64,000 nt of DNA from an uncultured Bacteroidota bacterium (lineage in GTDB: Bacteria > Bacteroidota > Bacteroidia > Flavobacteriales > Flavobacteriaceae). Each line of letters opens with the position of its first letter. Position 1 is the stretch's first letter. The stretch is from positions 1-64,000 of the forward strand of contig CACJQM010000004.1 in assembly GCA_902595555.1 (NCBI GenBank). The letters are read 5' to 3'. The translations under genes and the position numbers were made by a program. Below the pieces are notes generated by a model. That model made no database searches, had not been told where the DNA came from, and was given only the letters and a program-made list of their open reading frames with translations. Below are positions 1 to 64,000 of this stretch, piece after piece.

Positions 1-1
1 T

Positions 2-364
2 TTAAAGGGAATAAGAATTTCTACCAACGCTTTTTTTATTAGAAAAGTATACTTAAGAAAAAATATTAAATACTTATACAAGAATGTTATTACAATCACC
101 AATAAAAGTAAAAACACAATTCAAATAATATCAAAGCATAATAAAATTTTTGAATTATTTGGTGTTAAAAAACTAAATTCAATTTTGAAAGAAAAACCAG
201 TTATACAACCAGGAAAAAAAATTACTTTAAATCTGAATTGTTTTACTAGATCAAAAATTGCGACTCTAATGGGTTATTTTTCAATTATTAGTCTTAATAA
301 TTCGACAACATTTAAAGCATACATTCCGCAAACAAAACTTTCACACCCTGAAATTTTAAATTAA
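2..364 (+). CDS. apaG: ApaG-like protein, 5' end cut off by window edge
   Basis: An open frame runs from base 2 without a stop to the TAA at 362-364 (120 codons). The first few residues lie outside the window. The pattern KGIRIS at the start, a beta-sandwich-like body with ITNKSKNTIQIISKH, then KPVIQPGKK and MGYFSI, and the ending KLSHPEILN fit the ApaG (DUF525) family, a small beta-sandwich protein linked to Co2+/Mg2+ resistance whose exact function is unclear. The family's RHW-type motif is altered here (SKHNKI), so this is a divergent copy. Its stop shares one base with the pruA start codon (TAATG), suggesting translational coupling. The identification rests on recalled family patterns only. 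Confidence 0.72.
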   Translation, partial: LKGIRISTNAFFIRKVYLRKNIKYLYKNVITITNKSKNTIQIISKHNKIFELFGVKKLNSILKEKPVIQPGKKITLNLNCFTRSKIATLMGYFSIISLNNSTTFKAYIPQTKLSHPEILN

Positions 365-1983
365 TGAATAAAATAAAAATTTACAAAGCAGAAAACGAAC
401 CTGTTCTAGGATACCACAAAGGTTCAAAGGAGAGATTAGATGTTGAAAAAACATATAATCAAATGTTTAATTCTAAAGTAGATGTTCCGCTCTACATTGG
501 AAGTGAAGAGATTTTTACTGAAAGCCGAAAAGATATCTTACCACCTCATGACCATAAAAATATTGTTGGGACATTTTCTCAAGCAAGTGAAAAACATGTA
601 AATGATGCAATTGAAAATTTAATACAAAACAAAAGCTCGTGGTCAAATACACCTTGGGAAAAAAGATGTGATATTTTTTTAAAAGCTGCTGACCTATTAG
701 CTGATAAATATAGGGCTAAAATAACTGCTGGAACGATGATTGGTCAATCTAAGAATATCTTTCAAGCTGAAATTGATGCAGCTTGTGAGTTTATAGATTT
801 TTTAAGATTTAATGTGTCATATTTGACAGAAATTTATAATGAACAACCTATAGATGGACCTGGAAAATCCAATCATCTTGAATATAGAGCTTTAGAAGGA
901 TTTGTTTATGCTGTTACCCCTTTTAATTTCACAGCTATTGGTGGAAACCTGTGTGCTAGTGCGGCTTTAATGGGAAATGTAGTTTTATGGAAACCTAGTG
1001 ATAATCAAATTTTTACAGCTAAAATAACTATGGATATTTTCAAAGAAGCTGGTCTTCCAGATGGGGTTATTAATTTAGTCACTGGAGACCCTGAGATGAT
1101 TAGTGATATAGCATTGAAACATCCGGAATTTTCAGGATTACATTTTACTGGATCTACATCAGTTTTTAGAGATTTATGGAAAAAAATTGGAAATAATATT
1201 TCATTATACAGAGACTATCCAAGAATAGTTGGAGAAACTGGTGGTAAGGATTTTATCTTTTGCCATCCAACAGCTGATATTGATGCTTCAGCAACAGCAA
1301 TTATTCGAGGTGCATTTGAATTTCAAGGTCAAAAATGTTCTGCAGCTTCAAGAATTTACATCCCTGAATCCATTTCAGATAATCTAATAAATAAGGTTGT
1401 GGAAGAAACAAAAACCATAAAGATGGGTTCACCTATTGATTTTAATAACTTTATGACTGCTGTAATACATAAAGATGCTTTCAAAAGAATATCAAGTTAC
1501 ATAGATTATGCAAAAAATAGTGATGAATGTAAAATATTACATGGTGGTAATTATGATGATACTGTTGGATATTTTGTCGAACCAACAATAATTCTTACCA
1601 CAAATCATCATTTTAAAACTATGCAAGAAGAAATTTTTGGACCAGTTGTAACATTATATGTTTATGATGATAATGATTGGAAAAACATGCTTGATATAGT
1701 TGATAATACTTCAGACTACGCTCTAACAGGTGCCTTTATATCAAAAGATGAGGCAAGTATAGATTATGCATTAAAAAAATTGAAATACAGTGCTGGAAAT
1801 TTCTATGTTAATGATAAGCCATCGGGTGCAGTAGTTGGTCAACAACCCTTTGGAGGTTGTAGAGCATCTGGAACTGATGATAAGGCAGGATCAAAACTTA
1901 ACTTACTAAGATGGGTTAGTCCTAGACTGGTTAGTCGAACACATAATCCTCCTACTGATTATCCATATGAGTATATGGATTAG
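364..1983 (+). CDS. pruA: 1-pyrroline-5-carboxylate dehydrogenase
   Basis: Aldehyde dehydrogenase-superfamily enzyme that oxidises glutamate-gamma-semialdehyde/P5C to glutamate with NAD+, the second step of proline catabolism. The 539 residues match the usual length of the stand-alone enzyme in Bacteroidota. Visible motifs are PFNFT (186-190), the Rossmann FTGS (261-264), the general-base region VGETGGKD with Glu291, and FQGQKCSAASR with catalytic Cys325. The carboxyl end RTHNPPTDYPYEYMD region is typical of the family. No proline dehydrogenase is adjacent. The gene follows apaG with a one-base stop/start overlap and converges on rsmG, overlapping it by 32 bp, so the last residues of both proteins are encoded on opposite strands of the same DNA. 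Confidence 0.96.
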   Translation: MNKIKIYKAENEPVLGYHKGSKERLDVEKTYNQMFNSKVDVPLYIGSEEIFTESRKDILPPHDHKNIVGTFSQASEKHVNDAIENLIQNKSSWSNTPWEKRCDIFLKAADLLADKYRAKITAGTMIGQSKNIFQAEIDAACEFIDFLRFNVSYLTEIYNEQPIDGPGKSNHLEYRALEGFVYAVTPFNFTAIGGNLCASAALMGNVVLWKPSDNQIFTAKITMDIFKEAGLPDGVINLVTGDPEMISDIALKHPEFSGLHFTGSTSVFRDLWKKIGNNISLYRDYPRIVGETGGKDFIFCHPTADIDASATAIIRGAFEFQGQKCSAASRIYIPESISDNLINKVVEETKTIKMGSPIDFNNFMTAVIHKDAFKRISSYIDYAKNSDECKILHGGNYDDTVGYFVEPTIILTTNHHFKTMQEEIFGPVVTLYVYDDNDWKNMLDIVDNTSDYALTGAFISKDEASIDYALKKLKYSAGNFYVNDKPSGAVVGQQPFGGCRASGTDDKAGSKLNLLRWVSPRLVSRTHNPPTDYPYEYMD

Positions 1984-2593
1984 GTATATAAAGTATTTTT
2001 TTAGTTTCAAAAAAGGGTTCAGAAAAAATCTTGTTTAAGTTCAAGATTTCAAAAATTTTCAACTTTACAATCTCATTTTCTAAATTGCCACCTTTCAAAC
2101 ATATTATTCCATTTTGAATTTTGTTAAAACTGTTTGTTTTTATTTTATTTCTGGATATACTCAATATGTTTTCTGTAGAACTAACTGCCCTATTCAAAAT
2201 AAAATCATATTCATTTGAGATATCTTGAGCATCAATTCTTTCAACAATTACATTTTTAAGATCAAGTTCAATGATAATATTATTTAAAACATCTATTTTT
2301 TTTTGTTTTCTGTCAACTAAATGAAATATTGTTTTAGGAAAAAAAATAGCTAGTGGTATCCCAGGCAAACCTCCACCAGTTCCTATATCTAAAACTTTAG
2401 TTTTTGGTTCAAACAAAATTAATTTTGAGATGCTTAGTGAATGAATTAAGTGATTTATCTGAAAGTTTTCAACATCTTTTCTTGAAACCAAATTTATTTT
2501 TTTATTCCATTCCTTAATAAGCTTTTCAAAGTGTAGTAATTTCTTAAGCTGAATATCATTTAATTGTGGAAAATATTTTTTTATCAGCTGCAT
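1952..2593 (-). CDS. rsmG: 16S rRNA (guanine527-N7)-methyltransferase RsmG
   Basis: SAM-dependent methyltransferase (GidB) that modifies G527 of 16S rRNA in the 530 loop. The 213-residue length is normal. The N-terminal segment has WNKKINLVSRKD (about 29-40). SAM motif I, VLDIGTGGGLPGIPLA, lies at 67-82, and NRAVSS with the conserved Arg is at about 134-139. The start is the ATG at 2593. A 57-bp gap separates it from the divergent aminotransferase gene. The 3' end overlaps the 3' end of pruA by 32 bp, an unusually large convergent overlap even for this compact genome. Confidence 0.95.
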   Translation of the reverse strand: MQLIKKYFPQLNDIQLKKLLHFEKLIKEWNKKINLVSRKDVENFQINHLIHSLSISKLILFEPKTKVLDIGTGGGLPGIPLAIFFPKTIFHLVDRKQKKIDVLNNIIIELDLKNVIVERIDAQDISNEYDFILNRAVSSTENILSISRNKIKTNSFNKIQNGIICLKGGNLENEIVKLKIFEILNLNKIFSEPFFETKKILYIPNPYTHMDNQ

Positions 2594-2622
2594 TTTTAAG
2601 ATATATACTAATGTAATTTAAA

Positions 2623-2630
2623 TATATTTG
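2623..2630 (+). promoter_or_regulatory. Bacteroidota -7 element for aminotransferase gene
   Basis: TATATTTG matches the Bacteroidota -7 consensus TAnnTTTG and lies 20 bases upstream of the ATG at 2651. No convincing -33 TTTG is seen. It is assigned from consensus and position only. Confidence 0.5.
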
Positions 2631-2650
2631 AAAACTATAATTTATTTCTA

Positions 2651-3838
2651 ATGAAACAATATTTGAGTAATAAAATTAATGATTTACCTGCATCTGCTAC
2701 ACTAACTATGGCTGCAAAAGCTAGAGAAATGAAAAATGAAGGGGTTGATATCATTGGTCTTAGTTTAGGAGAACCTGATTTCAACATTCCTGAGTTCATA
2801 AAAGATGCCGCAATAGATGCTATTAATGATAATTATAACTCTTATACACCAGTCGATGGTTACCTAGACCTGAAACAATCAATATCCAATAAATTCAAAA
2901 GAGATAATAATTTAAATTATAATACTAATCAAATTGTGGTATCAACCGGTGCAAAGCAGTCAATTGCTAATGCTGTTCAAGCACTAGTTAAACCTGGAGA
3001 GGAAGTTATTCTTCTTGCACCATTCTGGGTCAGTTACTCTGCAATCGTATTAATGGCAGAAGGTATTCCCAAAATAATTAAAAGTGATATTAGTTCTGAT
3101 TTCAAGGTGGATGCTGAAGAAATTGAAAAGGCAATAAGTGATAAAACTAAAATGATAATTATTAATTCTCCAAACAATCCAAGCGGCAGTATTTTTAAAT
3201 TTGAAGAATTAAATAAAATAGCATCTGTATTAATAAAATACCCACAAATTTTTGTTCTATCAGATGAAATTTATGAACATATAAATTACGGAGTTAAACA
3301 TGTAAGTTTTGCAAGCATTGCTGGAATGTATGAAAGAACAATAACCGTAAATGGAATAGCAAAAGCATTTGCAATGACTGGTTGGAGAATTGGTTACCTC
3401 GGAGCACCTGAATGGATTGCAAAAGCATGTACTAAATTACAAGGGCAAGTAACAAGTGGAGCAAATTGTATAGCACAAAAAGCTACTATTAAAGCGCTTA
3501 CTGAATCACCAAAAAAAATTAATTATATGATTCAAGAATTTAAAGAAAGAAAAAATATGATTATAAAGTTACTGAGTGAAATTAAAGGTTTTAAATTAAA
3601 TAATCCTGATGGCGCATTCTATGTTTTTCCTGATATTTCTTATTATTTCGGTAAAGAAATAGCTGGAAAAATTATTAACTCTGCATCTGATTTTGCGATG
3701 ATTATTCTTGAAAAGGCTCACGTTGCTACAGTCACGGGTGATGCATTTGGATGTCCAAAAAACATAAGAATAAGTTATGCAGCATCTCAGGAAAATATTA
3801 AAGAAGCGGTAAATAGAATAAAGAATCTTTTGAACTAA
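2651..3838 (+). CDS. Pyridoxal-phosphate aspartate-type aminotransferase
   Basis: Fold-type I aminotransferase of the class I/II (subgroup I-gamma aspartate aminotransferase) family, 395 residues. Seen directly: NSPNNPSG (172-179), SDEIYEH with PLP-contacting Asp205 and Tyr208, the Schiff-base Lys238 in NGIAKAFAMTGWRIGY, and a C-terminal NIRISYAAS segment carrying the carboxylate-binding Arg. Family members transaminate aspartate/oxaloacetate, and some also act on prephenate. It could therefore serve aspartate metabolism or complement the aromatic pathway encoded at 51-56 kb, and sequence alone does not decide. It is a single-gene unit with its own -7 element and converges on trkH with a 4-bp overlap. 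Confidence 0.93.
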   Translation: MKQYLSNKINDLPASATLTMAAKAREMKNEGVDIIGLSLGEPDFNIPEFIKDAAIDAINDNYNSYTPVDGYLDLKQSISNKFKRDNNLNYNTNQIVVSTGAKQSIANAVQALVKPGEEVILLAPFWVSYSAIVLMAEGIPKIIKSDISSDFKVDAEEIEKAISDKTKMIIINSPNNPSGSIFKFEELNKIASVLIKYPQIFVLSDEIYEHINYGVKHVSFASIAGMYERTITVNGIAKAFAMTGWRIGYLGAPEWIAKACTKLQGQVTSGANCIAQKATIKALTESPKKINYMIQEFKERKNMIIKLLSEIKGFKLNNPDGAFYVFPDISYYFGKEIAGKIINSASDFAMIILEKAHVATVTGDAFGCPKNIRISYAASQENIKEAVNRIKNLLN

Positions 3839-3843
3839 AGATT
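3824..3843. terminator. Weak bidirectional hairpin at convergent stop codons
   Basis: A 7-bp inverted repeat, AATCTTT / AAAGATT with a 6-base loop, spans the overlapping stop codons of the aminotransferase and trkH and is followed by a short T-run on the plus strand. The stem is AT-rich, so termination would be weak. It is the only terminator-like structure at this junction. Confidence 0.3.
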
Positions 3844-5337
3844 TTTCCAGAAATATGGAGTGAATATTATTAGTATTGTAAATAGCTCCAATCTTCCTAC
3901 AAGCATCAAAAATGAACACCAGATTTTAGCAAAGCCTGTGATCTGTTCATAATTAAATGCTGGACCAATCGAACCTAATGCTGGACCTACATTACCAATG
4001 GATGCAGCAGAGCCACCAATTGATGAAATAAAGTCAAGCCCTTGAGTGCTTAATACTGCAGCTCCAATGATAAATAAAATCAAGTAGAGCATAAAAAAAG
4101 CCAAAATATTTACAACCACCTCTTTCTTGACAACAGAGTGATTGTATCTTAATGGTAAGATTGCATTAGGATGTAACGATCTTTTAAATTCTAAAAAACC
4201 ATTTTTTATTAATATTAGATGTCTTGAAATTTTAATACCACCAGATGTTGATCCAGAAGATGCTCCAAAAAACATCAAGCCAAAAAACAGCATTGTTAAA
4301 AATGGGGACCAACCTGCAAAATCACCAGTCACAAATCCAGTTGTTGTCATAACCGCAACAACCTGAAAAAGTGCATGTCTAAAGCTAGCTTCTAATTTCC
4401 CATAAACTTGTGGATGATCAAAATTTGTTGAATTAAGATCAATATTTGTATTTAAAATAATTGTTGTGATTATAACAAAAAAAGAGATTAAAACTATGAA
4501 CCATATAAATTCTGTATTATATATAAGTTTCTTAAATTTTCCAATAATTGACAGATATATCAAAAGAAAATTTGTTCCAGCTAAAATCATAAAAAATACA
4601 ATTATATATTGTATTAGCGGAATAGAATTCCAATGGGATAAACTATCATTTTTTGTTGAGAATCCACCTGTTGCAATATTGCTCATTGAATGATTTATTG
4701 CATCAAACAAACTCATACCGGCAAAATTTAGTAATAATGTTTCAGCTAGTGTCAAACCAATATAAATAAACCACAATCTCTTGGCTGTATTACTAATTCT
4801 AGGGTGGATTTTGTCTCCACTAATTCCACTTCCAGGTGCTTCAGCTGAAAATAATTGCATTCCACCAATTCCAAGTAATGGTAGTATGGCTATAGCTAAA
4901 ACAATGATTCCCATCCCTCCTAACCAGTGAGTCATACTTCTCCAAAAAATAATACTTTGTGGGAGGGACTCAATATCACTGATGATACTAGATCCTGTCG
5001 TAGTATATCCTGACATTGTTTCAAAAATTAAATCTGGAATATTATTAATTGTTTCAGTAAAAACGTAAGGTAGTGATCCTGAAAAAACCATAGTAAGCCA
5101 ACCAAAAATAACAATTAGATAGCCATCACGTCTATTAATAACCTTTGTTGGGTTCCTGGAAAAAAACATTATGATTGACCCAATAACCAAACAACACAAT
5201 GACGCATAAATTATATTATTGAAAAAACCGTCCTTTAACAATAAACTTACAAAACTGGTTATTAGTATTGCAGCTGAATTAAATAAGAGTAATAAACCAA
5301 TTATGTATGATATAAGTCTGTAGTTAAACTTTGACAT
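3835..5337 (-). CDS. trkH: TrkH-family potassium uptake channel subunit
   Basis: Integral inner-membrane K+ translocating subunit of the Trk/Ktr superfamily, 500 residues, built from four membrane-pore-membrane repeats. The four pore loops are visible: TTTGSS (112-117), ATGGFST (222-228), TTTGFVTG (331-338) and SIGNVGP (446-452), each contributing a filter glycine. The glycine-rich SSGSTSGG around 360-367, after the third pore, resembles the gating loop region. It lies 2 bp downstream of trkA and is presumably co-transcribed with it, so the pair would form one K+ uptake system. Confidence 0.95.
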   Translation of the reverse strand: MSKFNYRLISYIIGLLLLFNSAAILITSFVSLLLKDGFFNNIIYASLCCLVIGSIIMFFSRNPTKVINRRDGYLIVIFGWLTMVFSGSLPYVFTETINNIPDLIFETMSGYTTTGSSIISDIESLPQSIIFWRSMTHWLGGMGIIVLAIAILPLLGIGGMQLFSAEAPGSGISGDKIHPRISNTAKRLWFIYIGLTLAETLLLNFAGMSLFDAINHSMSNIATGGFSTKNDSLSHWNSIPLIQYIIVFFMILAGTNFLLIYLSIIGKFKKLIYNTEFIWFIVLISFFVIITTIILNTNIDLNSTNFDHPQVYGKLEASFRHALFQVVAVMTTTGFVTGDFAGWSPFLTMLFFGLMFFGASSGSTSGGIKISRHLILIKNGFLEFKRSLHPNAILPLRYNHSVVKKEVVVNILAFFMLYLILFIIGAAVLSTQGLDFISSIGGSAASIGNVGPALGSIGPAFNYEQITGFAKIWCSFLMLVGRLELFTILIIFTPYFWKNL

Positions 5338-5339
5338 AA

Positions 5340-6689
5340 TTAAAGAAAGAGTTTTTCAACTTTATTTATTGCATTGTAAAGAGAGCAAACTAGTATTCTA
5401 TCTCCTTTTTTTATCACAAAATCACCTAATGCAATTTTACCAACTCCATCACGAATTACCCCGCCAATAATTGCAGATCTAGGAAAGTCTATATCTTTTA
5501 TTTTCTTTCCTTTAACCTTAGATTCTTTGCTGATTAAAAACTCAAGAACTTCAACATTCATATTATTTAGTTTGTTTAACTCTAAAATGTTACCCTTACG
5601 TATAAATCTAAAAATTTGATTGGCAGCAAGAAGTTTTTTATTAATCAGCGTATCAACCCCAATAGACTCAGATAATTCAAAATAATCGGTATTGTCTACA
5701 ATGGCAATTGTGCGACCAATATTTTTAGATTTTGCCATCAAACAAGACATTATATTTTTTTGAGAATCACCTGTTGTTGCAATAAAAGCATCCATTTCTT
5801 CTAAACTTTCTTCACTTAGAAGATCTACCCTAGTTCCATCAATATTAAGGACCAGGACATTTGACAATGAATTTGCTATATGCTCAGCCTTATCAGGATT
5901 AATTTCGACGAGTTTTACACTGTAACCATCGTTACTCAACTCTTTTGCAACTTTAAAACCTACTCTTCCTCCCCCTAGAATCATTATTTTTTCAATTTTA
6001 TCTTTTTTTGTTCCCATCAAATTATAAAGTTCATCAATACCATCACGACATGTGATAAAATATACATGATCATCCTTTTTAAAAACTGTATTTCCTCTAG
6101 GAATTGTTGCATTATGACTACCACTTCGTTCAATAGCTATTGGCATAAATTTTATACCTGGAAAAACTGAGGCAGCTTCCATGACTGTTTTACCAACAAA
6201 AGGAGCATCATTTTGAATTTTTGCAGCCATCATCTTTAATGCACCATTTTCAAAATCATGACTGTTGGTAAAACCAGAGTTATTAACAAGTAACTTAACT
6301 TCATCAGCAGCTAAATTTTCAGGAGATATAACCTCGTCTATTCCAATTGTAGAAAAATCAAATTTGTTACCATTTTCTAAAAACTCTGTATTTGTTAATC
6401 TAGCAATAGTTCTTTTTGCACCTAATTTTTTTGAAAGTATGCATGTAAAAAAATTAATTGATTCACTTGCAGTAACCCCAATCACTAGGTCAGCATTTGA
6501 TACGTTAGCTTTGTCTAAAGTTGATGGAGATGAAGAATCACCATTTACTACTTTAATATCCAAATAATTTTCCCCATCCTTGAGGTTAACCTCATTATTA
6601 TCAATCAAAGTGATATCATGAGCCTCATATGAAAGCATTTTCGATAAATGTAATCCAACTTCACCAGCTCCTGCAATAACAATTTTCAT
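5340..6689 (-). CDS. trkA: Trk system potassium uptake regulator TrkA
   Basis: Cytoplasmic regulatory subunit that assembles as a ring under TrkH and gates it in response to nucleotides. The 449 residues contain two tandem RCK units, each an NAD/nucleotide-binding Rossmann domain plus an RCK-C domain. The dinucleotide motifs are GAGEVG (7-12) and GGGRVG (239-244). Two-unit TrkA is the classic form, as opposed to one-unit KtrA. The ATG at 6689 is preceded by a TAnnTTTG element at 6717-6710. It is the first gene of the trkA-trkH operon and divergent from porT. Confidence 0.95.
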   Translation of the reverse strand: MKIVIAGAGEVGLHLSKMLSYEAHDITLIDNNEVNLKDGENYLDIKVVNGDSSSPSTLDKANVSNADLVIGVTASESINFFTCILSKKLGAKRTIARLTNTEFLENGNKFDFSTIGIDEVISPENLAADEVKLLVNNSGFTNSHDFENGALKMMAAKIQNDAPFVGKTVMEAASVFPGIKFMPIAIERSGSHNATIPRGNTVFKKDDHVYFITCRDGIDELYNLMGTKKDKIEKIMILGGGRVGFKVAKELSNDGYSVKLVEINPDKAEHIANSLSNVLVLNIDGTRVDLLSEESLEEMDAFIATTGDSQKNIMSCLMAKSKNIGRTIAIVDNTDYFELSESIGVDTLINKKLLAANQIFRFIRKGNILELNKLNNMNVEVLEFLISKESKVKGKKIKDIDFPRSAIIGGVIRDGVGKIALGDFVIKKGDRILVCSLYNAINKVEKLFL

Positions 6690-6702
6690 TATTGAGAAAT
6701 TT

Positions 6703-6765
6703 AACTAAACAAATATACTTGATTTTCGAAATTTGAATAAAATTTTAATTTTTTATTGTTTAGTT
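6703..6765. repeat. 10-bp inverted repeat in trkA-porT intergenic region
   Basis: AACTAAACAA at 6703-6712 and its exact reverse complement TTGTTTAGTT at 6756-6765 lie 43 bp apart in the 92-bp divergent gap. The left arm touches the trkA -7 element and the right arm lies just upstream of the porT -7 element. It could be an operator pair shared by both genes, or a chance match in AT-rich DNA. Confidence 0.35.
6710..6717 (-). promoter_or_regulatory. Bacteroidota -7 element for trkA
   Basis: On the minus strand this is TATATTTG, a full match to TAnnTTTG, with its 3' end 20 bases upstream of the trkA ATG at 6689. No clear -33 TTTG was found. Confidence 0.5.
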
Positions 6766-6768
6766 TAT

Positions 6769-6776
6769 TAGATTTG
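6769..6776 (+). promoter_or_regulatory. Bacteroidota -7 element abutting porT GTG start
   Basis: TAGATTTG matches TAnnTTTG and ends 5 bases before the GTG at 6782. A TTTA 21 bases upstream (6744-6747) is a one-mismatch -33 element. Bacteroidota transcription usually begins a few bases after the -7 box, so the mRNA may begin at or next to the start codon. Confidence 0.45.
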
Positions 6777-6781
6777 AAATT

Positions 6782-7465
6782 GTGTTGAATAAGATTTTAT
6801 TTTTTTTACTGATTTGTAGTCATATAAGTTATTCACAATTTAAAAATCTTCAAAATTTTGATGAAAGGGACCTGAGGTTTGGTTATTATATTGGAATCAA
6901 CCAATATGACAACAAGGTTATATATAAAAACAACACTCCATATCCTATTTCTATTGATAGAGCTGAAGGTTTTAATGTTGGGTTGATTGGAGAATTAAAA
7001 CTTAATAAAAATCTTTTCCTAAGCCTTGAACCTGGATTACATGCCAATAAAAAAAATATAATATTCAACGAAAGAGAAGAATTTACTAATTATGGTGACA
7101 CATTATGGGTTGTTAAATCAAATAACATTCATATTCCACTTTTACTTAAATATAGCGCCAAAAGACTAGATAACTTTAGACCCTATTTAAAAGCTGGTTT
7201 ATCAACATCAATTAATCTTAACGAAATTGAGGGGACACTTTCAAATAATGGTTTAGAAAATTTTAAGTTTGAAAAATTTAATTTTTACTATGAGTTGGCC
7301 TTTGGAGTTGATTTTTATTTGAGATATTTTAAATTCTCACCATCTATAAGAGGGGTTTTTTCTTTAAAAAACGAAATTCCTAATAATACTCCCGACAATC
7401 CTTGGACTAGAAATATTGATAAATTTTTGACAAGAGCTATTTTTATAAATTTCAGTTTTTATTAA
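6782..7465 (+). CDS. porT: PorT/SprT-family type IX secretion outer-membrane protein
   Basis: A 227-residue secreted beta-barrel-like protein with an N-terminal signal sequence (hydrophobic residues 4-16 ending near SYSQ). The body has FDERDLRFGYYIGIN, LSLEPGLH, IPLLLKYSAKR and RPYLKAGLS, alternating strands typical of the PorT family needed for the type IX secretion system and gliding. Context supports this: in flavobacteria I recall porT beside a SpoU methyltransferase and a BamA/TamA-like gene, exactly as here. The start is GTG (TTG at 6785 is the alternative) because no ATG precedes the signal peptide. It overlaps the convergent methyltransferase gene by 4 bp. Identity is inferred from pattern and synteny. 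Confidence 0.75.
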   Translation: MLNKILFFLLICSHISYSQFKNLQNFDERDLRFGYYIGINQYDNKVIYKNNTPYPISIDRAEGFNVGLIGELKLNKNLFLSLEPGLHANKKNIIFNEREEFTNYGDTLWVVKSNNIHIPLLLKYSAKRLDNFRPYLKAGLSTSINLNEIEGTLSNNGLENFKFEKFNFYYELAFGVDFYLRYFKFSPSIRGVFSLKNEIPNNTPDNPWTRNIDKFLTRAIFINFSFY

Positions 7466-8175
7466 ATCCTGGAGAAACTTAAAATAATTGCCAAGGAAGT
7501 AGATAGATTTAAACTCTCTGTCTTTACATCTTCATTAAACTTTGGGATTGTAAATGAATTATCTACTAATTTTTTGATTTTCTCTGAGATTCCGTGTGAT
7601 TCAGAGCCAAAAACCCAAATGCATTTATCACTAATTTTACTTTTCTCAAGTTGCTCCCCTTTTAGGTCTGCAGCATAAATAGGTAAATTTTTAGATTTTA
7701 AAAACTCAAAAATTTCAGTGTAAATTACATTTACTCTTGAAAGAGAACCCATTGATGATTGTATTACCTTTGGATTATAACAATCAACAGAGCTATTTGA
7801 GCAAATAATTTGATTAATTCCAAACCATTCGCAAGTTCTAATGATAGTGCCTAAATTACCGGGATCTGAGATATTATCTAAAACGACATAAAAGCTACTA
7901 TCCTGAATTGATTGATCTGCAATATTAAAAACAGCCAGTGTGCCATATGGTGTTTTTTGACTACTAATTGATTTAAGTTGACTTTTTGAAATTATCTCAG
8001 GTTGAAAATTATTTATTTTTTTAGAATCTAATGAATATAATTGGTCTAGCTTATATTTAGAATCTATAAATTCCTTGATTGTCTTAGTTCCCTCAACTAT
8101 GATCTTATTATATTTAACTCTATTTTTTTTAAGGCCTAATGATTTTAAGAATCTTATCTGATTTTTACCAACCAT
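7462..8175 (-). CDS. TrmH/SpoU-family RNA 2'-O-methyltransferase
   Basis: SPOUT-fold methyltransferase of 237 residues with an N-terminal substrate-binding domain and a C-terminal knotted catalytic domain. The three SpoU motifs are clear: NISDPGNLGTIIR (101-113, catalytic Asn/Arg), FGSESHG (189-195) and SLNLST (221-226). Family members methylate ribose 2'-OH groups in 23S rRNA (RlmB-like) or tRNA, and the precise target cannot be read from the sequence. The ATG at 8175 lies 22 bp from the divergent tamL-like gene. Confidence 0.92.
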   Translation of the reverse strand: MVGKNQIRFLKSLGLKKNRVKYNKIIVEGTKTIKEFIDSKYKLDQLYSLDSKKINNFQPEIISKSQLKSISSQKTPYGTLAVFNIADQSIQDSSFYVVLDNISDPGNLGTIIRTCEWFGINQIICSNSSVDCYNPKVIQSSMGSLSRVNVIYTEIFEFLKSKNLPIYAADLKGEQLEKSKISDKCIWVFGSESHGISEKIKKLVDNSFTIPKFNEDVKTESLNLSTSLAIILSFSRI

Positions 8176-8185
8176 ATATTAAATG

Positions 8186-8193
8186 TATTTTTG
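8186..8193 (+). promoter_or_regulatory. Bacteroidota -7 element abutting tamL-like GTG start
   Basis: TATTTTTG matches TAnnTTTG and ends 4 bases before the GTG at 8198. TTTA at 8164-8167 sits 18 bases upstream as a near-match -33 element. This is the same geometry as at porT, so a leaderless mRNA is possible. Confidence 0.45.
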
Positions 8194-8197
8194 AATT

Positions 8198-10624
8198 GTG
8201 AATCTCGTTAAAATCAATAAGGTAAAAATAACATTATTTGTATTTTCGGCAATTTTATTATCTAGCTGTTCAATATCTAAAGAATTAACAGAGAATCAAA
8301 AAATAATAAGAAATAATAATTTATACGTTAATGATGAGCTAACACCTAAAGACACTCTCAATAGCCTTTTTTTACAGAAAAAAAACTCAACTTTTGTTGG
8401 TATTCCGATTGGTGCGCTAATCTACTCCGCATCTAAAGATAATACTGACAGCATTTTTGATGACTGGGTAAGCCAAAAAAACAAAAGTTCAAAACTAAAT
8501 ACAATATTCTCTAATAAACAAGTAAATCAATTAAAGGAATATTATAGAAGATTTAATGAATGGAAAAAAAACAATGGTGAGAAAATAGAAATTATTGACT
8601 CATCAAAAACTATTGCAACCGTAAAAAACCTCAACTCTTATTTCCAAAATATTGGGTTTCTGGAAAATAAAATAGTAACAGAAATTAAGACAAATCCTGA
8701 TAATCAAAAATACGCAGATGTTAACTATAAGGTTAATACAGGTCCACAATATTACATTGGCGACGTAAGCTCATTAATTGAATCCACTGTGATTGATTCC
8801 ATTTATAAACAAAATACCAGTAAATCATTTATCAAAAAAAATGAGTCATTCAAAACAAAAAATTTTGCTTTAGAAAGAGAAAGACTAAATAAATTATTTA
8901 AAAATTCTGGTATTTACGATTTTCAAATAAATTCTATTTTGTATGATGTCGAAATTGATTCTACAAACAACATCTTTAACTTACCTGTCAAAATACTTAT
9001 AACAGGTCCTGATTATAAAATTCATACAATTGATAAAATAACTGTATCAAACTTTAAAGAAAATGGAAATTTTGATTTTAATAATGATTTCATTAACAAT
9101 CAAATTAAATTCAAGATTGGAGAAAAGTTTAATGATTCCTTACGAACACTTACATTACAAAACTTTAATAAACTTGATTTATTTAGCTTTCCATCTGTAA
9201 GCTATAAGTATATTGAAAATAAAAACAACTCATTAGAGGCTGCTATAATACTTAATTCAAAGAAGAAATATGCTATTGGTTTTGGGTTCGATATTAAACA
9301 ATCAAATATTGAAGATATCGGAATTTCTTTTGAAAATAGATTTAAAACAAGGAATGTTTTTAAAAATGGTGAAAACTTGGAGTTATCTGCAACTGGATCA
9401 ATTGGAAAATCTGGTGATGTAACTATATCGCAATTAAATTATGATTTGAGTCTAAAATTCCCAAAATTCCTTTTTCTTAGCAAAAAAATCAATAATTCAC
9501 CAAAATTATTTAATCCTAGATCTTTTGTAAATTTTGGAGCTTCAAACCAAAGAAATATAGGTCTAGACAGAAATAGTTTAAAGTTTGACTTTAATTATTC
9601 ATGGAATAAAAAAAATAATTTTTTTAATTTTTCGATCGCTGAAATTGAGTTAATTAAAAACAAAAACATTGAAAATTATTTTAATATATATTCAAATTCA
9701 TATGATTTAATAAATGAAATAGCAAAAGATTACACTAATGATAGTAAATACTACATTAACGGAAATTTAAGTATACCATCGGGTATTAATCTATTTATTA
9801 ATGATGCCTTAACAGTATTCAATACAACATTAAGTAATAATGATTTAAATACAATCGATTATATAAATAACAGAAAAAAAAGGTTAACCACAAACAATTT
9901 GATAATTGGATCTTCTTTCTCAATTTCAAATAATTATGACAATCGCTATGATAAAACAAACTTCAATCAATGGAGAATAAAATTTCAAAGTGCGGGGCTT
10001 ATTACAAATGTATTGATGGGAAATAGTAGGTTGAACTCTGATGGTTTTAAAACAATATCTGAATTACCATTCTCACAATTTTTCAAATCGGAGCTTAGTT
10101 ACATCAAACATTGGAATGTTGGAGAAAACTCAAACTTTGCAACAAGATATTTCCTGGGATTTGCTATCCCCTACGGAAACTCTGAAAACATACCTTTTTC
10201 AGAATCATTTTTTGGTGGTGGTTCAAATGATAATAGAGCATGGGAAGTATATAGATTAGGTCCAGGAAGCAGTGGTGCAACAGACGAATTTAATGAAGGT
10301 AATTTTAAAATAGCTTTAAATTTTGAATATAGATTTAAAATGTTTGGAAGATTTAATGGTGCTTTATTTACTGATGTAGGTAATATTTGGAATCTTCTTG
10401 ATGACACAAATGATTCTGCTAGGAAATTTGATGGTTTAAAAGATTTGAGTGAGTTGGCAGTTGGTTCTGGATTTGGATTGAGGTACGATTCAGGGCTTTT
10501 TGTCTTTAGGCTTGATATGGGATTGAAAACTTATAATCCAGCACTGACAAAGAAAAGAAGATGGTTTAAAGATTTTAGCTTAAAAAAGGCTGTTTTTAAT
10601 ATTGGTTTAAATTATCCTTTCTAA
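8198..10624 (+). CDS. BamA/TamA-family outer-membrane lipoprotein (TamL-like)
   Basis: Omp85-superfamily protein, 808 residues. The N-terminus is a lipoprotein signal with lipobox LSSC (Cys24), which distinguishes the Bacteroidota TamL type from ordinary TamA. POTRA-like periplasmic modules fill roughly 25-340, and a 16-strand-type barrel follows, with typical segments such as FGGGSNDNRAWE, ALFTDVGNIW and FGLRYDSGLFVFRLDMGL, ending in the aromatic residue of NYPF. Family members insert or assemble outer-membrane proteins together with TamB. No tamB is adjacent, so pairing is inferred. The start is GTG because it alone gives a proper signal peptide. BamA itself remains an alternative, but the lipobox argues against it. 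Confidence 0.82.
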   Translation: MNLVKINKVKITLFVFSAILLSSCSISKELTENQKIIRNNNLYVNDELTPKDTLNSLFLQKKNSTFVGIPIGALIYSASKDNTDSIFDDWVSQKNKSSKLNTIFSNKQVNQLKEYYRRFNEWKKNNGEKIEIIDSSKTIATVKNLNSYFQNIGFLENKIVTEIKTNPDNQKYADVNYKVNTGPQYYIGDVSSLIESTVIDSIYKQNTSKSFIKKNESFKTKNFALERERLNKLFKNSGIYDFQINSILYDVEIDSTNNIFNLPVKILITGPDYKIHTIDKITVSNFKENGNFDFNNDFINNQIKFKIGEKFNDSLRTLTLQNFNKLDLFSFPSVSYKYIENKNNSLEAAIILNSKKKYAIGFGFDIKQSNIEDIGISFENRFKTRNVFKNGENLELSATGSIGKSGDVTISQLNYDLSLKFPKFLFLSKKINNSPKLFNPRSFVNFGASNQRNIGLDRNSLKFDFNYSWNKKNNFFNFSIAEIELIKNKNIENYFNIYSNSYDLINEIAKDYTNDSKYYINGNLSIPSGINLFINDALTVFNTTLSNNDLNTIDYINNRKKRLTTNNLIIGSSFSISNNYDNRYDKTNFNQWRIKFQSAGLITNVLMGNSRLNSDGFKTISELPFSQFFKSELSYIKHWNVGENSNFATRYFLGFAIPYGNSENIPFSESFFGGGSNDNRAWEVYRLGPGSSGATDEFNEGNFKIALNFEYRFKMFGRFNGALFTDVGNIWNLLDDTNDSARKFDGLKDLSELAVGSGFGLRYDSGLFVFRLDMGLKTYNPALTKKRRWFKDFSLKKAVFNIGLNYPF

Positions 10625-10640
10625 CTAGTTTTATTCTTAT

Positions 10641-10648
10641 TAATTTTG
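10641..10648 (+). promoter_or_regulatory. Bacteroidota -7 element for fbaA
   Basis: TAATTTTG, a full TAnnTTTG match, ends 18 bases before the fbaA ATG at 10667, in the 42-bp gap after the tamL-like gene. Confidence 0.45.
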
Positions 10649-10666
10649 GGGCTTAATATCGTTTAA

Positions 10667-11713
10667 ATGGTTTTAACAGGAAATAAAGTTCAAGAACTTT
10701 TCGACAAAGCAAAAGCAAACAAGTTTGCAATACCCGCAGTAAATGTAATTGGATCAAACTCAATTAACGCTACATTGGAAACTGCTGCTAAACTAAATTC
10801 ACCTGTCATAATTCAATTTTCAAATGGAGGTGCTATTTTTAATGCTGGTAAAAGTTTAAAAAACGAAAACCAAATTGCTGCAATAAAAGGTGCTGTTTCT
10901 GGTGCCAAACATGTTCGTGAATTAAGTGATTTGTATGGAGCAACCGTAATCTTACATACGGATCATGCTTCCAGAAAATTATTGCCATGGATTGATGGTT
11001 TAATCGATGAAAGTGAAAAAAACTTCAAATTAACAGGTGAACCCCTTTTTAGTTCTCATATGATCGACCTTTCCGAGGAAAAGATTGAAGACAACATTGA
11101 AACATGCTGTGAATATCTAAAAAGAATGTCAAAAATTGGAATGACACTTGAAATAGAACTTGGAGTAACCGGTGGTGAAGAAGATGGTGTTGATAATACT
11201 GGTATTGATGAATCAAAACTGTATACACAACCTGAAGAAGTTCATTATGCTTACAAAAAGTTAATGGAAATAAGTGATAAATTCACAGTTGCCGCAGCTT
11301 TTGGTAATGTTCACGGTGTTTACAAACCTGGAAATGTTAAATTAAAACCAATTATATTAAAAAACTCACAGGATCTAATATCAGAGAAATTTAAATTAGG
11401 AAATAACCCAATAAACTTTGTATTTCATGGTGGGTCTGGATCTTCAGTGTCTGAAATCCGAGAAGCTATTGATTATGGTGCAATAAAAATGAATATAGAT
11501 ACTGATATGCAGTATGCATTTATGGAAGCATCTCGTGATTATTTCACAGAAAACATAGATTATTTAAAAACACAAATCGGTAATCCTGACGGACCAGGAA
11601 ATCCAAATAAAAAGTTCTATGATCCCAGAGTATGGCTCAGAAAATCTGAGGAAAATTTTGTTAAAAGATTGGTAAAATCTTTTGAAGATCTAAACAACGT
11701 TAATACTTTATAG
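10667..11713 (+). CDS. fbaA: Class II fructose-bisphosphate aldolase
   Basis: Zinc-dependent aldolase that interconverts fructose-1,6-bisphosphate with DHAP and glyceraldehyde-3-phosphate in glycolysis and gluconeogenesis. The 348 residues and the insertion-rich layout fit the class IIA (E. coli FbaA-like) type. HTDH at 97-100 supplies catalytic Asp99 and zinc ligand His100. ELGVTGGEEDG carries the conserved acidic loop. The further zinc-ligand histidines lie in GNVHGVYKPG and VFHGGSGS, and NIDTDMQYA is the substrate phosphate/turn motif. It lies just upstream of accD on the same strand (34-bp gap). Confidence 0.96.
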   Translation: MVLTGNKVQELFDKAKANKFAIPAVNVIGSNSINATLETAAKLNSPVIIQFSNGGAIFNAGKSLKNENQIAAIKGAVSGAKHVRELSDLYGATVILHTDHASRKLLPWIDGLIDESEKNFKLTGEPLFSSHMIDLSEEKIEDNIETCCEYLKRMSKIGMTLEIELGVTGGEEDGVDNTGIDESKLYTQPEEVHYAYKKLMEISDKFTVAAAFGNVHGVYKPGNVKLKPIILKNSQDLISEKFKLGNNPINFVFHGGSGSSVSEIREAIDYGAIKMNIDTDMQYAFMEASRDYFTENIDYLKTQIGNPDGPGNPNKKFYDPRVWLRKSEENFVKRLVKSFEDLNNVNTL

Positions 11714-11747
11714 ATTTTTATTGTAAGTTTAATTTAGAATAATAAAA

Positions 11748-12611
11748 ATGGCCTGGTTTAGACGACAAAAAAAAGGGATTCAAACTGATACACAAGACAA
11801 AAAAGATACTCCTGAGGGTCTTTGGCATAAAACACCATCAGGAAAAATTGTTGATAATGACGAATTAATCGGTAATAATTTTGTTTCACCTGAAGATAAT
11901 TTTCACTTAAGAATTGGATCACTTGAATATTTCAAAATTCTTTTTGATAACAATGAATATGAAGTTTTGTTTGATAATTTAATTAGTGCAGATCCATTAA
12001 AATTTGTTGATACTAAATCATACCCAAAACGTATTAAAGATGCTCAAAAGAAAACTGGTCTAAATGAAGCTATTAAAGTAGCATATGGAGAATCATTTGG
12101 AAAAAAACTTACCATTGCATCAATGGACTTTACTTATATTGGTGGATCAATGGGCTCAGTTGTTGGAGAAAAAATATCAAGGGCTATTGATCATGCAATT
12201 AAAGAGAAAACTCCGCTGGTAATAATTTCAAAATCAGGTGGTGCAAGAATGATGGAGGGTGCAATTTCTTTAATGCAAATGGCAAAAACATCTGCTAAGT
12301 TAACGCAGTTGTCAAAAAATAAGCTACCATATATTTCTTTATGTACCGACCCAACAACAGGTGGAACAACCGCATCATTTGCCATGCTTGGTGATATTAT
12401 AATATCTGAGCCAGGCGCATTAATTGGTTTTGCTGGACCAAGGGTGGTCAAAGATACTACAGGACAAGACCTGCCTCAAGGTTTTCAAAGATCAGAGTTT
12501 TTATTGGACAATGGTTTTATAGATTTTATTAGCCATAGAAATGATTTAAAAAAGAACATCAATTTATATATTGATTTGATATTAAATACCCCTCTGAGAG
12601 CTTACAATTAA
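11748..12611 (+). CDS. accD: Acetyl-CoA carboxylase carboxyltransferase beta subunit
   Basis: Carboxyltransferase subunit that, with AccA, moves the carboxyl group from biotin-BCCP to acetyl-CoA to give malonyl-CoA for fatty-acid synthesis. In 287 residues it shows the crotonase-like core GGSMGS (132-137), SGGARM (163-168) and TTGGTTAS (203-210), with the late [15 protein letters not shown]-type region as [12 protein letters not shown]. The N-terminal four-cysteine zinc ribbon of the E. coli protein is not conserved: the aligned stretch [16 protein letters not shown] has no cysteine. I recall the same loss in other flavobacterial AccD proteins. The gene is followed by rpsO with its own promoter. 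Confidence 0.95.
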
Positions 12612-12629
12612 ATCTTAAAAAAATTATAC

Positions 12630-12637
12630 TATATTTG
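12630..12637 (+). promoter_or_regulatory. Bacteroidota -7 element for rpsO-pnp
   Basis: TATATTTG followed by CCG ends 20 bases before the rpsO ATG at 12657. A TATATTTGC core is what I expect for strong flavobacterial housekeeping promoters. It would drive rpsO and probably pnp. Confidence 0.55.
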
Positions 12638-12656
12638 CCGTCAAATTATTAAATAA

Positions 12657-12926
12657 ATGTATCTAACAAAGAATAAAAAGGAAGAGCTGTTTAAAGAACA
12701 CGGTAAGTCTGAAAAAGATTCTGGATCTGCCGAGGGGCAGATTGCTCTATTTACTGCAAGAATCAATCACCTTACAAATCATTTAAAAGAAAATAAAAAA
12801 GATTTTAATACTGAGAGAGCACTTGTAAAAATGGTAGGTAAGAGAAAAAGTCTTTTAAGTTATTTAAAAGCTAAGGATATTGAGAGATACAGATCTATTA
12901 TAAAGAAGTTGTCTATTAGAAAATAG
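12657..12926 (+). CDS. rpsO: 30S ribosomal protein S15
   Basis: A primary-binding small-subunit protein (89 residues, the normal length) that contacts helices 20-22 of 16S rRNA and bridges to the large subunit. Diagnostic segments are GSAEGQIALFTARINHLTNHLKENKKDF-type sequence (GSAEGQIALFTARI then LTNHLKENKKD) and VGKRKSLLSYLK. The rpsO-pnp order is the same as in many bacteria, where the two genes are co-transcribed and processed between the cistrons. Here a 9-bp inverted repeat occupies the gap to pnp. Confidence 0.97.
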   Translation: MYLTKNKKEELFKEHGKSEKDSGSAEGQIALFTARINHLTNHLKENKKDFNTERALVKMVGKRKSLLSYLKAKDIERYRSIIKKLSIRK

Positions 12927-12930
12927 TCTG

Positions 12931-12976
12931 GTTTTCATTGGTTGCTACCCACACAACAAAATTAATTAATGAAAAC
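12931..12976 (+). promoter_or_regulatory. Inverted repeat in rpsO-pnp intercistronic RNA
   Basis: GTTTTCATT (12931-12939) and its exact reverse complement AATGAAAAC (12968-12976) enclose a 28-base loop with an inner GTTG/CAAC pairing (12941-12944 with 12954-12957). The 3' arm ends 2 bases before the pnp ATG at 12979, so a folded stem would bury the pnp start region. In E. coli the pnp leader stem is cut by RNase III and used for PNPase autoregulation. An equivalent role here is inference. Confidence 0.5.
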
Positions 12977-12978
12977 AT

Positions 12979-15099
12979 ATGAATACAAAAGTTTATAAAA
13001 AAGAAATTAAACTACCTGATGGTAGAATTATATCAATCGAAACTGGAAAATTAGCAAAACAAGCAGATGGATCAGCTGTTATTCAAATGGGAAATACCAT
13101 GCTTCTTGCTACAGTAGTTTCATCCAGAACACCAAGTCCAGTAGATTTTTTACCCCTAACCGTTGATTATAGAGAAAAATTTGCTGCATCTGGAAAATTC
13201 CCAGGTGGATTTTTTAAGAGAGAAGCTAGACCTTCTAATGATGAAATATTAACTATGAGATTGGTTGATAGAGTATTAAGACCTCTATTTCCCAAAGATT
13301 ATCATTATGAAACACAAGTTATGATTCAACTTATGTCTCACGATGAAAATGTAATGCCTGATTCACTTGCTGGATTAGCAGCCTCAACCGTTATTCAACT
13401 ATCTGATATTCCCTTCGAATATCCAATTTCTGAGGTTCGTGTTGCTAGAATAGATGGAGAATTCATAGTTAACCCTAGTCGTGAACAACTTAATGATTCT
13501 GATATTGACATTATGGTTGGAGCCAGCTACGAATCTGTATCTATGGTTGAGGGGGAGTTTGATGAAATTTCAGAACAAGAAATGACCAATGCTATAAAAT
13601 TTGGACATGATGCAATAAAAGCACAAATAGATGCTCAAAATGATCTTGTAAATGAAGTTGGCAAAAAAGAAACCAGAGAATACGAAAAAGCTGTTGAAAA
13701 TGAAGATTTATTAAAAAAAGTTAATAATGATTGTTATTCCAAATGTTATGAAATTGCTAAAAAAGGATTATCCAAAAAAGAGAGATCTGAACAATTTTCG
13801 GAAGTTAAAGAACAACTACTTGAATCATTTAGTGAAGAAGACTTAGAAGAAAATGAAAATCTCATTAAAAAATATTTTTCCAAGGTCGAAAAAGAAGCCA
13901 TCAGAGAATTAGTTTTAAGTGAAGGAATAAGGCTAGATGGTAGAAAAACAACTAATATTAGACCTATTTGGTGTGAAGTTGCATATTTACCTTCAACTCA
14001 TGGATCAGCAATTTTTACTAGAGGAGAAACTCAAGCATTAGCTACTGTTACGTTGGGAACATCTAGAGATGCAAATATTATTGACTCACCCACAAACCAA
14101 GGTGAAGAAAATTTTTATTTACACTATAATTTTCCTCCATTTTCAACAGGAGAAGCCCGTCCTTTAAGAGGAACATCTAGAAGAGAAATTGGTCATGGTA
14201 ATTTAGCTCAAAGAGCTTTAAGCAAAGTTTTCCCAAATGACTGTCCATACACTGTCAGAGTTGTTTCAGAAGTATTGGAATCGAATGGTTCATCTTCTAT
14301 GGCAACTGTTTGTTCTGGTACAATGGCTTTGATGGATGCAGGTGTAAAAATAACTAAGCCTGTTTCCGGGATTGCTATGGGATTGATTTCTGATGGAAAA
14401 AGATACTCTGTTCTTTCTGATATTTTAGGTGATGAAGATCATCTTGGAGATATGGATTTCAAAGTAACTGGTACAAAAGATGGAATAACTGCATGTCAGA
14501 TGGATATCAAAATCAAAGGGTTGTCATATGAAATACTTGAAAAAGCACTTGAACAAGCAAAGACAGGTAGATTAGAAATCCTTAATGAAATGACAAATAC
14601 AATTCAAAATCCTGCTGAATCTGTTAAACCACACGCTCCAAAGATGGTCAAAGTTGTTATTGACGGTGACTTTATTGGAGCAGTTATAGGTCCAGGTGGA
14701 AAAGTAATTCAGGAAATGCAAAAAGAAACAGGAACTACAATAGTTATTGAGGAAGAAGATGAAAAAGGTATAGTTGAAATTTTGGGAACAGATCAAAATA
14801 TGATTGATTCAGTTATTCAAAAAATAGAAGATATAACTTTTAAACCTAAAGTTGGAGAAACTTATAATGTTAAGGTTGTAAAAATCTTAGATTTTGGTGC
14901 TGTTGTAGAGTTTAGACCTGGCAAAGAGGTTTTATTACATGTATCTGAAATTGCATGGGAAAGAGTAGAAAAAGTGGAGGAATATCTTAAAATTGGTGAT
15001 TTAATCGACGTAAAATATGTTGGATTTGACCCTAGAACTAAAAAACAAAAAGTTTCTAGGAGATTATTGTTGGAAAGACCACCAAAAAAAGATAAATAA
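12979..15099 (+). CDS. pnp: Polyribonucleotide nucleotidyltransferase (PNPase)
   Basis: Phosphorolytic 3'-5' exoribonuclease and component of RNA-degradation complexes, 706 residues. Domain order is two RNase PH domains (about 1-220 and 310-540) joined by a helical linker, then a KH domain with GPGGK at about 571, then an S1 RNA-binding domain (about 625-695, [19 protein letters not shown] region). The active RNase PH half contains [20 protein letters not shown] and a [12 protein letters not shown] segment. The start is the ATG at 12979. An out-of-frame ATG at 12969 lies within the inverted-repeat arm. It follows rpsO by 52 bp. Confidence 0.97.
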
Positions 15100-15148
15100 A
15101 TTGAAACCTTTTTCCTTTTTTATCGTATAAGTTAATAAAGGGTACTAG

Positions 15149-16012
15149 ATGAGACAATTAAAAATTACCAAACAGGTAACAAACAGAGAAACTGCATCTC
15201 TGGACAAATACCTTCAAGAGATTGGAAAAGTTGATTTAATAACAGCTGAAGAAGAAGTAGAATTAGCGCAGCGAATTAAAGCTGGTGATGAAGTAGCTTT
15301 AGAAAAATTAACAAAAGCGAATTTAAGATTTGTAGTTTCTGTTGCTAAACAATATCAAAATCAAGGTTTAACACTGCCAGACTTGATTAATGAGGGTAAT
15401 TTAGGCCTTATCAAGGCTGCTAGAAGATTTGATGAAACTAGAGGTTTTAAATTTATTTCTTATGCTGTTTGGTGGATAAGACAATCAATCCTTCAAGCAT
15501 TAGCTGAACAATCTAGAATTGTTAGGCTACCATTGAATAAAATTGGTTCAATAAACAAAATCAACAAGATGTATGCTTTCTTAGAGCAGGCCAATGAAAG
15601 GGTTCCATCTGCAGAAGAGATTGCAAAAGAATTAGACATGACTGTTTCAGATGTTAAAGAATCAATGAAAAACTCTGGTAGGCATGTTTCGATGGATGCT
15701 CCTTTAGTTGAAGGTGAAGACTCCAATCTTTACGACGTATTAAAGAGTGGTGAATCTCCCAATCCTGATAAAAAATTACTACATGAGTCTTTAAAAACTG
15801 AAATTAATAGATCACTTGAAACTTTAACACCAAGAGAGGCTGATGTTGTTAAATTATACTTTGGTTTAGGTGAACAACATGCTATGACCCTTGAGGAAAT
15901 TGGTGAAACATTTGACCTTACACGAGAGAGAGTTAGGCAAATTAAAGAGAAAGCTATCAGAAGACTTAAACATACCTCCAGAAGCAAAATTTTAAAAACC
16001 TATTTAGGATAA
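15149..16012 (+). CDS. rpoD: Primary RNA polymerase sigma factor, Bacteroidota type
   Basis: Sigma-70 family housekeeping factor of 287 residues. Bacteroidota primary sigmas lack the long acidic region 1.1 and are about this size. Seen: region 1.2 ([19 protein letters not shown] part, from about 18), region 2 with [12 protein letters not shown] and the -10-reading [15 protein letters not shown] (about 100-114), region 3, and region 4.2 helix-turn-helix [20 protein letters not shown] (about 249-268). This would be the factor reading the TAnnTTTG elements listed here. It is followed 3 bp later by rpe. Confidence 0.96.
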
Positions 16013-16015
16013 TCG

Positions 16016-16669
16016 ATGAAAATTGTTGCACCGTCTATGTTGTCTTGTAACTTTAGTGAGTTAGGAGATGAAATAGAAATGGTCAACAAAAGTAAAGCAG
16101 GTTGGTTTCATTTGGACATAATGGATGGTGTATTTGTTCCAAATATTACATTTGGAACACCAATTTTAGAGATCTTCAATTCATTAGGTAAAAAACATTT
16201 AGATATGCACTTAATGATTATCAATCCAGAAAAATATATCGAGAAATTTGCAGGCCTTGGTGCAGATACAATTACTGTACATTATGAAGCTTGTGATGAT
16301 TTAGAAAAAATAATTGGAGATATTAAAAAACTTGGGGTTAAGGCTGGGGTGGCAATTAATCCTAATACAGATGTTTCACTACTTGATCATTTATTAGAAG
16401 AAATTGATTTAGTATGTCTTATGAGTGTATTTCCTGGTTTTTCCGGTCAAAAATTTATTCCAGAAACCTTCCCAAGACTAAAGGAACTAAAGAGAATGAT
16501 TAATGAAAAAAATACCAATACATTAATTCAAATCGATGGTGGAGTTAGCCTTAACAATGCTCAGGAATTAATATCCCTAGGTGCTGATGTCCTAGTTGCT
16601 GGAAGCTTTGTTTTTAAATCTGATAGTCCAAAAGAAACGATAGAAAAATTACATTCAGCAATTAATTAA
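16016..16669 (+). CDS. rpe: Ribulose-phosphate 3-epimerase
   Basis: TIM-barrel epimerase interconverting ribulose-5-phosphate and xylulose-5-phosphate in the pentose phosphate pathway, 217 residues. Motifs are HLDIMDGVFVPNITFG with metal/catalytic His and Asp, VHYEA, MSVFPGFSGQKFIP (phosphate/flexible loop) and IQIDGGVSLNN (catalytic Asp). The gene starts 3 bp after the sigma-factor stop and is probably in the same transcript, an order I associate with flavobacterial genomes. Confidence 0.96.
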   Translation: MKIVAPSMLSCNFSELGDEIEMVNKSKAGWFHLDIMDGVFVPNITFGTPILEIFNSLGKKHLDMHLMIINPEKYIEKFAGLGADTITVHYEACDDLEKIIGDIKKLGVKAGVAINPNTDVSLLDHLLEEIDLVCLMSVFPGFSGQKFIPETFPRLKELKRMINEKNTNTLIQIDGGVSLNNAQELISLGADVLVAGSFVFKSDSPKETIEKLHSAIN

Positions 16670-16700
16670 CATTTTCCATTTATTTAATTAAATTAACTAA

Positions 16701-17750
16701 ATGACTGACTCGATCAATATCATAGGATTAATGAGTGGAACATCTGTGGATGGTTTGGATGTATGTTATGTTTCTTTTCCAAAAAATAAAATAGAGGAAT
16801 ATGAAATTTTAAATTGTACAACAGTTGATTATCCAACTGATTTAAAAAATCAACTTAATAATATAATTAATTACGATCAAAGAAAAATTAAGGAGATTGA
16901 TTTAAAATTTGGTGAATTTATAGGTCTAAGCATCAATAAATTTTTGAAGGAAAATAAATTAGACTTGCCGGATTTAATATCATCTCATGGTCACACAGTT
17001 TTTCATAAACCTAATATTTCAAAAACTTTACAAATAGGTGATGGGAGGACTATAAATAAAATTACAGGTATAAAAACTGTAAATAATTTTAGAGAGCAAG
17101 ATGTAAAACTTGGTGGTCAGGGTGCCCCATTAGTTCCTATTGGAGATAAACTTTTGTTTAAAAAATATAAGTATTGTTTAAATCTTGGTGGTTTTGTAAA
17201 TATCTCGGTAAAAAAAAGCAATAAAATATTTGCATATGACATTTGCCCATTGAACACCGTACTTAACTTTTATTCTAAAAAAATTGGTCATGAATATGAT
17301 TATGATGGAAATTTTTCGAAAACAGGAATTATTAATAACAATCTATTTAATGAGTTAAATGAGTTGAGCTTCTATTTTGAAAAACATCCTAAGTCATTAG
17401 GTATTGAATTTGTTCTTGAGGAGATTTTCCCAATTATAGATAAATATAAATTAAGTGAGATTGACATATTGGCAACTTATATCAAACACGCTGCTTATCA
17501 GATATCAAAAAATATTTTAGATAATGAAAAGGTACTTATATCAGGTGGTGGAAGTTTTAATAAAACATTAATAAAATCTTTAACAAATTATGGTATTAAT
17601 ATTTCCCGCCCTAATAACATTATAATCAATTATAAGGAATCCTTAATCTTTGCATTATTGGGTCATCTAAGATTGAATAATGAAATAAATTGCTTAAAAA
17701 GTGTAACAGGTGCCACAAGAGATCACTCAAGCGGAGATGTTTTTGGTTAA
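16701..17750 (+). CDS. anmK: Anhydro-N-acetylmuramic acid kinase
   Basis: Sugar kinase of the ASKHA fold that opens and phosphorylates 1,6-anhydro-MurNAc to MurNAc-6-phosphate during cell-wall recycling. The N-terminal signature GLMSGTSVDGLDV (9-21), the SHGHTVFHKP segment, NLGGFVNIS and the C-terminal SGGGSFN (about 281-287) are all present in 349 residues, the usual length. This implies the cell recycles its own peptidoglycan, consistent with the meso-DAP type wall genes in the dcw cluster. The 3' end overlaps the convergent DUF1080 gene by 4 bp. Confidence 0.95.
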   Translation: MTDSINIIGLMSGTSVDGLDVCYVSFPKNKIEEYEILNCTTVDYPTDLKNQLNNIINYDQRKIKEIDLKFGEFIGLSINKFLKENKLDLPDLISSHGHTVFHKPNISKTLQIGDGRTINKITGIKTVNNFREQDVKLGGQGAPLVPIGDKLLFKKYKYCLNLGGFVNISVKKSNKIFAYDICPLNTVLNFYSKKIGHEYDYDGNFSKTGIINNNLFNELNELSFYFEKHPKSLGIEFVLEEIFPIIDKYKLSEIDILATYIKHAAYQISKNILDNEKVLISGGGSFNKTLIKSLTNYGINISRPNNIIINYKESLIFALLGHLRLNNEINCLKSVTGATRDHSSGDVFG

Positions 17751-18352
17751 AGTTTTTGAATTTTTAAATTTTTCCAACGCACTTTAATACCTCCACCATC
17801 ATGGATTTGAAGGGCAACACCACCAATACCTTTACCAATTATTGAGTCCTTGATTTTTATCATTTCAGTATTATTAATCCATGTTGTTACATCATTGCCA
17901 ATTACTTTAATTTTCATATCATTCCACTCACCCATTTTTACAATTGAATCCTTTGATGAATCAGGTTTGATCAACCATCCTCTTCCATAAGATTCATATA
18001 TGCCGCCAGAGTGTAAACCTGGAGGAGCAACTTCTACTTGCCATCCCTCTACTTTTGTTCCATCGACAGTTGTCCTAAAAAACACACCACTATTACCATT
18101 ATTTTCTTGCTTAAACTGTAAACTAAGAATAAAATCATCAAAGTTTTTTTCGGTTCCTAAATATCCATATTGTTTATCAGGGCCACTCTCACATACAAGT
18201 TCATTATCTTCAACATACCATTTTTCGGTTCCGTAAATTATCCATCCATCTAGGTTTTCACCATTAAAAAGAGAAATTATTTCTGATTTTTTTGTTTCAC
18301 CACAAGAAATAGCCATAAATATTACGACTATTATTAAATAATATTTGTTCAT
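17747..18352 (-). CDS. DUF1080 (3-keto-disaccharide hydrolase-like) lipoprotein
   Basis: A 201-residue lipoprotein with lipobox AISC (Cys17), then a single DUF1080 domain: SLFNGENLDGWIIYG at the start, YLGTEKNFDDFILSLQFK, NSGVFFRTTVDG, WQVEVAPPGLHSGGIYESYGR and VALQIHDGGGIKVRWKNLKI at the end. These are hallmark phrases of this concanavalin-like family. Some members hydrolyse 3-keto-glycosides produced by sugar oxidoreductases. No oxidoreductase is nearby, so the substrate is unknown. It is divergent from the DUF4091 gene (42-bp gap), with which it may share a carbohydrate role. Confidence 0.88.
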   Translation of the reverse strand: MNKYYLIIVVIFMAISCGETKKSEIISLFNGENLDGWIIYGTEKWYVEDNELVCESGPDKQYGYLGTEKNFDDFILSLQFKQENNGNSGVFFRTTVDGTKVEGWQVEVAPPGLHSGGIYESYGRGWLIKPDSSKDSIVKMGEWNDMKIKVIGNDVTTWINNTEMIKIKDSIIGKGIGGVALQIHDGGGIKVRWKNLKIQKL

Positions 18353-18394
18353 TATTAGCTGTTTTAATTTTTTCTTAAATTAAAGAAAATTTGA

Positions 18395-20035
18395 ATGAAA
18401 AATAATTTTAATCTTATACTAATTTTTTTTTCTACTTTATTATTATCCCAAGATGTAGGGTTTTCTGATATATTGAATCCTGTTTATCCAGATAAAAATG
18501 AGTTGAATTTCAAAAAAACTCATACTATTAATACTGCCAGGAACTCAACAGTTGATATTAATATAGTAATATCTTCAAGATTGAATTCTAATATCGAGTT
18601 TATAAGTGAAAGTAAAACATTAAATAATTTAATTTTTAGTGAAGTAATTGATGTTCCAGTTGAGCAAAATACTGGTTTAGATAGTAGAACCGAACAATTT
18701 AAGGGTAAAATAAATCCTTACGTAATTAGAAGAGCACCATTTAAAATTTATGAAATCATTAATCCTCTAAATACTAACAAATTAATAAGTAAGAATACAT
18801 TCTCATTAATTAATGTTAAAATTCCCATCACAGATAAAATTAGTAGCGAAAAAAATCAGATTGACTTTAAATTTAAAATAAATAATAAGAAGTTTAGTTT
18901 AAGACTTAAGGTTAATATTTACGATGTTACAGTGCCAGATCTAAATCAAAGTAATTTTTTCTATACAAACTGGTTTAACCTGTCAAAAATGGAAGAATAC
19001 CATGATTTAGATAGGTGGAGTACTGATTGGTATTCAATGTTAAATAAATACGCTAAGCTAATGGCATCTGGCAGACAAAACTGTGTAAAAATACCACGCG
19101 AATTAATTTATTTGAAGGATAATAAAGTATATCTAGATGAAGAAAAAATGATTTCATTTATAAATATTTTTCTAAAGTATGGATTTAAATATTTTGAATC
19201 ACCTCATCTGTTAGGTAGAGGTAAAAACGATGATTGGGGAAATCCTGAACTAGTAACAAATCTAAGAGGAAAAGGTTATTACAGTGAAGTTGGAAATAAA
19301 GAAATCAAAGATGTGGTATTAAAAATTAAATCATTCACAAAGAAATATAACTTAACTGATATGTGGCTACAGCATATAGCCGATGAACCAACATCAGTTA
19401 ATGCTAAATGCTATTCAGATGTTGCAAAACAGATTAAAAACATTTTTCCTGAAATTAAAATTATGGAAGCAACAAATACAAGAGAAGCCCTAGGAAATTC
19501 AATTGATATTTGGTGTCCAATAATAAATGATTTTCAAGAAAATGAACATTTTTTTAGATCTAGAGAAAAATTAGGAGAACAAATTTTGGTATACACATGT
19601 TTAGTCCCAGGTGGTAAATGGTTAAACAGGACCCTGGATATGGAGAAAATAAGACAAGTATATTTTGGATGGGGTGGATCGAAATATAATACTTTAGGTT
19701 ATTTACATTGGGGATTAAATCAGTACAAGGCTAATCCATTTGATCAAAGTGTTGTAAAACACCCATCACCTGCAGCTTCAGCAAATAATTATTTACCTGC
19801 TGGTGATACTCATATAATTTATCCAGGAGTCAATGGGCCTCTATCATCTTTAAGGTTTGAATCTCACAGAATTGGAAGTGAAGATTTTGAGATTTTAGAA
19901 ATATTAAAAAGAAAAAATCCAAAAAAACACAAAAAATTGGTGAGCAAAGTTTTTACAGATTATCAAACATATTCCTTAAATATTAAAAAATACTACAGAA
20001 TAAAAAAAAGAATACTCAAAACAACTAGCACGTGA
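18395..20035 (+). CDS. Secreted DUF4091 (GH123-like) protein
   Basis: A 546-residue exported protein (signal peptide about 1-18, LILIFFSTLLLSQ). An N-terminal beta-sandwich (about 25-180) precedes a TIM-barrel-like DUF4091 region: FFYTNWFNLSKMEEYH, WLQHIADEPTS with acidic pair Asp330-Glu331, IDIWCPIINDF, a C-terminal YLHWGLNQYK and GVNGPLSSLRFESHRIGSEDFEI. DUF4091 proteins resemble GH123 N-acetylgalactosaminidases, where adjacent Asp-Glu acts with substrate assistance, so Asp330/Glu331 are the obvious catalytic candidates. The true substrate is unknown. The stop codon overlaps the next gene's GTG start (GTGA), indicating translational coupling. Confidence 0.82.
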   Translation: MKNNFNLILIFFSTLLLSQDVGFSDILNPVYPDKNELNFKKTHTINTARNSTVDINIVISSRLNSNIEFISESKTLNNLIFSEVIDVPVEQNTGLDSRTEQFKGKINPYVIRRAPFKIYEIINPLNTNKLISKNTFSLINVKIPITDKISSEKNQIDFKFKINNKKFSLRLKVNIYDVTVPDLNQSNFFYTNWFNLSKMEEYHDLDRWSTDWYSMLNKYAKLMASGRQNCVKIPRELIYLKDNKVYLDEEKMISFINIFLKYGFKYFESPHLLGRGKNDDWGNPELVTNLRGKGYYSEVGNKEIKDVVLKIKSFTKKYNLTDMWLQHIADEPTSVNAKCYSDVAKQIKNIFPEIKIMEATNTREALGNSIDIWCPIINDFQENEHFFRSREKLGEQILVYTCLVPGGKWLNRTLDMEKIRQVYFGWGGSKYNTLGYLHWGLNQYKANPFDQSVVKHPSPAASANNYLPAGDTHIIYPGVNGPLSSLRFESHRIGSEDFEILEILKRKNPKKHKKLVSKVFTDYQTYSLNIKKYYRIKKRILKTTST

Positions 20036-21162
20036 AAAAACTACTATATTTTTTATCTATATTTTTCCTATTGAACACAATTCATTCTCAAGGTGTTAAA
20101 ACATTTTTTAAGAGTCCTGAGGGTAAATTTTTTGTATCAGCAGATCTCCATATTCACACTGTATTTTCAGATGGTAGTGTTTGGCCAACAATAAGAGTTG
20201 AAGAAGCTTTAAGAGATAGTATTGATTTAATTTCACTCACTGAACATCTGGAATATCAACCATGGAGGGCTGATATTCCAAACCCAGACAGAAATAGATC
20301 TTTTCAAATTGCAGCTGGATATGTTAAAAAACAACCACTTGCAGTTGTTCATGGAACTGAAATAACTAAAGGAATGCCACCAGGACATTTTAATGCAATT
20401 TTCATTAATGATGCTAACAAGTTTTTTGATAACGATAAAAAACCACTAGATTTTGAAAAAGCCATAAAAGAAGCTAATAATCAAGGGGCTTTTGTATTTT
20501 GGAATCATCCTCATTGGGAATCTCAAAGAAGAGACGGTATAGCTAGATTGGATCCTATTCATGATAAAATAATTAGTAAAAAATATCTTCATGGAATTGA
20601 AGTTGTTAATATGTCTACATTTTCTGAGGAAGCAATGCAAATTGCTTTGGATAATAATCTAACAATTATGGGCACAAGTGATGTACATGTTCTAATTGAT
20701 TGGGATTTCAATAATGAAAGAGAAAGTTTTCATAGACCTTTAACATTTATTATTTCAGAAAACAGAACAATTAAATCCACTAGAGATGCTCTATTTAATC
20801 AAAAAACTTTTGTTTGGTTTCATGATTTGATAATTGGTAAAGAAGAAAATTTAAAAATGGTTGTAAATGAAAATTTTTCAATTAAAAGTCATGGATATGA
20901 TTTTGACCGCTATAATAGTAAACAAATATTAAAACTTGAACTGATTAATCATTCTGTAGCACCTTTAAAAATTAAATATGTTGGTGAATACAATTTTCAT
21001 ACTGAATTCAATTTTTTTGAAATTAAGCCAAAATCAAAAATTGAAGTATATTTAAAAACCCTAAAAGTTTTAGATACTGTAGAACTGCCTTTTGAAATTT
21101 TGAATTATGTCATAGCTCCAAAAACTAATTTATCAATCTTAAAAAACATCTCTGTAAAATGA
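20032..21162 (+). CDS. PHP-domain (Sb-PDE family) phosphodiesterase, secreted
   Basis: A 376-residue protein with a signal peptide (about 1-20, ending IHSQ) and a PHP-type metallo-hydrolase domain. Metal-ligand motifs in order are DLHIHTVFSDG (His40, His42, Asp47), LTEHLEY, VHGTEIT, NHPHW and GTSDVH. This resembles proteins annotated as Sb-PDE family phosphodiesterases, which cleave organophosphate diesters. The C-terminal about 110 residues form an added beta-rich part. Translation is coupled at both ends: GTG start overlapping the DUF4091 stop, and ATGA overlap with the M14 gene. A periplasmic role in releasing phosphate or glycerol-phosphate is inference. Confidence 0.85.
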   Translation: MKKLLYFLSIFFLLNTIHSQGVKTFFKSPEGKFFVSADLHIHTVFSDGSVWPTIRVEEALRDSIDLISLTEHLEYQPWRADIPNPDRNRSFQIAAGYVKKQPLAVVHGTEITKGMPPGHFNAIFINDANKFFDNDKKPLDFEKAIKEANNQGAFVFWNHPHWESQRRDGIARLDPIHDKIISKKYLHGIEVVNMSTFSEEAMQIALDNNLTIMGTSDVHVLIDWDFNNERESFHRPLTFIISENRTIKSTRDALFNQKTFVWFHDLIIGKEENLKMVVNENFSIKSHGYDFDRYNSKQILKLELINHSVAPLKIKYVGEYNFHTEFNFFEIKPKSKIEVYLKTLKVLDTVELPFEILNYVIAPKTNLSILKNISVK

Positions 21163-23624
21163 AAAAAATAACATTAATTATCATCTTTTTATTTTCAATT
21201 AATATTAACTGTCAGACTCATTTAAGTTATTATTTTGAAAACTCTGAAAAATTTGACAAAACTATTCCAAAACCGAGTGAAGTAATCGGTCATGAAGTTG
21301 GAGAATGGCATGTTACTCACGATAAATTGGTTCAATATATGTACGCTCTTGCAAATTCATCAGATAGGATTATTATTGAAGAAACAGGCAAAACTTATGA
21401 GAATAGGCCATTATTAATTTTAAAAATTTCATCGCAGGAAAATATTAAAAATTTAGAATCTATTAGAAAAAAACATTTGGAAATAAGTAATGGTTTAAAA
21501 AAGAGTGATTTTCAAAACATGCCTGCAATTGTTTATCAAGGGTACTCGGTTCATGGAAATGAAGCTAGTGCATCTAATGCAGCTTTATTAGGAATTTATT
21601 TTCTTGCAGCATCTAATAATCCCGAAACAATAGAAATATTAAATAATACTGTGATTTTATTTGATCCATGTTTGAATCCTGATGGACTTCAAAGATTTGC
21701 ATATTGGGCAAACTCGAACAAGAATTTAGTTCCTAACCCTGATAATAATGAAAGAGAATTTAGTGAAATATGGCCAGGTGGCAGAACAAATCATTACTGG
21801 TTTGACCTAAATCGTGACTGGCTTCCAGTTCAGCTTCCTGAATCAAAAGCCCGAATTAAAACATATACTGATTGGTTGCCAAACATAGTAACAGATCATC
21901 ATGAAATGGGAACAAACTCAACTTTCTTTTTTCAGCCTGGAGTTCCTTCTAGAGTTAATCCATTAATTCCTAATTTGAATCAAGATTTAACTGAAAAAAT
22001 TGCAAAGTATCACGCAGAATTTTTAGATAAAATTGGCAGTTTATATTACAGTAAAGAAAACTATGATGATTTTTATTTTGGAAAAGGTTCCACCTACCCT
22101 GATGTAAATGGGAGTATTGGAATTCTATTTGAGCAAGCAAGTTCAAGGGGACATGTTCAACAAAGTCAAAATGGTGTATTAACTTTTCCTTTTACTATTA
22201 AAAATCAATTAACTACTACATTATCAACATTAAAAGCAGCAAGTTCTCTTAGAAAAGAGCTGCTTACTTATATGAATGATTTTTACGTTAATAATTTCAA
22301 TCTGAATAATAAATCTAAATTTAATGGAATTGGGTTCGGAAATGAACACGATAAAACTAGCAGTTACCAGCTTGCTAAAATTCTAAAAACTCATAAAATT
22401 GATGTTTTTGAAACTAAAGGAAAAAAGTTTAAATATTACGTTCCTATAAAACAAAAGAAATCAAAATTAATAAAAGCAATTTTTGATACAAACACAAAAT
22501 TTGAAGATAGCCTTTTTTATGATGTTTCAGCTTGGACTTTTCCGCATGCGTTCAATTTAAATTATGAATTTGTTAAGGAAGAATCAAAAACAAATAGTTC
22601 CATAAGCCCACCGAAAGGAAAAGTAAGTAATTATTCTAATTATGGTTATCTAATAAAACCACATGATTATAATATTCCAACATTAATTAATAATCTTCAA
22701 GAAAATGGAATTAGAGTTAAATCTAGTAGTAAACAGTTTAAAATAAATAATGATCATTTTGATTATGGAAGTTTACTTGTCCCAGTTGTGAGTCAATCAG
22801 TAAGCCCAGATAAAATATTTGAAACCTTAAGTGCAATTTCTGATAAAACTGGAATTGATATCTATGGCCTTAGTGGTGGATATGAAGATAATGTAGGTTT
22901 TGGTTCAGGTTCTTTTACAACAATAAAAAAACCTAAAGTAGGTTTGATTGTTGGGTCAGGTGTAAGAGCATATGATGCTGGAGAAATATGGCATCTTTTT
23001 GATACAAGATATAAGATTCCAATAACCAAAATTGATCTTAGAAATATAACCAGAATAAATTTGAATGAATACTCTCATATCATTTTACCAAGCTATTCAG
23101 GAAGTAATTTAACCAATAAAAAAATTCAAGACTATTTGAGTAATGGTGGAAATTTAATTGCATACAGAAGTTCTATCAACTGGTTGGAAAAAAACAAAAT
23201 AATTAGTGTGAATTTTCTCAAAAATGAAAGGTATGCTAAAAATGTATCATTTGAGGATAGGGGAAAATTCTCAGGTTCACAAGTCGTAGGTGGTGCTATC
23301 TTCGAAACAAAAATTGACAAAAGTCACCCAATCAATTTTGGAATTAAAGGGAAAAGTCTATCGACATTTAGAAATAATACAATTTTCATGAAGGCAGAAA
23401 AAAACAGTTATAATAATCCCATTGAATATTCAAATAACCCACTAATAAGTGGATATATTTCAAATGAAAATTTAGAATTATTAAAAAATAGTGTTCCTTT
23501 TAAAGTAAAAAGGTATTCATCTGGAAAAATATTCTTGTTCACTGATAATACTAATTTTAGAGCATTTTGGTATGGGACTAATAGACTTCTCATGAATGCG
23601 ATTTACTTATCAAATAAAATGTAG
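21159..23624 (+). CDS. M14-family zinc carboxypeptidase with C-terminal GATase-like domain
   Basis: Large secreted metallopeptidase, 821 residues, signal peptide ending near ININC. The M14 core shows HGNEAS with zinc ligands His132 and Glu135, substrate-binding WFDLNRDWLP, DHHEMG with the third zinc His at 247/248, and the catalytic glutamate in GILFEQASSRG (Glu325). The C-terminal third (about 590-800), with VGLIVGSGVRAYDAGEIW and IILPSYSGSN, looks like a catalytically silent class-I glutamine-amidotransferase/ThuA-like fold. It belongs to the family of long Bacteroidota M14 peptidases. The start codon overlaps the phosphodiesterase stop (ATGA). Confidence 0.9.
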   Translation: MKKITLIIIFLFSININCQTHLSYYFENSEKFDKTIPKPSEVIGHEVGEWHVTHDKLVQYMYALANSSDRIIIEETGKTYENRPLLILKISSQENIKNLESIRKKHLEISNGLKKSDFQNMPAIVYQGYSVHGNEASASNAALLGIYFLAASNNPETIEILNNTVILFDPCLNPDGLQRFAYWANSNKNLVPNPDNNEREFSEIWPGGRTNHYWFDLNRDWLPVQLPESKARIKTYTDWLPNIVTDHHEMGTNSTFFFQPGVPSRVNPLIPNLNQDLTEKIAKYHAEFLDKIGSLYYSKENYDDFYFGKGSTYPDVNGSIGILFEQASSRGHVQQSQNGVLTFPFTIKNQLTTTLSTLKAASSLRKELLTYMNDFYVNNFNLNNKSKFNGIGFGNEHDKTSSYQLAKILKTHKIDVFETKGKKFKYYVPIKQKKSKLIKAIFDTNTKFEDSLFYDVSAWTFPHAFNLNYEFVKEESKTNSSISPPKGKVSNYSNYGYLIKPHDYNIPTLINNLQENGIRVKSSSKQFKINNDHFDYGSLLVPVVSQSVSPDKIFETLSAISDKTGIDIYGLSGGYEDNVGFGSGSFTTIKKPKVGLIVGSGVRAYDAGEIWHLFDTRYKIPITKIDLRNITRINLNEYSHIILPSYSGSNLTNKKIQDYLSNGGNLIAYRSSINWLEKNKIISVNFLKNERYAKNVSFEDRGKFSGSQVVGGAIFETKIDKSHPINFGIKGKSLSTFRNNTIFMKAEKNSYNNPIEYSNNPLISGYISNENLELLKNSVPFKVKRYSSGKIFLFTDNTNFRAFWYGTNRLLMNAIYLSNKM

Positions 23625-23626
23625 TA

Positions 23627-24994
23627 TTGAGTTTTTTAAGTACTTACACAAAAGAATTTTCGTATAATCTAAAGCTAGCATATCCAGTGATAATCGGTAT
23701 GGTTGGTCACACCCTAGTTGGTTTTGTTGACAATGCTATGGTAGGACAACTAGGCACTTCGGAACTAGCTGCAATATCTCTAGGAAATAGCTTTGTTTTT
23801 ATAGCAATGTCATTTGGAATAGGTTTCTCAACAGCGATAACTCCTCTTGTTGCTGAAAGTGATGTAAAAAAAAATATAAATGAAACTAAAAATATTCTTA
23901 GTAATGGAATTATAACATGTACAATTTTAGGAATTATACTTTCACTTCTTGTTTTAATTGCAAAACCAATAGTGTTTCAAATGGGACAACCTATAGAAGT
24001 AGTAAAACTGGCTTTCCCATATATTACTTGGGTAGCAATTTCATTATTCCCACTGATACTTTTTCAATCATTTAAACAATTTTCAGATGGATTATCGTTT
24101 ACTAAAATTGCAATGATTTCAACTGTTATAGCTAATATTATAAATGTGATAATTAACTACGTTCTCATTTATGGAAAATTTGGTTTTCCAAGATTAGAGT
24201 TAATTGGTGCAGGGATTGGAACATTAATTTCTAGAATATGTATGGTTTTAATAATTGTAATCCTAATAAAGTCAAACAAAAAAATTAATAAATACATAGA
24301 TGATTTATTGAAATTGAAGTATTCACCATTTATCACAAAAAAAATATTTGATTTAGGTTATCCATCAGCTTTACAAATGATGTTTGAAGTTGGATTCTTT
24401 ATTTCTGGTATATGGGTTTGTGGAATAATTGGAACAAACTATCAAGCAGCAAACCAAATTGCATTAAATCTGTCAACAATAACTTTTATGGTTGCAGTTG
24501 GTTTTAGTGTTACAGCCACCATTCGTGTTGGAAATCAAAAGGGATTAAATGATTTTATAAATCTCAAAAGAATAGCTATTTCAATATTTCTAATAACTAT
24601 TATTATTGAGATCTTATTTGCAATCATTTTTATTATGAGTTCCAATTTATTACCATGGCTTTATCTTGACAATAATGGTAGTTTTGATGTATTAGAAACA
24701 GTTAGCATAGCATCAAAACTATTAATAATTGTTGCTCTTTTTCAAATATTTGATGGAATACAAATAGTTGCCCAAGGTGCGCTTAGAGGGATACAAGATG
24801 TGAAAGTACCTTCACTAATTTGCTTCTTATGCTATGTTGTTTTTGGAATTCCAATAATGATTTATTTGGGACTTTACACTGATTTAAAAGCAACAGGTGT
24901 ATGGATAGGATTTTTAGTTGGTCTTATGATGGCATCATTATTATTATCTGCCAGGTTTTTTAATAAATGTAATTTGGAAATTAAAAAAAAGTGA
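23627..24994 (+). CDS. MATE-family efflux transporter
   Basis: Integral inner-membrane antiporter of the multidrug and toxic compound extrusion family (NorM/DinF-like), 455 residues with 12 predicted hydrophobic helices. The N-terminal half contains YPVIIGMVGHTLVGFVDNAMVGQLGT with the typical conserved DNAMVG, and the second half repeats the topology (YPSALQMMFEVGFF). Na+ or H+ coupling and substrate cannot be told. The start is TTG two bases after the peptidase stop, since the reading frame matches family N-termini from there and no ATG precedes it. Its TGA stop (24992-24994) lies within the convergent tRNA-Arg gene. Confidence 0.93.
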   Translation: MSFLSTYTKEFSYNLKLAYPVIIGMVGHTLVGFVDNAMVGQLGTSELAAISLGNSFVFIAMSFGIGFSTAITPLVAESDVKKNINETKNILSNGIITCTILGIILSLLVLIAKPIVFQMGQPIEVVKLAFPYITWVAISLFPLILFQSFKQFSDGLSFTKIAMISTVIANIINVIINYVLIYGKFGFPRLELIGAGIGTLISRICMVLIIVILIKSNKKINKYIDDLLKLKYSPFITKKIFDLGYPSALQMMFEVGFFISGIWVCGIIGTNYQAANQIALNLSTITFMVAVGFSVTATIRVGNQKGLNDFINLKRIAISIFLITIIIEILFAIIFIMSSNLLPWLYLDNNGSFDVLETVSIASKLLIIVALFQIFDGIQIVAQGALRGIQDVKVPSLICFLCYVVFGIPIMIYLGLYTDLKATGVWIGFLVGLMMASLLLSARFFNKCNLEIKKK

Positions 24995-25065
24995 CCAAGG
25001 AAGGATTCGAACCCTCAACCCTCAGAGCCGAAATCTGATGTTCTATCCAGTTGAACTACTTGGCC
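24992..25065 (-). tRNA. tRNA-Arg (anticodon TCG)
   Basis: On the minus strand the sequence folds into a full 74-nt cloverleaf: acceptor GGCCAAG/CTTGGTC (one G-T), D-stem GTTC/GAAC with GG in the loop, anticodon stem TCAGA/TCTGA with loop TTTCGGC giving anticodon TCG (reads CGA/CGN arginine codons), T-stem GAGGG/CCTTC with loop TTCGAAT, discriminator A. CCA is not encoded. It begins 7 bp after the yqeY stop, so it probably ends the dcw transcript. A run of eight T follows two bases after the discriminator. The last three tRNA bases are the complement of the MATE stop codon. Confidence 0.96.
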
Positions 25066-25072
25066 AATAATT

Positions 25073-25522
25073 TTAAATTAAATTTTTCCGGACTATTTGT
25101 GAAATTGTCTTCCCATCTGCTTTTCCTGAAAGTTGTTTAGTTACCATACCCATAACTTTTCCCATATCTTGCATCCCAGATGAATTTGTTTTCTTTATTA
25201 TTTCAATCACTACACTTTCTATTTCTTCTTCATTTAGCTGTTTAGGTAAAAATTTCTTAATTATTTCAGCTTGATCAGTTTCTGTTTTTGCTAAATCTGA
25301 CCTATTCTGTGAAATATAAATATCAGCACTTTCTTTACGTTGTTTAACCAGCTTACTTAAAATCTTTATTTCATCTGCCTCCGATATTTCTGATGTATTA
25401 CCCTTTTGAGTATTAAAAAGTAGTATTGAAGATTTTATTGCCCTCAAAGATTCCAATGCAACGGAATCTTTATTTTTCATTGCTTCTTTTATTTGTATGT
25501 CTATTTTTTCAGATAATTTCAT
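25073..25522 (-). CDS. GatB/YqeY domain-containing protein
   Basis: A 149-residue protein of the YqeY family, homologous to the tail domain of the GatB amidotransferase subunit that binds tRNA. Visible segments are MKNKDSVALESLRAIKSSI, ILSKLVKQRKESADIY, IIKKFLPKQLNEEEIE and MGKVMGMVTKQLSGKADGKTIS. Its function is not established, and some link to tRNA-dependent amidation is usually assumed. I choose the ATG at 25522 (MKLSEKID), one base after the ftsZ stop, rather than upstream in-frame codons inside ftsZ. It sits between ftsZ and tRNA-Arg at the tail of the dcw cluster. Confidence 0.93.
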   Translation of the reverse strand: MKLSEKIDIQIKEAMKNKDSVALESLRAIKSSILLFNTQKGNTSEISEADEIKILSKLVKQRKESADIYISQNRSDLAKTETDQAEIIKKFLPKQLNEEEIESVVIEIIKKTNSSGMQDMGKVMGMVTKQLSGKADGKTISQIVRKNLI

Positions 25523-25523
25523 T

Positions 25524-27296
25524 TTAATCAACATTATCATGAAGAAATGAATTTTTTGAGTTTAAATTCAAATTTCCTTCATCATCTAATTCTAGACTTG
25601 ATGACGACAAAGAACTTTCAACATCATCATTTAATTCAATTCCAGCTCTTTTATAGGCAGGCTCTTTCTCCATATCTTCAACTTTTCTAGACTTAACAAA
25701 TTTATAATTAAATTCTTTTAATTTTATTTTTCTTTCTTCAGTTCTCTTTGCTAAACCATCAACAATTGGACTATTAATCGGGTTAACTTCATTTTTTTTA
25801 GAATCCGTCCCCAAACTTTCAACTGCGTCTGTAGTTGAGTTATTATCATCAACAACAGTGTATGGAATTATTTGAACAGGATCAATGACCTCAATTTCAT
25901 TTACATCCTCCTCCAAAATATGAACTACTTTATCATCAATATTGCTGTTATTAGATATTGGAAAATCAAACTTCAATTCATTATCAAACTCAACTATTTC
26001 TTCATCAATAACATTTATTTCATTAATGTTTCTTGTATCTATTTTTTCTTCAATTAATTCATCAATGATATTAACTGATTCAAATTCAATATCTATATTC
26101 TTAATTTCATCTGTAGTTTTTATAATATTATCCTCTGATTCATGATTAATATCATCAATATTAAAATCTATATTTTTAAAATCAATTTCCTCCGATGAAA
26201 ACTCATATTGTAGCTCAGTTTTTTTATCGTTAAATTCTTCAGTAATTTCAGATTCATCATCTAAATTAAATATAGTTTTTTTTGGTTCTATATGTAATAT
26301 TTCATCCTGTTGTTTCATATCAAAACCAGTAGCAATGACAGTTACAGTAATATCATCAATAAGGTTTGGATCATCACCAATCCCCATAATTATATTTGCA
26401 TTATTTCCTGCTTTCTCCTGTATGTAGTCATTAATTATCCCTATTTCATCAATAGTGACTTCAGTTGAGCCTGATACAATTAATAATAGAACATTCTGAG
26501 CACCATCAATTCTATTATCATTAAGTAAAGGTGAATCTAAAGCATTTGAAACAGCTTTTAATGCTCTTTTTTCACCTGAAGCACTATAAGAACCCATTAT
26601 TGCATTACCACTTTTTGACAGAACTGTCTTAGCGTCTTTAAGGTCTATATTTTGTGTATAGTGATGAGTTATAACTTCTGCAATTCCTTTGGCTGCAGTT
26701 GCCAAAACTTCATCAGCTTTTGAAAATCCTTCTTTAACTCCTAAGTTCCCATATATATCTCTAAGTTTATTATTGTTTACAACAATTAATGAATCTACAT
26801 TGCTTCTTAACTTTTCTAAACCTTTGTTGGCGTGGCTCATTCTTATTTTACCTTCAAAAACAAAAGGCATTGTAACTATACCAACTGTTAATATATCCAT
26901 CTCCATAGCCAATTTTGAAATAATTGGAGCAGCACCTGTTCCAGTTCCTCCACCCATTCCAGCAGTAATAAAAATCATTTTTGTATTTTTTTCTAATAAT
27001 CTTCTCATTTCATTAAGACTTTCAATTGCTGCCTTTTCACCAATAACTGGATCAGCTCCTGCACCCAAACCCTCTGTTTCTTTAATACCCAACTGAACTT
27101 TGTTAGGAACCGGACTATTTTCTAAAGCTTGTGAGTCTGTATTGCATACTACATAATCGACTCCTTTTATTCCTTTGTTATACATATAATTAATAGCATT
27201 ACTCCCGCCACCTCCAATACCAATAACTTTAATTACATTGCTTTGGTTTTTAGGAAGTATAAATTCTATATTATCAAATTGATTTTCTGTATTCAT
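25524..27296 (-). CDS. ftsZ: Cell division protein FtsZ
   Basis: Tubulin-like GTPase that forms the cytokinetic ring. The GTPase core (about 20-335) has GIGGGGSNAINYM, the tubulin signature GGGTGTG (115-121) and the T7-loop region PNLIDDITVT. The core is followed by a long acidic, Asp/Glu/Ile-rich, low-complexity linker (about 340-540) and a C-terminal stretch ending SFLHDNVD. I take this ending as the conserved tail peptide that binds FtsA, because flavobacterial FtsZ proteins share it. The 590-residue length reflects the long linker. The gene lies 7 bp after ftsA and next to last among the protein genes of the dcw operon. Confidence 0.97.
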   Translation of the reverse strand: MNTENQFDNIEFILPKNQSNVIKVIGIGGGGSNAINYMYNKGIKGVDYVVCNTDSQALENSPVPNKVQLGIKETEGLGAGADPVIGEKAAIESLNEMRRLLEKNTKMIFITAGMGGGTGTGAAPIISKLAMEMDILTVGIVTMPFVFEGKIRMSHANKGLEKLRSNVDSLIVVNNNKLRDIYGNLGVKEGFSKADEVLATAAKGIAEVITHHYTQNIDLKDAKTVLSKSGNAIMGSYSASGEKRALKAVSNALDSPLLNDNRIDGAQNVLLLIVSGSTEVTIDEIGIINDYIQEKAGNNANIIMGIGDDPNLIDDITVTVIATGFDMKQQDEILHIEPKKTIFNLDDESEITEEFNDKKTELQYEFSSEEIDFKNIDFNIDDINHESEDNIIKTTDEIKNIDIEFESVNIIDELIEEKIDTRNINEINVIDEEIVEFDNELKFDFPISNNSNIDDKVVHILEEDVNEIEVIDPVQIIPYTVVDDNNSTTDAVESLGTDSKKNEVNPINSPIVDGLAKRTEERKIKLKEFNYKFVKSRKVEDMEKEPAYKRAGIELNDDVESSLSSSSLELDDEGNLNLNSKNSFLHDNVD

Positions 27297-27303
27297 AATT
27301 TTA

Positions 27304-28617
27304 CTATTCTGCGTTTTCTAAAAATGTTTTTATTTTTTCTGTAAATTTTTCAAAAATTGATTGTGAAGCTTTTGATTCAATTGAATTGGAATCTTTATCA
27401 TCATTTTCTAAATCATCTTCATCTTCACTTTGATTTTTATTTACTGAAATATTTTTTCTTTTTTCCATTGAGTTCATTACCAATCCAACAGCTGTTGCGA
27501 ATGTTGGATTAGAAATTTCAACAGAGTTGTTGCCAGCTAAATGCTCGTTTGGAAGTCCAATCCTCGTATCCATTCCAGTAACATATTCAACTAGTTGTTT
27601 CAAATGTTTTAGTTGACTACCGCCGCCTGTTAAAACAATACCAGCAATTAACTTTTTCTTTTGTTCTTCATGTCCATAATTTTTTATTTCCATATACACC
27701 TGTTCAATTATTTCAACAACTCTTGCGTGTATAATTTTTGAAAGATTTTTAATTGAAATTTCTTTTGGATCTCTACCCCTAAGGCCTGGAATTGAAACAA
27801 TTTCATTGTCTTTATTCTCACCTGGCCATGCCGAACCAAATTTTATTTTTAGTAACTCAGCTTGTTTTTCAATAATTGAGCAACCTTCTTTGATATCTTC
27901 TGTAATTATATTACCTCCAAAGGGGATAACAGATGTGTGTCTTATAATATTATCTTTGAAAATAGCTAAATCGGTAGTTCCTCCACCAATATCAATCAAG
28001 GCAACTCCGGCTTCTTTTTCCTCTCTACTAAGTACAGCATCTGCAGATGCAAGTGGTTCAAGAGTAATACCATCAAAATCAATTCCTGAGCTCTTAACAC
28101 ATCTTGCAATATTTTTAATTGAGCTCACCTGCCCAACAACAACATGAAAATTAGCTTCTAATCTTCCTCCGAACATACCAATAGGTTCTTTTATTTCACT
28201 TTGACCATCAATTCTAAATTCTTGAGGGAGAACATGAATTATTTCTTCTCCAGGCATCATTACTAGTTTATAAACTTGATTAATTACCTTATCGATATCA
28301 GATTCAGCAATAACTTCATTAGAATTATCTCTAGTTATATAGTCACTATGTTGAAGACTTCTAATATGTTGACCTGCTATACCAACTACAACCTTGTCAA
28401 TTTTTTCATTAGAGTGATTTTCAGCTTCATGTATTGCACCTTGAATCGATTGAATGGTTTGACTAATATTGTTTACAACCCCTCTATGAACACCAAGACT
28501 TTTAGATTTTCCAACTCCAATTATTTTTAGTTTTTGATACTCATTAACAATTCCAATCATTGCTACAATTTTTGTTGTTCCAATATCAAGTCCTATATAT
28601 AATTCGTTTTTTTCCAT
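27304..28617 (-). CDS. ftsA: Cell division protein FtsA
   Basis: Actin-like ATPase that tethers FtsZ to the membrane and recruits later division proteins. Phosphate-binding motifs are GLDIGTTKI at the N-terminus, DIGGGTTDLAIF in the middle and TGGGSQL near 330. After a charged Asp/Glu-rich spacer the protein ends in SIFEKFTEKIKTFLENAE, which reads as the amphipathic membrane-targeting helix. I start at the ATG at 28617 (MEKNELYIG), one base after the ftsQ stop, because the upstream in-frame extension lies inside ftsQ. About 437 residues. Confidence 0.95.
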   Translation of the reverse strand: MEKNELYIGLDIGTTKIVAMIGIVNEYQKLKIIGVGKSKSLGVHRGVVNNISQTIQSIQGAIHEAENHSNEKIDKVVVGIAGQHIRSLQHSDYITRDNSNEVIAESDIDKVINQVYKLVMMPGEEIIHVLPQEFRIDGQSEIKEPIGMFGGRLEANFHVVVGQVSSIKNIARCVKSSGIDFDGITLEPLASADAVLSREEKEAGVALIDIGGGTTDLAIFKDNIIRHTSVIPFGGNIITEDIKEGCSIIEKQAELLKIKFGSAWPGENKDNEIVSIPGLRGRDPKEISIKNLSKIIHARVVEIIEQVYMEIKNYGHEEQKKKLIAGIVLTGGGSQLKHLKQLVEYVTGMDTRIGLPNEHLAGNNSVEISNPTFATAVGLVMNSMEKRKNISVNKNQSEDEDDLENDDKDSNSIESKASQSIFEKFTEKIKTFLENAE

Positions 28618-28618
28618 A

Positions 28619-29326
28619 TTATTTTTTTTCAACAATTACCTGATTATCAAATTTTAAATTAATTGCTTTAGCTTTTTCTAAATCATTTTCGTTTGATTTT
28701 GAAGCATAAAAAAATTTGTAATTCCTTAATTTTTTATTTAACATCGTATAGTCTCCTAGCTCAATTGTATAAGCATATTTTTTCGTTTTAATGAATAATT
28801 CTGATGAGTCAGAAAAAATATAGTTGAAATGATCTTTGTAAAAATCATCTCTCATTATTGTTGAACCAAGATTTGCAAGTTTATAGTATTTGAGAGAATC
28901 TATTTTTCCAAAAAATTTAATGACTTTTATTTCATTAAAACTTGATTTTGGGACTAGTCTGCCCTCATCATCTAAATATTTATCTAAATAATTAATTTCT
29001 ATAACTGGGTCTCTTTCATCAATCTCAATTTTTAATTTTGAGTTAATCCCAAAGTGTACATTTGATTTTTTTACATACTTTATTTTGTCCAAACTTTCCT
29101 CAATTTTATTTAATTCGATTTTATAGATCTTGGTTGAATCTTTAAGCAGATTAAAGGTTTTTAAATAATTAATTATTGAATCTTTTGAAATCATTATTAA
29201 AGAGTCATTTATAACATTATCGACATTTACATATTTAAGACGATGATTATATAAAGAGTTAGAATAAACAATTGATGCAATAATCATAATTAAAAGAATT
29301 GATATGGTAAAAATTTTAATTTTCAT
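28619..29326 (-). CDS. ftsQ: Cell division protein FtsQ/DivIB-like
   Basis: Bitopic inner-membrane division protein of about 235 residues: a short cytoplasmic N-terminus, one transmembrane helix (IFTISILLIMIIASIVY), then a periplasmic POTRA-like region with ERDPVIEINY and a beta-domain. Sequence conservation in this family is low, so the call depends on topology plus position between murC and ftsA, where ftsQ is expected. The ATG at 29326 is preferred over an in-frame TTG at 29335. Either way the 5' end overlaps murC. Confidence 0.85.
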   Translation of the reverse strand: MKIKIFTISILLIMIIASIVYSNSLYNHRLKYVNVDNVINDSLIMISKDSIINYLKTFNLLKDSTKIYKIELNKIEESLDKIKYVKKSNVHFGINSKLKIEIDERDPVIEINYLDKYLDDEGRLVPKSSFNEIKVIKFFGKIDSLKYYKLANLGSTIMRDDFYKDHFNYIFSDSSELFIKTKKYAYTIELGDYTMLNKKLRNYKFFYASKSNENDLEKAKAINLKFDNQVIVEKK

Positions 29327-30671
29327 TTTGATCAATTATTGTTTTTTTTATTGTATCAACTAAATCTCCAATGTCACCTGCACCCATTGATATAACCAAT
29401 TCATGTTCATCTTCAAATAATAATTCTGGAATTCCACTTTTTTCAATGAGTACTTTATTTTTATTATTTATTTTATCAAAAATTGATTTAGATGATACAC
29501 CATTTATAGGCTTCTCTCTAGCAGGATAAATATCTAATAAAGCTATTTTGTCAAACTTTTCAAGTGCTTCTGCAAATTCTCTTAAAAAATCCCTAGTCCT
29601 TGAAAAAAGATGTGGTTGGAAAATTACTAGTTTCTTTTTGTTAGGGTATAAAGATTTTACTGAATTATATATTGACTCTATTTCACTTGGATGATGAGCA
29701 TAGTCATCAATAAAAATCTTAGGATTTTTTAACTCAACTGAGAATCGTCTCTTTATTCCAGGAAAAGTTTTTAATGCTTTTATTATAATTTCAGATTCAA
29801 TGTCTAAGGAAATTGCAATTATGAAAGCTGCCATTGCATTGGAGGCATTATGATCACCTAACATATTTAAGACAATATTTTTATAAACATTATTTTGATA
29901 TTGAATATCAAAAATTAGCTTATCATTATAATTTTTCTTATTAATTATTTTAGCGTCTGCAAAAGAATCCTCACCAAATGAAATTCCATTATAATTTAAA
30001 GTTGAATTATGAAATAATATTCCATTTTTCTTTAGATTATTAGCAAACTTTTTGAAAGAATTTCTAATGTCATCAATGTCATTATATATATCATAATGAT
30101 CTCCATCAATATTTAATATTGATGCAATATTTGGCTTAATTTTTAAAAATGTTTTATCATACTCATCGGCTTCAACAATGAAAATCTTACTCCCTTTAAT
30201 CATAATATTTGACTCGTATTTATTTAAAACTCCACCTATAAATGAAGTAAATTTCAACTCCGAATTATAAAGAATGTGAGATAAAATTGAAGTTGTGGTT
30301 GTTTTGCCATGAGTTCCAGCAATTGCTATACAAAAACTTGAATTAACTATATCAGCAAGTAGATCAGCCCTTTTAACAATTTTGAAGTTATTTGATTTAA
30401 AGTAATTTAATATTTTATTTTTTTTATCAATTGCAGGTGTAAAAACTATAAGAGTATTTTTTGAATTCTTAAAATTTGAATTAATTATTTGTTCATTTTC
30501 AGAAAATATTATTCTTATTCCCAATTTATTCAACCTATTTGATTGAAAAGATTTTTCACGATCATAACCCTCAACTTTTTTATTTAGATGTAACATATAT
30601 TCTGCTAATGAAGACATTCCAATTCCTCCAATACCAATAAAATAATAATTTGTATATTCTAAACAATTCAT
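29316..30671 (-). CDS. murC: UDP-N-acetylmuramate--L-alanine ligase
   Basis: First Mur ligase: adds L-Ala to UDP-MurNAc using ATP. The 451 residues contain the N-terminal nucleotide-binding GIGGIGMSSLAEYML, the ATP-binding GTHGKTTTTSI (about 117-127), EADEYDKTFL, and DDYAHHPSEI typical of MurC. It overlaps murG by 4 bp (ATGA) and ftsQ by 11 bp, consistent with a tightly coupled dcw transcript. Confidence 0.97.
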   Translation of the reverse strand: MNCLEYTNYYFIGIGGIGMSSLAEYMLHLNKKVEGYDREKSFQSNRLNKLGIRIIFSENEQIINSNFKNSKNTLIVFTPAIDKKNKILNYFKSNNFKIVKRADLLADIVNSSFCIAIAGTHGKTTTTSILSHILYNSELKFTSFIGGVLNKYESNIMIKGSKIFIVEADEYDKTFLKIKPNIASILNIDGDHYDIYNDIDDIRNSFKKFANNLKKNGILFHNSTLNYNGISFGEDSFADAKIINKKNYNDKLIFDIQYQNNVYKNIVLNMLGDHNASNAMAAFIIAISLDIESEIIIKALKTFPGIKRRFSVELKNPKIFIDDYAHHPSEIESIYNSVKSLYPNKKKLVIFQPHLFSRTRDFLREFAEALEKFDKIALLDIYPAREKPINGVSSKSIFDKINNKNKVLIEKSGIPELLFEDEHELVISMGAGDIGDLVDTIKKTIIDQNEN

Positions 30672-31759
30672 TTCAAATACATTTTAATTTCATTAACAAT
30701 TATTTTGGATGCATCAGGTTTTGATAGAGAACTAATTTTCTCAGAAAGTGAGTCTCTGTAAATTTCACTTACTAAAATTTTATTAATAATTGATGTCAAT
30801 TTATAGTCAATTTCATCTTCCTCTACATATTCTGCAGCTCCTAAATCATACAATTTTTTGGCATTTTTAGCTTGATGATCTTCTGCAACATTCGGAGATG
30901 GAATAAAAATTACAGGTTTACCCACAAAGCACAGTTCTGAAATAATACTAGCACCTGATCTTGAAATTATTATGTCAGCTGCCGAAAAAGCTTTATCCAT
31001 TTCTTCAATAAATGGTAAAACTTTGATTTGAGTATTATTTAAAAATTTGTATTTATCTGAGTATCTTGAACCACATTGAAGTATTACTTGTAAATTATTT
31101 TTTTTAAAGAAATCTAAATTCTTACTAACAAATTCATTTAGTTGATATGCACCTAAACTTCCTCCAAGAACTAGAATAGTCTGAAGATCTGATTTTAAAT
31201 CAATAGAACTTAAATAATCACTTTTATTCTTTACACTAATATTCTTAATTGATTTTCTAATAGGATTTCCTGAAACAATAATTTTTGAACTATTAAAATA
31301 TTTGTCCATTCCATCATACGCTACAAAGATTTTTGTAGCATATTTTGATAATATTCTGTTGGTTAATCCTGGATATGAATTTTGTTCTTGTATAAAGACT
31401 GGTATTCCTAAAATTGAAGCAATATACATTACAGGACCACTTGCATATCCGCCAGTGCCAACAACTATTTTTGGTTTATGTTTTAAAATGATTAATAATG
31501 AATGTATAAGACTAAATATGATTTTAAATGGTAATGATATGTTTGAGAACAAATTAAATTTTCTTTGAAATCCAGAAATCCAAAGTCCAATTATTTTGTA
31601 CCCATTTTGAGGTACTTTTTTCATTTCCATTTTATTTTTTGCACCTACAAACAAAATATTACAATGTGATATTTTTTTTGAAAGTTGATTTGCTATGCTT
31701 ATTGCTGGATAAATATGTCCACCTGTTCCTCCACCAGATATGATCAAATTATTACTCAT
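30668..31759 (-). CDS. murG: UDP-GlcNAc:lipid I N-acetylglucosamine transferase MurG
   Basis: Membrane-associated GT28 glycosyltransferase that converts lipid I to lipid II on the cytoplasmic face. G-loops are GGGTGGHIYPAI near residue 9 and GGSLGAYQLN near 200. VGTGGYASGP and ISRSGASIISELCF (UDP-GlcNAc binding) are also present, and the late PSPNVAEDHQAKNA motif is typical. At 363 residues it has normal length. It overlaps ftsW by 8 bp and murC by 4 bp. Confidence 0.97.
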   Translation of the reverse strand: MSNNLIISGGGTGGHIYPAISIANQLSKKISHCNILFVGAKNKMEMKKVPQNGYKIIGLWISGFQRKFNLFSNISLPFKIIFSLIHSLLIILKHKPKIVVGTGGYASGPVMYIASILGIPVFIQEQNSYPGLTNRILSKYATKIFVAYDGMDKYFNSSKIIVSGNPIRKSIKNISVKNKSDYLSSIDLKSDLQTILVLGGSLGAYQLNEFVSKNLDFFKKNNLQVILQCGSRYSDKYKFLNNTQIKVLPFIEEMDKAFSAADIIISRSGASIISELCFVGKPVIFIPSPNVAEDHQAKNAKKLYDLGAAEYVEEDEIDYKLTSIINKILVSEIYRDSLSEKISSLSKPDASKIIVNEIKMYLK

Positions 31760-32915
31760 TATTTAATTCATTTAGGTTTAACTCTGAAAATTCTAATTGA
31801 TTATTTCTGCTTACACTTAATAAAATGCCAAAAGCAAAAAAAGTGGTCCATATTGAGGTTCCACCAGTACTAATTAAAGGTAAGGGTTGACCAGTAACAG
31901 GGAATAACTGAACAGCAACACCCATATTTATTAATGCCTGAAAAACTATTGGTAATCCAACAGCTAAAGAAACTAATTGACCAAATGAGTTTTTAGCCTT
32001 ATATGCAATTATAACAATTCTAAATAGAAGAATTATGTACAATAGTAAAATTATAATTGAAACGAAAAGTCCATATTCTTCAGTTATAATTGAAAAAATA
32101 AAGTCTGAAGTACTTTGAGGTAAAATATATTTCATGGAACTCTTACCCGCACCTACTCCAAATAGTGAACCCGTTGCTATGGCAGCCTTGGCTCTATTTA
32201 TTTGGTAATTTGCATCATTATCAATTGATGGATTTATGAAATTTTCAATTCTATTGGACCAAGTATCTACACGATTTGGAAGCATTTCTGGATACTTTTT
32301 TGACAGGCCTACAAATGAGGTTGCCAAAATAACTATTGATAATACTATTAAAAGTATGTTCTTAATAGGGTATTGTCCAATGAATATAAGTATTAAGCAT
32401 AAACTAAAAATCATAAAAGCAGTTGAAAAGTTTGAGGGTAATACTAACATTACAACCAACAATATTGGAAGCCATAGTTTGACAAAAGAGTTACTAAAAT
32501 TTAATTTTTTTTCTCGATTTTTAGATATATAATTTGATATATATATTAATAAAAAGATTGAGGCTATTGAAGAAGGCTGAAATGAGATGTTAATTAATGG
32601 TATACTAATCCATCTACTAGCATTTGCACCATCGATCTCATTACCTTGTAAGGCTGTTATAAATAATAAAAGTATTGCAAGAGGTAAAATTACCAAGGAT
32701 AATCCTCTGAGATACTTATAGTCAATAAGATGGGTAGCATACATTATTATAATGCCAATAAAGATTATTGCAACGTGCTTAAACACACTTGAAAAAATAA
32801 GGTTAACCCCAAAGTTTGAGCTAGCACTATAAACAGGTAGAAAAGAGAATATAGATAATGATAACACTACTATCCATATAATTTTATCTCCTTTTAAACT
32901 GCCAATTAAACTCAT
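31752..32915 (-). CDS. ftsW: SEDS peptidoglycan polymerase FtsW
   Basis: Polytopic (about ten helices) SEDS-family glycosyltransferase that polymerises lipid II at the septum together with the FtsI transpeptidase. Seen: DGANASRWI after the third/fourth helix region, GSLFGVGAGKSSMKYILPQSTSDFIFSII-type segment (GVGAGKSS, then LPQSTSDFIF), and the C-terminal FPVTGQPLPLISTGGTS, all hallmark FtsW/RodA phrases. Its place between murD and murG identifies it as FtsW rather than RodA. The 387 residues start at ATG 32915, overlapping the murD stop by 4 bp. Confidence 0.96.
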   Translation of the reverse strand: MSLIGSLKGDKIIWIVVLSLSIFSFLPVYSASSNFGVNLIFSSVFKHVAIIFIGIIIMYATHLIDYKYLRGLSLVILPLAILLLFITALQGNEIDGANASRWISIPLINISFQPSSIASIFLLIYISNYISKNREKKLNFSNSFVKLWLPILLVVMLVLPSNFSTAFMIFSLCLILIFIGQYPIKNILLIVLSIVILATSFVGLSKKYPEMLPNRVDTWSNRIENFINPSIDNDANYQINRAKAAIATGSLFGVGAGKSSMKYILPQSTSDFIFSIITEEYGLFVSIIILLLYIILLFRIVIIAYKAKNSFGQLVSLAVGLPIVFQALINMGVAVQLFPVTGQPLPLISTGGTSIWTTFFAFGILLSVSRNNQLEFSELNLNELNNE

Positions 32916-34261
32916 AGTTTTCTTACCTCTTCTTTGAATTGATCACCTCTCTCTTCAAAACTTTTAAATAAATCAAAACTTGCACATGCAGGAGATAATA
33001 AAACAACGTCTCCAGGCTTTGAAATCTTGTATGCACTCGATACGGCATCAGAAATTTTATCTGTGCTAACTATAACATCAGTGTGAGATGAGAATACATC
33101 AATTAATTTGTTGTTGTCTTTTCCTAGACATATAATTGCTTTAACCTTACTGCTAACCATTGGAATTAAATCATCATAATTATTCCCCTTGTCTACTCCT
33201 CCTGCTATCCATATAATAGGTCCATCGAATGAATCTAGAGCATAAAAAGCAGAATTTACATTTGTAGCTTTGGAGTCATTGATATATTTTACTTTTTGAA
33301 TTGTTAGAAAATGTTCTAATCTGTGAGGAATACTCTTAAAAGTTTTTAAACTTTCCTTTATTTTTTGATTAGATATTTTCAAAATCTGAGCTACACTTAT
33401 TGCAGCCATAGAGTTTTGCAAATTGTGTTTTCCTTGAATAGGAATTTTATTTATACTTAACATAAAGTTCTTTTTATTTAATAATGAGTTAATATGATTT
33501 TTATCAAGAAAAACTTGTGGGTTTTTAACCTGATTTTTCGTTAACGAAAACGAATATATTTTTGAATTTATTTTAGTTTTTTTAAAAATATTTTTTGTGA
33601 CTTCACAATTATAGTTATAGATAAAGTGATCTTCAATTTTTTGATTTTTTACAATTCTGTATTTGGAATTGGTATAATTTTGGAATTTGTAATCATACCT
33701 GTCCAGATGATCTGGTGAAATATTTGTAATTATTGCAATGTTGGGCTTAAAATTTAATATGTGATCTAGCTGAAAGCTGCTTACTTCAAGAACATAGTAA
33801 TCATAGGAAAAGTCGCATACAGACTCAGCAAAACTAACTCCAATATTCCCTGCCAATCCCACATTGAATCCATTATTTTTTAACAAATGATAAATTAAAC
33901 TTGCTGTGGTTGTCTTTCCATTAGAACCAGTAACAGCAATTAAATAAGCATCTGTATATCTGCTGGCAAACTCAAGCTCAGAAATAAATTTTTCTTCTTT
34001 AATATTTGGGAATGACTTTTTTAAATTACTAAATGAAATTCCTGGGCTAATAATCACTTCATCACTTTTTAATAATCGTTCAACATCATGTCCATTTTCT
34101 TTAAAACTAATTTTGTTATTATTTAAGTGCTTTTTTACCTTTTCTTTTATTGAATTTTTATCAGACACAAATACATTTATTCCAAATTTCTTGGCCAATT
34201 TTGCAGAACCTAATCCGCTTATTCCTGATCCTAATATTGTTATGTCTTTAGTTTTTATCAT
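32912..34261 (-). CDS. murD: UDP-N-acetylmuramoylalanine--D-glutamate ligase
   Basis: Second Mur ligase, adding D-Glu to UDP-MurNAc-L-Ala. From the chosen ATG (34261, [13 protein letters not shown]) it has 449 residues, with the N-terminal Rossmann [13 protein letters not shown], the ATP-binding GSNGKTTASLI, DHLDRY and [10 protein letters not shown] followed by WIAGGVDKG. The start is placed so that it overlaps the mraY stop by 4 bp (ATGA). A longer reading frame reaches into mraY but adds non-family sequence. Confidence 0.96.
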
Positions 34262-35463
34262 CTGATTTTTAATGTTATTAGAGATAGAATTGCTAGCATA
34301 ATTGAGATAATCCAAAATCTGGTAACAATCTTACTTTCACTGTAACCCTTTTTTTGAAAATGATGATGAATTGGAGTCATAAGAAAAATTCTTTTACCAA
34401 AACCTAACTTTTTCTTAGTATACTTGAAATAACTAACCTGAATAATTACAGATAATGTTTCTATTAAGAAAACTCCACAAAGAATAGGTAATATAAGTTC
34501 CTTTCTAACTAGGATAGCTATCACAGCAATTATTCCCCCGACTGTTAAACTTCCAGTATCACCCATAAATATTTGAGCTGGATAAGTATTATACCACAAG
34601 AATCCAATTAAACCCCCTAGAAGAGCTGCTACAAAAACAACAATTTCTCCGATTCCAGGTAAATACATTATGTTTAAATAATCAGAAAAAATTATATTAC
34701 CAGAGATCCATGAAAAGATACCTAAGGTAAATACTATAATAGATGATGATCCAGCTGCTAAACCATCAAGTCCATCTGTTAGGTTTGTTCCATTTGATAG
34801 TGATACAATTATAAATGTTATTATAATTACATAAAAAATCCAATTGTAATTATTTGAGTTCATTCTAAAAACCTCAACATAATCAAGCTCATTATCTTTA
34901 AAAAAAGGTACTGTGGTTTTTAAATTTTTATCATTTTTTGTTTCGACATTGATTTGAGTTTTATTTTCTGATATTAGGTTACTATCCCTTGTTGTTATCT
35001 CAGGGTGGAAGTAGACTGTTAAGCCAATAAAAAGTCCTAACATTACTTGAGCGAATATTTTAATTCTTCCCTTAAGACCTTTTTTGTTTTTTTTAAATAC
35101 TTTTATATAATCATCAGCAAACCCAAAAGCACCTAACCAAATTGTTGTTATTATTAAAATTAAAATGTAAATGTTTTTAAAATCTGCAAATAAGAAAATT
35201 GGAATTAAAGTTGACAAAATGATTATAATTCCACCCATTGTTGGAGTTCCTTCTTTTTCATTTTCGCCAGGTAAATCTAACTTTCTTATGTTTTCATCAA
35301 TTTGTTTTGACTTTAAAAATTGAATAATTTTTTTTCCAAAAATTGTAGATATAATTATAGCAAGTATAAATGTGATTGCTGATCTAAAGGATAAATATTG
35401 GAATAGACTTGCACCAGTTAGTTGATAATTTTTTTCTAAATATTCAAATAAATAATAAAACAT
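34258..35463 (-). CDS. mraY: Phospho-N-acetylmuramoyl-pentapeptide transferase MraY
   Basis: Polytopic enzyme that moves phospho-MurNAc-pentapeptide onto undecaprenyl phosphate to make lipid I. Active-site motifs are [28 protein letters not shown] and [11 protein letters not shown], with the late [12 protein letters not shown] histidine motif. The 401 residues are longer than E. coli MraY (360) because of an insertion (about 155-200) between helices. I recall a similar insertion in other Bacteroidota. The start shares one base with the murE stop. Confidence 0.96.
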
Positions 35464-36917
35464 TACACTGCCATTTTTAAAGTTTCTTTCAAAATATTTT
35501 TATCGTTAAATTCTATTTTTTTTGACTTAATGATTTGATAATTTTCATGTCCTTTACCAGCAATTAGTAAAATATCATTAGGCTTTACAATCTTTGATGC
35601 CCTTTCTATTGCTTTTTTTCTATCTACAATATTTATAACCTTCTTTTTATCCTCATCATCAACACCTGAGATCATATCATCAATAATCAATTTTGGGTCT
35701 TCGTCTCTTGGATTGTCAGATGTAAAAATTACTTTATTACTATATTTAGAAGCTATTCTTCCCATTTTAAATCTCTTTTCCTTATCTCTTCCTCCACCAC
35801 AACCAACCACAGTAATAATTGAGTTCTCATTGTTTTTAATGTCAGATATTGTTTCTAAAACATTGAGTAAGGCATCTGGCGTGTGAGCATAATCAACTAT
35901 CCCTATTATTTTATTCATTTGAACAACATCAAATCTTCCATCTGGATTTTTCAGCATACTTAAGCCAACTAATATTTTTTTGCTTTCAAGATTCAATAGT
36001 TTAGAAGCTGATAGAACAGTTAGTAAATTATAAGCATTAAACTTTCCTATAAGCTGAGTGTTTATCAATTCATTATCAACTTTTATCATCAAACCTGTAA
36101 AACTATTTTCAATAATTTTTAGTTTATAATCAGCGTCCTTAAGGAGAGAGAGTCTATAAACTTTTGAGATAGTGTTCTGAACAATATAATTTGCGTTCTT
36201 ATCATCAACATTTATTAATGAAATAGAATCTTTGACTAAATCATCAAAAAATCTTTTTTTAACATTTAAGTAATTCTTAAATGTCTTATGATAATTTAAA
36301 TGATCATGAGTAATGTTCGTAAAAATAGCCAAGTCAAAATTTAATCCTGAAATTCTTCGTTGATCAATTGCGTGAGAAGAAACTTCCATAAAGCAAAAGC
36401 GAATTCCATTACTGACCATTTTATTTAAATAAAAATTTAAATCATAAGAATCCGGTGTGGTTAAACTAGTTTCAAATTTATCTGAACCAATAATTATTTC
36501 ATTTGTTGATATTAAACCAGACTTAATATTGTTGATAGTAAACATTTGGTATAAAAGGTTTGAGGAAGTTGTCTTTCCATTAGTTCCAGTTATACCAATT
36601 AGTTTTAGTTTATTACTTGGATTATCAAAAAATTTGGAGCAGACCCTAGAGTAGGTTTCTTTAGAGCATTTTGTAATAACAAAGGTTAAGTTATCATCTT
36701 CAACATCAATAATTTTTTCAGACAATATACATTTAGCTCCTTTAATTATAGCATCATTTATAAAATCATGACCATCAGATTTAGAACCTTTTATTGCAAC
36801 AAATAAATCTCCGGGCTTAATTTCATTAGAGTTTTTTGTGACATTATTAACTTTAATATTGGTACTTCCCCTAATATCTAAATTTTCAATTTCCTTTATT
36901 AATTCTTTAAGAAGCAT
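35463..36917 (-). CDS. murE: UDP-MurNAc-tripeptide synthetase MurE (meso-DAP type)
   Basis: Third Mur ligase, which adds the diamino acid to UDP-MurNAc-L-Ala-D-Glu. The ATP site [12 protein letters not shown] sits near residue 111, [12 protein letters not shown] near 178, and the substrate-specificity motif DNPRDEDP near 397. DNPR is the signature of meso-diaminopimelate-adding enzymes, so the cell wall should be of the A1-gamma meso-DAP type normal for Gram-negative bacteria. The 484 residues abut ftsI and mraY with one-base overlaps at both ends. Confidence 0.96.
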
Positions 36918-38746
36918 TATGAATCTATATTATTAGAGTTAGTGATATATTCCTTTTGTGATATTTCAATATTTTTTATCATTTCAGAATAGATATAATT
37001 TTCAATGACTGGGTTTCTTGACGAAATTTTTTCAGCAATTCTCTTGAACACTGGAGCAGCAACATCAGAACCATAATAACCCTTATTCTTATTTGGCTTA
37101 TTAATTACAACTATGCATGAATACTTTGGGTTTTCAGCTGGAAAATATCCTACAAAACTGGAGATATAATCTACTTTATCAGTTCCATAACCAACTTGAG
37201 CAGTACCAGTTTTTCCAGCAATCTTAATATTATTTGATTTTATATTTTTTGCAGTACCATTTTTATGATGTACTACATCATAAAGCATTTTTTTTACAAT
37301 TGATAAAGTTTCTTTTGAACAAATTGATGGGTTAAGAATTTGTTTTTTGAAAGTATTTTTCTTTAAGGCACCTAACTTATTGCTACTTTCTAAAAATGTA
37401 GGTTTTACCATTATACCATCATTGGCAACAGCATTATAAAATGATAAAATTTGTAACGGGGTCAATGAAACACCATATCCATATGACATCCAAGGAAGAG
37501 ATAGCCCATTCCAATCAGAGTCCAAAGGGTGTGGGATTTTTGGTCTTGGCTCACCCTTAATCTCTATACCTAAAGAGTTATTTATACCCATATTGAAAAG
37601 CCTATCAACAAACTTTTCTGATTGATTTTTGTAGGCTTCACTTATTATTTTGACAATACCAGTATTAGATGAGAGTCTAAAAATATCCATTGCATTAATT
37701 TGACCGTATCCCCCTTTTCTGGAATCTTTGACCTTAAAACCATAAAAATCTATTTCCCCATTTTCAGTATCAATCATCTGCAAAGTATCTATAACCTGAT
37801 CTTCCAAGGCAGCAATAATTGTCATTAATTTGAAAGTTGATCCTGGTTCAATAGATTCACCGACTGCATAATTAAGCTTCTCATAATATTTTCCTTGATC
37901 CGTTCTCCCAAAGTTTGATATAGCTCTAATTTTTCCGGTTGCGACTTCCATTAAAACTGCAGTTGAATGGTCGGCTTCATATTTTTCGGTTTGCTCTAAT
38001 AAGTAATCATGAACTACATCCTGCATATAGGTATTTAAAGTTGTATTGATATCTAATCCATCAATTGGATCTTTATTTAAATTGCTTTCTAAAACTTTCC
38101 ATTGACCATTGGAAATTTTTCTTTTTGTCATCTTTCCATTTTTTCCTCTCAGAAATGACCCGTAAGCATGTTCAAGTCCAACACCCCAATAATCACCATC
38201 TTTATCTATTTTCTCATAACCTATTGTTCTTTCAGCTACCTTTCCTAGTGGATACTCTCTTTTAATTTTTTTCTCTATTATTAAACCGCCCTTAATCGAT
38301 CCATATTTAAAAATTGGAAGTTTTTTAAACTCATTTACCTTATCTAAATCAATGTTTTTAATAATTGGGAGATATCTGTTGTTGCTATTTTTTGCTTCTC
38401 TGAAATTATTAAGCCACTTTACATCATCATCCCCTAGAATTTTTGATAATTCAATTGAAAGGGATTGAATTTCAGAGTTGAAAATGTGGTTTGGAACAGT
38501 CTTAGAATCAAAAAAAACATCAAACTTGGTTGTTGAGGTTGCTAGTAAACTTCCATCCTCTGAAAAAATATTTCCTCTGGATGAATTAACAACAAAACTT
38601 TTTAATGTCTTTTCCTCAGCAATTTTTCTGTATTTATCACCATCGATGAATTGTAAATGAAATAATTTATAACCTATTCCTAGTCCGAACATCAACATAA
38701 CAGTTGATACCAAATAAAGCCTCCATAAAAAATTATTATTTTCCAT
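36917..38746 (-). CDS. ftsI: Division-specific penicillin-binding protein FtsI (PBP3-like)
   Basis: Bitopic class-B PBP that cross-links septal peptidoglycan. One N-terminal membrane helix (about 8-27), a pedestal domain (about 50-230) and a transpeptidase domain with all three active-site motifs: STFK (about 302, nucleophilic Ser), SSNTG (about 358) and KTGTAQ (about 510). The protein ends at 609 residues soon after the transpeptidase fold. The C-terminal PASTA domain I expect in flavobacterial homologues (about 660 residues) is not seen, and the tail instead is a short Asn/Ser-rich segment. It overlaps ftsL by 11 bp. Confidence 0.95.
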   Translation of the reverse strand: MENNNFLWRLYLVSTVMLMFGLGIGYKLFHLQFIDGDKYRKIAEEKTLKSFVVNSSRGNIFSEDGSLLATSTTKFDVFFDSKTVPNHIFNSEIQSLSIELSKILGDDDVKWLNNFREAKNSNNRYLPIIKNIDLDKVNEFKKLPIFKYGSIKGGLIIEKKIKREYPLGKVAERTIGYEKIDKDGDYWGVGLEHAYGSFLRGKNGKMTKRKISNGQWKVLESNLNKDPIDGLDINTTLNTYMQDVVHDYLLEQTEKYEADHSTAVLMEVATGKIRAISNFGRTDQGKYYEKLNYAVGESIEPGSTFKLMTIIAALEDQVIDTLQMIDTENGEIDFYGFKVKDSRKGGYGQINAMDIFRLSSNTGIVKIISEAYKNQSEKFVDRLFNMGINNSLGIEIKGEPRPKIPHPLDSDWNGLSLPWMSYGYGVSLTPLQILSFYNAVANDGIMVKPTFLESSNKLGALKKNTFKKQILNPSICSKETLSIVKKMLYDVVHHKNGTAKNIKSNNIKIAGKTGTAQVGYGTDKVDYISSFVGYFPAENPKYSCIVVINKPNKNKGYYGSDVAAPVFKRIAEKISSRNPVIENYIYSEMIKNIEISQKEYITNSNNIDS

Positions 38747-39053
38747 TTGTAATCAAAATTTTTATGGGTGGGTCTAAAGAGGGTTTAATTTTTTTATCTA
38801 CTAGTTTTTTCCTAATTGTTGACTCCATTTTTGAATTCATTAATTCTTTCCTAACTTTTAGGTAGCTGTTTTCAACTCCACTCAACTCATTATTTATTTT
38901 ATTGATATCATATATTTTTCTATCAACACTGTGGGACGAGTAAATCATGATAATTGCTAGAAAAAAAACAAAAAGAACAAACCTAACTGTTTTGATGTTG
39001 GTTCTTTCTAGAATAAATTTACCTGCAACTATATCAATGATTTTATTTCTCAT
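38736..39053 (-). CDS. FtsL-like division protein
   Basis: A 105-residue bitopic protein with a basic N-terminus, one membrane helix (VRFVLFVFFLAIIMIYSSH, about 25-43) and a coiled-coil-like Lys/Glu/Asn-rich periplasmic part (about 50-90). FtsL proteins share little sequence. The call rests on this topology and on the position between rsmH and ftsI, where ftsL belongs. It overlaps both neighbours (4 bp with rsmH, 11 bp with ftsI). Confidence 0.78.
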   Translation of the reverse strand: MRNKIIDIVAGKFILERTNIKTVRFVLFVFFLAIIMIYSSHSVDRKIYDINKINNELSGVENSYLKVRKELMNSKMESTIRKKLVDKKIKPSLDPPIKILITNGK

Positions 39054-39952
39054 ATTAATTTTCCCACTCTTAATTTTGCACTTCTAGATCTTGAATTATC
39101 CTTTAATTCAGATTGTGTTGGTGTTATAAACTTTTTGGTTTCAAAGATTTTTTTTTGATTACCAAAATCATCTTTTATTGGCTCATTTTTGAAGCATCCA
39201 TTTTTAAAAAATCTTTTTACCAACCTGTCCTCAATTGAATGATATGTAATAATTGATGCGATGCCATTTTTCTTTAATACAGATGGAATCTGGATTAATA
39301 GTTTTTTTAAATAACTGATTTCATTATTGACTTCAATTCTTAATGACTGATAAATTCTTGCTAAAAATTTATTTTCGTATCCTTCGTTAAGTAATGGCTT
39401 CAAAGATTCATTCAAATGATAGGAATTAATAATCTTATTATTTTTTCTGTAATTACATATCAGTCTTGAAATAGTTCTTGAATTGGTAAGATCACCATTA
39501 TTATAAAATAAATCTGCTAACTCTTTTTCCGAAAAACTATTTAAGATTTTGACTGCATCTTTTTCTTGGTTTCTATCCATTCTCATATCCAAAACATACT
39601 TCCCTTCATAGGAGAAACCTCTTTCTTTATGATCAAATTGATGGGATGAAACACCAAGATCGGCAAGTATACCATCCACACCACTGATTTTAAGAAAGTT
39701 TAAATTTTGCATCAAGTAGATAAAATTTTGTCTTAAAAATGTAAATCGAGGATCATCTATTCGATTAACCTCCGCATCCTTATCACTATCAAATGCAATT
39801 AATTTTCCCTCCTTACTTAATCTTTTTAAAATCTCTTTCGAATGTCCACCTCCTCCAAAAGTCAGGTCAACATATACTCCATTTTCATTAATTTCTAAAC
39901 TTTCAATTGATTCATCTAATAAAACAGGGCTATGATACATTGTCCTGATCAT
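39050..39952 (-). CDS. rsmH: 16S rRNA (cytosine1402-N4)-methyltransferase RsmH
   Basis: MraW/RsmH, a SAM methyltransferase acting on C1402 of 16S rRNA in the decoding centre. Seen: YHSPVLLDESIESL at the N-terminus, SAM motif VDLTFGGGGHSKEIL (about 28-42), ILADLGVSSHQFD, RGFSY and YHSIEDRLVKRFF. The 300-residue length is normal. Two in-frame ATGs exist (39952 and 39940), both inside mraZ, and homology does not decide between them. It is second gene of the dcw cluster, its classic position. Confidence 0.96.
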   Translation of the reverse strand: MIRTMYHSPVLLDESIESLEINENGVYVDLTFGGGGHSKEILKRLSKEGKLIAFDSDKDAEVNRIDDPRFTFLRQNFIYLMQNLNFLKISGVDGILADLGVSSHQFDHKERGFSYEGKYVLDMRMDRNQEKDAVKILNSFSEKELADLFYNNGDLTNSRTISRLICNYRKNNKIINSYHLNESLKPLLNEGYENKFLARIYQSLRIEVNNEISYLKKLLIQIPSVLKKNGIASIITYHSIEDRLVKRFFKNGCFKNEPIKDDFGNQKKIFETKKFITPTQSELKDNSRSRSAKLRVGKLI

Positions 39953-40394
39953 TACCCATTACTTCCTCTGTTAATTTTGCAAAATCAACCTCAGGATCGT
40001 TTATACTTTTCTCATACTCATCTTTATCCCAAATTTCAATAATATTGATCGAAGAGGATAAAACAACATTTTTTGTAAGTTTCGAAATAGCTATTAGATC
40101 TTTTGGAACCAAAAGTCTTCCAGTTGAATCTAAATCTATGGACTTTACACCTGCTGTATACATACGAATGAAATCATTATTTTTTTTAACAAATCGATTT
40201 AATTTATTCACCTTATCCATCATCAGCTTCCATTCGCTATAGGGAAATAGTTCCAAACAATTTTGAAAAACTGATCTTTTTAAAATAAATGGTTCTTTAG
40301 TGAATCCATCCAACTGCTTTTTTAACTGAGCAGGTATCATAATTCTACCCTTGTTATCAACAGTACACTCGTATGTTCCAATTAAATTAATCAT
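39930..40394 (-). CDS. mraZ: Transcriptional regulator MraZ
   Basis: A 154-residue protein with two SpoVT-AbrB-like DNA-binding repeats: DNKGRIMIPAQLKKQL (about 13-28) and DSTGRLLVPKDLIAI (about 90-104). MraZ binds direct repeats in its own promoter and represses or modulates the dcw operon in the species studied. Here three 10-bp direct repeats lie immediately upstream (40431-40460), overlapping the expected -33 region, so autoregulation is likely. It is the first gene of the cluster that runs to tRNA-Arg. Confidence 0.96.
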   Translation of the reverse strand: MINLIGTYECTVDNKGRIMIPAQLKKQLDGFTKEPFILKRSVFQNCLELFPYSEWKLMMDKVNKLNRFVKKNNDFIRMYTAGVKSIDLDSTGRLLVPKDLIAISKLTKNVVLSSSINIIEIWDKDEYEKSINDPEVDFAKLTEEVMGNDQDNVS

Positions 40395-40413
40395 ATCTGA
40401 TTAGCGTCACTAT

Positions 40414-40421
40414 CAAATATA
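40414..40421 (-). promoter_or_regulatory. Bacteroidota -7 element for mraZ/dcw operon
   Basis: Minus-strand TATATTTG, a full TAnnTTTG match, ends 19 bases before the mraZ ATG at 40394. The three MraZ-like repeats begin 9 bases further upstream, so they cover where RNA polymerase would contact the -33 region. Confidence 0.55.
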
Positions 40422-40430
40422 TTGAAATTT

Positions 40431-40460
40431 TACCACATTTTACCACATTTTACCACATTG
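40431..40460 (-). promoter_or_regulatory. Three 10-bp direct repeats, probable MraZ operator
   Basis: On the plus strand TACCACATTT occurs twice in tandem and then TACCACATTG, exactly 10 bp apart. Read in the direction of mraZ this is three ATGTGGTAAA-like units. Known MraZ boxes are short G-rich units (TGGG or AAAGTG-like) repeated every 10 bp upstream of mraZ. The spacing of one helical turn, the copy number and the position match that pattern. The sequence of the unit (TGTGGTA) would be the lineage-specific version. Confidence 0.72.
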
Positions 40461-40581
40461 TTAATAATTTTTGATTACACTTTTTTTATATCACTTATTT
40501 CATTGATTATCAGGTTTTTATAAGTTGGAAGAGAATATATAATGATTACTAAAAAAAAGGTTTTCATCAAAATGAATTGTA

Positions 40582-40589
40582 TATATTTG
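40582..40589 (+). promoter_or_regulatory. Bacteroidota -7 element for alpha/beta hydrolase gene
   Basis: TATATTTG, a full TAnnTTTG match, lies 28 bases upstream of the ATG at 40618. The 223-bp gap between mraZ and this gene is the largest in the window. Besides the two promoters and the MraZ repeats I see nothing else in it. Confidence 0.5.
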
Positions 40590-40617
40590 TCTGAGGAACT
40601 AAATTATTTTCTAATAA

Positions 40618-41379
40618 ATGAGTGAATCCATTTCTAAGAATGGCTATAAATATTTATCTATTGGTTCGGGTAGACCAATACTTATTTTACATGGATTAAT
40701 GGGAGGATTAAGTAATTTTGATGGAGTTTTTGAATACTTTCCAAAACACGGTTATCGTGTAATAGCGCCCGAGCTTCCAATTTACAGCTCAAATATTCTT
40801 GATACAAATGTTAAATTTTTTGCAAAATTTGTCCATGGTTTTATGAAATTTAAAAAACTTAAGGATGTTATAATTCTGGGTAATTCACTAGGTGGTCATG
40901 TAGGTTTAATTTTTTCCAAACTATATCCAAAGCTCATTAAGGGTCTTGTTTTAACAGGAAGTTCAGGGCTCTACGAAAATTCTATGGGAGATTCATATCC
41001 CAAAAGAGAAGATTACAATTACATCAAAGAAAGAACAGAAGCAGTTTTCTACAGCCCAAAAGTGGCAACAAAGAAAATTGTCGATGAAGTTTATGAAACC
41101 GTAAATGATAGAAAAAAATTAATTAAAATATTAGCTATGGCTAAGAGTGCTATCAGACACAACATGTCAAAAGATTTACCAAAAATCGATGTAGAAACTG
41201 CTATAATTTGGGGATCTAATGACACTGTGACTCCACCTGAAGTTGCTGATGACTTTAATAAACTTCTGCCTAAATCTGAACTTTTTTGGATCAAAAAATG
41301 TGGCCATGCTCCGATGATGGAACACCCAGTAAAATTTAATTCCATTTTAAAGGACTGGTTAAAAAGAAAGAGCTTATAA
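40618..41379 (+). CDS. Alpha/beta-fold hydrolase
   Basis: A 253-residue hydrolase with the complete triad: nucleophile elbow GNSLGG (Ser90), an acid in WGSNDTVTPPE and the His in CGHAPMMEHP. The oxyanion region is LHGLMGG (24-30). There is no signal peptide, so it is cytoplasmic. Substrate is unknown, and members of this subgroup include esterases and C-C hydrolases. It lies next to engB (1-bp gap) upstream of gldC-gldB, an arrangement I recall as conserved beside the dcw cluster in flavobacteria, which hints at a housekeeping role. Confidence 0.9.
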   Translation: MSESISKNGYKYLSIGSGRPILILHGLMGGLSNFDGVFEYFPKHGYRVIAPELPIYSSNILDTNVKFFAKFVHGFMKFKKLKDVIILGNSLGGHVGLIFSKLYPKLIKGLVLTGSSGLYENSMGDSYPKREDYNYIKERTEAVFYSPKVATKKIVDEVYETVNDRKKLIKILAMAKSAIRHNMSKDLPKIDVETAIIWGSNDTVTPPEVADDFNKLLPKSELFWIKKCGHAPMMEHPVKFNSILKDWLKRKSL

Positions 41380-41380
41380 A

Positions 41381-41968
41381 GTGAAAATTAAGAAAGTTTT
41401 TTTTGAAAAAAGCAGCTCTGATATTGATAGTTGCCCAAAAACAAAATTATTTGAAATTGCATTTATTGGGAGATCTAACGTAGGAAAATCGAGTATCTTA
41501 AATATGTTGTTAAATAAAAAAGGGGTTGCAAAAGTTTCTAAAACACCAGGTAAAACTAAACTAATTAATTATTTTTTGGTTAATGACAATCTTTACTTTG
41601 TTGATCTGCCCGGATATGGATATGCTAAATTGTCAAAAAAAAACAAAATTGAAATAAGCAAAATAAATCAAACCTATTTTAAAAACAGAAATCAGTTAAA
41701 ACAAATATTTCTTCTAATTGACATCCGCCATAAACTTCAAATTATCGATTTAGAATTTATGAGTTTTTTAAAATCAATAGACAGAGATTTTACAATAATC
41801 TTCACAAAAAAGGATAAAATAAAAGAGACAGTTATTACCAATTATTGTAAAGATTTTTTAAAATCAATAGAAAATATTTATCAAAAAGAAGAATATTTTG
41901 TTAGCTCTTCAAAAACAAGATATGGTAGAGAGGATATTCTTGAATATATAAGTAAGGTTAGCCACTAA
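41381..41968 (+). CDS. engB: Ribosome biogenesis GTP-binding protein EngB (YsxC)
   Basis: Small GTPase (195 residues) needed for late 50S assembly. G1 GRSNVGKSS (30-38), G3 DLPGYGYAK, G4 TKKDK, and the family-specific LRDIRH-type segment as LLIDIRHKL. The start is GTG, one base after the hydrolase stop, and this is the first possible start in frame giving the normal N-terminus (MKIKKVFFEK). It converges on gldC with a 2-bp gap and no visible terminator. Confidence 0.95.
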   Translation: MKIKKVFFEKSSSDIDSCPKTKLFEIAFIGRSNVGKSSILNMLLNKKGVAKVSKTPGKTKLINYFLVNDNLYFVDLPGYGYAKLSKKNKIEISKINQTYFKNRNQLKQIFLLIDIRHKLQIIDLEFMSFLKSIDRDFTIIFTKKDKIKETVITNYCKDFLKSIENIYQKEEYFVSSSKTRYGREDILEYISKVSH

Positions 41969-41970
41969 AT

Positions 41971-42300
41971 TTATTTCTTTTTTAATTCTAGTTTTTCAGC
42001 AAAATAATCACAAAATTGATTAAATGCATCGGTCATTTTTTCATTATTCGTAGCCTTCATGTAAGATTGTGATAAACTTACTAGAGTTTGATGAAAGAAA
42101 ACATTCATTTGATCTACAGGCATATCCTTGGTCCATAAATCTATTTTCATAGTTTCCTGATTAACATCATCCCATGAGGAAAATAAAAAAGCTTTTGTTT
42201 CTTGATTAGAAACTCCACCATCTTTAGCCGACCAACTCATTTTTTCAGGAACTCTGTTCTTGTCTAAACAAACAGTTATTACTATATCCGTTTTTTTCAT
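41971..42300 (-). CDS. gldC: Gliding motility protein GldC
   Basis: A 109-residue protein matching GldC: the core phrase IDLWTKDMPVDQMNVFFHQTL, followed by DYFAEKLELKK at the end, is what I recall of the flavobacterial family (given here in pieces: IDLWTKDMPVDQM and FHQTLVSL). GldC is a small accessory protein for gliding motility in Flavobacterium, and its loss impairs but does not abolish movement. It sits 2 bp after gldB and is presumably co-transcribed with it. Confidence 0.92.
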   Translation of the reverse strand: MKKTDIVITVCLDKNRVPEKMSWSAKDGGVSNQETKAFLFSSWDDVNQETMKIDLWTKDMPVDQMNVFFHQTLVSLSQSYMKATNNEKMTDAFNQFCDYFAEKLELKKK

Positions 42301-42302
42301 TA

Positions 42303-43313
42303 TTATTTATTGGGTTTATAATTTGATTTTAAATATAATTCATAATTATCTTGATTTAATAAATCATTTAGATTTGATTTATTTTTTTTCAAATAAGATT
42401 TTACAATTTGATATCCTATCCATCTTCCAACCATGGGGGGTGACTCAAAATCTATACTTAAACCAAATTTTGAGAATGGAGCATTAGCCAAAAATCTATA
42501 ATCAAGTGATGATTGAGTTGAAAACAGTAAATCATTTTCTACAAAGTATTTCCAAACATTATTTTCATTTTCTATCATCCAATCTTTATTATTTTTATTA
42601 AAACCTAATGCTTTTAAAGGATCAATTCCTGAAACTTCTTTCATTAAAAAGAGTAGTTTACCATGGTAAATAATTTTGGAAATAAATTTTCGATCTAATG
42701 GAATTTCAACATAACGAGATGAAATCAATTCACTTATATCTATTGTAACAAATTCAGGCACCATCAGCTTTGATATGTGAGCTGGAATATTTTTATAAAA
42801 GATATTTTCACCCAAATAACAGTCGAGTGAAATCAGAATTATACTGTCAGAATCAATGATTTTATATTTATAATCAATTCCATTATTCAGAGTTATTAAT
42901 TTTGGTGACTTGAAATTTGGAAAGAAGTTTTTTGTGTTAGTGAATATTTTTTTTACACCATTTTCAACAGATTTAAAGTTTTTAAAAGCAGAGTCTGTTT
43001 TATTAAAAATCTCTTTTCTGGTTGAATCGGTTTTTATCGCTTTCCATTCATCTAAAGAAAATCTTTTTGAAAAAAGAAATGGATATTCATCAATTAAGTT
43101 CGACAATGAGTCTAAACTTGAATTAAAAAACTTCTTTTCAAATCGTTCAAATTTAACATCAATATAGTTTATACCATTTTTGCTCTCTTTATTTTTATTA
43201 TAATCACATGATAAAAGCAAAACAGAAATAATTATTACAAAGATTTTAATTTGAATCTTAAAAGATTTAATTTGGCATTGAGTTTGACTTATATATTTTT
43301 TTAATTTGCTCAT
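42303..43313 (-). CDS. gldB: Gliding motility lipoprotein GldB
   Basis: A 336-residue lipoprotein with a hydrophobic segment and lipobox LLSC (Cys about 36) after an unusually long, basic, 20-residue N-terminal lead. The body has KFERFEKKFFNSSLDSLSN-type spacing, DCYLGENIFY and FSKFGLSIDFESPPMVGRWIGYQIV, typical of GldB. The protein is required for gliding in Flavobacterium. Position with gldC and divergent from nadE agrees with my memory of flavobacterial synteny. Only 5 bp separate its ATG from that of nadE, so its promoter must lie within nadE: minus-strand TACCTTTG at 43329-43336 is a candidate. Confidence 0.88.
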   Translation of the reverse strand: MSKLKKYISQTQCQIKSFKIQIKIFVIIISVLLLSCDYNKNKESKNGINYIDVKFERFEKKFFNSSLDSLSNLIDEYPFLFSKRFSLDEWKAIKTDSTRKEIFNKTDSAFKNFKSVENGVKKIFTNTKNFFPNFKSPKLITLNNGIDYKYKIIDSDSIILISLDCYLGENIFYKNIPAHISKLMVPEFVTIDISELISSRYVEIPLDRKFISKIIYHGKLLFLMKEVSGIDPLKALGFNKNNKDWMIENENNVWKYFVENDLLFSTQSSLDYRFLANAPFSKFGLSIDFESPPMVGRWIGYQIVKSYLKKNKSNLNDLLNQDNYELYLKSNYKPNK

Positions 43314-43318
43314 TGACT

Positions 43319-44107
43319 ATGAATAATCCAAAGGTAATCAAACACATTGTTAATTGGTTGAATTCCTATTCAAAAAATTCTAAAACAAAAGGTTTTGTAA
43401 TTGGAATTTCAGGTGGAATTGATTCTGCCGTTACATCTACTTTGTGTTCAAAAACAGGCCTCAAAACAATTTGTATAGAAATGCCCATTTTTCAATCCGA
43501 AGAAGAACTTGAGAGGTCAAAAAATCATATTTCCTGGTTAAAATCTAATTTCAATAATGTTGAAAGTTTACATATTGATCTAACTAATTCATTTTCTGAA
43601 TTAGAAAAAACTATCTCAGATTCTAATAATCCAAATAACTATTTAGCTCTCGCAAATACCAGATCAAGATTGAGAATGGCTACTCTTTATTATTATGCAT
43701 CAATTAATAACTGTCTAGTTGTTGGAACGGGCAACAAAGTTGAAGATTTTGGTGTTGGTTTTTACACAAAGTATGGAGATGGAGGCGTTGATCTTTCACC
43801 CATTGCTGACCTAATGAAAAGTGAAGTTCGTAGTATTGGAAAAGAGATGGGTATAATTAATGAGATAATTGTTGCTAAGCCTACAGATGGATTATGGGAT
43901 GATACAAGATCAGATGAGGACCAAATTGGAGCAAGTTATAGTGAGTTAGAATGGGCTATGCATGAACTGAATAAAGGAAAAAATGTATCTAATTTCTCTG
44001 GAAGAGAAAAAGAAGTTTTTGAAATTTTGAAAAAATTCAACACTGCAAATAATCATAAGATGATTCCTATACCAATTTGTAAAATAACAAATGATCAAAA
44101 AGTTTAA
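43319..44107 (+). CDS. nadE: NAD synthetase
   Basis: ATP-pyrophosphatase-fold enzyme making NAD+ from nicotinate adenine dinucleotide, 262 residues from the ATG at 43319. P-loop SGGIDSA (31-37), VGTGNKVEDFGVGFYTKYGDGGVDLSP and KPTDGLWDDTRSDEDQIG are family hallmarks (quoted in parts). There is no N-terminal nitrilase domain, so it should use ammonia rather than glutamine unless a partner supplies it. An upstream in-frame TTG at 43313 would overlap gldB and is less likely. It overlaps dnaG by 4 bp at the 3' end. Confidence 0.95.
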   Translation: MNNPKVIKHIVNWLNSYSKNSKTKGFVIGISGGIDSAVTSTLCSKTGLKTICIEMPIFQSEEELERSKNHISWLKSNFNNVESLHIDLTNSFSELEKTISDSNNPNNYLALANTRSRLRMATLYYYASINNCLVVGTGNKVEDFGVGFYTKYGDGGVDLSPIADLMKSEVRSIGKEMGIINEIIVAKPTDGLWDDTRSDEDQIGASYSELEWAMHELNKGKNVSNFSGREKEVFEILKKFNTANNHKMIPIPICKITNDQKV

Positions 44108-46035
44108 ATCACTCTATTAAGCTTCTTAGAAAGTAGTGATTTTAATTGGTAGTAATTAACAATCTCCTCAAGGGTATCTTTATTGAAGTTTTTATCATCA
44201 TCATTAGTTTGCTTACTCAATTCCTGGACTTTTTTATTTATTAAAAGAGTTCTGAGAGTAAGTATAGTTTCTGTAACTAACTGTGAAATTGAGCGATCCT
44301 TACCTTTTACAATTACATTTTTTGATCTCCAATCATGTAATTGATAAATTTCATCCTCAATAATTACGGATGTAACCAGTTCTGAAAGATTTTGTGGTAA
44401 GGAGTTCATAAAAACCTTAGGGTCAAAACTTTGTTTTTTTTGAAATTCATCAATTAATTTTTTATACAAGACTTTAAATTCTTCATTTGCAAATTCTACT
44501 TCATCTGAGTGTAAATCAAGGAAGATTTTTTCATGAACAAATGACTTAACTACAGTTGGACTATAAGTTATATCCCCATTTTCGTCTTTTACCATTTTTA
44601 TTTCATCAAAACTAACCTCTTCATTCCCATATAAAATTAAAATTTCAATTATTTTCTTTTCTAGCTTAAAAATTTGATTAGTTTTCTCAACATTTTTGGG
44701 GGTATCTCTTTCTTTTTCATAACTCCTTTTGTTAACAACAGAAATCTGATTAAGTTGGGCTAATGCATTAAATAATGTATTCTCAGTAATATCTAGCATC
44801 TGAGAACATTGTTTAAGATAAATTTCTTGTTTGATTTTATCTGGAATTTTTGAAATACTTGAAACAATGTCATTTACAACTTGAGCTTTTTCGATCGCAG
44901 AATTTCTTTTTGAATCATTTAGTTTTTTGGCTTTAAACTCAATAAAATCAATAGAGTTTTGATTTAAATAATCTTCAATCTCTACAGTATTTTTATTCTT
45001 TGCATAGCTATCTGGATCTTCTCCATCCGGAAATAAGCAAATACTGACATTCATGCCTTCACTAAGAATCATATCGATTGACCTTATAGTTGCATTTAAT
45101 CCTGCATTATCTGAATCAAAAAGCATAGTTATGTTTTTAGTCAATCTTCTTATAATATTAATTTGACCAATCGTCAGTGCTGTTCCAGATGATGAAACAA
45201 CATTATGAATTCCTTTTTGATGAAATCTAATAACATCCGTATAACCCTCTACTATATAACAATTATCATTTTTAACTATCTGAGTTTTTGAGTTGTATAA
45301 ACCATATAAAATTTTACTCTTGTTGTAAATTACTGAATCTGGGCTATTAATATATTTCGCAGATTTTACTGAATTTTGTAAAACTCTTGCGCCAAATCCA
45401 ACAGTTCTTCCGGAAATTGTTTTTATAGGGAAAATTATTCTAGAACTGTAAATATCATTTTTATTTTTAGAAGATATTAATCCTAAGGAAATTAGATCAT
45501 CTAAATTATAGCCATTATCAATTGCGTAGTTCTTAAATGAATCTCTTTTGTTAGTAAGGCAACCAATTTCAAAATCATCTATTATTTGTTTATCAAATCC
45601 TCTTTCAATTAGATAATTACGTGCAATATTTTTACCATAATCTGTCTCATGAATTTGGTTTTTAAAAAACTTTTTAGCGAATTCACAAATTACCATAAGT
45701 TTTTCTTTTTGATCAAGCTTTTCTTTTTGATCAGATGAAATAGCAGTTTCTTCAACTTCAATATTATACTTATTTGCTAAAAACTTGATTGCTTGAGGAT
45801 ATGAAAGCTGTTCATGTTCCATCAAAAATGCGACAACATTCCCTCCTTTACCACTACTAAAATCTTTCCAAATTTGTTTTGCAGGAGAAATCATAAAACT
45901 AGGTGTTTTTTCATTTGTAAAAGGGCTTAAACCTTTATAATTTGAGCCAGATTTTCTAAGCTGAATAAAATCACCTATTACCTCTTCAACTCTTGAGATT
46001 TCAAAAACTTTTTCTATAGTATTTTTTGATATCAA
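44104..46035 (-). CDS. dnaG: DNA primase DnaG (zinc-ligand residues replaced)
   Basis: Primase that makes RNA primers at the replication fork, 643 residues. The N-terminal CHC2-type domain is present by fold pattern (GDFIQLRKSG, NEKTPSF, GNVVAFLMEHE), but its four zinc ligands are replaced: Ser37, Thr40, Asp58 and Ser61 sit where E. coli has Cys, His, Cys, Cys. The TOPRIM core is intact, with YIVEGYTDVIRFH and MLFDSDNAG. A C-terminal helical region for DnaB interaction follows (about 430-643). The start codon is TTG, chosen because MISKNTIEKVFEI is the expected N-terminus. It is last gene of the long aromatic/RNA-modification operon. Confidence 0.95.
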   Translation of the reverse strand: MISKNTIEKVFEISRVEEVIGDFIQLRKSGSNYKGLSPFTNEKTPSFMISPAKQIWKDFSSGKGGNVVAFLMEHEQLSYPQAIKFLANKYNIEVEETAISSDQKEKLDQKEKLMVICEFAKKFFKNQIHETDYGKNIARNYLIERGFDKQIIDDFEIGCLTNKRDSFKNYAIDNGYNLDDLISLGLISSKNKNDIYSSRIIFPIKTISGRTVGFGARVLQNSVKSAKYINSPDSVIYNKSKILYGLYNSKTQIVKNDNCYIVEGYTDVIRFHQKGIHNVVSSSGTALTIGQINIIRRLTKNITMLFDSDNAGLNATIRSIDMILSEGMNVSICLFPDGEDPDSYAKNKNTVEIEDYLNQNSIDFIEFKAKKLNDSKRNSAIEKAQVVNDIVSSISKIPDKIKQEIYLKQCSQMLDITENTLFNALAQLNQISVVNKRSYEKERDTPKNVEKTNQIFKLEKKIIEILILYGNEEVSFDEIKMVKDENGDITYSPTVVKSFVHEKIFLDLHSDEVEFANEEFKVLYKKLIDEFQKKQSFDPKVFMNSLPQNLSELVTSVIIEDEIYQLHDWRSKNVIVKGKDRSISQLVTETILTLRTLLINKKVQELSKQTNDDDKNFNKDTLEEIVNYYQLKSLLSKKLNRVI

Positions 46036-46038
46036 AAT

Positions 46039-47016
46039 TTAATAATTTCTTTGAATAACGTAATTTATCATTTTTTTTAAGGAGTCTTTATATAAACTGT
46101 CTTCAAATGTTTCCAATTCATCAATAGCGAGTTTATGAAACTTATTCATAGTATCAATCGCATAATCAAGACCTCCCTTTTCTTTAACTAAGCTAATAAT
46201 TTGATTGATTAATGCTTTGTTTTTTTTAGTCTTTTTTAATGAGCTAATCAACCATTTTTTTTCTTTCTTTTCTACATTATTAATCGCATAAATTAAAGGT
46301 AGCGTCAGTTTTTTTTGTTTAATATCTATTCCCCTTGGTTTTCCGATTCTTCTTTTTCCATAGTCAAAAAGGTCATCCTTTATTTGGAATGCTATCCCAA
46401 TATTTAAGCCTAGTCGTGCAATTTTTTCAATTTCAAATTTTTTACTTCCAACAGAGATAGCTGCAATTTTACAACAAGAACTTATTAAAGATGCTGTCTT
46501 TTTTTCAATAATTTCAAAATAAGTTTCTTCATCAATATCCAATTTTTTTGTTTTTTCAATTTGTAATAATTCTCCCTCACTCATTTGTTTAACAGACTCT
46601 GAGATGACATCCAATATATCATAATCTTTATTATCAATGCACAGCAGCATACCTTTAGAAAGCAAGAAGTCACCAACCAGTACTGCAATTTTATTTTTCC
46701 AAATTGCATTAATTGAGAAAAAACCTCTTCTTTTATTACTTTCATCAACAACATCATCATGAATAAGAGTAGCTGTATGAATTAGCTCAATAACCGAAGC
46801 GCCTCTGTAAACTTTATCATTTACCTTTCCAGAATTTAAAAGCTTTGAACACAAAAAGATCAACATGGGCCTCATTTGCTTACCTTTTCTTTTGATGATA
46901 TAATGAGTAATTCTGTTTAACAAAGGAACATTGGATAACATCAGATTTGAGAACTTTTCTTCAAATACCTCCATTTCTTTTGAAATGGGCTTACTTATTT
47001 CGTATACTTTACTCAC
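46039..47016 (-). CDS. Trans-polyprenyl diphosphate synthase
   Basis: All-alpha isoprenoid synthase, 325 residues, of the octaprenyl/heptaprenyl synthase group. The first aspartate-rich motif is DDVVD (87-91) and the second DDLFD (near 217). KGKQMRPML near residue 45 binds diphosphate. The product is probably the side chain of menaquinone. The chain length cannot be read reliably. Start is GTG. It lies 3 bp upstream of dnaG and 17 bp after rlmN. Confidence 0.93.
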   Translation of the reverse strand: MSKVYEISKPISKEMEVFEEKFSNLMLSNVPLLNRITHYIIKRKGKQMRPMLIFLCSKLLNSGKVNDKVYRGASVIELIHTATLIHDDVVDESNKRRGFFSINAIWKNKIAVLVGDFLLSKGMLLCIDNKDYDILDVISESVKQMSEGELLQIEKTKKLDIDEETYFEIIEKKTASLISSCCKIAAISVGSKKFEIEKIARLGLNIGIAFQIKDDLFDYGKRRIGKPRGIDIKQKKLTLPLIYAINNVEKKEKKWLISSLKKTKKNKALINQIISLVKEKGGLDYAIDTMNKFHKLAIDELETFEDSLYKDSLKKMINYVIQRNY

Positions 47017-47033
47017 TATATTAAATATTTAAA

Positions 47034-48074
47034 TTAGTGTTTATTTGCCAATTGGCCACATGCTGCATCAATGTCTTTTCCTCTCGACTTTCTTACAGAA
47101 ACAGGGATTTTATTATCCTTCAAAACATTAAGATAATTATTCAACCATTTAGCATTAGCTGATTCAAATTTTGGATTATCTGTTGAATTGTATTCAATCA
47201 AATTTACTTTAGACGGTATTCTTTTACAAATCTTGACCAAGGCATTTATGTGGTCAAAATCATCATTGATCTCTTTCCAAATTAAATATTCAAATGTAAT
47301 TTTTCGTTTAGTTTTTTTATACCAATAATCTAAACTTTCTATCAAATCTTTTAATGGAAAAGATTTTGAAAATGGCATAATATTATTTCTTGTTTTCTCT
47401 AGGGCAGAATGAAGTGAGACAGCTAAATTAAACTTGACATTATCATCAGCCATTTTTTTTATCATTTTAGAAATACCTGATGTAGATAAAGTAATTTTTC
47501 TGTTAGAAATTCCAATACCTATATTACTAGTAATTTGATTAATTGACTCAATAACATTTTTATAATTTAACAGTGGTTCACCCATACCCATAAAAACAAT
47601 ATTTGTGATTGAGGAATCAAAAATTTTATTTGCCTCTTTATTCAGCAGCATTATTTGATCAAAGATTTCATAATACTCTAAATTTCTCATTCTTTTCAAT
47701 AATGATGTAGCGCAAAAACTACAATCTAAACTACACCCTACTTGACTTGAAACGCATGCTGTAAGTCTATCATTCGAGGGAATTAATACAGATTCAATAA
47801 CCAAACCATCATATAACTGAATTGCATATTTAACAGTATTGTCACTACTTTTTTGATGTGAAATAATTTTGGATTTATTTAATGAAAAATTGGTTTCGAG
47901 GTATGAAACCAAATCTTTTGGCAAATTTGACATTTGCTCAAATGATTTAACATCGATCTTTCTAGCCCAGTTTTTTATCTGTTTTGACCTGTATGCTGGA
48001 AAGTTACTTTTCGATAAAGTTGAACATAAATTTTCAATACTTAAGGATCTAATATCTGTTCGATTAGCTTGCAT
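47034..48074 (-). CDS. rlmN: Dual-specificity 23S rRNA/tRNA adenine-C2 methyltransferase RlmN
   Basis: Radical-SAM enzyme that methylates C2 of A2503 in 23S rRNA and A37 in some tRNAs. The Fe-S cluster motif CSLDCSFC provides Cys114, Cys118 and Cys121. GMGEPLLN and the C-terminal DIDAACGQL, carrying the methyl-accepting cysteine, complete the active site. 346 residues, ATG at 48074, one base after queA stop. Grouping with queA and dtd gives this operon a translation-fidelity theme. Confidence 0.96.
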   Translation of the reverse strand: MQANRTDIRSLSIENLCSTLSKSNFPAYRSKQIKNWARKIDVKSFEQMSNLPKDLVSYLETNFSLNKSKIISHQKSSDNTVKYAIQLYDGLVIESVLIPSNDRLTACVSSQVGCSLDCSFCATSLLKRMRNLEYYEIFDQIMLLNKEANKIFDSSITNIVFMGMGEPLLNYKNVIESINQITSNIGIGISNRKITLSTSGISKMIKKMADDNVKFNLAVSLHSALEKTRNNIMPFSKSFPLKDLIESLDYWYKKTKRKITFEYLIWKEINDDFDHINALVKICKRIPSKVNLIEYNSTDNPKFESANAKWLNNYLNVLKDNKIPVSVRKSRGKDIDAACGQLANKH

Positions 48075-48075
48075 T

Positions 48076-49125
48076 TTATAATATTAGCATTGCGTCACCA
48101 TATGAATAAAACCTATACTTTTCTTTAACTGCTACTTGATAAGCCTCCATCATGAAATCATGGCCACAGAACGCAGAAACCATCATTAGTAATGTTGACT
48201 TTGGCATATGAAAATTAGTAACTAATGAATCTGCAATACTAAAATTATATGGCGGAAAAATAAATTTATGTGTCCATCCTTGATAAGGATTTAAAGTACC
48301 CATTGAAGAAACAGATGATTCTAAACCTCTCATAACAGTTGTACCAATAGCACATACCTTTTTTTTATTAGATTTTGTATTGTTAACCATTTCAACAAGT
48401 TTATCATCAATAAATAATTCTTCTGAATCCATCTTATGTTTTGATAAGTCTTCAACTTCAACAGGGTTGAATGTGCCCAAACCAACATGTAATGTTAACT
48501 CACCAAGATTAACTCCTTTTATTTGAAGTCTCTTTAACAGGTGTTTTGAAAAATGTAAACCAGCTGTAGGGGCAGCAACTGCACCTTCAGTTTTAGCATA
48601 AATGGTTTGATATCTTTCCTTATCAAAATCTTCTTCAGATCTCTTTATATATTTTGGAAGAGGAGTCTGTCCGAGCTCGAGTAACTTTTCTCTAAATTCA
48701 TCATATGACCCATCATATAAAAAACGCAAAGTTCGTCCTCTAGACGTAGTATTGTCAATAACCTCAGCTACTAAGCTATCATCATCTCCAAAATATAACT
48801 TATTGCCAATTCTAATTTTTCTTGCCGGGTCTACTAGAACATCCCAAAGTCGCTGGTCTTGGCTAAGTTCTCTAAGCAGAAAAACTTCAATATTAGCTCC
48901 AGTTTTTTCTTTATTACCCATTAATCTAGCAGGAAATACTTTTGTGTTATTTAAAATAAATGAATCACCATCATCAAAATAATCAATTATATCTTTAAAT
49001 AGTTTGTGTTCAATTTTCTGAGTGTCTCTGTGTAACACCATTAGCCTTGATTCATCCCTTTGATCAGATGGATATTCGGCTAATAAATCTTTTGGTAATT
49101 CGTAGGTAAAATTTGATAGTTTCAT
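48076..49125 (-). CDS. queA: S-adenosylmethionine:tRNA ribosyltransferase-isomerase QueA
   Basis: Queuosine pathway enzyme that transfers and isomerises ribose from SAM onto preQ1 at tRNA position 34. Full length at 349 residues, with [28 protein letters not shown]-type N-terminus ([14 protein letters not shown]), GATIEVFLLR-like [26 protein letters not shown] and [13 protein letters not shown]. It has its own TAnnTTTG element in the 61-bp gap to aroA, so the distal genes queA-rlmN-polyprenyl synthetase-dnaG may be transcribed independently of the pheA promoter. Confidence 0.96.
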
Positions 49126-49138
49126 AATTTAAAAAAGG

Positions 49139-49146
49139 CAAATATA
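49139..49146 (-). promoter_or_regulatory. Bacteroidota -7 element for queA
   Basis: Minus-strand TATATTTG, a full TAnnTTTG match, ends 13 bases before the queA ATG at 49125. It suggests an internal promoter that splits the long minus-strand run after aroA. Confidence 0.5.
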
Positions 49147-49186
49147 CTGTTGACAAATAGGCGATGTCAAGTAAAATGACAAATAA

Positions 49187-50419
49187 TTATACAAAATCGA
49201 TGGAAAAATTGAGTTTTTCTAAGATATTCCAAAATTCTGGAAATGATTTTGAAACAACTTTTGGATCTTTTATCTCGATTGGAAAGATCACAGAAAGAGG
49301 GGCAAATGCAAGGGCCATTCTATGGTCATCATATGTGTTTATAATGTAATTTTTATTTAATTTATTTGATTTAAAAAACTCTATTGATTCATCATCAATA
49401 ATGCAACTAGCACCAAGATTAGTAAGCTCATTCCTTAGAGCTTCAATTCGATCTGTTTCTTTTACTTTTAAAGTTGATAGTCCTGTTAGTTTTGTTGGAA
49501 TATTGAGTCCATAAGCAGTAACAATTATAGTCTGTGCCAAGTCTGGATTATCTTTTAGGTCAATTATAATTTTTTCAGGATAGTTAAAATCAGTTCTCTT
49601 TTTTATAATTAGTTTACCATTTTGAAATGTAGTTTTAACACCAAATAATTCATAATACTTACAAACATTAATATCACCTTGAAAACTATCTTTTCTAAAA
49701 TTTAAAAATGATAGTTCAATATTTTTAGAAAGGGCAACTATTGAAAAAAAATAAGATGCTGAGGACCAGTCTGCCTCTACTTTATATTCAGTATTAATTA
49801 TCTCATCTTTTTTAGGTTTAATAATAATTGTATTATCATTGAATTTTGCATATATACCAAGCTTATTTAGAATGGAAAGTGTCATGTCAATATATGGTCT
49901 TGATGTAATATTTCCATCTAGTTCAATAACTAAACCATTATCTAAACTAGGAGCAATAAGCATAAGTGCACTTATATATTGGCTACTTACATTAGGCTTT
50001 AATTTTACTTTATTTTTTAGATTTTTACAGCCGATTATTTCAATTGGTGGAAAACCTTCATTTCCAATATAGTTAATATTAAAACCTAAATCATTTAAAG
50101 CCTTAACCAAAATACCAATTGGTCTTTCATTCATTCTTTTTGAACCACTTAAATGAAACATTTTATTTTCTAGGGTTGCTAGATATGCTGTTAAAAATCT
50201 CATAGCAGTTCCTGCATGACCAACATTTAAATTAAAATCTGTACTATTTAAATTTTTTTCTAAAATTTTAGTATCGTCAGATGAGGACAAATTTATTATA
50301 GATATATTTTGGAATATCGATTTAAGAATTAATACTCTGTTAGATTCACTTTTTGATCCACTTATGATAATTTCGTCTAAAGATTTTATATGAGATCCAT
50401 TGAGCAGAACCTTTTTCAT
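49187..50419 (-). CDS. aroA: 3-phosphoshikimate 1-carboxyvinyltransferase (EPSP synthase)
   Basis: Sixth step of the shikimate pathway, joining shikimate-3-phosphate and PEP. In 410 residues the two-domain inside-out barrel motifs are visible: GSKSESNR near 22-29 (substrate-binding Lys, Ser and Arg), GHAGTAMRFLTAY (PEP site), DWSSASYFF, and the C-terminal TYDDHRMALAFA. The sequence is divergent from enterobacterial AroA but all key charged residues are present. It overlaps the MazG-like gene by 4 bp. The other shikimate genes apart from the DAHP synthase are not in the window. Confidence 0.94.
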   Translation of the reverse strand: MKKVLLNGSHIKSLDEIIISGSKSESNRVLILKSIFQNISIINLSSSDDTKILEKNLNSTDFNLNVGHAGTAMRFLTAYLATLENKMFHLSGSKRMNERPIGILVKALNDLGFNINYIGNEGFPPIEIIGCKNLKNKVKLKPNVSSQYISALMLIAPSLDNGLVIELDGNITSRPYIDMTLSILNKLGIYAKFNDNTIIIKPKKDEIINTEYKVEADWSSASYFFSIVALSKNIELSFLNFRKDSFQGDINVCKYYELFGVKTTFQNGKLIIKKRTDFNYPEKIIIDLKDNPDLAQTIIVTAYGLNIPTKLTGLSTLKVKETDRIEALRNELTNLGASCIIDDESIEFFKSNKLNKNYIINTYDDHRMALAFAPLSVIFPIEIKDPKVVSKSFPEFWNILEKLNFSIDFV

Positions 50420-50742
50420 TTTAGTTTTTTATTATTGATGTGTCTAGTCTTATCTCTTTTAGATTTTTTTTTCATTTTTTCACTGAATGATTTCTCTAAG
50501 TCAACTCCAGTTTGATTAGCAAGACACAGCAAAACAAATAGCACATCCGCTAATTCTTCACCTAAATCTTCAACTTTTTCTCCCTTTTTTGAGGTTTGCT
50601 CACCATATTTTCTAGATATTATTCTAGCTACCTCACCAACCTCTTCAGTTAGTTGGGCCATATTTGTTAATTCATCAAAATACCTAACTCCATATTTCTT
50701 AATCCAATCATCTACTTTCTTTTGTAAGCTGTTTAATTTCAT
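50416..50742 (-). CDS. MazG-like nucleotide pyrophosphohydrolase
   Basis: A 108-residue all-alpha NTP pyrophosphohydrolase with the Mg-binding pattern LTEEVGEVARII (about 30-41) and DLGEELADVLFVLLCLAN (about 59-76). Such enzymes hydrolyse non-canonical or excess dNTPs to the monophosphate. Single-domain MazG-like proteins of this size form tetramers. The role in an aromatic-amino-acid operon is unexplained, but it and dtd, next to it, are both quality-control hydrolases. It overlaps neighbours by 4 bp on both sides. Confidence 0.9.
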   Translation of the reverse strand: MKLNSLQKKVDDWIKKYGVRYFDELTNMAQLTEEVGEVARIISRKYGEQTSKKGEKVEDLGEELADVLFVLLCLANQTGVDLEKSFSEKMKKKSKRDKTRHINNKKLK

Positions 50743-51191
50743 AATTTATTTTTTGTATCTATTAAAATTGTTACTGGACCATCATTTTCAAGTTCGACTT
50801 TCATATCCGATCCAAATTTACCAGTTTTTGGAGTTACTCCATGCTGATTTTTAAATTCTAATAGAAAATTATTGTAAATCTCTTCTGCTTTATCACCCTT
50901 GGCAGCATTAATATATGATGGTCTATTACCTTTTTTGGTTTGGGCGTGTAATGTAAACTGGCTTACCACCAATAACTCTCCCCTTATATCAATTATTGAT
51001 TTATTCATAACTGATTTATCATCATTAAAAACCCTAAGATTCAATATTTTTCTTACCAACCACTTAATATCATCAATATCATCGTTATGAGTTATTCCCA
51101 CTAGAACTACCAAGCCAGTTTTAATTTTACTAAATACCTGTTGATCAATTCTTAACTTTGCAAAATTGACTCTTTGAATAACCGCTTTCAT
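50739..51191 (-). CDS. dtd: D-aminoacyl-tRNA deacylase
   Basis: Proofreading enzyme that removes D-amino acids (classically D-Tyr) and glycine mis-attached to tRNA. 150 residues. The catalytic segment SQFTLHA is at 77-83, and the C-terminal cis-proline motif is NDGPVTILID. Its place directly inside a tyrosine/phenylalanine biosynthesis operon is suggestive, since D-Tyr-tRNA is the founding substrate. It overlaps the MazG-like gene by 4 bp and follows rsgA by 3 bp. Confidence 0.95.
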   Translation of the reverse strand: MKAVIQRVNFAKLRIDQQVFSKIKTGLVVLVGITHNDDIDDIKWLVRKILNLRVFNDDKSVMNKSIIDIRGELLVVSQFTLHAQTKKGNRPSYINAAKGDKAEEIYNNFLLEFKNQHGVTPKTGKFGSDMKVELENDGPVTILIDTKNKL

Positions 51192-51194
51192 ACT

Positions 51195-52115
51195 TTAATG
51201 TCGATAATTATTATTGATTTCGGATAAAAGTTCAACGTAATTATCATATCTAGATTTTGAAATATCTCCTTTACTAACTCTATCCTTGACTTCACATCCA
51301 GGCTCTTCTAAGTGTAAACAATTATTAAATTTACAGCTTCTAAGTAAGGTGAACTCTTTAAAGAAATCCCTTAATTCACTATTCTTAACATCATAAAGTC
51401 CAAAACCTTTAATACCTGGTGTATCAATTATTCTAGAGCTGAAATTAAGGTCATACATCTCAGAAAAAGTAGTAGTATGTTGGCCTGATAAATTTGATTC
51501 GGAAATAGGAGAAGTTTTAATATTAATACTAGAATCTAGTTTGTTAATTAAAGTAGATTTACCTACTCCACTATGACCCGAAAAAACACATGATTTATTA
51601 ATCATGATTTTTTTAAGTTTATCAATGTTAATATTTTTTTTTCCAGAGATCTCAATACAATCATAACCAGCCTTCTTATAAATTGAGATGAAATTATTTA
51701 GTTCTTTTTTTTCTTCCTTCTCAATTTGATCAATTTTATTAAATAATAAAACAGTTTCAATATTATATGAGAACGTTGAGGCTAAAAACCTGTCTATGAA
51801 CATTGTTGATGTCTCTGGGTTTTTAATAGTAATTATTAAAAAACATAAATCAATATTGGATGCTATTATGTGGTATTGCTTTGAAAGTTTGACAGATTTT
51901 CTGATTAAATAGTTATGTCTATCATTAATTTGTTCAATTTGTGGAGTTTGGTTTTCAGTTATTTTAACAACTACGTTATCTCCTACGCATACAGGATTGG
52001 TTGATTTTAAATTTTTTGTTCTAAATTTTCCAAACAATTTACAATCTACAAATTCTCCATTTTCTAACTTGACTTTATACCAACTACCTGTAGATTTATA
52101 AACTATTCCTAACAT
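51195..52115 (-). CDS. rsgA: Ribosome small-subunit-dependent GTPase RsgA
   Basis: Circularly permuted GTPase that checks late 30S maturation. An N-terminal OB-fold (about 1-70) is followed by the GTPase domain with G4-like LLFNKIDQ, then G1 GHSGVGKSTLINKL and G3 DTPGIKGFG, the permuted order typical of RsgA. A C-terminal zinc knuckle C-x4-C-x-H-x5-C is present (CKFNNCLHLEEPGC). I use the ATG at 52115 rather than the adjacent upstream TTG. It forms a TGATG overlap with the preceding gene. Confidence 0.95.
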   Translation of the reverse strand: MLGIVYKSTGSWYKVKLENGEFVDCKLFGKFRTKNLKSTNPVCVGDNVVVKITENQTPQIEQINDRHNYLIRKSVKLSKQYHIIASNIDLCFLIITIKNPETSTMFIDRFLASTFSYNIETVLLFNKIDQIEKEEKKELNNFISIYKKAGYDCIEISGKKNINIDKLKKIMINKSCVFSGHSGVGKSTLINKLDSSINIKTSPISESNLSGQHTTTFSEMYDLNFSSRIIDTPGIKGFGLYDVKNSELRDFFKEFTLLRSCKFNNCLHLEEPGCEVKDRVSKGDISKSRYDNYVELLSEINNNYRH

Positions 52116-53197
52116 CAACCTTTTAAAATTTTTTCCTGGTGATTAATTGACTCTTGATGGATGGCTTTAAAAATTTTTAATACAAATTCTTCACTTAGTC
52201 CTCTTTCCTTACCCTCTAAAATCATTTTTCCCAGAATTTCATTCCATCTTTTAGATTGTAGAATAGCAACATTTTCTTTTTTCTTTAGCTTACCAATATC
52301 ATCAGAAATTTTCATTCTTTTTCCTAAAATATTTAATATATCATTATCAGCAGAATCAATTTTAGTTCTCAATTTTTCTAAATTTTTTAAATAATCTTCT
52401 TGGTTAACACTCTGCTTTCTTAATTTAAGTTCTTTCATTAACTGAATTAGTTCAGCAGGTGTAATTTGTTGAGCTGCATCACTCCAAGCATTGTCTGGAT
52501 CTATATGTGATTCAATCATTAATCCATCAAAATTTAAATCCAATGCCTTCTGAGAAATGTCATGTATTAAATCTCTCCTTCCACATATGTGAGATGGATC
52601 ACAAATCAATGGTAAATCTGGAAATCTATTTTGGAGTTCAATAGCTATTTGCCATTCAGGATTATTCCTATACTTTGATTTAGTGTATGAAGAAAAACCT
52701 CTGTGAATTACACCTATCTTTTTGATATTAGCTGAATATAATCTTTCAATTCCACCATACCATAAGGATAAATCAGGGTTTACAGGATTTTTTAATAAGA
52801 CTATCTTATCAGTACCTTTGAGTGCATCAGCAATCTCTTGTACTATAAATGGACTAACTGTAGATCTTGCACCGATCCAAAGTACATCGATATCATTTTC
52901 TAAAGCTAGTTTTACATGATTTGAATTAGCAACTTCTGTTGTTGTTAATAGTCCTGTTTCTTCCTTAACTTTTTTTAACCACTTTAATCCTATTGCACCA
53001 ACTCCTTCGAACATTCCAGGTCTTGTTCGAGGTTTCCAAATTCCAGCCCTAAAGATTGAAACATCTGAGTCCTTCAAATTGTGAGCAATAGATAGAACTT
53101 GCTTTTCAGTTTCAGCACTACAGGGACCAGCAATAACTAATGGGTGATTCAAATTAAAATCATCAAGCCATGTTCTGAGTTTCTTATTATTTTTCAT
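52115..53197 (-). CDS. Bifunctional DAHP synthase / chorismate mutase
   Basis: A 360-residue fusion: residues about 10-260 form a type I-beta (KDO8P synthase-like) DAHP synthase, seen in PLVIAGPCSAETE, WKPRTRPGMFEGVG, LLKNPVNPDLSLW and PLICDPSHICGRR. About 270-355 form an AroQ-type chorismate mutase helical domain, with LEKLRTKIDSADNDIL and AILQSKRWNEIL. In such fusions the mutase end also serves as feedback sensor for prephenate/chorismate. It joins the first step of the shikimate pathway to the branch to Phe and Tyr. The gene sits third after pheA in the operon and overlaps tyrA by 11 bp. Confidence 0.95.
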   Translation of the reverse strand: MKNNKKLRTWLDDFNLNHPLVIAGPCSAETEKQVLSIAHNLKDSDVSIFRAGIWKPRTRPGMFEGVGAIGLKWLKKVKEETGLLTTTEVANSNHVKLALENDIDVLWIGARSTVSPFIVQEIADALKGTDKIVLLKNPVNPDLSLWYGGIERLYSANIKKIGVIHRGFSSYTKSKYRNNPEWQIAIELQNRFPDLPLICDPSHICGRRDLIHDISQKALDLNFDGLMIESHIDPDNAWSDAAQQITPAELIQLMKELKLRKQSVNQEDYLKNLEKLRTKIDSADNDILNILGKRMKISDDIGKLKKKENVAILQSKRWNEILGKMILEGKERGLSEEFVLKIFKAIHQESINHQEKILKG

Positions 53198-54050
53198 TTT
53201 TATTATTTATTCCCCCTAAAATTTTTTTTACTCTATTAATATTGTTTAAATCATCAATTATGGATTCTTTATCATCATTCTGAATTTTAACTTTTAAGTC
53301 ATTTAAATTATTAATATACCCTTCTAATGCCTCTACTAAATTAGACTTGTTTTGTAAAAAAATTGGTGTCCACATAAATGGTGAGCTCTTTGCAAGTCTT
53401 ACAGTTGATTCAAATCCACTACCAGCTAAATCAAAAATATTTTTTTCATTTTTTTCTTTTTCAATAACTGTTTTAGCCAAAATAAAAGAAGTTACATGAG
53501 ATAAATGAGAAACATATGAAATATGCTCATCATGAGAACTTGGATCCATATATATAATTTTCATTTCAAAATTATTTAATATTTTCATCACCTTTTTCAG
53601 CAAATTAGAATCAGTTTTATCAACTTCACATAAAATATTTGTAATTCCATGATATAGACCACTAACAGATGCATTTGGACCACTGTTTTCCGTTCCTGCA
53701 ATTGGATGCATTGCTAAAAATTGCTTTCTATTTTTATGATTGGAAACTCCTTCACATATTTTTAATTTTGTGGAGCCAACATCAACAACTATTGTGTTTT
53801 CTCCTACTTTATCAAGTATATTCGGCAAAATATTAATGGTTTCATCAACTGGTACAGAGATTAGTAATAAATCTATATTAGAAATATTATCATCGTCAAG
53901 TTTAAAATCAATTAGTTTTAAATCAAATGACATCTTTAAATGTTCGTCCGATTTATCAAAACCATAAATAACAAATTCTTTAAACCTTTCTTTTACATCT
54001 AGAGCGAAAGAACCTCCCATCAGTCCCAAACCAATTATTCCTATATTCAT
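53187..54050 (-). CDS. tyrA: Prephenate dehydrogenase
   Basis: NAD(P)-dependent oxidative decarboxylase that converts prephenate to 4-hydroxyphenylpyruvate for tyrosine synthesis. 287 residues, with Rossmann motif GLGLMGGSF near residues 7-15, VDVGSTK, the catalytic-His region AMHPIAGTENSGP, and SHLSHVTSFILA. There is no C-terminal ACT or mutase domain, as the mutase is fused to the DAHP synthase downstream. Its start directly abuts the aminotransferase stop. Confidence 0.95.
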   Translation of the reverse strand: MNIGIIGLGLMGGSFALDVKERFKEFVIYGFDKSDEHLKMSFDLKLIDFKLDDDNISNIDLLLISVPVDETINILPNILDKVGENTIVVDVGSTKLKICEGVSNHKNRKQFLAMHPIAGTENSGPNASVSGLYHGITNILCEVDKTDSNLLKKVMKILNNFEMKIIYMDPSSHDEHISYVSHLSHVTSFILAKTVIEKEKNEKNIFDLAGSGFESTVRLAKSSPFMWTPIFLQNKSNLVEALEGYINNLNDLKVKIQNDDKESIIDDLNNINRVKKILGGINNKNEK

Positions 54051-55190
54051 CTATAACCTTTTTAAAGCCTCATTTAATTTTTTTTCATCACAACACAAAG
54101 ATATTCTAACGTAACCCTCTCCATTTGAACCAAATATGGAGCCAGGTGCAATGAAAATATTTTTTTGATATAGCAATTCATCAACAAAATCTTCAGAAGT
54201 TTTAAATTCATCAGAGATTTTTCCCCAAACAAAAAGACCTGATCCTTTATCATCAAACTTTAAGTTTAGTTTTTTACAGATTTTAACTACAATTTTTTTT
54301 CTGTCTTTATAAATATTATTTAAATCTTTATACCAGCTCTTATCTTGATTCAAAGCATCAACAGCTCCAAGTTGTATTGGTAAAAACATTCCTGAATCCA
54401 TATTTGACTTAATCTTTAAAATATTGTCGATGTTTTCTTTTGAACCAACCACCATTCCTAATCTCCAACCAGCCATATTATGTGATTTACTCAAAGAATT
54501 TAGTTCTAAGCAATTCTTGCTTTTTTTTGCCATTAGTAAACTAACCGGATTTTCATTAAGAATAAAACTATATGGATTATCATTTATAAGTAAGATATTT
54601 TTTTCCTCACAAAATGAAATCAAATCATTAAAAAAGGATAATGAACAATTTGAACCAGTTGGCATATTTGGATAATTTACCCACATAATTTTGACTTTTG
54701 ATAAATCCATTTTTTTAAGCTTCTCGAGATTTGGAAGCCATGAATTTGATTCACTCAATTCATAATATTTAGGTTTAGCTCCAACTATCTTAGAAACTGA
54801 GGTATAGGTGGGATATCCAGGATTTGGTATAAGAACTTCATCACCCGTGTCAAGAAAAGCCAAAGATATGTGCATTATTCCCTCCTTGGACCCAATCAAG
54901 GGTAGTATTTCCTCATTATGATTTAGTTCAACATTGTAATTATTTAAATAAAAACTCTTTATCGCTAACCTGAGTGATTCTATACCTTTATAACTTTGGT
55001 ATTTGTGGGCTATTGGTGATTCTAATGCTTGTATTAAACTATCAGTAGTTGATTTTGGTGGCATAATGTCTGGACTGCCAATGCCTAAATTAATAATAGG
55101 ATTTCCCTTTATAATTAAATCCCCAACCTCTTTTAATTTTCGAGAGAAATAATATTCTTGTATGTGTCCTAATCTTTTTGCTGTCTTCAT
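54051..55190 (-). CDS. Class I/II aminotransferase of the aromatic operon
   Basis: PLP enzyme of 379 residues with Schiff-base Lys235 in NSLSKSHNMAGWRLG, the NYPNMPTGS loop (172-180) and NDNPYSF. Between pheA and tyrA, the obvious role is the final transamination of phenylpyruvate and 4-hydroxyphenylpyruvate to Phe and Tyr. Related LL-diaminopimelate aminotransferase-like enzymes share the fold, so DAP synthesis is an alternative. It overlaps pheA by 4 bp. Confidence 0.9.
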   Translation of the reverse strand: MKTAKRLGHIQEYYFSRKLKEVGDLIIKGNPIINLGIGSPDIMPPKSTTDSLIQALESPIAHKYQSYKGIESLRLAIKSFYLNNYNVELNHNEEILPLIGSKEGIMHISLAFLDTGDEVLIPNPGYPTYTSVSKIVGAKPKYYELSESNSWLPNLEKLKKMDLSKVKIMWVNYPNMPTGSNCSLSFFNDLISFCEEKNILLINDNPYSFILNENPVSLLMAKKSKNCLELNSLSKSHNMAGWRLGMVVGSKENIDNILKIKSNMDSGMFLPIQLGAVDALNQDKSWYKDLNNIYKDRKKIVVKICKKLNLKFDDKGSGLFVWGKISDEFKTSEDFVDELLYQKNIFIAPGSIFGSNGEGYVRISLCCDEKKLNEALKRL

Positions 55191-56008
55191 TGAGATTTAT
55201 AGTTACTGTATACACCAAATTCTTTTACTAATTCAGATTCTAATGACACCTCATCAATAGCTTTTTTATATTTATTAAAATCTGAAAATGTAGTGTCTAT
55301 AAAAAATGAATATTTCCATGGTGTTTGAATAATTGGAATAGATTGAATCTTAGTGAGATTTAATCCATAATTAGCTAAAATATTTAAAATATTAGCAAGA
55401 CTTCCATTTTTATGACTAAGTACAAATTTTAAAGAGGCTTTATTAAATTCTTTTGTAATTGCATTATCAACTGTTTTAGAAACAACTACGAATCGTGTTT
55501 CATTGTCTTTGATTGTTTGGATATTTGTTTCGATGATTTCTAGTCCATACATCTCAGCGGCTTCTGTCCCGGCAATTGCAGCAGTATTAAAAACTTTTTC
55601 ATCCATAATTCTTTTTGCTACCTGTGCAGTATCTTTATCCTCTACTATAATTTTATCTGTTTTTTTTAAAAAATCTTTACATTGAAGAAGTGCCATTGGA
55701 TGAGATGCAATATTAGTAATTTCATTAAATGAAACGCCAGGATATACCATTAAATTATGATGTATGTTAATATAATATTCACCTATTATAAACAAACCAT
55801 TATCATCAATTAACGAATAGTTGGGAATAATAGATCCAGCTATAGAGTTTTCAATCGCCATTATCCCATAATCACTCAATCCCTGTGAGGTTGAATCAAC
55901 CAACTCATCAAAAGAAAGGCATTCAATTATATCAATTTGATCATCAAAAAGTTCTAATGCCACCTTATGGTGATATGACCCTCTTATACCTTGAATTGCA
56001 ACTTTCAT
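55187..56008 (-). CDS. pheA: Prephenate dehydratase
   Basis: Converts prephenate to phenylpyruvate, the committed step to phenylalanine. The 273 residues have an N-terminal catalytic periplasmic-binding-like domain (IQGIRGSYHHKVALELF, NSIAGSI, TRFVVVS with the conserved Thr-Arg-Phe) and a C-terminal ACT domain (from about 190: GSLANILNILANYGLNLTKIQS) that gives feedback inhibition by Phe. It lacks the chorismate mutase domain of E. coli PheA. It is the first gene of the operon, and its ATG lies 3 bases after the U-run of an intrinsic terminator, so expression depends on read-through of that attenuator. Confidence 0.96.
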   Translation of the reverse strand: MKVAIQGIRGSYHHKVALELFDDQIDIIECLSFDELVDSTSQGLSDYGIMAIENSIAGSIIPNYSLIDDNGLFIIGEYYINIHHNLMVYPGVSFNEITNIASHPMALLQCKDFLKKTDKIIVEDKDTAQVAKRIMDEKVFNTAAIAGTEAAEMYGLEIIETNIQTIKDNETRFVVVSKTVDNAITKEFNKASLKFVLSHKNGSLANILNILANYGLNLTKIQSIPIIQTPWKYSFFIDTTFSDFNKYKKAIDEVSLESELVKEFGVYSNYKSQ

Positions 56009-56011
56009 AAC

Positions 56012-56041
56012 AAAAAAAAAGTCCTGAAAATCAGGACTTTT
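56012..56041 (-). terminator. Intrinsic terminator/attenuator in front of pheA
   Basis: On the minus strand an 11-bp perfect stem AAAAGTCCTGA / TCAGGACTTTT (56041-56031 with 56027-56017) with a TTT loop is followed by a run of nine T (56020-56012, partly within the stem). The run ends 3 bases before the pheA ATG. It lies about 150 bp beyond the end of the upstream barrel-protein gene but directly against pheA, so it fits an attenuator better than a plain terminator. The 5' arm can alternatively pair with 56080-56071. Confidence 0.88.
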
Positions 56042-56063
56042 ATATTAATTTTTTCTTTAATTA

Positions 56064-56138
56064 TTAACAAAAAATCCTGTTCTTACTGAAAAAGTAAAAG
56101 AAAAAATAGAATCTGTTGCTATAATATTTGTTTAACAT
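56064..56138 (-). CDS. Phe/Tyr-rich leader peptide of the pheA operon
   Basis: A 24-codon reading frame from ATG 56138 to TAA 56064 encodes MLNKYYSNRF followed by YFFFYFFSKNRIFC. Eleven of 24 residues are Phe or Tyr, including FYFFFYFF at positions 10-17. It precedes the attenuator of an operon that makes exactly these two amino acids. The 3' codons (AAC AGG ATT TT) form the segment that can pair with the terminator's 5' arm. A ribosome stalled on the F/Y codons would leave that segment free (antitermination), while one reaching the stop would mask it (termination). A possible promoter TTTG-N19-TATTTTTA (56174-56144) would put the transcript start at or near this ATG. Function is inferred from architecture. 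Confidence 0.85.
   Translation of the reverse strand: MLNKYYSNRFYFFFYFFSKNRIFC
56071..56080 (-). promoter_or_regulatory. Antiterminator segment in pheA leader
   Basis: Minus-strand ACAGGATTTT (56080-56071), inside the last codons of the leader peptide. Its CAGGA plus TTTT can pair with TCCTG and AAAA of the terminator 5' arm (56041-56032) leaving one bulged G, nine pairs in all. This is mutually exclusive with the terminator stem. A small upstream stem, TTACT/AGTAA at 56097-56083, could act as pause hairpin. Confidence 0.7.
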
Positions 56139-56193
56139 TTGCCTAAAAATAGTACAGTATTTTATATCTGCAAAATAATTTTACCAAAAAAGG

Positions 56194-58965
56194 TTATCTC
56201 AATCTACCTCCACCTCTGTTGCCTCTAGGTCTAGGGTTAGATGGTGCTTTACTCTGATTAGCATCTTCTTTATCCTTTCCACCGAAAAGGGTCAGGTCGT
56301 ATTTTAGCTTAAACAGAATATATCTAGGTTGAATTACATACATTCTAGTCTGTGAGAAAAACTGATTGAAAGAGTCCCTGTTGATTGATTGATCATTTAA
56401 TAAATTAGTCACTCCTACACCAAATTCCCACTTGGATCCCTCCTTATTGTATGAAAGATCAGCATCTAGAAATCTGAATTTGTTTAATGTTTGAGTTTCG
56501 TTTTTATATGAATTATAGCTGTATTCGGCTGTCAATACAAAACCTTTACCAAAATAAGCATCTAAACGAGCAAATGGAGATTCTGTGATAAATTTATTCT
56601 CTAAGCCTCCATTATCATATTCGTTAATATTGTATTTATAGCCAAATTCAAAATTGGGCTTATCTCTAAAGTTTGTTTCTATACTTAATGAATAATTTTG
56701 ATTCAAACTGTTAGAATTAATTGATTGATCATTAATAACATTTGTAAAATCACTGTAATTAAATCTTGTACTGGCATTTAATTTGAAATTCTTAAATCTC
56801 TTATCAATTCTTCCACTAACGGAGTATGTTTCTCTTGGGAATATGGAATTGGTTGAAGTCCTTACAGCATTAATTCCATCAATACTTGCTCTGGACTGAA
56901 TTGAGTTACTTCTCTTTGAATAACTTGCATTTGCAAAAATATTGGTAAATGTAAATTGATTAATACTTCTGTAGTTCATGTTATAAGTATTTACAACAGC
57001 TGATTCTAATTCTCTGTTACCTTTAAATATGCTATTATAATTATTAAAAACATATCCCTCTGCTAAATTGTTAACGTCAGTAAATTGAGTATTTTTTCTG
57101 TAAGTCAATCTCAAGCTTTCAGTCTTTTTAAATTGGAAATTAATCCTCAGATTTGGTCTTATATCACTAATATTTGTTTCAGATGTTGAACCTAACTGAG
57201 TTGTACCTGTTTTGTAAAAATGTAAGGTTAAGCCGGGGTCAAAAGTAAAGATTCCTGTTCTCAACCTGTAGTTTAATGCTACATAAGCGTCACTAAAATC
57301 AAAATTAACCTCATTATTAAATAATGCATCGTTAAAGTTAAGTTGTGAGCCATTATCAAGTATCTGAAAAAAACTAGAATCAAAATCCTGACTTACATCA
57401 GTAACACCTAAACTTAAATTAATATTTGATGTATCATTTAATAAGTAATAATAATCGAGTTTTGCTTCGAGTTTAGCAGTATTAACTAGTCTTTCCTGAG
57501 TTATATCATATTTATTTTGAGTGGAATTAAAAGGAATAAGTCTGGTAAAAGGATTTCTATCTCTAATTGCTCTATTAAAAGGATTTTCTTCTTGGTCCAA
57601 GTGTTGAGCTTCAAATGAAAATATATGATCTTCATTTAATGTGAAATACATTTTAAATTCTTGATTTAATGATTGAGGTTTTTGTGATCTTGTTATATCC
57701 AAAGTTTCCTGTAATCTATTATTTTCTCTACCATACATTGATGTTAAATCATTATTCTCATACTGATCAGATTGATTTAAAAGTATATTATATTCTAATT
57801 GGAATACTTCACTAGGCTCATACTCTACACTAAACTTATACAACTCCAATTCATTTTCTTGGAGAGAAAATTCACTTGTATTTTCTACAGCATTTGTAGC
57901 TATATATGTTCTGTCGATTTGTTCTTCAAGTTCATTTGTAGTTGATGAGTGAACAGTAAATCCAGAAATTTCCAAACCTTTATCATTACTGACTGTAAAG
58001 TTGGTTGCGGTCAGTTTAGAGTCGATTGATTTTGCTCTGTTATTACTTAAACTTCCCAATCCAGCAAGGTCAGAACCAATATTAATTGATGTACCTGTTC
58101 TTCCATTCAAATTACCAAATCCTCCAGAAAACCTGTAAAAATCTCTCCTTGATAAGGGTGGTTGTCCAATGTCATTTGAGTTAGCAATAACACTGAAATT
58201 AAAATTTGGTGCGTAATAAAATATTTTTGGTGCAACTAAATGAATATCATCAGGGCCAGTACCAGCTAAAATTTCTCCAAACCAAAATTTATCCTTACCC
58301 TCTCTTAACCTAATATTTATTGCAAAACTGTCTTCGTTATTTTGAACACCACTTAACTGACCAACTTCTGTAAAGTTTCTTAAAACTTCAATCTTTCCAA
58401 CTGCCTTTGCAGGCAAATTTTGGGATGCCAATTTCGTATCACCATCAAAAAAGTCTTTACCTTCAATTTGAATTTTTCTAACTTCTTGTCCTTCCACCTC
58501 AATCCTACCATCTTCATTAACTTCAACGCCTGGAAGATTCTTTAGTACATCTGCTAACTTCTTTTCAGTACCAGTGTTGAATGCATCAGCACTGTAAACT
58601 ATCGTATCACCTCTTATCTCAACTGGCATTTCATATACAATTTCAACTGCATCAAGTGCCTCAGATTGTTCTTCCAAAACAAAATCTTTTACAGTATCAT
58701 CTGATAGAGTGGTATTAAACTCAATTGGCTTAAAACCAATGAAAGTTATTTTAATATTAAACTCAGTTCCATTTTTAAGATTGATACTGAAATATCCATT
58801 TTCATTTGAGATACCAAATCCGTCAAGCACACTGGTTTCATTGTTTACAGCGATTACATTAGCTCCCATTATGGGGTATCCTGATTGATCTTTTATTGAA
58901 CCGCTTAAACTTGATTGTGAAAATAAATAGACTGGAAGAAAAAGTAAAAGTAAAATATATCTCAT
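56194..58965 (-). CDS. Outer-membrane beta-barrel protein, TonB-receptor-like
   Basis: A 923-residue protein with a signal peptide (MRYILLLLFLPVYLFSQ), a carboxypeptidase-regulatory-like Ig domain (about 20-105: SLSGSIKDQSGYPIMGANV), a plug-like domain (about 120-220: KKLADVLKNLPGVEVNEDG, VRKIQIEGKDFFDGD) and a large barrel (about 230-890). It resembles the flavobacterial outer-membrane barrel proteins paired with GLPGLI genes. No TonB box is obvious. The C-terminus is an Asn/Pro/Gly/Arg-rich tail ending RLR. I start at the ATG at 58965, right after the GLPGLI stop, since the upstream frame extension lies inside that gene. Ligand unknown. Confidence 0.86.
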   Translation of the reverse strand: MRYILLLLFLPVYLFSQSSLSGSIKDQSGYPIMGANVIAVNNETSVLDGFGISNENGYFSINLKNGTEFNIKITFIGFKPIEFNTTLSDDTVKDFVLEEQSEALDAVEIVYEMPVEIRGDTIVYSADAFNTGTEKKLADVLKNLPGVEVNEDGRIEVEGQEVRKIQIEGKDFFDGDTKLASQNLPAKAVGKIEVLRNFTEVGQLSGVQNNEDSFAINIRLREGKDKFWFGEILAGTGPDDIHLVAPKIFYYAPNFNFSVIANSNDIGQPPLSRRDFYRFSGGFGNLNGRTGTSINIGSDLAGLGSLSNNRAKSIDSKLTATNFTVSNDKGLEISGFTVHSSTTNELEEQIDRTYIATNAVENTSEFSLQENELELYKFSVEYEPSEVFQLEYNILLNQSDQYENNDLTSMYGRENNRLQETLDITRSQKPQSLNQEFKMYFTLNEDHIFSFEAQHLDQEENPFNRAIRDRNPFTRLIPFNSTQNKYDITQERLVNTAKLEAKLDYYYLLNDTSNINLSLGVTDVSQDFDSSFFQILDNGSQLNFNDALFNNEVNFDFSDAYVALNYRLRTGIFTFDPGLTLHFYKTGTTQLGSTSETNISDIRPNLRINFQFKKTESLRLTYRKNTQFTDVNNLAEGYVFNNYNSIFKGNRELESAVVNTYNMNYRSINQFTFTNIFANASYSKRSNSIQSRASIDGINAVRTSTNSIFPRETYSVSGRIDKRFKNFKLNASTRFNYSDFTNVINDQSINSNSLNQNYSLSIETNFRDKPNFEFGYKYNINEYDNGGLENKFITESPFARLDAYFGKGFVLTAEYSYNSYKNETQTLNKFRFLDADLSYNKEGSKWEFGVGVTNLLNDQSINRDSFNQFFSQTRMYVIQPRYILFKLKYDLTLFGGKDKEDANQSKAPSNPRPRGNRGGGRLR

Positions 58966-58966
58966 A

Positions 58967-59788
58967 TTACCTAAGTCTAGATGAAGATCCTCTCCTCGAT
59001 TTATTCCACATTTCTCTCGCCTCAACACGTTTTTCATCTTGTAATACTAAAAAGTCTGATGTAGCTATGACCTTCCCTTTTTTCGGTCTTTTTATCTTGG
59101 ATTTTTCAGTTGGATTCATCACTATTTTAGTACATAATACACTTGTATTATCATCACTAATTTCCAATATCAAACCTGGTAGACCACCATACCATGAAGG
59201 CCCTGTTGCAATTGGTATTTCGGGTGTGAACCACGCAACTACTTCTACTTTTCTTGTTTTTCCAACATTTTTGTTTTGATTACCTTCATTATTCCATGAA
59301 CCAAAGCTGAAAACTTGTTCTTTTACCTCTTTTTCATATGTTGCTTTATAACAAGTATACTTTCCAATTTTTTTGGTTTCTCCAGTCATTTTCCACTTCT
59401 GGTCAGAGATAGAATCAGTTAAAAGAAAAAATCTACCCATGAATTCAGTTTCATTGACAGTAACCTTATCACTAACATTTTTATATAGTTTTCCAATATT
59501 ATCCCCTACATATTGTGCCATCCAATTATAACCGCTTCTACCATCATCCACATCTAGCTTAGCTTGCTCTTTATACATTGATTCTGTTGAATTAAATTCT
59601 AAAATATAATTCTTCTCAGTGTTCTGCTTTAACATTTTTTCCATATACCCTCTGTACTGTGCAGTTCTTGGATTATCCATAAAAGATTTATCCACAGATA
59701 TCTTAGACATGTAATATGCTTTTCCTTGGAAATTTTGTGAGAAGGAGAAACATGCTGAGAGTAAAAGTATGAATGTAAATTTTTTCAT
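58967..59788 (-). CDS. GLPGLI family protein
   Basis: A 273-residue exported protein (signal peptide MKKFTFILLLSACFSFSQ) that contains the name-giving motif GPSWYGGLPGLILEI (about 200-214), the preceding AWFTPEIPIATGP, and KTYKATYEKEV-like KYTCYKATYEKEV. The function of the family is unknown. It typically sits next to a TonB-receptor-like barrel gene, as here (1-bp gap), which suggests a periplasmic or surface partner of that barrel. The C-terminus, KSRRGSSSRLR, is basic and ends in RLR like that of the barrel protein. Confidence 0.92.
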   Translation of the reverse strand: MKKFTFILLLSACFSFSQNFQGKAYYMSKISVDKSFMDNPRTAQYRGYMEKMLKQNTEKNYILEFNSTESMYKEQAKLDVDDGRSGYNWMAQYVGDNIGKLYKNVSDKVTVNETEFMGRFFLLTDSISDQKWKMTGETKKIGKYTCYKATYEKEVKEQVFSFGSWNNEGNQNKNVGKTRKVEVVAWFTPEIPIATGPSWYGGLPGLILEISDDNTSVLCTKIVMNPTEKSKIKRPKKGKVIATSDFLVLQDEKRVEAREMWNKSRRGSSSRLR

Positions 59789-59909
59789 GTTTTTTCAGTT
59801 TGTTGTTCAATGATGTGATGCAAAAACTAGGCCACACTTTTTTTTTAAAAAAACTACAGTCTTTTTAAAATTTTTTCAAATATATGTTTAAATTTAGATT
59901 TTACTCAAA

Positions 59910-60521
59910 ATGCACGTAGCTATAGCAGGAAATATTGGCGCAGGTAAAACAACATTAACAGGGATGTTAGCTAAACATTACAGTTGGGAACCGCACTTTG
60001 AGGATGTTCTTAAAAATCCCTATTTAGATGACTTTTACGAAAGAATGGAAAGGTGGTCATTTAATCTTCAAATTTATTTTTTGAACAGTCGATTTAATCA
60101 AATGATTGATTGCTCAAACAAGAATAAAGACACTATCCAAGATAGAACTATATATGAAGATGCTTACATATTTGCTCCAAATTTACTTTCAATGGGATTA
60201 ATGACTAATAGAGATTTTAAAAACTATGAATCTATTTTTAAAACATTAAAATCCTTTGTTAAAGATCCTGATCTTTTAATTTACCTGAGAAGTAATATTC
60301 CAAACCTTGTTGATCAAATTCACAAAAGAGGAAGAGATTATGAAAACTCTATCAGTATTGAATATTTAAGCAGATTAAATGAAAGATACGAAGCTTGGAT
60401 TCAAAGCTATGATAAAAGCAATCTGTTAATAATTGATGTTGATGATATCGACTTCGTCGAAAACAAAGAAGATTTTAAATCAATAGTTGCACAAATTGAT
60501 GCAAAAATCAATAAACTGTAG
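59910..60521 (+). CDS. Deoxynucleoside kinase
   Basis: A 203-residue P-loop kinase of the dCK/dGK/dNK family that phosphorylates deoxynucleosides for nucleotide salvage. P-loop GNIGAGKTT (7-15), DRTIYEDAYIFA (the ERS/DRS-like motif with substrate-positioning acid) and a LID with RGRDYEN near 135. Substrate preference cannot be told. It is a single gene, 17 bp from the convergent pyrophosphatase gene. The 121-bp upstream gap shared with the GLPGLI gene shows no full plus-strand TAnnTTTG. Confidence 0.93.
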   Translation: MHVAIAGNIGAGKTTLTGMLAKHYSWEPHFEDVLKNPYLDDFYERMERWSFNLQIYFLNSRFNQMIDCSNKNKDTIQDRTIYEDAYIFAPNLLSMGLMTNRDFKNYESIFKTLKSFVKDPDLLIYLRSNIPNLVDQIHKRGRDYENSISIEYLSRLNERYEAWIQSYDKSNLLIIDVDDIDFVENKEDFKSIVAQIDAKINKL

Positions 60522-60538
60522 CAATTAAGAATATCTGA

Positions 60539-62941
60539 TTAATTACTTACCTTAATATTTAAAGATCCATAAGCATCCGCAATTTCTGATTCTCCTGAAA
60601 TTTCTGCTGCCTTCACTAGAAGTTCAGCTCTTGATCCATAACACTTTTCAGTTTTTTCAGTAACCACACCATTAATCTCTGATTTAGTTGTTATTGTTAA
60701 TGAACTCTTTTCAGGATTCTCATCATTCACAGCCAGAATAATGTTTTTCTCAATATTCTTATCTATAGCTGAAACATCTTCTCCATGATTACCTAGAATT
60801 GGAGCAATTACTAATCCAACTAGGCATGTCAATTTTATTAGAATATTCATAGATGGACCAGATGTGTCTTTAAAAGGATCACCAACAGTATCACCAGTAA
60901 CTGCAGCTTTGTGTGCATCTGACCCCTTCTTTTCAATCTTACCGTTAATTTCAACTCCTGCTTCAAATGATTTTTTTGCATTATCCCAAGCACCTCCTGC
61001 ATTATTTTGGAAAATTGCCCATAACACACCAGATACAGCAACACCTGCCATATAACTACCTAAAGCCTCGGCTCCCATTGTGAAACCAATGACCACTGGT
61101 GTTACAATTGTTATTATTCCAGGCAATAACATTTCTTTTAATGCTGCGTTAGTAGAAATCTCTACACATTTCTCATAATCTGGCTTTGCTTTGCCTTCAA
61201 GGATTCCAGGGATCTCTTTAAACTGTCTTCGAACTTCTTGGACCATTTTCATAGCAGCTTTTCCAACTGACTCCATAGCTAGTGCTGAAAAAATCACAGG
61301 GATCATGCCTCCAATAAATAGAGCAGCAAGTACATCGGCCTTAAAAATATTTATACCATCAATTCCAGTAAAGGTTACATATGCAGCAAATAGAGCAAGT
61401 GCTGTTAGTGCAGCAGATGCAATTGCAAATCCCTTTCCAGTTGCAGCAGTTGTATTTCCTACTGAATCTAAGATGTCTGTTCTTTCTCTCACTTCTTTTG
61501 GTAACTCACTCATTTCTGCAACACCACCAGCATTATCTGAAATTGGACCAAATGCATCAATAGCTAATTGCATAGCTGTTGTAGCCATCATTGCAGATGC
61601 AGAAATTGCTACACCATAAAAACCACCTAGCTCATATGCACCCCATATAGCAAGTGCAAATAAAATAACAGATGAGAACGTAGATTTCATCCCCGTCGCT
61701 AAACCAGCAATAATATTAGTGGCAGCTCCGGTAGATGAGTTTTGTACTATGTTTAAAACGGGTTTTTTACCAAGTGCGGTATAATATTCTGTAAATGCAG
61801 AGATTAAGTAACCTACAGCTAAACCAACAATTGTGGAATAAAAAATATTTTGACTTGGAATATCTCTGGTTCCCTCACCAAAGAATTTCATACCATTGAT
61901 TGTATCTGGTAATAAATAATCAATCAAAAACCAACAAGAACCAAGGGTAATCAAAATAGATATCAAGTTACCAGTGTTCAATGAAGCTTGAACTTGCGCT
62001 TCTTTAGCTTCATTATTCTTAATCTTGATGAATAATGTACCAACGATAGATGCTACAATACCAATACCTGCAATAAATAATGGTAATAAAATAGGTCCCA
62101 TACCACCAAAGGGATCTGAAAACTGCTCCAAAGCATTATCACTCATATCTTTAATTATATAATTACCTAATACCATTGATGCTAATACAGTTGCAACATA
62201 ACTCCCGAATAGATCTGCACCCATTCCAGCTACATCACCAACATTATCACCAACATTATCAGCAATTGTTGCAGGATTTCGAGGATCATCTTCTGGGATA
62301 CCAGCCTCAACCTTACCAACCAAATCAGCCCCTACGTCAGCAGCCTTGGTATATATACCACCTCCGACTCTTGCAAATAATGCAATTGATTCTGCACCTA
62401 ATGAGAAGCCAGCAAGAGCTTCTAGGACTATTGTCATATTTGTATAAAAATCACCATCATTTGTCATGAACTGATTAATAAAAAACATAAAAAATAAACT
62501 CAATCCCAATACAGCTAGACCAGCAACACCAAGACCCATTACTGTTCCTCCACCAAAAGCTACATTGAGAGCTTTTGGAAGACTTGTCCTTGCAGCTTGA
62601 GTTGTTCTGCTATTTGCATCAGTTGCTATTCTCATACCTATGTTTCCAGCAAGTCCAGAGAAAATTGCACCCACAATAAAAGCGGGGATTATTAGCCAAC
62701 TTGTAGTTTCTACCACTAATGATATTCCAAAAAGTGCAGCAGATGCTACAATGACAAAAAAGAATAATAATCTATACTCGGCGTTTAAAAAAGCTAAAGC
62801 ACCTTTTTTGATGGCAGAACTTATTGATACCATCTTTTCATTTCCTGGATCTTGTTTCTTTACCCACTGGGCCTTAAAATACATATATACGAGTCCTAGT
62901 AATGATAATACAATAGGTATAAAAATTGGATTGAAATTCAT
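60539..62941 (-). CDS. hppA: Membrane-bound ion-pumping pyrophosphatase
   Basis: A 16-helix enzyme that couples PPi hydrolysis to H+ or Na+ export, 800 residues. The PPi site motif [23 protein letters not shown] (in parts: [19 protein letters not shown]) and [17 protein letters not shown] are intact. [10 protein letters not shown] has Ala where K+-independent enzymes have Lys, so it should be K+-dependent, the class that includes Na+ pumps. A C-terminal tail of about 75 residues ([15 protein letters not shown] onward) extends past the last helix and reads as a small soluble domain. It has its own -7 element. Confidence 0.95.
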
Positions 62942-62961
62942 GGTCTTAATTTTTTAGGGGT

Positions 62962-62969
62962 CAAAAATA
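62962..62969 (-). promoter_or_regulatory. Bacteroidota -7 element for hppA
   Basis: Minus-strand TATTTTTG matches TAnnTTTG and ends 20 bases before the hppA ATG at 62941, in the 35-bp gap after pdhB. It suggests hppA is transcribed from its own promoter. Confidence 0.45.
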
Positions 62970-62976
62970 TAAATTA

Positions 62977-63954
62977 TTATTTATATAGTACTTTATTAAC
63001 AGCTTTAATTACATCGTTATAATTGGGTAACCACTCCTTTAGTAGAACAGGAGAGTAAGGGGTTGGAGTATCAGCTGTATTAATTTTTATAATTGGAGCA
63101 TCCAAATAATCAAGTGCTTTATTTTGTACTTGATATGTTATTTCAGTTGAAACATTACCAAGTGGCCATGCTTCTTCTAAAATCACAAGTCTATTTGTTT
63201 TTTTTACTGAATTAATTATGGTATCTATATCAAGAGGTCTAACAGTTCTCAAATCAATTATTTCTATGTTGATATTATCCTCAGCCAATTTTTCTGAGGC
63301 CTTAAATACCTCCTTTAAAATTTTTCCAAAAGAAACAACAGTAACATCACTTCCTTCTTTCTTAACTTCAGCCTCCCCAATTGGAATAAGATATTCTTCT
63401 TCAGGAACCTGACCTTTATCACCATACATTTGTTCAGATTCCATAAAAATAACTGGATCGTCGTCCCTGATTGCAGATTTTAAAAGCCCTTTTGCATCGT
63501 ATGGGTTTGATGGTACAATGACTTTGAGACCGGGGCAATTTGCATACCAACTTTCAAAAGCTTGTGAATGGGTTGCAGCTAACTGACCTGCAGAAGCTGT
63601 GGGTCCTCTAAAAACAATGGGGCAAGGAAATTGACCTCCTGACATTTGACGAATTTTTGCTGCATTATTTATTATTTGATCAATACCAACTAATGCGAAA
63701 TTAAAAGTCATAAATTCAATTATAGGCCTGTTTCCAGTCATTGTCGATCCAACTCCTATTCCAGCAAAACCAAGTTCAGATATTGGAGTGTCAAGTACAC
63801 GTTTTTCACCAAACTCATCAAGCATCCCTTTGGAAGCTTTATAGGCTCCATTATATTCAGCAACTTCCTCGCCCATGAGATAAATAGTTTCATCTAATCT
63901 CATTTCTTCAGACATAGCCTCACAAATAGCTTCTCTAAATTGAATTTCTCTCAT
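62977..63954 (-). CDS. pdhB: Pyruvate dehydrogenase E1 component, beta subunit
   Basis: Beta chain of the alpha2-beta2 type E1, thiamine-diphosphate-dependent, feeding the pyruvate dehydrogenase complex. About 325 residues from the ATG at 63954 (MREIQFREAICEAMSEEM). MGEEVAEYNGAYKASKGM, DTPISELGFAGIGVG, FRGPTASAGQLAATHSQ and the closing PYSPVLLKEWLPN are typical of PdhB rather than branched-chain or acetoin E1. An extended in-frame start at 63969 adds non-family residues and is rejected. The partner pdhA is not in the window. Confidence 0.94.
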   Translation of the reverse strand: MREIQFREAICEAMSEEMRLDETIYLMGEEVAEYNGAYKASKGMLDEFGEKRVLDTPISELGFAGIGVGSTMTGNRPIIEFMTFNFALVGIDQIINNAAKIRQMSGGQFPCPIVFRGPTASAGQLAATHSQAFESWYANCPGLKVIVPSNPYDAKGLLKSAIRDDDPVIFMESEQMYGDKGQVPEEEYLIPIGEAEVKKEGSDVTVVSFGKILKEVFKASEKLAEDNINIEIIDLRTVRPLDIDTIINSVKKTNRLVILEEAWPLGNVSTEITYQVQNKALDYLDAPIIKINTADTPTPYSPVLLKEWLPNYNDVIKAVNKVLYK

Positions 63955-63966
63955 TGATTGTCTGTG

Positions 63967-63974
63967 CAAAAATA
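63967..63974 (-). promoter_or_regulatory. Bacteroidota -7 element for pdhB
   Basis: Minus-strand TATTTTTG matches TAnnTTTG and ends 12 bases before the ATG at 63954, which also supports that start over the one at 63969, since the latter would overlap the element. Confidence 0.45.
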
Positions 63975-64000
63975 TGAATATTTAATTAGAAATTAAATTT

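Follow-up and report, generated by a model that had tools for sequence, protein, structure and literature searches.

Upstream of pheA we find what is very probably a classical ribosome-mediated transcription attenuator, one that would sense charged Phe-tRNA and Tyr-tRNA and thereby control an operon encoding PheA, an aminotransferase, TyrA and a DAHP synthase/chorismate mutase. The locus lies within a 64,000-nucleotide stretch of DNA, which we refer to as the window. We observe directly the parts of this device, the alternative ways in which they pair, how they are spaced and how they are conserved through matched changes. Ribosome-mediated Phe/Tyr attenuation of pheA had been proposed in an initial annotation of this DNA, and the proposal is supported by conservation, matched change and operon content, while the regulation itself is what we infer from them.

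The gap upstream of pheA is 185 bases long, has a G+C content of 21%, and is read on the minus strand between 56194 and 56008. The genes that surround it are as follows.

End at 56194, minus strand: outer-membrane beta-barrel protein gene, upstream neighbour of the pheA gap
55187-56008, minus strand: pheA, prephenate dehydratase with an ACT domain (Pfam PF00800, PF01842), ATG at 56008
54051-55190, minus strand: class I/II aminotransferase (Pfam PF00155)
53187-54050, minus strand: tyrA, prephenate dehydrogenase (Pfam PF02153, PF20463)
52115-53197, minus strand: DAHP synthase fused to chorismate mutase (Pfam PF00793, PF01817)
49187-50419, minus strand: aroA, EPSP synthase (Pfam PF00275), further downstream in the same gene run

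Neighbouring genes of the pheA run overlap or almost touch, so that transcription proceeding beyond the leader plausibly supplies the whole Phe/Tyr branch. The Pfam content of the four genes from pheA to the DAHP synthase/chorismate mutase agrees with the earlier claim that the operon makes Phe and Tyr, which fits the codons of the leader. Behind the aromatic genes, the same tight run (49187-52118, minus strand) encodes, by Pfam, RsgA, a D-Tyr-tRNA deacylase, a MazG-type protein and aroA.

Within the gap, the elements of the putative attenuator are arranged in this order.

56144-56175, minus strand: predicted Bacteroidota-type promoter, with TTTTG at 56175-56171, 19 nt, and the -7 box TATTTTTA at 56151-56144
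56064-56138, minus strand: leader ORF MLNKYYSNRFYFFFYFFSKNRIFC, 24 codons with 11 Phe/Tyr, ATG at 56138 and TAA at 56066-56064
56102-56121, minus strand: segment 1, which in RNAfold pairs with 56084-56065 to give a possible protector hairpin
56088-56111, minus strand: sensor run FYFFFYFF, leader codons 10-17, an aromatic run kept in relatives and the predicted stall site
56070-56079, minus strand: segment 2, antiterminator 5' strand CAGGATTTTT, a 10-bp match to the terminator 5' arm
56032-56041, minus strand: segment 3, terminator 5' arm AAAAGTCCTG, common to antiterminator and terminator
56012-56041, minus strand: intrinsic terminator by sequence and fold, with an 11-bp stem and 3-nt loop (56041-56017) and nine U (56020-56012)

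The short ORF that precedes the operon is rich in codons for the operon's products, and its 24 codons, its eleven Phe/Tyr and the run at codons 10-17 (56111-56088) were all found where the initial annotation had placed them. Of all ORFs in the window that begin with ATG and span 15-45 codons (523, both strands counted), the leader ORF has the longest uninterrupted Phe/Tyr run (8 residues; the runner-up has 4). No ORF with a Phe/Tyr run of at least 8 arose in 20,000 dinucleotide shuffles of the gap, and at least 11 Phe/Tyr in at most 24 codons arose in three of them.

Between the leader ORF and the first gene, sequence and fold place an intrinsic terminator whose U-run stops 3 nt short of the pheA ATG (56008); the 11-bp stem and the position of the U-run had both been called correctly. 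The antiterminator 5' strand CAGGATTTTT covers leader codons 20-23 and pairs with AAAAGTCCTG (56079-56070 with 56041-56032) over 10 bp that include one G-U. This pairing had also been recognized, with its 5' strand placed one base away, at 56080-56071. The two alternatives are almost balanced in RNAfold: the antiterminator region folds at -12.5 kcal/mol and the terminator at -12.9 kcal/mol. In the equilibrium fold of the free RNA, the terminator forms for every ribosome position from codon 2 to codon 25, such that stall sites are not discriminated; any switch must therefore depend on the order of synthesis and on the ribosome. Ribosome footprint sizes are taken from work in E. coli, and we assumed a footprint reaching about 11 nt past the A-site codon. 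Under this assumption, segment 2 is fully free when the ribosome stalls at codons 10-15 and just free at codon 16, and a stall at codon 17 already covers its first bases. The range of codons 10-17 originally given for stalls that leave the segment free thus holds for codons 10-16, with codon 17 leaving it partly covered. In 112 elements, the first base of segment 2 lies between -31 and +8 nt relative to the stop codon, with a median of -13, a position that in general fits the further suggestion that a ribosome at the stop covers the antiterminator segment. By this geometry, and with the same assumed footprint, a ribosome at the stop codon would cover segment 2 and a ribosome on the sensor codons would leave it free.

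This arrangement points to a mechanism in which a ribosome trails RNA polymerase while the leader is transcribed. Were Phe and Tyr ample, the ribosome would reach the stop codon (56066-56064) and cover segment 2 (56079-56070), so that the terminator hairpin could form and transcription would end at about 56012, short of pheA. Were either amino acid scarce, the ribosome would halt in the aromatic run (codons 10 to about 16) and leave segment 2 free to pair with the terminator 5' arm before the 3' arm exists, and the polymerase would then continue into pheA, the aminotransferase, tyrA and the DAHP synthase/chorismate mutase. We infer the stalling, the termination and the response of termination to Phe and Tyr from the sequence.

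We searched for PheA relatives and found them in 72 of 100 near relatives, in 258 of 296 genomes across the phylum and in 31 of 119 across the class, along with 12 loci in further genome contigs. From these, 162 distinct upstream regions were examined: 70 from near relatives, 67 from the phylum (mostly better-scoring matches), 17 from the class and 8 from the further contig loci. A strict rule asked for an ATG-initiated ORF of 12-45 codons with an aromatic run of at least 4 (Trp counted) and at least 6 aromatic residues, whose stop lies close to a hairpin that has a stem of 6 bp or more and a U-run. It was passed by 114 of the 162 regions, compared with 1 of 1,620 shuffled regions. The initial annotation had named close relatives as the place to check for the run and the stems, and the aromatic run and terminator are kept there, in all 19 genus genomes with a PheA match and in 59 of 62 examined genomes from other genera of the family. 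The average leader of the 114 elements is 23.8 codons long and contains 5.1 Phe, 3.8 Tyr and 0.4 Trp. Within the genus, the codons of the run vary between TTT and TTC and between TAT and TAC, with exchanges of Phe and Tyr and a few replacements by other residues such as Ser, Ile or Val.

Among the 48 regions that failed the strict rule, 16 were judged by eye to carry the element (L035, L036, L055, L058, L065, L077, L078, L113, L130, L131, L138, L139, L142, L217, L222 and L229), their failure being due to an interrupted run, a long loop or a broken U-run. Carriers that can be named include Arenibacter (L035-L037) and Cochleicola gelatinilyticus (L040); two of the Arenibacter regions, L035 and L036, miss the rule because a single Asn interrupts the run. 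In the remaining regions of the 48, the element appeared by eye to be lacking or doubtful. These include two small genomes of 0.6 Mb (L075, L076) and three with a distant PheA (L079-L081). In four f22 regions that failed (L105, L106, L109, L112), the sequence before pheA resembles by eye the coding sequence of the preceding gene, apparently aroA in three of them. Outside the class, 6 of 9 examined genomes fail the strict rule. The aromatic leader element extends beyond the Flavobacteriaceae into further families of the order and of the class Bacteroidia.

The terminator arms of these elements vary widely (GUCCUG, GUCCCG, GUCUCG, GCCUCG, AUCCCG, GACCGCU, ACCCGG, CCUCCGG and more), and segment 2 varies together with them across genomes, which is the covariation of alternative stems that the initial annotation had suggested looking for. 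In 113 elements, the summed duplex energy of segment 2 with its own arm is -1256.6, compared with -813.5 +/- 24.1 over 10,000 swaps, the best of which reached -906.7. The own arm outperforms the average of the others in 108 of the 113 elements and is the single best of all arm types in only 27, partly because G-U pairs allow similar arms to cross-match. When relatedness was limited by taking one element per distinct arm (n=44), the energies were -480.7 and -304.0 +/- 15.1, and 0 of 20,000 permutations did as well. Segment 2 can form a helix of 5 bp or more, three or more of them G-C, in 112 of 114 elements, compared with 669 of 3,420 trials in which the segments were shuffled. An antiterminator that excludes the terminator is therefore conserved through matched changes. 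In four members of the genus (L009, L010, L016, L082), the stop codon of the ORF precedes segment 2, and AGGATTTTTTG (GGGATTTTTTG in L016) persists there as non-coding RNA, which argues that this sequence is held as RNA and not as peptide. These four loci are a natural separation of the coding role from the structural one.

Segment 2 may also be engaged on its other side. The RNAfold structure of 56138-56060 (-9.9 kcal/mol) would hide segment 2 if the leader were untranslated. Pairing of segments 1 and 2 across 112 elements is stronger for own than for swapped partners (-1402.1 and -1133.2 +/- 27.8), and with 43 representatives 0 of 20,000 permutations were as good. For the window itself, the duplex of segments 1 and 2 (-4.4) is weaker than the mean of its swapped duplexes (-9.0).

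The same comparisons bear on other explanations of the gap. The upstream outer-membrane gene (end at 56194) lies on the same strand, such that the hairpin could be its plain terminator and the aromatic ORF a chance frame in A+T-rich DNA. A plain terminator has no role for a matching segment 2. Across genomes the run and hairpin are retained, although by eye the DNA further upstream varies within the genus; conservation and matched changes thus speak strongly against this reading, as do the chance tests with shuffled ORFs and shuffled regions, and we consider it scarcely credible. T-boxes, riboswitches and RNA-binding proteins are devices that regulate amino-acid genes in other phyla. The gap could likewise harbor such a sensor, whether a tRNA-binding T-box, a riboswitch or the site of a regulatory protein, with the ORF incidental, and T-boxes as regulators of amino-acid genes are also treated in PMC1262725. 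This reading would leave the aromatic run, which is kept across genomes, without a part to play; no T-box or riboswitch is among the 7 Rfam matches that the window sequence gives at E up to 1, and we regard such a sensor as very improbable.

Somewhat less remote, though still unlikely in our estimation, is a role for the hairpin chiefly in translation, in which it would block ribosome entry at the pheA start 3 nt away and the leader ribosome would decide whether it forms. Between the end of the U-run and the pheA ATG lie 0-5 nt in every one of the 19 genus sequences and 0-11 nt in 15 of 45 other elements, and the mRNAs of Bacteroidota are described as being without Shine-Dalgarno sites, with initiation tuned by mRNA structure (PMC6847099). 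Set against this, a U-run after the hairpin is a requirement of a terminator, although its presence in the counted elements is not independent evidence since it belonged to the search rule. In the other 30 of the 45 elements, 13-68 nt separate the U-run from pheA, a distance that fits termination better than occlusion. The spacing in the genus makes occlusion of the pheA start possible as well, and the commoner spacing elsewhere favors termination, that is, the ribosome-mediated transcription attenuator.

The predicted promoter of the leader bears on how ribosomes would load. The -7 box TATTTTTA has one mismatch to TAnnTTTG and lies 5 nt upstream of the leader ATG; both this consensus and its position at -12 to -5 are given in PMC9723704. 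A box at -12 to -5 would put the predicted transcript start 0-3 nt before the leader AUG. When the last ATG before the run is taken, all 19 genus sequences have a box with at most one mismatch, plus an upstream TTG, at 4-7 nt upstream of the leader ATG (17 of 19 with the longest ORF); among base-shuffled controls, 133 of 3,800 do. One mismatch is present in 7 of the 19 boxes, the window's included. Elsewhere, a perfect box with TTG was found in 25 of 95 other elements, at 11-34 nt in 22 and at 5-7 nt in 3. As a control in the window, 1 of 51 mechanical ORFs has an exact box and TTG within 60 nt, too few to inform. We therefore predict that the pheA leader mRNA of the genus is nearly leaderless and that ribosomes would load almost at its 5' end. 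Leaderless mRNAs are a minority in flavobacteria, making up 5.5% in F. psychrophilum (PMC9723704), and in F. johnsoniae 87% of the predicted transcripts carry leaders longer than 10 nt (PMC6847099).

Other amino acid operons of the genus appear to carry sister leaders. One feature comes from the window's own genome (G000, contig C3).

L184:2105-2046, minus strand: Trp-codon leader ORF MKLKNQNLCWWINSNKLLH with a terminator before trpE

By eye, a box TATATTTG lies 4 nt upstream of the ATG of this trpE leader, which looks nearly leaderless like the pheA leader. Tandem Trp codons and a hairpin are visible by eye in 14 of 15 trpE loci of the genus, three of them apparently GTG-started (L175, L180, L187); the fifteenth (L179) is cut by a contig end and shows the hairpin alone. 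In these incomplete assemblies, 6 of 23 genus genomes gave a hisG match, that of the window not among them, and all six loci (L150-L155) show by eye a short His-containing ORF and a hairpin before the gene. No leader passed the filter used before ilvD (19 loci) or homoserine dehydrogenase (10 loci) of the genus; the latter is often part of a long ORF, such that the gene start may fall outside the scanned flank, and the filter is not exhaustive, since five of the six hisG leaders and three trpE leaders recognizable by eye did not pass it.

The enterobacterial pheL encodes a leader peptide before pheA, together with a terminator. The element described here resembles this pheA leader (pheL, Rfam RF01859) in having a leader peptide and a terminator before pheA, and differs from it in its mixed Phe/Tyr run, in the presence of tyrA and DAHP synthase in the operon and in its predicted near-leaderless mRNA. 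At gathering thresholds, the window element has no match in Rfam. In a search by E-value, the window aligns with RF01859, Phe_leader, over the full model (1-125; E 8e-4) at 31.9 bits, which is below the gathering score of 55. At E up to 0.5, the model matched one of eight pheA loci of relatives (L044, 29.4 bits, E 0.32). The weak match may reflect shared U-richness rather than descent. Separately, a Flavo-1 RNA (RF01705, 85 bits) lies inside the pheA locus of one relative (L089:551-630, minus strand).

Another parallel comes from Flavobacterium psychrophilum, for which a 2021 study (PMC9723704) described strong clues for leader-peptide attenuation before amino acid biosynthesis operons, and also 5' elements before pheA and hisG that are present in other genera of Flavobacteriaceae and have no Rfam match. 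Likened by description, its pheA 5' element and the one reported here share the gene, the bacterial family, a structured character and the lack of an Rfam match. Conservation of that element was described for genera of the Flavobacteriaceae (PMC9723704), whereas the element here reaches further families of the order and class. In mechanism and anatomy, the device is also like the leader-peptide attenuators described in Proteobacteria, Actinobacteria and Firmicutes by Naville and Gautheret in 2010 (PMC2965389) and Seliverstov et al. in 2005 (PMC1262725), from which it differs in phylum; the main text of PMC2965389 has no word starting with Bacteroid or Flavobacteri. Among the matches listed for the open-access literature, no study was dedicated to leader-peptide attenuation in Bacteroidota. 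Vitreschak et al., writing in FEMS Microbiol Lett in 2004, reportedly predicted some attenuators in Bacteroidetes/Chlorobi. For Bacteroides thetaiotaomicron, there is a single remark on sORFs reminiscent of leader peptides (PMC7366714). The initial annotation's remark that Bacteroidota offer few described cases is thus fair within the open-access literature, though a pheA 5' element in Flavobacteriaceae was already in print (PMC9723704). What is already known is the kind of mechanism, along with a hint of its presence in flavobacteria (PMC9723704). New here are the anatomy of the element and its matched changes, its occurrence throughout much of the class Bacteroidia, and the prediction of a near-leaderless leader mRNA.

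We see an even chance that these observations reflect a ribosome-mediated aromatic attenuator that the class Bacteroidia as a whole has kept by vertical descent. In the genus it would stand beside Trp and His leaders, and the mRNAs of the Phe/Tyr and Trp leaders would be nearly leaderless. Ribosome-mediated attenuation requires a ribosome that keeps up with RNA polymerase. If this broader reading is true, the coupling of transcription and translation in bacteria without Shine-Dalgarno initiation would be tight enough for the position of a ribosome to decide termination. A conserved set of attenuators in Bacteroidota, whose mRNAs are without Shine-Dalgarno sites, would then be natural genetic evidence for coupling and a source of ready reporters. 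As an element without an Rfam match at gathering, it could also aid the annotation of aromatic operons and of hidden short genes within a major group of marine and soil bacteria. For the marine bacterium itself, in a phylum little studied for this mechanism, the switch very probably allows the Phe/Tyr operon to be expressed only when Phe or Tyr runs short.
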